Origin: an uncultured Pirellula sp.
GTDB lineage: Bacteria > Planctomycetota > Planctomycetia > Pirellulales > Pirellulaceae
Length of the DNA: 37,199 nt
Direction of reading: 5' to 3'
Assembly (NCBI GenBank): GCA_903892355.1
Contig: CAITIE010000009.1
Location: 1 to 37,199, forward strand
Each line of letters starts with the position of its first letter. Position 1 is the stretch's first letter. A model generated the notes under the pieces. That model saw nothing but the letters and a program-made list of their open reading frames with translations, made no database searches and was not told the DNA's origin. The translations under genes were made by a program, and so were the position numbers. Below are positions 1 through 37,199 of the stretch, one piece after another.

Positions 1-582
1 CTCGTTTGGGACGATCCGTGTCGGGTGGGGCTGGCAGCGATTTGCTAGCACTGCGAAAACTGCGGGCGTATCCCGTTTTTGAACCACGAATAAACGCTAA
101 TGTTCGCTGATAAAGAACCCTAGTACGGTAGGGACTGTCGCAGGATTTTTCTGATTTTTGTTCGTCCATCCGGCATTACCGTGGGTAGAGATCCAATCCA
201 TCGCAGGTGAAGAAGATCGCTTTCCTGAAGTTCTCGCGCCGCTCTGCGTCACAACATTCCGCACGTTTGTGTCCGAGAATTCGGCAAGCCGTTAGGCGGC
301 TAGAGAGTTGAGTTCAGAAAGTGGAAAGGTGAGTTGGAGAAGGACTGGACGACTCCGCGTCGCAGTCGCATCGTTCGGCACCTGTTTGCTTGGACTCGCT
401 CGCTTCGGTTCCTGGGGTTTCGTGAAGTGGCATGCACGCATGGAATTTGCCAAAGGGGGTAGGTACGCCGATCCTTTGCAATGTTCGTTCGTAATCGCTA
501 TTGCTTGCAAGTCACGTTGAGGCACGCAAAGTGCTAAAAACGCAGGGGAAGCGGCGATTCACAAGAGCGATCTGAGTGCATT
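1..582. other. Intergenic stretch without a supportable gene
   Basis: I see no convincing gene here. Two opposite-strand open frames of about 70-77 codons overlap at 292-525, but neither has a recognisable motif or a good ribosome binding site. At about 76-115 there is filler of the kind 'aaccacgaataaacgctaatg', which I recall as common between planctomycete genes. A similar degenerate phrase, 'taatccgc' repeats, occurs after 23784. The stretch lies next to transposase relics and is probably decayed or intergenic DNA. Confidence 0.5.
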
Positions 583-852
583 ACCAGCCCGTCGCGCCAG
601 CAAGGGTTCTTCGGTGGCGGAATGATGGAGGTGGATTCCCTCGCTGGCGCGTTTTGAAGTTGCGCAGTTCGAGTTTCAGAGAACTGGAATCCATGTGCTC
701 GCTGGCTTTTTCGTGCTCGTGCTCCTGCTCGTAATCGTGCTCGAGTCAGCCCGTTCGATGACGAGCACGAGCACCATCCGCCTCGGCGGATTGAGCACGA
801 GCAGGATAAAAAGCCAAATAGCGCAACTTCAAAACTGGCGCGTCGGGCTGGT
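583..852. repeat. Large nested inverted repeat (palindromic, REP-like element)
   Basis: The ends are inverted copies: 583-600 matches the reverse complement of 835-852 at 17 of 18 positions. Inside, 593-606 pairs with 638-651 (13 of 14, 31-base spacer). The phrase 'gttttgaagttgcgc' near 650-665 recurs inverted at 821-835. The phrase 'ggctttttcgtgctcgtgctc' starting at 704 is mirrored by 'gagcacgagcaggataaaaagcc' ending at 814. The core is rich in GAGCAC/GTGCTC words and contains the small palindrome 'atccgcctcggcggat'. No open frame explains this. It resembles repetitive palindromic intergenic elements of planctomycetes, and it lies a few hundred bases from a relic of a REP-associated transposase. 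A link between the two is inference. Confidence 0.7.
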
Positions 853-925
853 ACTGCGATCCCATTTGCCGCATGGCGTTCGTGGCGGTTGATGTGGCGA
901 GGGTTCCGCCCAAGGAACGCTCACG

Positions 926-982
926 GACCGTCCATGGAGAGGGCAGGCCAAGAATGTGCTGGTAGAGTTCTTTGTCTTGCAT
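926..982 (-). pseudogene. Relic of an ISL3-family transposase (N-terminus only)
   Basis: From the ATG at 982 the minus strand reads MQDKELYQHILGLPSPWTV, which closely resembles the first residues of planctomycete ISL3-family transposases (pattern M.D.ELY..ILGL.SPW.V). After the nineteenth codon the similarity stops and the frame runs into the inverted-repeat region. The zinc-ribbon and DDE parts of the transposase, which should be about 400 residues, are absent. Just upstream, on the complement of 984-1011, the sequence GGTAGAGTCTTCGGGG resembles the end of an ISL3-type element, so this may be the left tip of a deleted insertion sequence. The family call is from memory of the N-terminal signature. 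Confidence 0.6.
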
Positions 983-1116
983 TGGGGGTTCCTTTCCCCG
1001 AAGACTCTACCATTACCCACTCAAATCCCGGATGGACCGTTTTGTTCGTCCCTTCTCTCCGCGCCCCCTCGTCTCCGCGTGAGCCTTGGCTGTTTTGAAT
1101 CCCGAGTTACACCGAG

Positions 1117-1376
1117 CGTCACTTTGGGGAATCGAATCCGTTTGCGGACGCGCGGACGCAAGGTTGATTCCAGCGTGAGCCGGCGGCAATTTGGCGGCGG
1201 GCAATTGACTCGACCCGACCATCGTCTCCCAGTCGCTTGCCGCGTTGGGCTGATAAACGGACTGCCGCCAATTCCGCTTCACTCACTGGCTTGTTAACTC
1301 GATCCACCCATCCCGGCAACCGCGACATCGGCCAAGGCGACAGCGACGGAGGATTCGGCCGCACCTGAAATACCAT
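1117..1376 (-). pseudogene. Relic of a REP-associated (Y1/IS200-like) transposase, C-terminal part, frameshifted
   Basis: From 1376 downward the frame contains LPGWVDRVNKPVSEAELAAV followed by RLSAQRGKRLGDD. This matches the C-terminal tail of planctomycete REP-associated tyrosine transposases, whose pattern is W...VNRP.S..EL..LR.S..RG.PFGD. Near 1174 the match continues in another frame as LESTLRPRVRKRIRFPK, corresponding to the family's usual ending LESTLRPRGRP. The copy therefore carries at least one frameshift, and it lacks the catalytic HUH and tyrosine region. It is non-functional. It lies beside the nested palindrome at 583-852, the type of structure such enzymes mobilise. Confidence 0.7.
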
Positions 1377-1377
1377 T

Positions 1378-1491
1378 TCACTCTCGGATGTTCAACTTGC
1401 AGCACCCAAAGTCCAACGATTTGGCGGTTGCATTTTTTGTGTAGAACTCAGGGTTGAGGTGGTAGTAACGGAACTTACCGCTTTGGCACAT
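1378..1491 (-). pseudogene. Possible remnant of an ArsR-like regulator C-terminus
   Basis: The minus-strand frame from the ATG at 1491 to a stop at 1378 gives 37 residues including GKFRYYHLNPEF and LDFGCC. The first phrase resembles the wing of ArsR-family winged-helix repressors (G.F.YY.LNPE), and a Cys-Cys tail is seen in some metal-sensing members. An in-frame TAG interrupts the frame nine bases upstream of the ATG, so the DNA-binding helices are missing. This may instead be a chance reading. It adjoins the transposase relic and the 3' end of dnaX. Confidence 0.25.
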
Positions 1492-1547
1492 GTCGGACTA
1501 GAGGACCTCGTGATTAAGGAACGAATGGAGTGATTCCACGGCGTTTC

Positions 1548-3773
1548 TTATGTCGCTTCGGCGATGTCTTCGGCGGATCCGACCTCGGTGGTTTCTCCAG
1601 CAATGTGAGGCGCTGTGATCGTTTTTGCGAGTGCCGGTGGTTCGTCCACCCTGAGGATTTGTCCATCGAACAACTCCATCACCCGCTTCACCAACGGATC
1701 GGTCATCGCTTCTCGAATTTTTTGGTTCTGAGGGACAGAAGGTCGAGCGACCGGAGCGGGTAGCGAGGCTGCGGTCGATCCATCCCCCGATTTTTCGTTA
1801 GGCAATCCTCGGTCGGTCAGCACGAACTCAAAGCCCAAGGATTGTCCGATGGTTTCTTTGAGGGTTTCCGATAATCGTCGAACATTTTCAGTCGACCGAA
1901 AATGTTGTAATCCAAAGGCAGCTTCCTTGGCCAACAAAACACGCCAACGCGTCGCCGATTCCTCGATCACATCCAATGCCATGACGCCACATTGCTGCAC
2001 AAGGCCGTCGAGTCGCAATGCGGCCTCTCGAAATACATCTAGTGCACTTCGATCCCCTCGCAGTTGAGCTGCAGGCGTTACAGACGCTGCTGCCGACTGC
2101 GCTGCGGCTTGGGAGGCCGCCGATGGTGCTTTGGATGGCTCCGGTAAAGGGTTCGCTCGTGCAGTGCTCGCTTGAGCGGAGCTCACCGGTGCAGGGCTCT
2201 GCGGGGCGACTCTGTTTCCATGCAATGCGACGTTCGACGCAACCGCTTCTGAGATGCGGTTGGATTCAGTGGAATTGATACCAACGGAATTGATTTCAGC
2301 CGGAGTATGAGCAGCCCGCGGGTTGGTTTCTCGAACCGAGTTTGTCCGCTCAGCCGCACTATCGTCTTTCGATTCGATGGCTGCGTCTACGTGCGCTATT
2401 TGTGCAGATGCCAAGTTTGCTGATGTCGGGGGGGAGGTATCTACGTTATCTTTTTTTTTTGAATCGTCCGAACTGAAATTGGCCGAGTTTCCCGTCGGTG
2501 TTTGGGCGGAATTCGATGCTGGCGATGTGGATGCCGGCGGTGAAAGAGATTGCGCAGGTCGCGTCGCAGGGCGTGCCCCTGTCGCTGGAACTTGATTCTG
2601 CGAGAGGCCTTTCACCACATCGGCTAAGGCTTGGAGGTCGACCAACGAGCAGATCTGAACCAAAGCCACTTCCAGAAGAATGCGGCTCTGAACGCTGTGC
2701 TTCATCCGCACGATGGTTTCATCGAGCAATTGCATCGCGGAGAGCAAGGTCATCGTTCCCCAGCTTTTGCCAGCGTCTCGCAGTTGGTCGAAGCTATTGG
2801 GGTTCGCCGTTCGCATCAGTTCAGCAGGACCACCGATCGACACGGCCATCATGTCTCGCAAATAACCTAGCAATTGTTCCGCGAGTTGTCCCGGATCCAC
2901 GCCGGCGCTGACGGCTTGGTCCAATTCCACCAACGCGGCGCTCGGGTTGCGGTTGATCATGCATGATGCGAACGAAGCCAGCCGGGTTTCATCGGCCGTA
3001 CCAAGCATCGCATGGACATCCTCGACGGTGATGCGAGACCCACCGAAGCTGAGGAGTTGCTCGAGCAAGGACTGGCTGTCGCGCATCGATCCCGCGGCGC
3101 GACGGGCGATCAATCGCAATGCAGCGTCATCCGCTTGCGTGCCCTCGGTGTCGCAGATGAATCGCAATCGGCCGAGGATTTGATCGGTATGAACCGGAGG
3201 GAAATCGAAACGCTGGCAACGCGACAGCACCGTGATCGGAATCTTTTCCGGATCGGTGGTGCAGAAGATGAACTTCACATGCCCCGGTGGCTCCTCCAGC
3301 GTCTTGAGCAGAGCGTTGAACGCTTGGGTGGTGAGCATATGGACTTCGTCGATGATGTAGATCTTGTATTTCGAACGGGTCGGGCGAATCGATGCGTTGG
3401 CCCGGAGCTGACGTATCTCGTCGATCCCGCGATTGCTGGCCCCGTCGATCTCGATGACGTCCATGTCGTCACCGGAATCAATGGCCAAGGCGATCTCGGA
3501 ATCGGGATCGAAGTTTCCTGAGCCATCATCGGAGGCATTCAGGGCTTTTGCAAAGATGCGAGCCGTGCTCGTCTTGCCCACCCCTCGTGCCCCGGTGAAC
3601 AGATAAGCATGTCCGACTCGGTGGGTTTCGATCGCCCGTAAAAGGGCGTGAGCCACGGTATCTTGACCGACCAACTCACCGAATGTCTTGGGACGGTAAC
3701 GGCGCGCAACGACGGTGTATTTTTCATCCCCCGTTTCGCCATTACCTTCGTGATTGTGTTCGTTCACCGTCAA
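1548..3773 (-). CDS. dnaX: DNA polymerase III subunit gamma/tau
   Basis: The clamp-loader ATPase that loads the sliding clamp and, in its long form, ties the loader to the polymerase. The 741-residue protein has a Walker A motif at 61-70 (GARGVGKTST), Walker B with DEVH at 139-145, and the sensor motif SRC at 184-186. The AAA+ and collar domains run to about 390. A Ser/Pro/Ala-rich linker spans about 395-600, and a C-terminal tau region runs to 741. The usual four-cysteine zinc module after Walker A is missing: residues 78-105 contain no cysteine. Codons 438-441 lie on a run of ten A where slippage would end the protein at about 442 residues. The usual downstream partners ybaB and recR are not found; only transposon relics follow. 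The start at 3773 is the first ATG of the frame, and the gene is divergent from the ThuA gene. Confidence 0.95.
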   Translation of the reverse strand: MTVNEHNHEGNGETGDEKYTVVARRYRPKTFGELVGQDTVAHALLRAIETHRVGHAYLFTGARGVGKTSTARIFAKALNASDDGSGNFDPDSEIALAIDSGDDMDVIEIDGASNRGIDEIRQLRANASIRPTRSKYKIYIIDEVHMLTTQAFNALLKTLEEPPGHVKFIFCTTDPEKIPITVLSRCQRFDFPPVHTDQILGRLRFICDTEGTQADDAALRLIARRAAGSMRDSQSLLEQLLSFGGSRITVEDVHAMLGTADETRLASFASCMINRNPSAALVELDQAVSAGVDPGQLAEQLLGYLRDMMAVSIGGPAELMRTANPNSFDQLRDAGKSWGTMTLLSAMQLLDETIVRMKHSVQSRILLEVALVQICSLVDLQALADVVKGLSQNQVPATGARPATRPAQSLSPPASTSPASNSAQTPTGNSANFSSDDSKKKDNVDTSPPTSANLASAQIAHVDAAIESKDDSAAERTNSVRETNPRAAHTPAEINSVGINSTESNRISEAVASNVALHGNRVAPQSPAPVSSAQASTARANPLPEPSKAPSAASQAAAQSAAASVTPAAQLRGDRSALDVFREAALRLDGLVQQCGVMALDVIEESATRWRVLLAKEAAFGLQHFRSTENVRRLSETLKETIGQSLGFEFVLTDRGLPNEKSGDGSTAASLPAPVARPSVPQNQKIREAMTDPLVKRVMELFDGQILRVDEPPALAKTITAPHIAGETTEVGSAEDIAEAT
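2451..2460 (-). promoter_or_regulatory. Predicted slippage/frameshift site in dnaX (A10 run)
   Basis: On the dnaX strand the sequence is GATTC, ten A, GATAAC, read as Ser-Lys-Lys-Lys-Asp (residues 438-442). A -1 shift, or one extra A in the transcript, gives Lys-Arg and then TAA. A +1 shift, or one A fewer, gives Lys-Ile-Thr and then TAG. Both alternative frames therefore stop at once. The product would hold the AAA+ and collar domains without the tau region, about 442 residues, close to E. coli gamma (431). Thermus thermophilus dnaX makes gamma by transcriptional slippage on an A9 run. I saw no obvious stimulatory hairpin downstream. The functional claim is inference. Confidence 0.6.
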
Positions 3774-4124
3774 GCTCGGTCGTTGGTTGGATCGTTGGTG
3801 TCTTCTCAGATCGGGCGGATCGAATCCCCATTTGGACGTGCCAACCCAGAATGAGCAGACCGTGGAGGATTAAGGCGTAGCCCGATTACGTCTCTAGCTT
3901 TGACTATTGTTGCCGAGAAACCGTGCAACGTACAGGTCGCGAACCTCCGAACTGCTCGCCCGAAGGGAACTTTCGTGCATTGCCGAAAAAACGGAGGCCG
4001 ATTTTCGTTACAATTTCGGTGGTGCATGGCTGGTACGCCGATCTCGAGGCTTACAGCTTGGTTTTGTTGGCCTCAGTTTCGTTTGTTTAACCCCGTTCGC
4101 CTTGATGTGGCATTCAGGTTTCGC
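3774..4124. promoter_or_regulatory. Divergent intergenic region between dnaX and the ThuA gene
   Basis: This region must hold the dnaX promoter (minus) and the promoter of the ThuA-FAD pair (plus). On the plus strand the frame of the ThuA gene stays open from 3900, but the stretch before 4125 encodes no recognisable domain and sits ahead of the signal peptide, so I treat it as untranslated. I cannot assign -35/-10 boxes with confidence. Confidence 0.4.
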
Positions 4125-5252
4125 ATGATTTTTGCAACTGGTTTTGTTCGGCTTGTACCCACCATTCGGTCCACAGACGCGAATCTACATCCCCGGGGGA
4201 TCGACCCGATCCAAAAGGGATGGAGTCACGCACTGGGCGGCTTCTTTGCCTTCGCGAGCCTCTGGCTTGCAGGAAACGCCATGGCTCAGCAGGCGAACCT
4301 CCCGGTCGCCGTGTCGACTCGAACGGGTTCGACGGAGCCGCTTGCATCGCCAAACGCAGATCCGATGATTGCCTTGATCATCGACGGCCAGAACAATCAT
4401 GGGGTTTGGCCGAAAACCACAATGATGATCAAGAAGTATCTTGAGGACACAGGGCGCTACCGAGTCGATATCGCACGGACCAAGTACACCTGGCAAGGAG
4501 CCGAGTGGTTTGAAAAGTACCCTCTCAACGATGGAATCGCGCACGAAGCGTTAGGTGAATCCAAACCCGATCCGAACTTTCACCCTGAGTTTTCGAAGTA
4601 CAACGTGGTGATCTCGAACCTCGGCTACGGCGCGGCCCCGTGGCCTGAGGCGACTCAGAAGGACTTCGAAAAGTACGTTGGGGAAGGTGGTGGATTCGTC
4701 GTACTCCACGCAGCGGATAACTCCTTCGGAGATTGGACGGAGTTCAACAAGATGATCGGATTGGGAGGCTGGGGAGGTCGGAACGAAAAATCAGGGCCTT
4801 ACGTCTATCTCAACCAAGACGAGAAAGAAGTTCGCGATAACTCGCCAGGTAACGGTGGTAGCCACGGTGCTCAGCATGAGTTTCCGATCATCGTCCGGGA
4901 TGCCGAGCACCCGATCACCAAGGGGTTGCCGAAGATGTGGCTGCACTCACAAGACGAACTGTACGATCGATTGCGAGGGCCCGCGGTGAAAATGAAGGTA
5001 CTGGCCACTGCGTACGCTGCACAAGACAAAGGTGGCACGGGACGACATGAACCGATGATCATGACCATCGACTACGGGAAAGGCCGAGTCTTTCACACGC
5101 CGATGGGGCACGGCGACTATTCAATGGAGTGCGTCGGTTTCATCACGGTGCTGTTGCGAGGTACGGAATGGGCTGCCACCGGCGCCGTTGCGCACGATGA
5201 GATCCCGAAGGACTTTCCCACCACTGACAAGTCCTCGAAGCGACCTTTTTAG
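4125..5252 (+). CDS. ThuA-like domain secreted protein
   Basis: A ThuA-domain protein of about 375 residues. ThuA-like proteins share a class-I glutamine-amidotransferase-like fold and are linked in planctomycetes to sugar or secreted-substrate metabolism; the exact reaction is unknown. A hydrophobic segment ending in AMAQQ (about residues 33-50) looks like a signal peptide, so export is likely. The core runs from MIALIIDGQNNHG, through YNVVISNLGYGAAPWPE and GGGFVVLHAADNSFGDW, to GKGRVFHTPMGHGDYS, which are typical ThuA landmarks. The frame is open back to 3900; I chose the ATG at 4125 because it precedes the signal peptide most closely, but an earlier start is possible. The gene lies 12 bases before the FAD oxidoreductase gene, with which it probably forms an operon. 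Confidence 0.85.
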   Translation: MIFATGFVRLVPTIRSTDANLHPRGIDPIQKGWSHALGGFFAFASLWLAGNAMAQQANLPVAVSTRTGSTEPLASPNADPMIALIIDGQNNHGVWPKTTMMIKKYLEDTGRYRVDIARTKYTWQGAEWFEKYPLNDGIAHEALGESKPDPNFHPEFSKYNVVISNLGYGAAPWPEATQKDFEKYVGEGGGFVVLHAADNSFGDWTEFNKMIGLGGWGGRNEKSGPYVYLNQDEKEVRDNSPGNGGSHGAQHEFPIIVRDAEHPITKGLPKMWLHSQDELYDRLRGPAVKMKVLATAYAAQDKGGTGRHEPMIMTIDYGKGRVFHTPMGHGDYSMECVGFITVLLRGTEWAATGAVAHDEIPKDFPTTDKSSKRPF

Positions 5253-5264
5253 GTGAGGTGAGCT

Positions 5265-6992
5265 ATGAACTGTTTTCTACGCGAATTTGAGAAGGTATCG
5301 AAGGTGTCGTGGGTGTCACGACCCCGAGCAATAAATTTTCCCGTCGGATTGTTCGTTGGTACTTGGTTGGCGGGTTTGTTGCTGAATGCTGCTCTTAGTT
5401 CTGCGACAGAACCCGCGCCTCATAGCAGTCAAACGATGTCCAGCGACATTGTGGTTTATGGCGGAACAAGCGGTGGGGTGGTTGCCGCGGTAAAGGCTGC
5501 TCGGATGGGCAAGTCGGTTTTGTTGATCGAGCCGACGAAGTTTCTCGGTGGATTGACCACGGGGGGGCTAGGGGCCACAGATATTGGAAACAAACGAGCC
5601 ATCGGAGGGATTTCTCGCGAGTTCTATCGCCGCATTTACGCGTATTACCAAGAGCCAGAGCGTTGGATGCATGAAACCCGCGCGGCGTACTTCAAAGGCC
5701 GCACGGTCAACTCTCAGAATGAGGATTCCATGTGGACGTTCGAGCCCCACGTCGCTAGCCGAATCTTTCAAGACATGGTCCAGCAAGCGAACGTAACAAT
5801 CCTTTACGGGGAACGATTGGATCGTGCAAACGGAGTGGAGAAAGACGGGCTTTCGATCCAGAGCATCACGATGGAGAGCGGGTTGCGGGTCGTCGCTAAG
5901 GTCTTCATCGATGCATCCTATGAAGGGGACCTGATGGCCGGGGCTCACGTCAGTTACCACGTCGGGCGAGAACCTAACGCGCTTTATGGAGAGACGATCA
6001 ATGGATTGCAGGTCGCGAAGACGATCCATCATCAATTTGTCAAGCAAGTCGACCCGTTTCGTATCCCGGGGGATCCGTCGAGCGGCTTGCTCCCGAATAT
6101 CACGATGGGCCCTGATGGTCAAGACGGCGACGGCGATCACCGCATTCAAGCGTATAACTTCCGGATGTGCACGACCGATGTTCCTGAGAACAAAGTAGAT
6201 TGGCCAAAGCCAGAAGTCTATGACCAACAGGAGTACGAACTCCTCCTCAGGAATTTTGAAGCTGGAGATTCACGCGTCCCTTGGGCGCCGATCTGGATGC
6301 CCAATCGAAAGACCGACGTGAACAACAACTTTGCCTTCAGCACCGATTACATCGGAAAAAATTACGACTACCCCGAAGCGAATTATCAACGCCGTGCGGA
6401 TATCGTGGCCGACCACGTGCGTTACCAACAAGGGTTGATGTGGACGCTCGCTAACCACCCCCGTGTTCCAGCGAAAATTCGGGAGGTGTTCCAGAAAAAT
6501 GGGTTGGCGAAAGATGAGTTTGTCGACAACAACCATTGGCCCCGCCAACTGTACGTCCGAGAAGCTCGGCGGATGGTATCGGACTACGTGATGAGCGAAA
6601 AGAATTGCAAGAGGGCTGAGGTGGTGAGCGATAGCGTAGGCATGGGAGCTTACAACATGGACAGCCATAACACGCAGCGCTATGTCACGCCTGAGGGATT
6701 TGCGAGAAACGAGGGGGACGTGCAGATACCTACCAAGCCGTATCCGATTTCTCGCCGGAGTATCTGTCCCAAGCAAGATGAGTGTTCCAATTTGCTCGTT
6801 CCGGTATGCATGTCCGCCAGTCACATTGCTTATGGAAGCATCCGCATGGAGCCAGTATTCATGGTCCTTGGCGAAAGCGCATCTGCGATTGCTTCGCTCG
6901 CTATCGATCAAAACCAAGCGGTGCAGTCGGTGCCTTATGAGGATCTGAAAAAGGTGCTAGTCGAGTCCAAGCAGGTTTTGGATTTTGAGTAA
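5265..6992 (+). CDS. Secreted FAD-dependent oxidoreductase (FAD_oxidored family)
   Basis: A 575-residue flavoprotein. After a hydrophobic signal-like segment (about 26-47) comes DIVVYGGTSGGVVAAVKAAR (61-80), a Rossmann dinucleotide-binding motif of the GGTSGG variety. Glu89 in VLLIEP would bind the ribose. This is followed by FLGGLTTGGLGATD, a signature of the planctomycete FAD-dependent oxidoreductase family related to xanthan-lyase-associated proteins. The C-terminal part has the second FAD contact (IRMEPVFMVLGESASAIASL). The start is supported by a purine-rich GAGGTGAG site just before the ATG at 5265, and the gene follows the ThuA gene by 12 bases. Substrate unknown; a sugar or polyol oxidation acting with the ThuA protein is a reasonable inference. 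Confidence 0.88.
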   Translation: MNCFLREFEKVSKVSWVSRPRAINFPVGLFVGTWLAGLLLNAALSSATEPAPHSSQTMSSDIVVYGGTSGGVVAAVKAARMGKSVLLIEPTKFLGGLTTGGLGATDIGNKRAIGGISREFYRRIYAYYQEPERWMHETRAAYFKGRTVNSQNEDSMWTFEPHVASRIFQDMVQQANVTILYGERLDRANGVEKDGLSIQSITMESGLRVVAKVFIDASYEGDLMAGAHVSYHVGREPNALYGETINGLQVAKTIHHQFVKQVDPFRIPGDPSSGLLPNITMGPDGQDGDGDHRIQAYNFRMCTTDVPENKVDWPKPEVYDQQEYELLLRNFEAGDSRVPWAPIWMPNRKTDVNNNFAFSTDYIGKNYDYPEANYQRRADIVADHVRYQQGLMWTLANHPRVPAKIREVFQKNGLAKDEFVDNNHWPRQLYVREARRMVSDYVMSEKNCKRAEVVSDSVGMGAYNMDSHNTQRYVTPEGFARNEGDVQIPTKPYPISRRSICPKQDECSNLLVPVCMSASHIAYGSIRMEPVFMVLGESASAIASLAIDQNQAVQSVPYEDLKKVLVESKQVLDFE

Positions 6993-7059
6993 CGGGTAGG
7001 GAGATTTGGAACGTGGGCCTGTCCAGCAGGAGCCATCGGTCATCGTCACTCGTAGATGG

Positions 7060-7908
7060 CTACTTCTTCTTGGCTTTTTCCTCCTTTGCCTTTTGAAGCT
7101 TGCTGTTCTCCTTGAATCCTTTCTCAAATTTTCCGATCTTTGGCCGGATGTTGATTTCGCAATAGGCTTGGTCCGGATGCTTCGCAAAGTAGTCTTGGTG
7201 GTAGTTCTCCGCGGGATAGAATTTTTTGAGGGGCGATATCTCCGTCGCGATTTTCCCTCGGAAGATTCGCTTCTTCTTCAGTTCTTCCATCACGCGGAGC
7301 GCAGCCTCTTTCTGAGCATCATCGGTGGTGAAGACGACCGAACGGTACCGCGTCCCATGATCGGGACCTTGTTCATTCACCAACGTCGGGTCATGCGCTT
7401 TGAAAAAGATCATCAGGAGTTCTTCGTAGCTGACGATATTGGGATCGAATTGGATTTGGCAAACTTCCGCATGCCCCGTTTGGTCGGTGGACACTTGTTC
7501 GTAGTTAGGATTGGGAAGTTGTCCACCCGAGTAGCCGGATACCACGGCCTCCACGCCCCATACGCGTTCGAAGACCGCTTCGATGCACCAAAAGCATCCG
7601 CCCCCAAAGATAGCGAATTGAGGGCTGGGGAGGTTGGAAGGATTTTTGCTGGACTTAATGGGGCTAGAGGTTTGCTCGCCGGTGTCCGGCGAAGTGTTGG
7701 GTGGTGCGCTCGTTTTAGAGTCGGACGTTTTTTCAGTGTCGGATTTATTTGCTGATGCCCCTGAGCGTTCCAAAATCACGCGGCCACCCGATGCAGGCTT
7801 GGTGTCTTGCGCGGTGGCGACCTGAGTTTCTATCAACGTAGTGGACCACAGCAGGGCGGCGATCATGAGAACTCCGCGTAACATCGTAGGGGCCTTCGTC
7901 CGTTTCAT
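7060..7908 (-). CDS. msrA: Exported peptide-methionine (S)-S-oxide reductase
   Basis: Reduces the S-epimer of methionine sulfoxide in proteins. From the ATG at 7908 the product has 282 residues. A signal peptide (about 1-33, RGVLMIAALLWSTTL then ATAQ) is followed by a Ser/Thr/Pro/Lys-rich linker to about 96. The MsrA domain starts with FGGGCFWC, with catalytic Cys105 and Cys108. It includes GYSGG, the substrate-pocket phrase GHAEVCQIQFDP, and DHGTRYRS, and ends with YCEINIRPKI, whose cysteine may act in resolving. A Lys-rich tail closes it. The ATG at 7908 is preceded by GATGAGGACAAC, a good ribosome binding site, so the longer frame from 7989 is unlikely. Export suggests repair of periplasmic proteins. 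It is convergent with the FAD oxidoreductase gene. Confidence 0.95.
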   Translation of the reverse strand: MKRTKAPTMLRGVLMIAALLWSTTLIETQVATAQDTKPASGGRVILERSGASANKSDTEKTSDSKTSAPPNTSPDTGEQTSSPIKSSKNPSNLPSPQFAIFGGGCFWCIEAVFERVWGVEAVVSGYSGGQLPNPNYEQVSTDQTGHAEVCQIQFDPNIVSYEELLMIFFKAHDPTLVNEQGPDHGTRYRSVVFTTDDAQKEAALRVMEELKKKRIFRGKIATEISPLKKFYPAENYHQDYFAKHPDQAYCEINIRPKIGKFEKGFKENSKLQKAKEEKAKKK

Positions 7909-8379
7909 GTTGTCCTCATCGATTCTCTGTTGCGGTGGATTCGCGAGTCGTTGTTTGGTGAGCCATAGTCCTATGGTCAAGGTAGGCATGTTGGTCTATT
8001 CCATTATAGACGTAATCATCAAGGATCGCCCCACGAGCCTATTGAAATAGTTAGCTACGACCAGCCCCCAACAAAATTCGATCCTCGAATCATCCGAGCC
8101 ATACGCGATATTGCCAGACGGAGGAGCGATGACGCTGTTTGAAACAATTTTTCGATCATGACTAGCGTCGGGGAAGATCGGCTTAGCGCGTCCAGTTTCC
8201 ACTTGCTTACACGCATGGCTCAGATTTGCGTTTCACCACTTAATTACTCGTGCAATCTACAAAGCACGCCGTGTTCGTCTATCCTAGTGTCTGTGCGCCA
8301 AGCACGTCGCACGCTACGATCGTACTCGCTTCAACTCAAAACGTTTCCTCTCCAAACGCTGGTCTCATAAATAGAAAGT
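7909..8379. other. Intergenic region between msrA and the hydrolase gene
   Basis: The region separates divergent genes and should carry both promoters. I found no domain in the short frames here. One eleven-codon frame at 8129-8161 (MTLFETIFRS) has a strong GGAGGAG site before it and could be a leader peptide or chance. No terminator-like hairpin was seen. Confidence 0.35.
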
Positions 8380-10974
8380 ATGGTTTGTCGGATGGATGCT
8401 CGCAAAGCACCTCAACACAGGTCTAGCCAATTTTCGTTCGGTACCTTTATCCTGGGTGCCTCGACGATTTTCATGTCCGCGGCAACAGCCCAGGAGATCC
8501 ATCCTCAAGAAATCCGGATCCGAGAGGGATGGACTCTTTCGGCAGGGCCACCACCACGCGGTCGCTCCTCCCTGCCGGTCGATCCACTCGAACATGCGTG
8601 GATCCGTGGAGATTTGAAACTCCCGGATCGCTCGCTTGACGAGTCCCCGTCGGCGGAAGGAATCAAGGCTTGGAAGAAAGCGACCGCGGATGAACAAGGT
8701 GGCTTTACGGGCCGAGACGTCATGAGCGGATGGTTGGCAACCTACGTGGATGTCGATGCCGACGGTGTTTGGTTGCTCGACGCTCAAGGCCATGGTGCGG
8801 TCAAGGTCAACGGGACGCCCCGGACAGGCGATGTTTATTCGAACGGTTCGGTGGAACTTCCAGTCTTGCTGAAGAAAGGAACCAATAACCTACTTTTCCA
8901 AAGTGGGCGTGGTCGCATCGCAGCCAAACTAAAACCCGCGACAAAATCGGTCTTCCTGAGCACGCGCGACACGACCCTTCCCACCGTCCTCATGGACGAA
9001 CCCGAAGTTCTCTTGGGGGCAATGCTGGTCGTCAATGCCAGCCAATTGCCTCAATGGAACCTTGCTATCGTTACCAGCTGCAACGGGAAAGATCCCGTCG
9101 AAACCACCGTTCCATTCCTAGCTCCGCTGAGTGTTCGAAAAGTTCCATTCCGGTTCGATCCGAGGAATGGAACGCCGGATAAACCCGATAGCGATCAATT
9201 GAGTGTCCTCGTGAAATTGGTTTCCAGCGGCGAGAAAGAAAAGGTCATCGATGAATCGTCGCTTGCCTTGCAATTGCGAAACTCAAACCAAACCCATCGC
9301 AGGACATTCATCAGCGAAATCGAGGGGAGTGTCCAGTACTACGGTGTCGTACCTCCTTTGGTAAATGCCACACCGTCGGACGAAAGCACTGCCAACGAAA
9401 AGCCCGCCCATGAAAAAGCTGCCCATGAAAAACCAGCATTGATCCTTTCGTTGCATGGAGCCGGAGTCGAAGGAGCGGGCCAAGCGGGCGTTTACTCCCC
9501 CAAGCCGAATACTTACGTCATAACTCCTACGAATCGACGTAGTTTCGGTTTCGACTGGGAGGATTGGGGGCGAGCCGATGCTTTGGAGGTGCTCGCCCAA
9601 GCCCAAGCTCGATTCGGCACCGACCCACAACGAACCTACTTGACCGGGCACTCCATGGGTGGTCATGGGACGTGGCATATCGGAACATTGTTCCCCGATC
9701 GTTTTGCGGCCATCGGACCGAGCGCCGGATGGATTTCGTTTTCGACGTATGCGGGACGCGGTGCCCAACAAAACCAGGACCCGACCTCGCTGTTGCTGCG
9801 TCGACCGATGCTCGTCAGTGACACGGTCGCGCGTGTAAAGAATCTTCAGCACCAAGGTGTCTACATCCTGCATGGCGATGCTGACGACAATGTTCCTGTT
9901 GATCAAGCGAGAACCATGCGGACGGAGCTAGCCGCTTTTCATCCCGACTTCGTCTACAAGGAGCAACCGGGTGCTGGGCATTGGTGGGGCAATGTATGCT
10001 GCGATTGGCCACCGCTTATCGAATTTTTCAAAAGCCATCGCATTGCCGATGCGTTCCGAGTCAATCACTTGGAGTTCGCGACACCGACGCCGGGCGTGTC
10101 GGACTCTTGTTTCTGGGGACGCGTGCACCAACAACGCCGCGCCTGTGAACTCAGCCGACTCGACCTAAAATTAGCTCGTAACCCCTGGAGCATCTCGGGC
10201 ACGACCGAAAACGTCGAGTTGTTAGCAATCGATATCGATGCCATTCGAGACCCCGCAGAGGAATCGCCTAGTGCGCTCGATTGCGACATTGACGGAACAA
10301 AGCTAGAAGGTATTCCCATCGCGGGCGTCAGCACACTTTGGCTTCAGCGAACCTCTGATTCCTGGACCATTGCTCAAGCACCAAGCGATGCGAACAAAGG
10401 GCCACATCGCAATGGCTTGTTGAAAGATGCCTTTAAGAACCGATTTGTGCTCGTCTACGGTACGCAGGGCACCGAGCAAGAGAACGACTGGATGCTCGCC
10501 AAAGCCCGTTACGATGCCGAAACGTTTTGGTATCGAGGTAACGGTTCCGTGGATTTGGTACCAGACAGTCAGTGGCGCGAGGTTGCCAGCAAAGATCGAA
10601 ACGTCATCGTCTATGGAAACAGTACGGTAAACCTCGCGTGGAAGGAGTTGTTAGCCGACAGTCCCTGCTTGGTAGAACGAGGCCAATGGCAATTGGGGAA
10701 GGACTCGCCGCAAAGCGAATCCGTCGCGGTAGGATTCATCCGGCCGCGTGCGGGAAGTGCGATCGCTTCGGTGGGGTGCATCGGCGGGACGGACCTTGCA
10801 GGAATGATGGCGTCGCAACGACTACCTATCTTCTCGTCGGGGACTGCGTTTCCAGATCTCATCATCGCATCTCCCGAGTACTTGAAGGATGGCGTTTCCG
10901 CGATCCGTCAACTCGGATTTTTCGGCAATGACTGGAGCGTCGAAAAAGGGGAGTGGCTTCCCGAGGAGAAATAG
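8380..10974 (+). CDS. Large exported alpha/beta-hydrolase (prolyl-oligopeptidase/esterase-like)
   Basis: An 864-residue protein with a signal peptide (about 15-38, ending SAATAQ). The first 300 residues are beta-rich and without a family I can name. The hydrolase domain begins near 352 (ALILSLHGAGVEGAGQAG) and has the nucleophile elbow GHSMGGHGT with Ser425. An acidic region, LHGDADDNVP, offers Asp500 or Asp502, and GAGHWWGN supplies His534, so a full catalytic triad is visible. This resembles prolyl-oligopeptidase-type or polyhydroxybutyrate-depolymerase-like esterases. Residues 560-864 form a further domain without a recognised family. A short repeat, KPAHEKAAHEKPA, lies just before the hydrolase. 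The ATG at 8380 has a weak purine-rich AGAAAG ahead. Substrate unknown. Confidence 0.85.
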   Translation: MVCRMDARKAPQHRSSQFSFGTFILGASTIFMSAATAQEIHPQEIRIREGWTLSAGPPPRGRSSLPVDPLEHAWIRGDLKLPDRSLDESPSAEGIKAWKKATADEQGGFTGRDVMSGWLATYVDVDADGVWLLDAQGHGAVKVNGTPRTGDVYSNGSVELPVLLKKGTNNLLFQSGRGRIAAKLKPATKSVFLSTRDTTLPTVLMDEPEVLLGAMLVVNASQLPQWNLAIVTSCNGKDPVETTVPFLAPLSVRKVPFRFDPRNGTPDKPDSDQLSVLVKLVSSGEKEKVIDESSLALQLRNSNQTHRRTFISEIEGSVQYYGVVPPLVNATPSDESTANEKPAHEKAAHEKPALILSLHGAGVEGAGQAGVYSPKPNTYVITPTNRRSFGFDWEDWGRADALEVLAQAQARFGTDPQRTYLTGHSMGGHGTWHIGTLFPDRFAAIGPSAGWISFSTYAGRGAQQNQDPTSLLLRRPMLVSDTVARVKNLQHQGVYILHGDADDNVPVDQARTMRTELAAFHPDFVYKEQPGAGHWWGNVCCDWPPLIEFFKSHRIADAFRVNHLEFATPTPGVSDSCFWGRVHQQRRACELSRLDLKLARNPWSISGTTENVELLAIDIDAIRDPAEESPSALDCDIDGTKLEGIPIAGVSTLWLQRTSDSWTIAQAPSDANKGPHRNGLLKDAFKNRFVLVYGTQGTEQENDWMLAKARYDAETFWYRGNGSVDLVPDSQWREVASKDRNVIVYGNSTVNLAWKELLADSPCLVERGQWQLGKDSPQSESVAVGFIRPRAGSAIASVGCIGGTDLAGMMASQRLPIFSSGTAFPDLIIASPEYLKDGVSAIRQLGFFGNDWSVEKGEWLPEEK

Positions 10975-10992
10975 CGGGGGTGGCGAGGGAGC

Positions 10993-11019
10993 CCTTCATC
11001 GGTGCTCTGCCGATGAAGG
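10993..11019. terminator. Hairpin between convergent genes (likely bidirectional terminator)
   Basis: A perfect 10-base inverted repeat, CCTTCATCGG and CCGATGAAGG, with a 7-base loop. It lies between the hydrolase stop (10974) and the end of the DUF1501 gene (11044). Only a short T-rich stretch (ATTTTCT) follows on the plus strand, so termination may not be strictly intrinsic. Confidence 0.65.
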
Positions 11020-11043
11020 CTGGCTAAGGCTGCATTTTCTGTA

Positions 11044-12531
11044 TTAACCGATCAACTCAGGGATCGGTTTGCCATGATCGACGATCGGGGTGGGGCGGCC
11101 ATTGAAGTCCTTGATGAATGTCGTCGATGCGTCGATCCCCAAGTGATGATAAATGGTTGCCAAGAAATCCCCTGCTGAGCATGTTCGCTCGATCGGATCT
11201 TCGCCTCGTTTATCTGTAGCCCCGATGACTTGTCCGGTGCGAATCCCACCTCCGGCCCAGACATTCGAGAACGCTCGAGGCCAATGGTCGCGACCAGGCT
11301 GGATGGTACCTGCAGGTGCGCTGGCGTTCCCCTCACCGGTACTCGGCGAATACTCAATCTTCGGAGTCCGTCCAAACTCACCGGTGACCACGACCAACAC
11401 CCGTTTATCGAGCCCGCGTTCGTAGATGTCTTCGATCAACGCCGTAACCGCTTGATCGTAGGCAGCAGCGCGGAATCGAAGAGCGTCGAACACGTGATGA
11501 TTGACTGCGTGATCGTCCCAGTTCCCAACCCGACCGCATAGCTGTCCACTAAGACTGGTGGTAAGCACTTCAACGCCCGCTTCCACCAAGCGACGGGCCA
11601 TCAGCAGTTGTTGCCCCCACGCGTTTCTTCCATAGCGGTCACGCGTGCGATCATCCTCTTTGGTCAAATCAAACGCTTCCTTGGTGGCTGGGCTTGTAAG
11701 CAACGAGATGGCTTGTTGCTCGAACTGATCGAGAGCACCGAGTTCCCCTTGGCGGTCAAACGCTCTCGTCAGAGTGTCGAGTTTCTGGCGGAGGCCAGAC
11801 CGGCGATCCAGACGCTGAACTTCGCTGGCATCCGAGAGTCCAATATTAGGAACCGAAAAATTCGGTGCATTGGGGTCCCCCATCACCGTGAATGGCGAGT
11901 ACATATCTCCAAGGTACGCCGGCCCATTGTATTCGAGAGGAGGATTAATACCTACATAGCGAGGCAGCGGATTCGTTCGTGCCTCCTGCTGGGAGCGGAG
12001 AAAATTCGTCACAGTCATCCAATCCGGATACTTCGGCTTGGGTTTGTCCCGCGTGTCTGGATCCCCAGAGAGCATCTGCATGGAACCCGCTGGGTGCCCT
12101 GGCGCCGTTTGTCGCATGGAACGCAGGACCGTGAACTTATCCGCAATGGCGGCTTGTCGAGGAAGTAGTTCCGTGAATTGCAGCCCAGGAACCTTGGTGG
12201 CGATGGTGCTGAATGGCCCTCGATATTCGCTCGTCGCATCGGGTTTAGGATCATAGGTATCGATGTGGGAGCACCCACCCGGTTTCCATACCATGATAAT
12301 CGCGGTTTTTTCACGGGGCGATTTCTGGCCGTCGCTTGCCAAGGCCGATTGCAGGCGGAACAGGCCTGGCAAACTCAAGCTGGCGAATCCGCCGAGTCCC
12401 ATGCGCAGGAAGCCACGACGCCCAGCGTGTCCAAACGCTTGCGGTCCGCAGCATGGGCCGTTCCCGGCACCGAGATGCGAAGGAAGGCTTTGTGCATGTT
12501 GGCAGGAGGAGGCGTAAAATGGATCGCTCAT
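11044..12531 (-). CDS. DUF1501 protein, Tat-exported
   Basis: A 495-residue DUF1501 protein; the family has an alkaline-phosphatase/sulfatase-like fold and is greatly expanded in planctomycetes, with no established substrate. A twin-arginine signal is visible: GRRGFLRMGLGGFASLSLPG at about 38-57, preceded by a short cysteine-containing lead. Family landmarks are MVWKPGGCSHIDTYDPKP near the start of the mature part, VVVTGEFGRTPK, GRDHWPRAFSNVWAGGG and a C-terminal LATIYHHLGID. The gene is last in a minus-strand operon, 10 bases after the PPC-domain gene. Tat export suggests a folded, possibly metal-bearing enzyme. A hairpin beyond its stop probably ends the transcript. Confidence 0.93.
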   Translation of the reverse strand: MSDPFYASSCQHAQSLPSHLGAGNGPCCGPQAFGHAGRRGFLRMGLGGFASLSLPGLFRLQSALASDGQKSPREKTAIIMVWKPGGCSHIDTYDPKPDATSEYRGPFSTIATKVPGLQFTELLPRQAAIADKFTVLRSMRQTAPGHPAGSMQMLSGDPDTRDKPKPKYPDWMTVTNFLRSQQEARTNPLPRYVGINPPLEYNGPAYLGDMYSPFTVMGDPNAPNFSVPNIGLSDASEVQRLDRRSGLRQKLDTLTRAFDRQGELGALDQFEQQAISLLTSPATKEAFDLTKEDDRTRDRYGRNAWGQQLLMARRLVEAGVEVLTTSLSGQLCGRVGNWDDHAVNHHVFDALRFRAAAYDQAVTALIEDIYERGLDKRVLVVVTGEFGRTPKIEYSPSTGEGNASAPAGTIQPGRDHWPRAFSNVWAGGGIRTGQVIGATDKRGEDPIERTCSAGDFLATIYHHLGIDASTTFIKDFNGRPTPIVDHGKPIPELIG

Positions 12532-12541
12532 CAGAGGTTCC

Positions 12542-14803
12542 TCAAGGATTCACACGGATCGTGATAGGCTCTGAAATCACAATTTCAGCAGTGTCTCTCG
12601 GCGCGGCTTGGGCGGTCACGTTTTTCAACGTTGCATTGGCGGCGGTGAGCGCTGCATCGGCGGCTTGCTTTTGGGCGTTCAGCGCTGCGATGGATTGCTC
12701 GACTTCTGCTTTCTTCTCGACCGGGCTGGACGCTAACGCTTGCGCTTGCTGCGCCAACTCATCGGAAACTCGTTTTGTTTCGGCCTCTGCCTTCTTCACT
12801 TCGTTTTCCGCCAGGGACACCCCCAGTGGATTGTATCGGTATTTCGGGACGGCGGTTCCATAGAAAGCGATTGTATAATCACCCGGCGCAGGCTTGATCG
12901 AAGCGAGATTGACGATTGCTTCGGCTGTTGGGCTCGTGAGGGAAATATCGAATGGCGGATTTCCCTCGAACGAAGGCCCGAATGTTTTCAGTTGCAGAAC
13001 CGCACCGGAAAACTCGCTTCGCGCGGTGAGGCGAATCGGAATGCTGAGCTTTTCACCCACTTTGACTTCGTAAACTTTGGGTTCGGTAGCGGAGATCGTC
13101 AGCGGGGCTGTTTCCGAAGTGGTGACCGAAACAGGTAGCCCGCGAACCAACCGAGGGCTTGGGATTTCGCTCCAGGCATCGGGGACCGGCCACGCCATCT
13201 GTGCGGTTCTAACTGGATGAGCCACCAATTGTTCATTGATAGTCGCCGATGCGATCAATGTTGCTTGAGCAAGTGACTGCGGGGCCGATTCGCTCGCGGT
13301 CAAAAGAACAATACCTCGCGATTTGCCAGCCGCGATCCTGAGGCCATGGGCCGATACCCCCTGAGGTAGTCCCTCCATGGCAAGATGGATTTCTCCATCG
13401 AATCCATCGCGACGAACCGCAACCACCTCCAAAGCGATTGTTCCCCCAACGCGGAGCGCTAGGGGCTTGGACAATGCATTGCGATCACCGTTCCTGAGTT
13501 CCATATGGAGCCCCCATGAAACGACCGCAAAATCCGGAGCCGCTTTGCGAATTATCAAACGGTAGGTATTCCGCGGGTCCTTGCGAGTGCCACCGAAAAG
13601 GTCCGTTAGCAAAATTCGGTAGGTGCCGGTTTCCTTAATTTCGAGTTTGCCGAGGATATCCGTGGACCCGCCATCGAACGGAGGGCCATCGTACGCATAG
13701 CCATTGCTCGACACCTTCACTGGGCTTGCGATGTCGTTGAGCTCCGTCAGGTCAACCCATTTTTGCTCGGCGTCTTGACCTTGCGACTGCTGCACCACGA
13801 TCGATGGATCGGTGGGGCGTCCCAATCGCTCCGAAGCAACTTCGATCCACCACACGTCACCTTGGTTCGCCGTAAACTGGTATGTATCCACATCTGCGGC
13901 GGGGAAAAACCGTCCGGCGAGATCGCATGGCAACGCGATCGTCTGGCTCTCCACATTTTCCTCCTCCATGACCGATGGTGCCTCGGGAAGATTCGCTGGT
14001 GGCCACGAGAACGCGCTAACCGACTGCGTCGAGGGGAAGACCGGAACAGGGGCGTCAACTGCGAGTTCTTGGAGTACCAATCGATAGAAGTAACCCGGGC
14101 CACCTTTGAAGGTCAATTCGTGGATCTTGATGATGTGCTTGCCCGAATCCATTGCGGTAAAATCAAGCGTGTTACCGGTCCGTTCCACCTTGAGATCTCG
14201 GCCACTGGCATCTGCCAAAATCACAACGGGATCGAGTTTCGAGTCGATGCCACGGGAGCAGCAATGGACGATGTAGCGTTTGCCAGCTTGGGCTTCGAAC
14301 GCGTAATGGTCCACTGCGCGCGACGACACAACCGCATTGCAAACGGAGTTTACGGCGAGAGGGGCTGCGGTGGCCAATGTGGTATTGGGCGTCGATGGAA
14401 TGGATTCGCTTAGATTCCCGACCGAAAAAATCCGCGCTGACGAAATACCTAGGCGACTCGTGACCCTGGATTCAAACAATCCCAAAGGGCAATCGGGCGC
14501 AATTGCAATCAAATACTTGTTGGGTTCCAGCTTGCCATTCGCATCACGTTTTGCGGTAGCTTGGATCCCCTGGTGATCGAACAACAGATCTCCTGCTTCC
14601 TCAAGGTTTTCACCAGTAATCGTCGCTTCGATAGTGGTCCCGGCAGCGCCTCCCATCGGCATGATCGATAGGAGCCTGGGGAGGGGAAGGCAAACCGATT
14701 GAGCAGACACGATGCCGTTGCTTAGCGTACCCCACGAGGCACAGAGCAGCCACCACGTCGCGACGGCTCGGGCGGGCTGAATGATGGGGATGGACCGTAT
14801 CAT
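12542..14803 (-). CDS. PPC-domain secreted protein with coiled-coil insert
   Basis: A 753-residue protein with a signal peptide (about 12-35). An IPT/TIG-like start (IMPMGGAAGTTIEATITGEN, about 48-67) is followed by bacterial pre-peptidase C-terminal (PPC) like domains: one near 165-245 (DHYAFEAQAGKRYIVHC) and one near 290-430 (DVDTYQFTANQGDVWWIEV). Beta-sandwich domains follow. Near the end, after YNPLGVSLAENEVKKAEAE, there is about 60 residues of Ala/Glu/Lys heptad-like sequence, a probable coiled-coil hairpin, before a last strand AEIVISEPITIRV. No catalytic motif is seen. It sits between the DUF1549 gene (12-base gap) and the DUF1501 gene (10-base gap), so it probably acts as a structural or binding partner of these exported proteins. 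Confidence 0.85.
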   Translation of the reverse strand: MIRSIPIIQPARAVATWWLLCASWGTLSNGIVSAQSVCLPLPRLLSIMPMGGAAGTTIEATITGENLEEAGDLLFDHQGIQATAKRDANGKLEPNKYLIAIAPDCPLGLFESRVTSRLGISSARIFSVGNLSESIPSTPNTTLATAAPLAVNSVCNAVVSSRAVDHYAFEAQAGKRYIVHCCSRGIDSKLDPVVILADASGRDLKVERTGNTLDFTAMDSGKHIIKIHELTFKGGPGYFYRLVLQELAVDAPVPVFPSTQSVSAFSWPPANLPEAPSVMEEENVESQTIALPCDLAGRFFPAADVDTYQFTANQGDVWWIEVASERLGRPTDPSIVVQQSQGQDAEQKWVDLTELNDIASPVKVSSNGYAYDGPPFDGGSTDILGKLEIKETGTYRILLTDLFGGTRKDPRNTYRLIIRKAAPDFAVVSWGLHMELRNGDRNALSKPLALRVGGTIALEVVAVRRDGFDGEIHLAMEGLPQGVSAHGLRIAAGKSRGIVLLTASESAPQSLAQATLIASATINEQLVAHPVRTAQMAWPVPDAWSEIPSPRLVRGLPVSVTTSETAPLTISATEPKVYEVKVGEKLSIPIRLTARSEFSGAVLQLKTFGPSFEGNPPFDISLTSPTAEAIVNLASIKPAPGDYTIAFYGTAVPKYRYNPLGVSLAENEVKKAEAETKRVSDELAQQAQALASSPVEKKAEVEQSIAALNAQKQAADAALTAANATLKNVTAQAAPRDTAEIVISEPITIRVNP

Positions 14804-14815
14804 AAGTGCGCTCGC

Positions 14816-17131
14816 TTAGTGGTTGAAGAGGAACTCTTTGGTGTTGATCAGCGCCCAAAGTAAATCGTGCAAATTCTCGCGCAGCGATTTGCCGGCATCA
14901 ACCGGATTGCCTTGCGCATCGAATCGGGGCTCATTCAAGTACGAGACAGCGGTGGTGAGTTCTTCTGCCGAAGGCTGACGCGAAAAGGCAACTCGATACA
15001 ACTCCACAACGCGATCTTGCATCGGCCGATCCGATTTGGCAAGTAGCTCCGCACGCCCATTGCCATTGGATAGTTTCCCTTTGACATCACCAGCATTCAT
15101 CAAGTGAAGACTCTGCGCGAGGCTCGACGTCTGGATCCGTTCGCACTCGCAGACGCTCTCGTTCTCAGGGCGTCCAAAAACTTTGAGAAACGGTGACGCG
15201 TTGTTGTAGCTGTTATCCGGGAGCGCGATCGCCCGTGTACCACTGGGAAGATTCGGGAAATCAGTTCTGGTCATCGCAAAATCGTCGATGGCATCCAGCA
15301 ACACCTCCGCCTGGAGACGTCGCGGATAGTACCTCGAATAATTCTGTTCATCCCTCGCATTATGCTCATTAGGAATCGAACTCAATTGGTACGTATTGGA
15401 TCGTACCAGAACTCGAACGAGTTCCTTCAAATCGTAATGGCTCTCGATGAAATGTTTTTCAAGGGCAGCCAGAAGCTCGGGATTTGAAGGCGGGTTGGAA
15501 TCCCGAATATCGTCCTCGGGTTCGATCAGACCTCGTCGGAAGAAATGCTTCCAGTAGCGATTGACGAGAGCCTTTGCAAAAAATGGGTTGTTGGGTGCAG
15601 CCATCCAATCTGCAAGCTTGAGCCGTGGATCGGTATCCGGTGCGATTGCGATTGTGGACTCCCCAAGGGGGGCCGGACGCAGAGTCACCCCTGTCTTGAG
15701 ATTCGCCGCACCGGCCATCCCTCGCTTGTGAAAGATCATGTCTTCACCGCGCGTCGCGGTCGGCTTACGACCTACTTGGCTAAAGAACGCCGCCAAACTG
15801 TAGTAGTCGTCTTGGCTCCACCGTTCGAAGGGATGGTGATGGCATTGAGCGCATTGCATGCGTACACCAAGGAAAAGCTGCGCCACATCCTCGAGTTGCT
15901 GCTTCGGTTCTTTGACTCGCTTATACCAAGCAACAGGAGGGTTTGCGATAACAGTTCCAGTAGCAGCGAGCAGCTCGCGAACCATTTGGTCATAAGGCTT
16001 ATTCGCCAGCAAGCTATCCCGCACCCATGAATAGAATGCAAAATTCGAAGTGATATCGCTGGCGTCATCGCGACGATTCTTGAGCATCGCCGTCCACTTG
16101 TTCGCAAAAAAGTCCGCATACTCGGAGCTTTGCAACAAGCGTTCCATTGCATCGTCGCGTTTGTGGTCGGAAGGGTCGTTCAGGAACGCTTGAAGTTCAT
16201 TGTCGCTGGGCAAGCGTCCAGCGATATCGAGCGAAACGCGGCGGAGGAAAGTGCTGTCGTCGCAAACAGGCGAAGGTGGGATACCGAGTTCTCGAAGATT
16301 TTCGAAAACGTGATCGTCGACGAAATTTTTGGAGGGAGGAACCAAAGCTACCGGTGTACCTTGCGGCACTGAAGCTTGGAAGACCGCGACGTTGCCTTGG
16401 TAGCGGACCATGATCGATGCCTTGCCCGGGATATCGAGGATTCGAACCAGTCCTGACTCGGAAACCACGGCCATCGCGGAGTCGTTGGATTCAAACAGAG
16501 CTAGAGGGGTTACATCGATTGCGGTCTGATTCGAGTATTTTGCAATCGCCTTGAGTTGCTGCTCGCCACCTACGGCCAAGCTGCCTTTGTTGGGATGCAC
16601 TTCGAGCGAGAGCAACTTTGGAGCCGTAGCCATATCGTCGTGGGCACCTTGCCGAATCCATTCGAGCAATGTTCGATAGCGGTCGGAATCCACCGGAATT
16701 TTCGCCCCTCCGCCGTGCGACACGGTACCCGTCGCCTTGAGCAGGAGCAGGCTCTGCTCAGGGGCAGCGAGTGACAATCGCCGACCGCGACCTTCAAGAA
16801 CCATATGCGAGAAATCTTCTTTGGGCTCAAACCCGAGCAACGACAACTGAAATCCATTTTGGCCGTTCCCCGCCTTGGCATGACATGTCCCTGCATTGCA
16901 ACCCGATTTGGTAAGGACCGGAACAACGTCGTTGACCAAACTAATCGGCCGAGGAGCGTCCGACGAATCCTCGTTCATGCACGCCGAAACGACGCGCGGA
17001 CTCGGAACAAAGACAACGAAGAGATGGCAACCGATAATGCACAATAGCATCGATGCGGCAGGAAACCGATTGGCAAAAAACCAGTTGGGCCGAGACCGAG
17101 TGCAATGTCGCCGACATTGGTCAACCATCAT
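14816..17131 (-). CDS. Cytochrome-like DUF1549/DUF1553 protein with Big2 domain
   Basis: First gene of the minus-strand operon. From the ATG at 17131 the product has about 771 residues. A hydrophobic export segment lies at about 26-50. Next comes a planctomycete cytochrome-like domain with Cys78-x4-Cys83-His84 (CNAGTCH), then a bacterial Ig-like (Big2) region at about 160-250. DUF1549 starts near FVDDHVFENLRELGIPP and contains RRVSLDIAGRLPS and a second heme-like motif, MQCAQCHHHPFERW. DUF1553 fills the rest (FFAKALVNRYWKHFFRRGL, then NAGDVKGKL). The frame is open to an ATG at 17512, but the extra 127 residues are low in hydrophobics and precede the export signal. I see no good ribosome binding site at either start. 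These proteins are thought to be surface or periplasmic; the function is unknown. Confidence 0.9.
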   Translation of the reverse strand: MMVDQCRRHCTRSRPNWFFANRFPAASMLLCIIGCHLFVVFVPSPRVVSACMNEDSSDAPRPISLVNDVVPVLTKSGCNAGTCHAKAGNGQNGFQLSLLGFEPKEDFSHMVLEGRGRRLSLAAPEQSLLLLKATGTVSHGGGAKIPVDSDRYRTLLEWIRQGAHDDMATAPKLLSLEVHPNKGSLAVGGEQQLKAIAKYSNQTAIDVTPLALFESNDSAMAVVSESGLVRILDIPGKASIMVRYQGNVAVFQASVPQGTPVALVPPSKNFVDDHVFENLRELGIPPSPVCDDSTFLRRVSLDIAGRLPSDNELQAFLNDPSDHKRDDAMERLLQSSEYADFFANKWTAMLKNRRDDASDITSNFAFYSWVRDSLLANKPYDQMVRELLAATGTVIANPPVAWYKRVKEPKQQLEDVAQLFLGVRMQCAQCHHHPFERWSQDDYYSLAAFFSQVGRKPTATRGEDMIFHKRGMAGAANLKTGVTLRPAPLGESTIAIAPDTDPRLKLADWMAAPNNPFFAKALVNRYWKHFFRRGLIEPEDDIRDSNPPSNPELLAALEKHFIESHYDLKELVRVLVRSNTYQLSSIPNEHNARDEQNYSRYYPRRLQAEVLLDAIDDFAMTRTDFPNLPSGTRAIALPDNSYNNASPFLKVFGRPENESVCECERIQTSSLAQSLHLMNAGDVKGKLSNGNGRAELLAKSDRPMQDRVVELYRVAFSRQPSAEELTTAVSYLNEPRFDAQGNPVDAGKSLRENLHDLLWALINTKEFLFNH

Positions 17132-17556
17132 CGCATAGGTATTGCTAGGGGAGGGAGTTTCTCGAAGGCGACCCGCAAAACGGGTTGCATCAGGTGGGAA
17201 TGCGATCCAAGGGAGCGAAGAATTGGGCCTTGATGTTCGAACGGACTCACCGGACTGTATTCTCGGCCCAATAACCTCTATCTTGCAATCGCATTGCTGT
17301 ATTGTACCCTCCGATTCATCCCCCCGTCTACGCGGCCGCAGTTCCGACCGCCTCAATTCAAGGTTAAACCTAGCGTTAACCCCCTTCGTCGAAGCCGACC
17401 GTTCGCCCAACATCCCTAGGGAACTCGAGGGGCCTCTCGGTACGTCGACAAGTAGCTGGGGCCTGCAAACCCCTTGTTTTGATACGATAGGCTCCTCCTG
17501 AGAAGCCTGCATCCGACATTATCCCGCACCATTCCCTCAACGAAGAGCTAGCCATA
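17132..17556. promoter_or_regulatory. Divergent intergenic region, DUF1549 operon versus dehydrogenase gene
   Basis: About 425 bases that should contain promoters for both directions. The minus-strand frame is open through most of it, so part could be coding if the DUF1549 protein starts at 17512. I cannot place promoter boxes reliably. Confidence 0.35.
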
Positions 17557-18552
17557 ATGAGCAAACCGTGGAAGGTCGTCATCACCGATCTCATCGTAGA
17601 GCCATTGGTTTATGAACGCGAAATCCTAGGTAATATTGCTCAAGTCGTCGCCTTGGACGCGATGAAAGAATCGGAACTGGTCGGACGCATCGAAGACGCC
17701 GACGCCATCATGGTCTACCACTACTTTCAGTTCACGCGCGCGAGCATTGCTAGGCTAGAGAACTGTAAGGTGATTGTAAGACCGGGGGTTGGCTACGATG
17801 GTATCGATATCTCTGCAGCGCGAGAACGAAGTATCCCGGTATGCAACGTACCTGACTATGGAACGGAAGAAGTCGCCGATTCCGCGTTGGGGATGGCTAT
17901 CGCGTTGGCGAGAGGGACTCATTTTCTCAACAGTCGCCTCAAACGAGGCATTGGCCAGTGGAATGTTGACCAAGCGTTGCCGATAGCGAGGTTGCGAGGC
18001 ACACGTTTCGGAATCGTAGGTTGTGGACGGATTGGAACAGCTGTCGCTATGCGTGCCAAAGCGTTCGGATTCGACGTCTGCTTTTATGATCCTTACCTGC
18101 GTGATGGGGTCGACAAAGCGTTAGGTATTCGCCGCGTGGAGAGTCTTCGAGATTTGCTCAGAACGTCGCATATCGTGAGTGTCCATACACCGCTGACCCA
18201 AGAAACGCGAGGCATACTGGGTCCCGAAGAGATAGGTTGGATGCAGCGAGGATCATTCCTTATCAACACGGCGCGTGGTGGTGTCGTTGACACCATGGCG
18301 GTTATCGATGCATTAGCGAGCGGCCAAATTGCTGGAGCAGGGATCGATGTTCTCGAACAAGAGCCGCCACCCGCCGATAGTCCGATCTTGTCGGCTTGGC
18401 GAGACCCCAGCCACCCAGCTCACGATCGCCTTCTGCTAAACCCCCATACGGCGTTCTATTGCGACGAGGGATGCGCTGAGTTTCGAAGGAAAGGCGCTCA
18501 GGAGATTCTGCGAGCGTTCCACGGTCAGCCGCTTCGAAACGTAGTCAACTAA
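17557..18552 (+). CDS. D-isomer-specific 2-hydroxyacid dehydrogenase (CtBP/SerA-like)
   Basis: An NAD-dependent cytosolic dehydrogenase of 331 residues that interconverts a 2-oxo acid and a D-2-hydroxy acid. The substrate-binding part has RPGVGYDGIDISAA (75-88). The nucleotide-binding domain has FGIVGCGRIGTAVAMRAKAF with Gly155, Gly157 and Gly160, and Asp178 at the end of the second strand favours NAD. The catalytic residues are visible as Arg240 (INTARGG), Glu269 (VLEQEP) and His297 (LNPHTAFY). The pattern is nearest to the C-terminal-binding-protein branch of phosphoglycerate-dehydrogenase-like enzymes, but the substrate cannot be told. An OFA-type transporter gene follows 70 bases later, suggesting a shared role in carboxylate use. 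Confidence 0.92.
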   Translation: MSKPWKVVITDLIVEPLVYEREILGNIAQVVALDAMKESELVGRIEDADAIMVYHYFQFTRASIARLENCKVIVRPGVGYDGIDISAARERSIPVCNVPDYGTEEVADSALGMAIALARGTHFLNSRLKRGIGQWNVDQALPIARLRGTRFGIVGCGRIGTAVAMRAKAFGFDVCFYDPYLRDGVDKALGIRRVESLRDLLRTSHIVSVHTPLTQETRGILGPEEIGWMQRGSFLINTARGGVVDTMAVIDALASGQIAGAGIDVLEQEPPPADSPILSAWRDPSHPAHDRLLLNPHTAFYCDEGCAEFRRKGAQEILRAFHGQPLRNVVN

Positions 18553-18622
18553 CTCAATGCATACTGTAAACTTTGAACACCCCGCCATGTCCTACTCATT
18601 CCCGCCAACCAAATAGCGACAG

Positions 18623-20377
18623 ATGCTGAGCTCCGGATTTTTTTCAAAAGAACGCATCGTCGCTCCCGAAGGTTATAATCGTTGGCGTGTCCCTCCTGCC
18701 TCGATTGCAATCCATCTGTGCATCGGATCGGTTTATGCGTGGAGCATCTTCAATCCAGCTCTTGTACGCCTACGCGGTGTGGTGGCGAGTTCCTCCCAAG
18801 ACTGGACGTTGTCGCAGGTGGTTTGGGTGTTTACCGTCGCGATCGTCTTCCTGGGCTTTTCCGCAGCAATCGCCGGGAAATGGCTTGAACGCGTCGGCCC
18901 CCGAACTGTCGGGATCGTAGCGGGAGTGTTGTGGGGTGGCGGGATGATCCTCGGTGCCGTTGCCATTTGGCTGCACCAACTGTGGCTTCTCTATCTGGGC
19001 TATGGCGTCCTGGGTGGATGCGGGTTGGGACTAGGCTATGTTTCCCCTGTAAGTACTTTGATTCGTTGGTTCCCAGATCGACGGGGGATGGCCGCAGGGC
19101 TGGCCATTATGGGATTCGGGGGTGGCGCTATCCTCGCGACTCCGGTTCAGGAATTGTTGATGCGACGTTTCGCTCGAACGCCGACGTATCTAGGAACCAT
19201 CGACTCGGTCTCCTTATCCACCGTCGAAGGTAAACGCTTTGCAGATATCAACTCGACATCAGCCAACCCTTCAGCAACCAATTCAGCAACCGGAGGGTCG
19301 ACACGTGTTGAGATCGTTGCGATCACCCAATCCGAAGCGAGCCAACTGGGCCCGGGAATGTCGCCAGGCATCTATGTCGTGGGAACAGGGAGCGTCGGTG
19401 CCGCAGAAACCTTTATGGTGCTCGGGAGTTTTTATCTCATTGTTATCGTATTCGCTTCAATGCTTTATCGAATACCCGCGGTTGGATGGAAGCCCGCGGG
19501 GTGGGATCCCGGCCGTCTATCGCAAGCGTCCGTCAACAAAAGCAAGACGAGTTTGATCTCCGCGAATCATGTGGATGCCGATCAAGCGCTGAAAACACCT
19601 CAGTTCTATTTGCTGTGGATCATGCTCTGCTTCAATGTGACCGCGGGAATCGGTGTTCTCGGCGTTGCGAAAACAATGATGACGGAGATATTCGGCACGG
19701 CGCTTCCAAGCATCGTCACCAGCACCTTTGCTGCAACCTTTGTGTTGATGACCAGCGTTTTCAATATGATCGGCCGATTCTTTTGGGCCTCTGTCTCTGA
19801 CGCCATTGGACGCAGGAACACCTACTTCATCTTCTTTGGCGCAGGCGCGTTGCTTTATTGCTCAATCCCATGGATCGCGTGGCAAGTATCCGAATCGGCC
19901 ACCTGGATTTGGCTAGCTGCCTTCTATGCGGTATCGATGCTGATCTTCACCATGTACGGTGGAGGCTTTGCGACCATCCCTGCCTACCTCGCCGATTTGT
20001 TTGGCACGCAAAATGTGGGAGCCATCCATGGCCGTCTCCTCACCGCCTGGAGCGTCGCTGGTGTCTTAGGCCCGGTTGCGATCACCGCGCTTCGCGAGAA
20101 ATCACTGCATGACGCCATCGCCAAGCTATCGAATCAAATTCCCTCCGAACAGTTTCAAAGCGCCTTTGGTGCTCCGCTTTCCGAACTACCTCTCCTGGTG
20201 AAAAATAAGACCGTCACTATCGCAAAACTGTTGGAGTTGGTGCCACCTGGAACGCAAGATCCCACACCGACCCTATACAACACAACCATGTTCCTGATGG
20301 CGATGCTGCTCGTCGCCGCTCTCCTGGCCAACAGCGCTGTGAAACCCGTTCACCAAAAGCATCATATGGAATCCTAG
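18623..20377 (+). CDS. OFA-family MFS transporter (oxalate/formate antiporter-like)
   Basis: An inner-membrane major-facilitator transporter of 584 residues, longer than the usual 400-450. The first half has SIAIHLCIGSVYAWSIFNPA, typical of the oxalate/formate antiporter (OFA) family, then GWLERVGPRT-like loop residues (GKWLERVGPRTVG) and YVSPVSTLIRWFPDRRGMAA. The second half begins with TPQFYLLWIMLCFNVTAGIG, also characteristic, and has GRFFWASVSDAIGRRNTYF. The extra length lies in a loop at about 185-265 that includes a Ser/Asn/Ala-rich stretch, and in a segment near the C-terminus (about 490-550). Substrate is probably a small mono- or dicarboxylate. It lies 70 bases behind the hydroxyacid dehydrogenase gene on the same strand. 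Confidence 0.9.
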   Translation: MLSSGFFSKERIVAPEGYNRWRVPPASIAIHLCIGSVYAWSIFNPALVRLRGVVASSSQDWTLSQVVWVFTVAIVFLGFSAAIAGKWLERVGPRTVGIVAGVLWGGGMILGAVAIWLHQLWLLYLGYGVLGGCGLGLGYVSPVSTLIRWFPDRRGMAAGLAIMGFGGGAILATPVQELLMRRFARTPTYLGTIDSVSLSTVEGKRFADINSTSANPSATNSATGGSTRVEIVAITQSEASQLGPGMSPGIYVVGTGSVGAAETFMVLGSFYLIVIVFASMLYRIPAVGWKPAGWDPGRLSQASVNKSKTSLISANHVDADQALKTPQFYLLWIMLCFNVTAGIGVLGVAKTMMTEIFGTALPSIVTSTFAATFVLMTSVFNMIGRFFWASVSDAIGRRNTYFIFFGAGALLYCSIPWIAWQVSESATWIWLAAFYAVSMLIFTMYGGGFATIPAYLADLFGTQNVGAIHGRLLTAWSVAGVLGPVAITALREKSLHDAIAKLSNQIPSEQFQSAFGAPLSELPLLVKNKTVTIAKLLELVPPGTQDPTPTLYNTTMFLMAMLLVAALLANSAVKPVHQKHHMES

Positions 20378-20514
20378 CAGCAGCCCTGCTTTTCTCGCGA
20401 GCGAACTTCCGGGGCGTGGATTCCTGGGCATCCGATACCACCAACATGCATTGTTGTTTAAAATGGGGGCCTCCCACCTGCGTTCTTCGCTCCCGAGAAG
20501 CCTTGCAATTCCCC

Positions 20515-23500
20515 ATGCACTCTCCTATTCGCTCCATGATGCCTATCCGCTCCATGATGAACCCGCTTCCAACGGATTTTGGTTTTGCCGTTCGTTTCCA
20601 TAAAGCCTTACGTTTCCATAAAGCCTCACCGTCCCGTGCCGCTCGATGGGCGACCACAGCGATCGCCTTTATTTGTTTCGGCGTGCACGCAACGAGCTAT
20701 GGGCAAAACGGGGCCCCCCAGGCCAAGCCTATCGGTTCCGGCACGGTAGGATTCAATCGCGATATACGAGGAATCCTCTCTGACAACTGCTTCTATTGCC
20801 ACGGTCCTGACAAAAACAAACGCCAAGCGGATCTTCGCTTGGACACGCGCGACGGACTTCATGGGACGGGTGGTAATCCAGGGGTCCTGGTCCCAGGCAA
20901 GCCGGACGAAAGTGCGCTGGTGCATCGTATCCTTTCCACGGACCCTAACGAGCAAATGCCTCCTCCGGAAAGTGGCAAAGCCTTGTCGGCGACGGATAAA
21001 GAACTGCTGAAGCGTTGGATTGCAGAAGGGGGGGAGTTTGAAGGGCATTGGGCGTTTTTACCGAGGAATGCTACGGCGAGCCAATCCAACTCGGGTTCTC
21101 TTAGCGGTAAGTCGGAAGACCAACAGGCCGTAGATCGGCTTGATGCTCGTGTCGCCGAATCTCTTCAAAAACAAGGGCTCGCTCCCTCCGCACCGGCCGA
21201 TCGTGTCACGCTGATTCGACGCCTTTCGTTCGATCTTCTCGGGTTGCCGCCGAGCGAATCCGAAGTGGAGGAGTTTTTGAAGGATGATTCGCTAGGTGCT
21301 TATGAGCGTCTGGTAGACCGACTCCTCGCCTCCCCACATTTCGGCGAACGCATGGCTATGTGGTGGCTGGACCTGGTTCGCTATGCCGATACCGTCGGAT
21401 ACCACGGCGATCAAGAGATGAGCGTCTCACCATTCCGGCAATACGTCATCTCGTCGTTCAACACCAATAAACCATTCGATCAATTCACCATCGAGCAACT
21501 CGCAGGGGACTTGCTCCCGAACCCTACACGCGAGCAAAAGATTGCGTCGGGATACAACCGACTAGGCATGATGAGTGCCGAAGGGGGCGTTCAGGACAAA
21601 GAATACCTGGCCAAGTACATGGCAGAGCGCGTGCGGAATGCCACCGGAACTTGGTTGGGAATTACGCTCGGCTGCGCCGAATGCCACGACCACAAATTCG
21701 ATCCATTGTCCACGAAGGACTTTTATCGGTTCGGTGCGTTTTTCGCCGATATCAAGGAACAAGGCTTGTACGGTGGATCCGACCAATCGGGCATTTGGGG
21801 ATCGTATATCAAAGTCCCCTCAGCTGACCAAGAAGCTAAACGTGACGAACTTCAAAACCAGTTGAAGGCGCTCCGCGCGATTCTCGATCAAACCACCCCT
21901 GAGTTACTCGCCTCCATGGATATATGGGAATCGGCTCAAACTCCTTGGGTGCCACTGAAACCCGAGTCCGTCGTTTCCGTGGAGGGGGTAACGTTGAAAT
22001 CACTGCCTGACGGTTCGATTCTCGCCAGTGGCAAAAACCCAGCCACCGACACCTACGTGCTGACATTTCGCGATATCCCAAAAGGAATCACGGCTTTTCG
22101 ATTGGAAGTTCTCCCCGATGATTCGTTGCCACGCAAAGGACCGGGACGAGCCGGAAACGGAAACTTTGTTCTTTCGGAGTTCGTGGTTCATTTGCGGCCA
22201 GCAAACGGAGAGACCACGCAAATCGCGCTTCAAAGCCCTAGCGCTACGTACGAGCAAACCGGCGCGGCAGGTGGCAATCCTTATGGCAAATGGAGCATCG
22301 CCGCCACCCTCGACGGTGATGCGAAAGGCCGAAATTGGGGTTGGGCAATCATGGAAAAAGCCGGCGTGCCCCATGCTGCGATTTTTGAAACGGCTAGCGA
22401 TTTGAATCTCGCGGAAGGGGATTCCATCTCGATCGGGTTGTGGCAAAACCTGGACAACCCTCAGCATACCATCGGTCGATTCCGACTCTCGGCCTCGACC
22501 TCGCCTCGCCCTGTTCAAGTTTCCAACTCGCTTCCTCCCGCGATCGAACAGATCGTCCGAATGCCCAAGGAACAACGCACCGATGCCCAAAGGGAGGAAT
22601 TGCTGAAATACTATCGAGGGATTGCCCCACTACTCGAACCCCAACGCCTGGAACTGGCCCAACTGGAAAAGAGCCTTGCGGAACTCGAAGCGTCGATGAT
22701 AGCAACGCTGGTGACCGAACAAGTGACGCCCCGCATGGTGCGTGTCCTCGCTCGGGGGAACTGGATGGATGAAAACGGTGAAGTCGTCACGCCGGCTTTT
22801 CCCGCTTCGCTCAGTAAAACGGAACCTCCAGCGGATCGTCGATTGAACCGCTTGGACCTAGCGAAATGGGTCATGGAACCCGACAATCCCCTCACGGCGA
22901 GAGTTCTTTCCAACCGATTGTGGAAGCTCTTTTTTGGTGCTGGGCTTTCCAAGAAACTGGATGATATGGGCGCCCAAGGCGAATGGCCAAGCCATCCTGA
23001 ATTGCTCGATGAATTATCCCAATGGATGATCGACTCGAATTGGGATCTAAAGCGTTGGATCAAGTCCGTGGTCATGTCGAAGACCTACCAGCAATCGTCG
23101 GCGACCAATGCCGACGCCAAAGAAAGGGATCCATTCAATCGTTACTTGGGACGGCAAAGCCGATTCCGATTGGATGCTGAAATGGTCCGCGATAACGCAC
23201 TGTCGATCAGCGGATTGCTGGTCAACAAACTAGGTGGAAAGAGCGTGCGGCCTTACCAACCACCCGGCTATTGGGCCTATTTGAATTTCCCGCAACGGGA
23301 GTGGCAAAACGGGAACGGGGACGACCTGTACCGCCGCGGATTGTACACCCACTGGCAGCGTCAGTACCTTCACCCGAGTTTGCTCGTCTTCGACGCCCCT
23401 AGCCGCGAGGAGTGCACCGCGGATCGACCGCGGTCGAATACCCCGCTACAGTCGCTCGTGCTATTGAATGACCCGACCTACGTCGAAGCAGCCAGAGCCT

Positions 23501-23784
23501 TTGCGGAACTCGTCCTACGGCACGAAGGGGACGATCGCTCCAAACTCAACTACGCTTACCAACGCGCGTTGTCTCGACCGATCAGCGACGTGGAAGCTAC
23601 CGTTTTGATGCCATTGCTCCACGCGCAACTCCAGCAGTACAAAGAGCAACCGCTCGCCGCGAAGGAGCTTCTTTCAGTAGGCGCACGGCCGCTGCCAGTC
23701 GATATCGATACCGCGACCTTGGCTGCTTGGACGGCAGTGGCTCGAGTCCTCCTGAATTTGCACGAATCCATCGCACGGTACTAA
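20515..23784 (+). CDS. PSCyt1/DUF1549/DUF1553 cytochrome-like exported protein
   Basis: About 1089 residues from the ATG at 20515. A duplicated start region (RSMMPIRSMM and RFHKALRFHKA) precedes a signal peptide (about 45-63, AIAFICFGVHATSYGQ). The planctomycete cytochrome-C domain (PSCyt1) has Cys92-Phe-Tyr-Cys95-His96 and ends with QMPPPESGKAL and GHWAFLP. DUF1549 follows (LIRRLSFDLLGLPPSESEVE, MAMWWLDLVRYADTVGYHGD) with a second CxxCH motif, GCAECHDHKFDPLSTKDFYR. A middle beta-rich, lectin- or carbohydrate-binding-like segment (about 480-700) precedes DUF1553 (LTARVLSNRLWKLFFGAGL, ECTADRPRSNTPLQSLVLLN). The frame is open back to 20416. An ATG after the first duplication, at 20557, is another possible start. 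It pairs with the DUF1501 gene downstream. Confidence 0.92.
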   Translation: MHSPIRSMMPIRSMMNPLPTDFGFAVRFHKALRFHKASPSRAARWATTAIAFICFGVHATSYGQNGAPQAKPIGSGTVGFNRDIRGILSDNCFYCHGPDKNKRQADLRLDTRDGLHGTGGNPGVLVPGKPDESALVHRILSTDPNEQMPPPESGKALSATDKELLKRWIAEGGEFEGHWAFLPRNATASQSNSGSLSGKSEDQQAVDRLDARVAESLQKQGLAPSAPADRVTLIRRLSFDLLGLPPSESEVEEFLKDDSLGAYERLVDRLLASPHFGERMAMWWLDLVRYADTVGYHGDQEMSVSPFRQYVISSFNTNKPFDQFTIEQLAGDLLPNPTREQKIASGYNRLGMMSAEGGVQDKEYLAKYMAERVRNATGTWLGITLGCAECHDHKFDPLSTKDFYRFGAFFADIKEQGLYGGSDQSGIWGSYIKVPSADQEAKRDELQNQLKALRAILDQTTPELLASMDIWESAQTPWVPLKPESVVSVEGVTLKSLPDGSILASGKNPATDTYVLTFRDIPKGITAFRLEVLPDDSLPRKGPGRAGNGNFVLSEFVVHLRPANGETTQIALQSPSATYEQTGAAGGNPYGKWSIAATLDGDAKGRNWGWAIMEKAGVPHAAIFETASDLNLAEGDSISIGLWQNLDNPQHTIGRFRLSASTSPRPVQVSNSLPPAIEQIVRMPKEQRTDAQREELLKYYRGIAPLLEPQRLELAQLEKSLAELEASMIATLVTEQVTPRMVRVLARGNWMDENGEVVTPAFPASLSKTEPPADRRLNRLDLAKWVMEPDNPLTARVLSNRLWKLFFGAGLSKKLDDMGAQGEWPSHPELLDELSQWMIDSNWDLKRWIKSVVMSKTYQQSSATNADAKERDPFNRYLGRQSRFRLDAEMVRDNALSISGLLVNKLGGKSVRPYQPPGYWAYLNFPQREWQNGNGDDLYRRGLYTHWQRQYLHPSLLVFDAPSREECTADRPRSNTPLQSLVLLNDPTYVEAARAFAELVLRHEGDDRSKLNYAYQRALSRPISDVEATVLMPLLHAQLQQYKEQPLAAKELLSVGARPLPVDIDTATLAAWTAVARVLLNLHESIARY
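20526..20561 (+). repeat. 18-bp tandem duplication at the start of the DUF1549 gene
   Basis: Two near-identical 18-base units (20526-20543 and 20544-20561, word 'gctccatgatg') duplicate the residues around RSMM in frame. Each unit contains ATGATG, which multiplies candidate start codons. Confidence 0.85.
20593..20628 (+). repeat. Second 18-bp tandem duplication in the same leader
   Basis: Units 20593-20610 and 20611-20628 share 'cgtttccataaagcct' and duplicate RFHKA in frame, just before the signal-peptide core. Only the last bases differ, so the duplication looks recent. Confidence 0.85.
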
Positions 23785-23952
23785 TCCGCACTAATCCGCG
23801 CGAATCCACTCCTGTCGACGCTCCATGGAGGTCGACCAAGAAATATCCTCCGCACTGAACAAACAGCCGGCAAACAGCCGTAGCGACCATCCCGCAATCA
23901 TAAACTACACACAACTCGAAACACCCCTTTGCAGGCCGCGCATCAATAAGCC

Positions 23953-25383
23953 ATGAACCACAACGCAGATATCATCGGACGCCGCACGTTTTTGCAACGC
24001 CCTGGGATCAGTCTGGGATCCATGGCCCTTGGTTCCCTGTTCGCCCGAAGCGGGCTTTCCATGGAACCCGACTTGAAGAGCACCTCCAAGGGGATCCTAA
24101 ACCCACTTCATTTCCAACCCAAAGCCAAGCGGATCATTTGGCTTTATATGGCGGGTGGAATGACCCATTTGGAAACGTTTGACCATAAACCCAAACTGGC
24201 CGAGATGCACGGCCAACCGATGCCAGAATCGGTGACCAAAGGCCAACAGATTGCACAATTGCAGGGACAAAAACTGAATTGCTTTGCACCGCAACACGCG
24301 TTCAAGCAATGGGGGCAATCGGGCCAATCGATTTCCGAAATCTGGCCAAACCTTGCATCGAAATGCGCAGACGACATGTGCATCGTACGATCGCTCCATA
24401 CCGATGCGATCAACCACGATCCTGCCCACACGTTCATGAATACAGGCTCGATGATCAACGGGCGACCAGCGATGGGTTCGTGGCTTCTCTATGGTCTTGG
24501 CGCTGAATCAGAGAATCTGCCGGGCTTTGTGGTGATGGTTTCAACGGGCAAGTACGGTCAGAAGCAACCGATTGCTGCGCGGCAATGGCACTCAGGATTT
24601 CTGCCTGGCCAATACCAAGGTGTTGAGTTCCGGGGGACCGGCGACCCGGTCCTGTATGTCGGCAATCCGAAGGGAGTTTCAACCAGCCAGCAGCGCGAAG
24701 TTGTCGATGCGATCCAATCCCTTAATGGATTGGCGGAGAAACGGTTGGATGATCCGGAAATCGCAACCCGTATACGCCAATACGAACTCGCGTTCCGAAT
24801 GCAAAGCAGCGTGCCAGAGCTGATGGACGTCGCCGAAGAACCCCAGCATGTCTTTGATCTCTACGGAACCAAGGGAGGGGACGGATCGTTTGCCTCGAAT
24901 TGCTTGCTGGCTCGCCGTTTGGCGGAGCGGGGCGTCCGATTCATCCAGTTGTACCATCGCGACTGGGATCATCACGGAGCGGTGAAAGACCATTCCGCAG
25001 GAACAGCAAAAGAGGTCGATCAAGGCGTCGCGGCGTTGATCACGGATTTAAAGCAGCGGGATATGCTCAAGGATACGATCATCGTGTTCGGATCCGAATT
25101 CGGGCGGACGCCAATGGCCCAAGGCGACGGCCGCGATCACCACCTTGCCGGGTTCACCATGTGGTTCGCCGGCGGGGGATTCAAACCGGGGTTCAGCTAC
25201 GGCGCCACCGACGAATTCGGGTACCACGCCGTCGACAACGTCGTGTCAGTCCACGATATCCACGCCACACTCCTGCACCAACTCGGGATCGATTATCAAC
25301 GATTCAGCTTCAAGTTCCAAGGCCTCGATAGCCGCTTGACCGGCGTCGAACCCTGCCGCGTTGTCAACGAATTGTTGATGTGA
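23953..25383 (+). CDS. DUF1501 protein, Tat-exported (second copy)
   Basis: A 476-residue paralogue of the DUF1501 protein at 11044-12531. The Tat signal is GRRTFLQRPGISLGSMALGS (about 9-28). Landmarks are RIIWLYMAGGMTHLETFDHK, HPF-like start loops, FIQLYHRDWDHHG, FGSEFGRTPMAQGDGRDHH and MWFAGGGFKPGFSYGATDEF, with HATLLHQLGID near the end. The usual Asp/His/Glu residues of the sulfatase-like fold appear in these phrases, but the substrate is unknown. It lies 168 bases behind the PSCyt1/DUF1549/DUF1553 gene on the same strand, the standard planctomycete pairing. The gap contains a degenerate 'ctaatccgca' repeat just after 23780 and no clear terminator. Confidence 0.94.
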   Translation: MNHNADIIGRRTFLQRPGISLGSMALGSLFARSGLSMEPDLKSTSKGILNPLHFQPKAKRIIWLYMAGGMTHLETFDHKPKLAEMHGQPMPESVTKGQQIAQLQGQKLNCFAPQHAFKQWGQSGQSISEIWPNLASKCADDMCIVRSLHTDAINHDPAHTFMNTGSMINGRPAMGSWLLYGLGAESENLPGFVVMVSTGKYGQKQPIAARQWHSGFLPGQYQGVEFRGTGDPVLYVGNPKGVSTSQQREVVDAIQSLNGLAEKRLDDPEIATRIRQYELAFRMQSSVPELMDVAEEPQHVFDLYGTKGGDGSFASNCLLARRLAERGVRFIQLYHRDWDHHGAVKDHSAGTAKEVDQGVAALITDLKQRDMLKDTIIVFGSEFGRTPMAQGDGRDHHLAGFTMWFAGGGFKPGFSYGATDEFGYHAVDNVVSVHDIHATLLHQLGIDYQRFSFKFQGLDSRLTGVEPCRVVNELLM

Positions 25384-25469
25384 TTGGGTTATTTCGCCGA
25401 CGCATGGCTGTGCGATCATCGTCCCCACAGTTATTAACCCAGCGAAGAGAACGACACACTCGTCAATCG

Positions 25470-26024
25470 TTATGCTGGATCGCTGCTGGCAGAGTCAGGA
25501 CTGCTGGCAGAGTCAGGACTGCTGGCGGAGTCAGGACTGCTGGCACTTTGGGCCGGTGACCTCCGATCCCTGATTTTGATGGCTCGAGTCAGAACGCGAT
25601 CGAGCGACGATGCAAACTCATTGCGGTCGCGTTGGCTATAAGGTCGTGGCCCACTCAATTCCATGCCAGCACCGCGCGCGTGATCCATCCAATCGCGAGT
25701 CGCCAACCGTGAACCGATGTTTCTATCGTCGTACACTTCCCCACGTGGATCGAGTACGAACACCCCCTTTTCGACCAATTGAGCCGCAAGAGGAATATCT
25801 GCTGTGATCGCTACGTCGCCCGAAACCGATTTTTCAGCGATGTATTGGTCGGCCACGTTAGCACCGTCTCGGACGGTGACCCCAGAGATCAACCGACTGT
25901 TCGGAGGCAACCAAATGGATTGGTTGGCGACCAGGACTACTTCGACTTCAAGTCGTTTCGAAGCGCGGAAAACCAACTCCTTCACTTCGCGAGGAGCCGC
26001 ATCCGCATCAATCCAAATCTTCAT
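25470..26024 (-). CDS. DUF188 (YaiI/YqxD family) protein
   Basis: A 184-residue member of the UPF0178/DUF188 family, a PIN-like fold of unknown biochemical role. The start MKIWIDADAAPREVKEL carries the conserved Asp-x-Asp. VANQSIWLPPNSRL, GANVADQYIAEKSVSGDVAITADIPLA (split in two conserved strands) and LDPRGEVYDDRNIGSRLA are family hallmarks. The family usually ends near residue 150. Here a Ser/Pro/Asp/Ala tail follows, with three copies of a six-residue SSPDSA unit. The gene is convergent with the DUF1501 gene, and its start lies 29 bases before the stop of the heme/copper gene, in the same direction, so it may be the last gene of that transcript. Confidence 0.92.
   Translation of the reverse strand: MKIWIDADAAPREVKELVFRASKRLEVEVVLVANQSIWLPPNSRLISGVTVRDGANVADQYIAEKSVSGDVAITADIPLAAQLVEKGVFVLDPRGEVYDDRNIGSRLATRDWMDHARGAGMELSGPRPYSQRDRNEFASSLDRVLTRAIKIRDRRSPAQSASSPDSASSPDSASSPDSASSDPA
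25483..25536 (-). repeat. 18-bp tandem repeat, three copies, in the DUF188 tail
   Basis: Units 25483-25500, 25501-25518 and 25519-25536 (word 'ctgctggcagagtcagga', one substitution in the third) plus a partial fourth encode the SSPDSA tail. The first two are identical, suggesting recent slippage expansion. Confidence 0.9.
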
Positions 26025-26053
26025 GAAGCAACTTTCAGTGCGAATGTCCTAGT

Positions 26054-29000
26054 TTATTCTTTGATCACCAACTCGCCGTTCATCACCATCCAGTGACCAG
26101 GAAACGTACACAAGTACGGATAGCGGCCAGGCTTGGCAGGAGCTTGGAAATAGATCGAGAACTCTGCATCTGGCTCGATGATATCGGTGTAGCAAATCAC
26201 CGCGTCACTCTCCGGCACGTATTGCTTGAGATAGGCATCGGGCGCACCGATCATCCGGTTGGCCAAGTTTCCAACCTTGTCGAGCGATTCAGGTTGCAAC
26301 AGAGCCCAGTTGTGCGGGACAACATCGGGATTCTTAAACGTCAACTTTAGCGTTTCGCCTGCCTTGGCTTCTAGCAATTTCGTTGAGAACTGTAGATTAT
26401 CCCGCGCCTCCAATCGTATTTCCCTCGCACCTGCGATTTTCTTTTCCCAAGGGTTCGGGATCCGTTTTTGAAGCCATTCCAAATCCCGAACCATGGGATG
26501 AGGAAGTTTGGTGCTGACCGATCGCGCAACCAGCCCTTTGTGCTCAAAGGGCGCATCCATTTCGTGGATCGTCGCGAACAATTCCGAGGGGTGTTTCCCA
26601 CCGACATGAAGCCAAAGATGGAGTTGGCTGCATCGCTGCAGGTCAGGGATTTCCAAGAAGACGGACTTGCCGTCTTCAAGCACTCGGGTCGAGCGAATGG
26701 TAAGAACATCGTGCCCAATCGCTCCGGCATGGATCACGGAATACTCTTTCGAACCATAACCAGGCGAATAACGATAATTCCACGCTTGGGCGAATTGCTT
26801 TCTCAAATCCGCAACTGCGATCGGATCGACGGTCTCCGAGAATCGCACCACCATTCCGTTGGAGTGAGCATGGAAAGCGACAGGCAACTGGTACGGCCCA
26901 CCGGTGAAACGGACCCGTTCAAAGTTTCCCGCTTCGGGGGTGTACGTACCCCAACCATGCATCCCCGTCACGTAGATCCATCCATCTTTCGGGTTTACCC
27001 TCGCGCGGTGAGCCCCCGAACGGAAATCGCCAGGCAATGGTACCGAGGCTCCCTGCCATTGGTTGCCCACACGATCTCGAAGGATCAAATGCATAGTGCC
27101 TGTCCCGAAAGAGGTATGCACGAGTTGACCGTCCAGAGGTCCCATCTTTGGGCTTCGGACCTGCAGCTGACCACCGCTCGAGTTATCGACTCCGCGCGGT
27201 AGATAAAGGAGTGGCAGTTCCGCTTTTTGATTGGGACGAGGTCCACGGTAGCCATAGAACGGAGCCGGTTGCGTCGCGTATCGCGTCGCAGGATCGGTTC
27301 CGGCCAAAGGATCGATCTGGCAAATCATCGAGGTCGGAGTCCATTCTCCTTCGGAGCACGGAACGGTAATCGTCCCGTCATCGAGCAGGCCAAGACCGTC
27401 CGGATTCCTAAAGCCTGTGGCGACGACCATCGACGTTTTCCCGTCGGGAGAAATTCGCACGATGCCTTCGTTGCCCGACGCGAAATAGAAGTAACCATCG
27501 GCATCTCGTTCCAATCCGCATAGATAATCGTGACCTGAGGGGGATGTAACGTAGGCATTCGAGAAACATTCGTAGAAATCGATTTCCTGATCCCCATTGA
27601 GATCATGCAATCGGGTGATTTGATTGCGGCCCAAGGTATAGATTTGGTCATCATGCACGACTACTCCTAACAAATGATGCATCCCACCGGCGATGCGTCG
27701 CCAGGATGCTTTCTCCGAATCCAAATGCGATACCAGCCACACGTCTCCCTGCATCGTGACAACGACGGCACGGCCATCGCTCAGGAACGCATGCGCCCCG
27801 CAAGCCAACAAGGTCTTCCACGGGTTATCGAGCGGCAACTCGATCGTATCCACGACAAAGCCTTCGCCGACGCCGCGTCGAATCGCGGTCGGAAAATCCT
27901 TTGCCCATTGCGGTGATCCTCCGCGGAGAACATCGCGACGCGGATGCTCGGTGGCTGGCGCGATCGTCCGTACGACTTGTCCGTTCTCCACCGCTAATGA
28001 ATCGAGCAATAGAATCCCGTCGTTTTCATAAGCAAAGACAACATCGGAACCATCGCGATAAAAACCGCGATATCTCGCATTGGTCCGTTCAGCCGTTCGG
28101 AATGGCTGGGCCCAATCCCCGAGCTCGATCTTTTTCCCGTCGATCCGAAAACCGTCGATGTATCCGTGCCGCACGTTTGAGTATGTCACGAAACCGTCTT
28201 GCCACGCCGCTTCGTAGCCAAGCGTGTCCGTATTGAAACAAGCGGCATAGCGGAGCGAATCTCCAAATCGAATTGCGGCGGCTCGAGGAACGACTTTGGG
28301 TTCACCTACGAGAACATTGCTTTGCAAGGACCCCAAATCCATGCGGCCCCAGGCGTCCCCCTTCCACACCTCTTCGTTCTGATTCCCCCAATGCCCGAAC
28401 TTGGTACCGTCCAGACCTGGAAACTCCTCGATCCAAGTTGCCCGCGGCGTCATCGGTGCAAAATGGATCGCTTGTTTGGTGTAGAAGTCAAAAATACGAT
28501 CTCGGTTGATCGGATGAGCGTGATGCGATCGACTCTTTGTATCGACGGGACCAAGGGCCCACTCGAAGCGCGTCGGTTCGTGGGTGCTCGCCGATCGAAC
28601 TCGAGCTTCGACACTTGCCAGATCCAGTTTGCCTTGCCCGAGGCCAATCAAGAAACTAAGCAGGTCTGCTTGTTCGTCGATCGGCAATGCCACAAACAGA
28701 TCCGCAGGCATCAGCGAAGCCGACAACTTTGCTTGTTCAATTGCCGACCGCTGGACGATCTGCTCGGCACGGGTCGCTGGATCCACAACGACGACTGTTT
28801 CGCCCTCGGTTGAGCCTGGAATATAACCGCTTAGGACGGTGCCGTCATCGAGGAGGACTTTGAATGGCTGAAACTCTCTTGCCACGGTTCGATTTGGCCA
28901 TAGCAAACTCTCCGCGAGTTCTTTGGGCGTTCGAGACACACGATCGAGTGCTGGTCCGATCACCCCACCAGCATTGCCAATACGATGGCAGGAAAAGCAA

Positions 29001-29329
29001 GCCAAATTTGCACGCGTAAAGATGTTCAAGCCTCGCTCCGGATCCCCTTCCTTCAATGCTTTCACCACCAGTTCTTCGACGGCCGCTTGTGAGAAAGGCT
29101 TTTCAGCGGGCACATCTTGGAACGCTCGCACTTCCGCTGGCCCCACGAATGATAGCACTAGGATCGGCAACAACACCAACGATGCTGGCACCGCGAGGCG
29201 ACCTCCTCGCCCGACGCAACTTGAGAGAATTCGGACCAGGAAGCTCCAGAAAATCAAACTTTCCAAAAGAACCCACGAGCTGGTCACAAGTTTGCCAAAG
29301 GGGAACGTCGATGATACAAGTTGTCTCAT
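26054..29329 (-). CDS. Heme-binding, propeller and azurin-like copper fusion protein
   Basis: About 1091 residues from the ATG at 29329. Hydrophobic segments near the N-terminus ([14 protein letters not shown] and [14 protein letters not shown]) suggest export or anchoring. Next comes the planctomycete putative heme-binding domain with [20 protein letters not shown], a single CxxCH. Then a DUF6797-like region ([19 protein letters not shown]) and a long propeller-like part ([40 protein letters not shown]). The last 120 residues are cupredoxin-like: PHNW gives one His, and [10 protein letters not shown] gives Cys1074, His1079 and Met1083, the azurin spacing C-x4-H-x3-M. Electron transfer from a substrate oxidised at the propeller via heme and copper is inference. 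The frame is open to 29518, but that overlaps the divergent gene. A start still further inside is possible. Confidence 0.88.
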
Positions 29330-29377
29330 GGGAATCGATCGGGGTGGGGTTACGGATGGATACCGGAGTTGGTGCGG

Positions 29378-30517
29378 ATGAAATCGCGACGTGAGCATTG
29401 TAACCAAACGGTAGCACCGCGCAGGCACCAGAGAGCCACCAAACCCGAATCGCTGGCCCGATCTATCCTGGTGCTTCTTTTTGTTGCCTACGTGTGCAGT
29501 GACGTCACACTTGGACAATCACCCTCGGGCCCAGAAACCCAGTCATCCTCGTCGGACACGTCATCCGCCATCTGGGAGAATATTGGGGAGTGGTTCGACT
29601 TTGACACGGACAAGGAATCGGTAGGGACTGCTCCTGACTCCGCCCAAGATGCATTCGAGGGAGAATCATCGCCAGCAGTGCCGCCATCATGGATCGAGAA
29701 AACGATTCCGGTGGACGAGCGTCCTCGCCCTCGAGCATTTCCTGTACCAACGACACTCGAACCATCCACGGCCGATGCATCAAACAACTCCCCCACGCGC
29801 CAGGAGCTCAAAGAACTGAGCGAGTGGGTCCGCTCCATCACCCTGATGAACTTGCCCCCTAATGTTGAGGACAATCGCAAATGGGGGCGTACCAAGAGCG
29901 TTTACGACGGGTTCCATCTGAGCCTCGACGGACTCCGTGTCGACACGAAGCGCAAATGGAAAACAGTCAAGCACGGAACATGGTCTCGCTACTTCATCGA
30001 GTTCATCGACCCTGCGGAACGTCTGAAGATCGACGTCACAAAACTCGAGGTGCAACCGAATGGACGCCTCTTTTCGACGTCACTGATGATCACCACGCCA
30101 CTCAAACTGTTTGGCCGAGTGAGCCAATTCCAGCGGGACGTTCAATGGATAAGCGTCTCCACGAAAGCCGAAGCTGTTGTCGCGATGCAAATTGACTGCG
30201 ATGTAGCGATCAAGCTCAACCCGCGGGTATTTCCGCCAGATATCGAGTTTCACCCTTCGGTAACACGCGCCCAGGTTGAACTTCAGGAATTTGACGTAAG
30301 CGAGATCAGTCAGATCCATGGCGAGGTAGCAGAATGGCTTGGGAAGGGAATCCAAAAAGTTCTTCAGCGCAAGCTATCGGAAGCAAACGACAAGCTGGTC
30401 GAAAAAATCAATGCTTCACTGGCCAAGCAGCAGGACAAACTGAAGCTCTCTGCGCAGGCTTGGCTGTCGAGCTCATTCAACACAAGCCCGAAACCCAAGC
30501 AACCACCTGCGCCGTAG
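29378..30517 (+). CDS. Exported protein of unknown function
   Basis: I do not recognise this 379-residue protein. A signal peptide is likely at about 26-46 ([20 protein letters not shown], then QS). A Ser/Pro/Asp/Glu-rich low-complexity stretch follows to about 120. The core (about 120-330) looks beta-rich, with [19 protein letters not shown] and [15 protein letters not shown]. The end is helical and charged ([20 protein letters not shown]). No catalytic motif or cysteine pair is seen, so a binding or structural role is possible. The frame is open from 29321, but the ATG at 29378 leaves room for the divergent heme/copper gene. The stop codon lies inside a 23-base tandem repeat. Confidence 0.65.
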
Positions 30518-30577
30518 GCTAATAGAAAACCGCGCCGTAAGCGAATAGAAAACTGCGCCGTAGGCTAATAGAAAACA
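30509..30577 (+). repeat. 23-bp tandem repeat, three copies, over a stop codon
   Basis: Units 30509-30531, 30532-30554 and 30555-30577 begin with 'gcgccgta' and end with 'aatagaaaac' plus one base. The stop codon of the exported protein is the TAG in unit one. Because 23 is not a multiple of three, the TAG/TAA words in successive units close all three frames. The array ends 42 bases before the hemL stop on the other strand. There are no spacers, so it is not a CRISPR array. Confidence 0.85.
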
Positions 30578-30619
30578 GCAGCGAAGGAGAGCCTTGCTGC
30601 TTGGAGATTGCGCCGATCG

Positions 30620-31918
30620 TCATTGATCCATCGAGCGCAGGACATCCTCAGCGGCAGCGATCGTTGTAGAGATATCGTCGGGCGTATGGCAGCGGGAGAA
30701 GAAAAGTGCCTCGAATTGGCTACAAGGCATGTAGACCCCTCGGTCCATGAGCCCCCAGAAGTACCTGGCAAATCGTTGGCGATTGGAGCGATTCGCCGAG
30801 GGCCAGTCGACAACCGGGCCGTCGTTGAAGAAGAGAGTCATCATGCTGCCGACGCGTTGAAGCTGTGCGGGGATACCAGCGGCATTTGCAGCCTTGAGGA
30901 GGCCTTGCCCAAGTCGATCCGCTTGCTGTTCCAAGTATTCGTAGGGAGACTCATCGCGAAGGATTTCAAGCGTGGTTGCGCCGGCTGCGGTCGCCAATGG
31001 GTTTCCTGAAAGTGTGCCCGCCTGATAGATCTTCCCTGCCGGCATGACTTGATCCATGATATCCGCGCGTCCGCCGTACGCGGCGAGGGGTAAGCCCCCG
31101 CCGACGATCTTGCCGAGCGTCGTCATATCGGGTTCGATACCGAAGAGGCTTTGCGCCCCACCGTAGGCAACCCGAAAGCCGGTCATGACTTCGTCGAAGA
31201 TCAAGACCACGCCATGCCGTTTCGTTTCGCTTCGAAGGGTCGTCAGAAATTCTTGGGTGGGGATCACCGTTCCCATATTTCCGACGATAGGTTCCAAAAT
31301 CACTGCGGCGATTTCATGGCCTAGCGAATCAAGAGTCTGTCGCAACGAGACGGTATCGTTGTACTCGAGGACGATCGTATCGTTCGAGACCCCCGTGGTG
31401 ACCCCTGGAGAATCCGGTACGCCGAGGGTTGCTGCTGCGGAACCGGCGGCGACCAAGAGCGAATCGACGTGCCCGTGGTAACAGCCCGAGAACTTGATCA
31501 ATTTAGACCTTCCTGTAGCACCGCGCGCGACCCGGATCGCGCTCATCGTGGCTTCGGTTCCACTACTGACCAATCGGACTCGTTCGATGCTTGGAACTGC
31601 AGCGATAATCAACTCGGCAATGCGAGACTCATTCTCGGTCGGTGCACCGTACGACGTCCCCCGTTCAGCAGCGCGAACGATCGATTCGATCACCCGCGGT
31701 TCGGCATGCCCCAGGATCATCGGGCCCCAGGAACCGATATAGTCCAGATAGCGATTGCCATCGATATCGTACAAATACTGGCCATGAGCCCTGTCGATGA
31801 ACAACGGATGACCTCCCACGGCGCCAAAGGCGCGAGCAGGCGAGTTCACACCACCGGGAATCAGTTTGCGAGCCCGATCGTAGGCAGCGAGACTTTTGCT
31901 TCGAGCTAAATTCATCAT
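30620..31918 (-). CDS. hemL: Glutamate-1-semialdehyde 2,1-aminomutase
   Basis: Converts glutamate-1-semialdehyde to 5-aminolevulinate in the C5 route to heme, using pyridoxal phosphate. The 432-residue length is normal for the family. It opens with LIPGGVNSPARAFGAVGG (19-36) and has the PLP contacts SSGTEATMSAIRVAR (118-132) and KFSGCYHGHVD. Asp242 in IFDEVMTGFRV pairs with the pyridine nitrogen. The Schiff-base lysine is Lys270 in TTLGKIVGGGLPLAAYGG, and AGTLSGNPLA follows, as expected. The start could be either of two adjacent ATG codons (31918 or 31915). A small conserved-looking gene lies 107 bases upstream on the same strand. Heme supply fits the many c-type heme motifs in the window. 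Confidence 0.97.
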   Translation of the reverse strand: MMNLARSKSLAAYDRARKLIPGGVNSPARAFGAVGGHPLFIDRAHGQYLYDIDGNRYLDYIGSWGPMILGHAEPRVIESIVRAAERGTSYGAPTENESRIAELIIAAVPSIERVRLVSSGTEATMSAIRVARGATGRSKLIKFSGCYHGHVDSLLVAAGSAAATLGVPDSPGVTTGVSNDTIVLEYNDTVSLRQTLDSLGHEIAAVILEPIVGNMGTVIPTQEFLTTLRSETKRHGVVLIFDEVMTGFRVAYGGAQSLFGIEPDMTTLGKIVGGGLPLAAYGGRADIMDQVMPAGKIYQAGTLSGNPLATAAGATTLEILRDESPYEYLEQQADRLGQGLLKAANAAGIPAQLQRVGSMMTLFFNDGPVVDWPSANRSNRQRFARYFWGLMDRGVYMPCSQFEALFFSRCHTPDDISTTIAAAEDVLRSMDQ

Positions 31919-32025
31919 CTTTTTTGGGAGCGAGGTTTTCGAGGAATCGATGCGGGTGTGAATGGTACCAAAATCGACATCTTCTAGGGTTGCGAGTTTC
32001 GTCGAGCGACCACCGAGCGATGCCC

Positions 32026-32352
32026 TTACCAGCCCATGACCATGTTCGACTCGATAACCCGGCGGGCTTTTTCAAGATCAACACCGGTTTCGGACATGTA
32101 GAGGCGGATTGCGTGAAGTTTGTCACCCGAAGCTTTCGAAAGGCAATCGCGGGCCGTCGCACAAATGTCGTTCGACGTTCCGGCAACCCCCAATGCTCCT
32201 TTTGAGATGACCCATGAATCACGGGGACGCTTGGTCAATCGCACCACCGAGTCGTTGGGGTACGCATCCGCCAAAACGGCTCTTGCCGAAGCTTCGTCCG
32301 CAGCCCATGTTATAATGATGTGCGAGTCTGTTTCGATTTCGAACAGTGGCAT
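32026..32352 (-). CDS. Small protein with L7/L12-like C-terminus
   Basis: A 108-residue protein starting at the ATG at 32352 (MPLFEIETDSHIIITWAADE). The C-terminal phrase AIRLYMSETGVDLEKARRVI resembles the alpha-helical signature of the ribosomal protein L7/L12 C-terminal domain (AIK.IRE.TGLGLKEAK..VE). The N-terminal half is a separate region that I do not recognise (WVISKGALGVAG). The family is probably small and lineage-restricted. It sits 107 bases upstream of hemL in the same direction, so co-transcription is possible. The ribosome binding site is weak. The longer frame from 32430 is less likely because the extra residues are of mixed character. Confidence 0.6.
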   Translation of the reverse strand: MPLFEIETDSHIIITWAADEASARAVLADAYPNDSVVRLTKRPRDSWVISKGALGVAGTSNDICATARDCLSKASGDKLHAIRLYMSETGVDLEKARRVIESNMVMGW

Positions 32353-32493
32353 GGAATTATTCCGTTGCGGCTGGAAAAGTTTCGGTCGGGCTTTCGCGTT
32401 GCAGATACTGCGGTTCGCGTACGGATCCAACGTGCTAGATTATGTAGCGGGCTGGAGTGACGAGCGAAACAGCATCAGGTGACACGTTTCAGC

Positions 32494-32531
32494 CGAAACC
32501 GTAGCAACCGAAATCGTAGCAACCGAAATCG
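32494..32531 (+). repeat. 15-bp short tandem repeat upstream of the TPR-like gene
   Basis: Two full copies of 'cgaaaycgtagcaac' and a partial third. If translation began at 32479 it would encode Arg-Asn-Arg-Ser repeats, but the better start at 32590 leaves this in the leader. Confidence 0.7.
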
Positions 32532-32589
32532 ACTCGCGAAAGGTTCACCGCGTGGTCGGGTTGGTCGTCCAAACCCTCAGGAGTTGTCC

Positions 32590-33696
32590 GTGAAAGCCTC
32601 GATTGTCAACCGTTTCCTCGTATTAGCGACGATTGCATTGCCAGTCGCACCTGTGCTCAGCGACTACTTTGGCCCCAGCACCTACGCGAGATGGTTACTA
32701 GCGAATGCTGCGAATCAGTACGACCGGGGCAATGTGACCCAAGCGCAGGAGAGTTTGCAAAAGGCGTACGACTTGTCGAAGGATATCGTCACGGACGGGA
32801 ATTTCTGGCGACAATTCGAACGGATCGAAGGGGACACGTCGGGCCCCTCCAAATCCAGCAAGATCTGGCAAGACATGGTCGGTCGGGTTGGTGATCCCGA
32901 GCAGCGTGCCGTGGCAGCCTTGGAAGTCTCCAATCTCCTCTCCAATCGCAGGCAATTCGACGTTGCCGCAAGAATTTTGGTCGACAACCTTCCCCCCAGG
33001 GAAGATCGCAACGCAGTCCAGAACAATCAAATTGCCTACATGCGATCGCTTGCCAAGATCGATTTAGAAGAAGCATTGCTGGATATCAACCAAGCGATCA
33101 AACAGCTTGACAATGAGTCCTTTCTCGATACGAAAGCATGGGTGCTGCATCAACTCGGCCGCAACGAGGAAGCCCTGCCAATCATCGACGAAAGCTTATC
33201 CATGCTCATCGGCAAATGGCGCGCAAATACGAAAATCGAGCCATTTATTGCCGCGATGATCAAGATCGAGGAGGGGCTCAGCCCGTCAGGTTCGACGGAT
33301 CCTTCCGAAGCGAACGACTCGACAAAAGTGGCGGAAGCAACCCAAAGCGCGGTAGCGGATCCAGATCTTGACACAGCCGAATCAACCGCGACCCCCGACG
33401 CGACCCCCGACGCGACCCCCGAGGGAACCGCGGGAACTGCGGGAACTGCGGGTGATGAGCGAGCGGCGGGTCAGAAAACTCGAATGGAGACCAAACGCTC
33501 GTCCGGCTGGGCGATGGTGCAACTGTTGGAAGAGTTCCCCATCATTGCACGTGGCTTACCCACCGTGATGGACTTGCCTACACTACGTTACCACCGCATG
33601 AAGATCCATGAGGCCTTGGGAAACACCGAAGCCATGCAAAAAGACCTGCGTTGGTTAGAAGCATTCAGCATCAAGGGTACGGATGACTTGCACTAA
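32590..33696 (+). CDS. TPR-like exported protein of unknown function
   Basis: About 368 residues. The GTG at 32590 is chosen because AGGAG lies six bases before it and a signal-type segment follows at once (VNRFLVLATIALPVAPVLS). The frame is open to a GTG at 32479, which would add a repetitive Arg/Asn-rich leader. The body is helical with TPR-like repeats: LLANAANQYDRGNVTQAQES, LEVSNLLSNRRQFDVAARIL and WVLHQLGRNEEALPIIDESL, suggesting protein-protein contact outside the cytoplasm. At about 265-305 there is a low-complexity DATPDATPDATPEGTAGTAG stretch, then a final helical part (LPTLRYHRMKIHEALGNTEA). No enzyme motif is visible. Confidence 0.75.
   Translation: MKASIVNRFLVLATIALPVAPVLSDYFGPSTYARWLLANAANQYDRGNVTQAQESLQKAYDLSKDIVTDGNFWRQFERIEGDTSGPSKSSKIWQDMVGRVGDPEQRAVAALEVSNLLSNRRQFDVAARILVDNLPPREDRNAVQNNQIAYMRSLAKIDLEEALLDINQAIKQLDNESFLDTKAWVLHQLGRNEEALPIIDESLSMLIGKWRANTKIEPFIAAMIKIEEGLSPSGSTDPSEANDSTKVAEATQSAVADPDLDTAESTATPDATPDATPEGTAGTAGTAGDERAAGQKTRMETKRSSGWAMVQLLEEFPIIARGLPTVMDLPTLRYHRMKIHEALGNTEAMQKDLRWLEAFSIKGTDDLH
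33388..33450 (+). repeat. Two adjacent microrepeats in the TPR-like gene
   Basis: Three 12-base units 'gcgacccccgac' (33388-33423, last base changed in the third) run straight into three 9-base units 'ggaactgcg' (33424-33450, first with one change). They encode DATP and GTA repeats in frame. Confidence 0.85.
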
Positions 33697-34159
33697 CCCT
33701 GTCGCTAGGGCGTGACCGCAATCCCCGAAAAACTTGCTTCCTCGCACTCTCCGCAACCCAGCCCCACCCATTGGCGATAGCTTTTCCGTGTCAGGGAGGT
33801 CGGCAGTTCACCATCTCAACGAGGGGGATTTCCAGGGGCAAAGCAACGTGGATTGCAACCCTGAGAAAACTTTTATTCCCGCGTTGACTCTGCATATTCG
33901 ATCTCTGATAATCGTTTTGTTATTCCGCGGGTAACAATGCAGGATTTCGGTGGTCGCGTCGCGAAACGTAGGCTTTCGAGAGACGGTTTGTTTTTTCTCG
34001 GTTTGGCTATTCGGAACAATCTTATTCGTGCGCTGGCGGCTTCAACGTGTTTTTGAGGCTCGAGAGTCGAAGGGTTGTCAAAAGGTTTGTTGGTTGGTTC
34101 CCATGCCCTGTGAATTGGCACAGTGATTTGGGGCCGTATGTTTGCGAGGGTTTGAGTCA
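33697..34159. promoter_or_regulatory. Long leader/intergenic region before the RRM gene
   Basis: About 460 bases without a credible gene. The part from 33870 is richer in A and T than its surroundings and should hold the promoter and 5' leader of the RRM gene. Bacterial RRM genes in cyanobacteria are known to be cold-induced through long leaders; whether this applies here cannot be seen. Confidence 0.4.
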
Positions 34160-34594
34160 GTGACGAATATTTATGTAGGGAACCTCTCTTTCAAAGCTAC
34201 AGAGGATGAGGTCAAGCAAGCGTTTAGTCGTTTTGGTAAAGTTGCACGAGTGAGCATTGTGATGGACCGCGAGACGGGCCGTTCACGGGGCTTTGCATTC
34301 GTTGAGATGCCCGATGCAGAAGAAGCCAAGGCAGCGATTGATGGGTTGAATGAGCAAGAAGTCGCGGGTCGTCGTATTTCTTGCAACGAAGCTCGCCCGA
34401 GAGAAGAGCGACCCTCGGGTGGCGGACGCGGCGGCTACGGCGGCGGCGGCGGCGGTGGTGGTTATGGTGGTGGCGGTCGCGATGGCGGCGGATACGGTGG
34501 TGGCGGTCGTGACGGCGGCTACGGCGGTGGACGCGATGGCGGCGGTTACGGCGGCGGACGCGATGGCGGAAAACGCCCTTATCGTGATCACTAG
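34160..34594 (+). CDS. RRM-domain RNA-binding protein with glycine-rich tail
   Basis: A 144-residue single-RRM protein like the cyanobacterial Rbp proteins. RNP2 is IYVGNL (4-9) and RNP1 is RGFAFVEM (43-50), both with the aromatic residues that stack on RNA. The RRM runs to about 82, then a Gly-rich tail of RDGG/GYGGG repeats ends in KRPYRDH. I chose the GTG at 34160 because MTNIYVGNLSF is the usual start of the family and GAGGG lies nine bases upstream; a TTG at 34142 would add six residues. It is probably a cytosolic RNA-binding or chaperone protein. A strong intrinsic terminator lies 113 bases downstream. Confidence 0.93.
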   Translation: MTNIYVGNLSFKATEDEVKQAFSRFGKVARVSIVMDRETGRSRGFAFVEMPDAEEAKAAIDGLNEQEVAGRRISCNEARPREERPSGGGRGGYGGGGGGGGYGGGGRDGGGYGGGGRDGGYGGGRDGGGYGGGRDGGKRPYRDH

Positions 34595-34628
34595 TCGTTG
34601 AATAGTCGTTGAATATCTGTTGGGAGAC

Positions 34629-34889
34629 TCACCGTACAAGCAACCAAGCGGGATTGAGAACAATCACGTTTTGACGTGAGCGGCGAACTCCACAATCAAA
34701 CGTAATGATAGCACCGAGGTTGAGCCGATCGACTTCGGTGCTATTTTTTTCGACGCGGGGTAATCCTTGGATTGAGACGTAGCTATTCACTAACGTCATG
34801 TGCAGGTCGCTGGCGAGCCATGTCCCATCGGATTGCTCCTCGATGGACTCCACGCTGCGATTGGGTTTGACGCGAATGGTGATACAAAT
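34629..34889 (-). CDS. Possible small protein with a rare ATT/ATC start
   Basis: The minus strand is open over about 86 codons ending at 34629. A good AGGAGA site lies seven bases before an ATT (34889), or four before an ATC (34892), but no ATG, GTG or TTG is in place; the first GTG is at 34853, 42 bases from the site. ATT starts are known, for example in infC. The first half favours C or G in the third codon position, as coding DNA here does. Against it, the RRM gene's terminator lies inside the frame on the other strand, and the product (TIRVKPNRSVESIEEQ, then LHMTLVNSYVSI) has no recognised family. Confidence 0.3.
   Translation of the reverse strand: MCITIRVKPNRSVESIEEQSDGTWLASDLHMTLVNSYVSIQGLPRVEKNSTEVDRLNLGAIITFDCGVRRSRQNVIVLNPAWLLVR
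34708..34750 (+). terminator. Intrinsic terminator of the RRM gene
   Basis: A perfect 10-base stem, ATAGCACCGA with TCGGTGCTAT, and a 17-base loop. The stem runs into seven T (34744-34750), the classic form of a Rho-independent terminator reading rightward. Confidence 0.85.
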
Positions 34890-34975
34890 GATAAACTCTC
34901 CTGAAATTCCAATAACATAATGCTCGATGATCAGCGTGCTCAGGCTTGTAGAGGCTCACTTAAGACCGGGAACCG

Positions 34976-35839
34976 ATGACTCCTGCACACAAAAACCCCA
35001 ATTATCTTGCCGTATTTCTCGGGTTCGCTAGAAACAGTTTGATTCGCGACATGACCTTTCGGGGTAACTTTCTCCTCGACTGCGTATCGAGTCTTGCGTG
35101 GCTACTGATGAACCTAGGGTTCTACCTTTTAATCTTCTTCCATGTCCGCAGTATTGGGGTGGCGACCGGTTGGGGGGCAAACGAGTTCTACGTATTCCTA
35201 GCGACGACATGGATCATCAACTCGATTGTCCAGTCGTTTTTGATGCCCAACGCACAAGAGTTCAGTGAACTGATACGGACGGGAGGACTCGACTACGCAC
35301 TGCTCAAACCGATCGACACCCAATTCTTGATTTCGTTCCGGCGAGTTGAATGGGCGTCGCTCAGCAATCTCGTCGCTGGACTCGTTATCTTAGTAGTTGC
35401 GATGGTTCGATTGAGCTACCGCGTCGATCCCCCGTGGGAGCTTCACCTCGGCCTGGTGCTGCTGTACGGTCTCTACATCGTATGCGGCGTGTGCTTGTTC
35501 TATAGCCTGATCGTCTGCCTAGCCGCAACGAGTATTTGGCTGGGTCGCAACCAGAGCTTGTATGACTTTTGGTTCTACATCACCAACTTTTCGCGTTACC
35601 CCATGGAGATTTACCAAACGGGCTGGGGATTACCGCTGTGGTACATCTTCACCTTCATTCTTCCGATCTTGGTAATCATCAATGTACCGGCGAGGCTTTT
35701 AGCGCAGCCATTGGTACCCCGGCAAGGCTGGGAGTGGGGGCTGGCAGGTTTCGCGATTGCCGCTACGATCGCATCCCTCATCTTCAGTCGCTGGGTTTTT
35801 CAAAGGGCGTTGCGCAGTTACGCGAGCGCCAGCAGCTGA
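34976..35839 (+). CDS. ABC-2 type transporter permease (PF06182-like)
   Basis: A 287-residue inner-membrane protein with about six hydrophobic segments: LAWLLMNLGFYLLIFFHVRS, FLATTWIINSIVQSFLM, LVAGLVILVVAMVRL, LVLLYGLYIVCGVCLFYSLI, YIFTFILPILVIINVPARLL and the last near 255-275. The phrase RTGGLDYALLKPIDTQFLIS and the late loop NFSRYPMEIYQTGWGLP are typical of the ABC2_membrane_6 family. Members normally work with an ATPase and a second permease encoded alongside; neither is present here. The ATG at 34976 has only a weak ribosome binding site. The gene is followed by the HD-domain gene on the same strand, 86 bases on. Substrate unknown. Confidence 0.88.
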   Translation: MTPAHKNPNYLAVFLGFARNSLIRDMTFRGNFLLDCVSSLAWLLMNLGFYLLIFFHVRSIGVATGWGANEFYVFLATTWIINSIVQSFLMPNAQEFSELIRTGGLDYALLKPIDTQFLISFRRVEWASLSNLVAGLVILVVAMVRLSYRVDPPWELHLGLVLLYGLYIVCGVCLFYSLIVCLAATSIWLGRNQSLYDFWFYITNFSRYPMEIYQTGWGLPLWYIFTFILPILVIINVPARLLAQPLVPRQGWEWGLAGFAIAATIASLIFSRWVFQRALRSYASASS

Positions 35840-35925
35840 TTCGAGGCTACGCTGATTCGACTCTAAACCGATACGACGCTAATCCGCCTCCCTAGTCCGA
35901 CATAACACTACAACGATCCGACACC

Positions 35926-36903
35926 ATGCCACGCCTTTTTGTACGCGATATCCAACCTCAAGCTCAAGTCGACGAAGTTTATCGAATTGCCGATCGCCAA
36001 CTACGAGCGAATCGACAGGGGAACTCATACCTTTTGATGCAACTGCAGGATCGCACTGGCGTGATTTCGGCCATGCGATGGAATGCGGATGAGCGATTGG
36101 TAGAACGATTTGCGAAGGGGTCGTACGTTCGCGTCCAAGGTGTCTCGCAACTGCACAATGGAAACTTGCAATTGATTGTCAATCAATTGCATTCGATCGA
36201 CGGATCGCAAGTCACCATGGAGGACTTCGATGCGTTGGACCGTTCGAAATCGGACCGATTGTGGGGACGGTTGGTGGAGTTGGTTAACTCCATGTCGGAT
36301 CCCACCGTCCGAGCGATCTGTGAAGAGATCGTCGCCGACCCTCGCTGGAGCGCCGGATTGCGACTCGCTCCCGCAGGAATCAAAGCCCATCATGCTTATC
36401 CAGGAGGTTTGCTGGAGCATGTCGTCTCGCTGATGGAATTGTCCGATGGCATCGCCCAGCATTATCCGGATATCGATCGCGACTTGCTGGTCGCTGGAGC
36501 CTTCGTCCATGACCTTGGCAAACTCGAGGAACTCGCTTTCGAGAATGAACTGAGCTACACCGATTCAGGGCAATTGCTAGGGCATCTCGTCCAAGGCGTT
36601 GTGATGCTCGATACGATCGCGAGGCGACTGCACGAAAAAGGAACTCCAGTCGACGGCGAACGACTTTTGCGACTGCAGCATATCGTGGTCAGCCACCACG
36701 GAACGCTCGAGCATGGCAGCCCGAAGGTCCCGATGACCCTCGAAGCCATCGCTTTCCAGTACCTTGATGAATTGGATGCCAAGCTCAATTCAGCGAGAGA
36801 ATTGGTCCAACAAGATCGCACGCGGGATCCGTGGACGCCATTTAGCACCGTGTTAGGTCGCAAGCTTCTTAAAGGAAGTTTTGGCGAACCGACAGACATT
36901 TAA
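35926..36903 (+). CDS. OB-fold/HD-domain 3'-5' exoribonuclease, YhaM-like
   Basis: A 325-residue protein with the YhaM layout. An N-terminal OB-fold (about 10-95: YLLMQLQDRTGVISAMRWNA, then GSYVRVQGVSQLHNGNLQLI) is followed by an HD metal-dependent phosphohydrolase domain. Metal ligands are visible as His155-His156 (KAHHAYPGGLLEH), His195-Asp196 (GAFVHDLGKLEE), His220, His257-His258 (VVSHHGTLEHG) and Asp281 (YLDELDAK). YhaM-type enzymes trim RNA, and some act on single-stranded DNA, from the 3' end in the cytosol. The length is normal. The gene ends with a terminator hairpin 52 bases downstream. Confidence 0.92.
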   Translation: MPRLFVRDIQPQAQVDEVYRIADRQLRANRQGNSYLLMQLQDRTGVISAMRWNADERLVERFAKGSYVRVQGVSQLHNGNLQLIVNQLHSIDGSQVTMEDFDALDRSKSDRLWGRLVELVNSMSDPTVRAICEEIVADPRWSAGLRLAPAGIKAHHAYPGGLLEHVVSLMELSDGIAQHYPDIDRDLLVAGAFVHDLGKLEELAFENELSYTDSGQLLGHLVQGVVMLDTIARRLHEKGTPVDGERLLRLQHIVVSHHGTLEHGSPKVPMTLEAIAFQYLDELDAKLNSARELVQQDRTRDPWTPFSTVLGRKLLKGSFGEPTDI

Positions 36904-36955
36904 TCCTCGAGTCGAGGCTCCGAGTCCCTCCGCTCTCACTCTTGATTTTTCCACG

Positions 36956-36992
36956 AAAACCCCGGGTTCTTCCAAAGGATCTGGGGTTTTTT
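36956..36992. terminator. Terminator hairpin after the HD-domain gene
   Basis: An 8-base stem, AAAACCCC with GGGGTTTT, and a 19-base loop, followed by further T (run 36987-36992). The A-run on the left side would serve the opposite direction as well. Confidence 0.75.
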
Positions 36993-37199
36993 CGTAGGCA
37001 GTGCTAACACCCCCGCGAGCTGTTTTCACAGCACGCTTTGGCACCTTTTTACCCCCAAAAGCACCCTGCGCGATGTAGTTTGCGCTGTAGGCAGGTGGGG
37101 TACAATCCCGGCCTGAGCAGCTAAAAATCCGCGATCACAGACCCTTTCACGACAAGGGACTGTCGTGCTACTTTGGGCCCGCAATGTAGAGCCGTTGTC
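36993..37199. other. Right-end intergenic sequence
   Basis: No frame with a recognisable domain. The sequence may be the upstream region of a gene beyond the window. The words 'cgacaagggactgtcg' near 37150 form a small inverted repeat. Confidence 0.35.

Follow-up and report, generated by a model that had tools for sequence, protein, structure and literature searches.

We propose that a run of ten adenines (A10) in the dnaX gene of an uncultured Pirellula sp. is a programmed transcriptional slippage site, from which one gene would yield both gamma and tau; judging from the comparative pattern in related genomes, we give this reading a probability of about 0.8. The window, by which we mean the whole 37,199-nt stretch of DNA analysed here (contig CAITIE010000009.1), carries dnaX as a single open reading frame (ORF) on the minus strand, with tau in the zero frame. 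Its product scores 420.8 bits against TIGR02397, for which the cut-off is 250, and is the only match above the cut-off in the genome. At positions 2451-2460 the plus strand reads as ten T, and the coding strand reads TCA AAA AAA AAA GAT AAC. The gene is laid out as follows.

1548..3773, minus strand: dnaX ORF, tau form, 741 amino acids (aa) from TTG, a putative start (ORF and TIGR02397)
2451..2460, minus strand: A10 run, xxA AAA AAA AAA G (codons TCA AAA AAA AAA GAT), read from the sequence and conserved in relatives
2446..2448, minus strand: TAA reached in the -1 frame after the gain of one A or a ribosomal shift of -1, predicted product of 442 aa (sequence)
2441..2443, minus strand: TAG reached in the +1 frame after the loss of one A, predicted product of 443 aa (sequence)
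2610..3665, minus strand: clamp-loader core, contained in both products, with AAA+ (PF13177, residues 37-194), lid (PF22608, 198-245) and domain III (PF12169, 248-388) (Pfam; Foldseek match to the E. coli gamma complex)
2061..2582, minus strand: predicted disordered linker holding the run, about residues 398-571, nearly all with pLDDT below 50 (structure model)
1800..2057, minus strand: C-terminal folded domain, about residues 573-658, weakly like tau domain V and DnaA domain I and absent from the short product (model, profile and fold match)

With an A gained, or with the ribosome shifted by -1, the product would end in SKKKR, and with an A lost, in SKKKIT. The original prediction had described an A10 in dnaX with immediate stops in both other frames, which we confirmed at 2451-2460 with the TAA and the TAG listed above; the shifted products of 442-443 residues that it anticipated were likewise recovered, counting from the TTG at 3773, the putative start. 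It had also placed the truncation beyond a clamp-loader core reaching to about residue 390, in agreement with the end of Pfam domain III at residue 388.

How might one gene give two proteins? RNA polymerase would add or drop A's on the run, so that dnaX mRNAs of several run lengths would coexist. Transcripts with 10+3n A's would be translated into the full-length tau of 741 aa, and those in either other frame would meet a stop within a few codons, releasing a gamma-like protein of about 442-443 aa. Such a protein would retain the AAA+ module and the oligomerisation domain III and lose the C-terminal domain. What we observed is the A10, the two stops, the conservation of both and the arrangement of domains; from these we infer that slippage occurs in the cell with the polymerase, and not the ribosome, as its agent; both proteins would then be made and used.

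Domains of the two products

The structure model is numbered so that 18 must be added to its residues to obtain those of the protein, and in its own numbering the disorder spans 380-553 and the confident C-terminal domain about 555-640. Foldseek matches the core of the model to the E. coli gamma complex with an E of about 1e-22. The predicted gamma-like product would therefore keep AAA+, lid and domain III and end within the disordered linker. The C-terminal domain is likely to be tau domain V. Its profile matches a gamma/tau chain (4iqj_M, E 0.0065), two DnaA chains being slightly better, and in the fold comparison 5fkv_E, 5fku_E and 2aya come third to fifth, after DnaA domain I, and all the E-values are weak (about 0.02). 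The title of entry 2aya names the tau C-terminal domain, and 5fkv_E and 5fku_E are chains that we take to be E. coli tau. Because the DnaA matches rank ahead and the E-values are weak, the naming is not firm. The C-terminal domain of tau binds the alpha subunit of the polymerase in other bacteria.

Rarity of the run and its conservation in the genus

The whole 6.18-Mb assembly contains only two A10/T10 sites, namely the dnaX run and a T-run after a 5S rRNA gene (the latter identified by eye), and the A10 in dnaX is therefore not a matter of chance. A9 occurs at 11 further places in the genome, five of them inside sense-strand ORFs of at least 150 aa (putative genes). In five genomes of the genus (G004, G006, G012, G020 and G022), the dnaX run is the sole A10 of the assembly. 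Eight genomes from other genera of the class each have 1-7 A10 rows, overlapping rows being counted; one A10 lies just downstream of the dnaX core in six of these eight, and the remaining two have an A9 in dnaX (L031, L107). Separately, two members of the genus (L357 and L364) share an A10 in matching context within a non-dnaX ORF of 301-321 aa.

The dnaX core and linker lie on one contig in 21 of 27 genomes of the genus, and all 21 have exactly A10. Two further linkers on split contigs (G013 and G018) also show A10 followed by near stops, giving 23 of 23 visible linkers; among the other four genomes, G003 has a contig break in the run, and no dnaX linker was recovered from G002, G011 or G015. 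Because every visible linker has exactly ten A's, the sequencing error that the original prediction had held in reserve against itself can be ruled out. All 21 linkers have the A10 in phase 2 (xxA AAA AAA AAA G), and the lysines are preceded by S, A, L, P or V, always with a codon that ends in A. L022 and L026 each contain an additional A10, which is in phase 1. Two A9/A10 runs per dnaX linker, about 40 or 4 codons apart, are found in these two loci and also in L093, L095-L098, L100 and L136. The contig of L379 (G003:C236) ends three bases into the dnaX A-run, and it is conceivable that assemblers break there.

Conservation in the class and beyond

A run of A9-A11 is present in 161 of 185 dnaX linkers of the class Planctomycetia, 4 of 189 class loci having been left out because they are cut off before the linker. 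By sampling level, the carriers number 21 of 21 in the genus, 60 of 68 in the family, 41 of 49 in the order and 39 of 47 in the class, counts to which one genus may contribute several species, so that the loci are not independent, and for which the sampling covers part of the matches; the family level, for example, comprises 70 loci outside the genus from 113 matched genomes that include a few genus members. The carrier genes span 43-71% GC, and the run is positioned 335-398 aa past the Walker A motif.

The longest run in a class linker is either 9-11 or at most 7 A's; the carriers' linkers contain 11 runs of six, one of seven, three of eight, 82 of nine, 86 of ten and two of eleven, and the rest of the same ORFs (227,016 nt) contains 44 runs of six, five of seven and three of eight, with none longer. 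The flanking DNA, by contrast with the run, is near chance identity, at 0.27-0.30 for 160 class loci and 0.28-0.42 for 19 genus loci, values that come from an ungapped alignment on the run and so understate likeness, the identity of 1.0 for the run itself being by construction. The pattern for which the original prediction advised looking, a run kept while the linker diverges, with out-of-frame stops nearby, was thereby strongly upheld in both genus and class.

Outside the class but within the phylum, the run is found in 8 of 65 loci, a set in which two loci are truncated by contig ends and several encode short DnaX proteins without tau; 53 of the 65 either have a run or extend to 400 aa beyond Walker A. 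Four of these eight carriers (L226, L239, L255 and L258) are genes of 62-70% GC. DnaX ends about 332-373 aa past Walker A in L253, L254, L261 and others outside the class, which probably have no tau region. Some Verrucomicrobiota, like these Planctomycetota outside the class, also have A9-A10 runs in dnaX. A second collection of 80 named loci, kept out of the counts because its records may duplicate assemblies of the first, has a run of 9 or more in 22 of 28 loci labelled Planctomycetota and in 6 of 52 others; the named carriers include Aporhodopirellula aestuarii, two Schlesneria and Limnoglobus, all with A10, and Gemmata sp. IIL30 with A9. Two genomes (G171 and G183) each have two full-length dnaX-like loci, which may reflect contamination or duplication.

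Nucleotide run or lysine peptide

Is it the run of nucleotides that is kept, or the peptide that it encodes? An in-frame run of at least nine A's encodes at least two lysines, so that a lysine tract is common to all carriers, and selection on a lysine-rich linker peptide might have left the A-run as a by-product of codon usage. We regard this explanation as very improbable. Elsewhere in these genes AAA accounts for 47% of lysine codons, whereas the runs consist purely of A; when the same protein is synonymously recoded, a run of 9 or more survives in only 12% of simulations. The codon phase and the flanking residues also vary (QKKN, EKKT, AKKKD, KKKE), and a demand for lysines leaves the out-of-frame stops unexplained. 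The run occupies codon phases 0, 1 and 2 in 16, 66 and 79 carriers, respectively. On a FastTree tree of 184 class and 5 outgroup loci, parsimony requires 27 phase changes; 55 of the 185 inner branches are weak, and the strongly supported branches alone force 12-13 phase changes (phase 1 or 2). Since the run occurs in all phases and has changed phase repeatedly, we conclude that the nucleotide run, and not the peptide, has been kept.

Stops in both wrong frames

Both wrong frames stop within 12 codons after the run in 83% of carriers, compared with 9% of draws at other linker positions. In another comparison, the codons after the run were recoded synonymously in 100 rounds, following the codon usage of the gene concerned. 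A stop within 8 codons in each of the two wrong frames is present in 119 of 157 carriers, whereas the recoded sets average 19.2 such genes and never exceed 28 (the three two-ORF loci described below and one further locus were omitted from the 161). The same test found stops in the +1 frame to be strongly over-represented. Because -1 frameshifting by the ribosome does not need them, these stops count against it, and their excess is, at the level of comparative sequence analysis, the strongest individual argument against simple -1 ribosomal frameshifting. The stops could instead have been selected as guards against accidental slippage.

Features of ribosomal frameshifting

Could the ribosome nevertheless be the agent, slipping back on the A-run as in E. 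coli, by programmed -1 frameshifting, and meeting a stop one codon later to make gamma? The -1 stop is certainly very close, lying within 12 codons in 94% of the 161 carriers and generally at a shorter distance than the +1 stop (medians of 2 and 4 codons); such runs also hold A_AAA_AAA in frame, so that some ribosomal slippage is possible. However, only 19 of 161 carriers have the strong E. coli heptamer A_AAA_AAG in frame, and the runs are of 9 or more A's, although 7 would be enough for the ribosome. The gene in the window has no in-frame A_AAA_AAG, as TCA AAA AAA AAA GAT lacks an AAG codon, and no Shine-Dalgarno sequence, expected about 10 nt upstream, was seen by eye in the 30 nt upstream of its run. 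Across carriers there is neither enrichment of an upstream Shine-Dalgarno sequence (1.2% of carriers versus 4.7% of controls) nor a downstream hairpin, the downstream folding being slightly weaker than in controls. The composition-corrected folding z-scores of carriers average -0.09 upstream and -0.23 downstream, the latter scored in carriers only; the 50 nt downstream of the run in the window give a z of -1.7, modestly stable for their composition, which tells somewhat against slippage in this gene. The E. coli architecture, for which we sought the heptamer, the Shine-Dalgarno sequence and hairpins across carriers, was not supported, and together with the excess of +1 stops these results make ribosomal frameshifting an unlikely source of gamma here.

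A hairpin in the nascent RNA upstream of the run was also considered and rejected. The upstream folding energy is lower in carriers than in controls (-10.6 versus -8.8), but the z-scores do not differ, and we discounted the energies because GC is higher there. The 40 nt upstream of the runs in the 161 carriers have a GC content of 0.67, compared with 0.59 for other linker stretches, and this may matter for slippage.

Exceptions to the frame and linkers lacking the run

The ORF continues for at least 80 aa past the run in 153 of 161 carriers, and 157 retain tau in frame beyond it (including 20 of 21 genus ORFs), three of these 157 being cut by contig ends. The exceptions are L012, L030, L143 and L180. 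In the last three, the zero frame stops just after the run and a long open frame, apparently tau, lies in another frame; blast supports the displaced tau frame in L143 and L180 and gives no support in L030. These three loci represent either assembly errors or a two-ORF arrangement. L012 belongs to the genus (G012); its zero frame runs into a stop 16 codons past the A10, the end of tau being in another frame, and this linker is broken or misassembled by an indel, whether in the DNA or in the assembly. Two Opitutaceae loci (L307 and L333) and one locus of Planctomycetota outside the class (L255) have an ORF that stops right after A10, with the -1 frame open for 116-218 aa.

Such displaced frames bring to mind a contingency locus, at which replication slippage in the DNA would toggle tau between cells (phase variation), and long homopolymers are indeed mutable. 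Yet tau stays in frame past the run in the 157 carriers as far as their sequence goes, and the tau of dnaX is expected to be essential, so that we see next to no likelihood of this explanation.

The run of 9 or more is absent from 24 of 185 class linkers. Scanning these 24 for slippery heptamers with a second triplet of A or T only, we found one in frame near a stop in just two, L102 (A7, with a stop 5 codons further) and L054 (with a stop 4 codons further); other heptamers in these loci lie at least 37 codons from a stop, and no clear substitute was seen. Gamma made by slippage on the run would therefore be dispensable, or replaced, in some lineages. The tree requires 17 changes in the presence of the run, gains and losses pooled, which suggests that the trait has changed several times within the class.

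Implications and comparison with known systems

If transcriptional slippage on the run is true, the recoding route of Thermus thermophilus extends to most of a class with large, often GC-rich genomes, and more than 100 natural variants in phase, length and flanks would be available for learning what slippage by bacterial RNA polymerase needs. It would also argue for selection of a gamma-like short DnaX in Planctomycetia. We may speculate further, with considerable doubt, that selection in this class acts on the run as its unit, rather than on the reading frame: slippage may be so efficient that it matters little whether tau or gamma lies in the zero frame (as in L030, L143 and L180), the run may re-phase freely, and slippage may be a commoner bacterial route to gamma than ribosomal frameshifting.

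Several routes to gamma have been described. E. coli dnaX makes gamma by -1 programmed ribosomal frameshifting (PMC5009743), and the product proposed here resembles that gamma in ending a codon or so after the shift and at a similar place in the protein. Unlike E. coli dnaX, the gene in the window lacks the heptamer and the Shine-Dalgarno sequence, carriers show no hairpin enrichment and stops are present in both wrong frames. Gamma of Caulobacter arises by proteolysis (PMC5009743), likewise from tau, but by a process that needs neither an A-run nor stops. Closer parallels are the two-ORF dnaX genes, in which recoding is needed for tau; a passage in PMC3711429 counts 17 such genes in 12 genera, 12 of them with poly-A and nine of these with 10 A's. 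They share with the present gene an A10 run and a proposed transcriptional slippage, and are resembled by L030, L143 and L180 in the class, the Opitutaceae L307 and L333, and L255 outside the class. The gene in the window differs from them in being a single ORF, and such a gene would presumably have escaped that survey, since the survey, as its text describes it, sought frame transitions. The openly accessible literature that we searched yielded no report of slippage in planctomycete dnaX.

The closest parallel is with Thermus thermophilus, in which an A-run of at least nine likewise lies in the linker of a single-ORF dnaX, with tau in the zero frame and close stops in both other frames. Transcriptional slippage on the A9 of that gene was reportedly described by Larsen et al. 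in 2000. It is treated as established in passages of PMC1088944 and PMC5009743, and the latter, a review, offers a second lysine tRNA as a reason for slippage in Thermus. The planctomycete genome has a tRNA-Lys(CTT) gene, which fits the two lysine tRNAs of Thermus; we assume that the other lysine tRNA is also present. Planctomycetia differ from Thermus in belonging to another phylum and in having a run that is mostly A9 or A10 and occurs in all three codon phases; slippage on it is here predicted from sequence. The comparative pattern nevertheless favours slippage of the Thermus type over ribosomal frameshifting of the E. coli type, and lends support to the slippage route that the original prediction had suggested. 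Slippage on A9 is known from Thermus dnaX; what would be new is its apparent occurrence across most of the class Planctomycetia.
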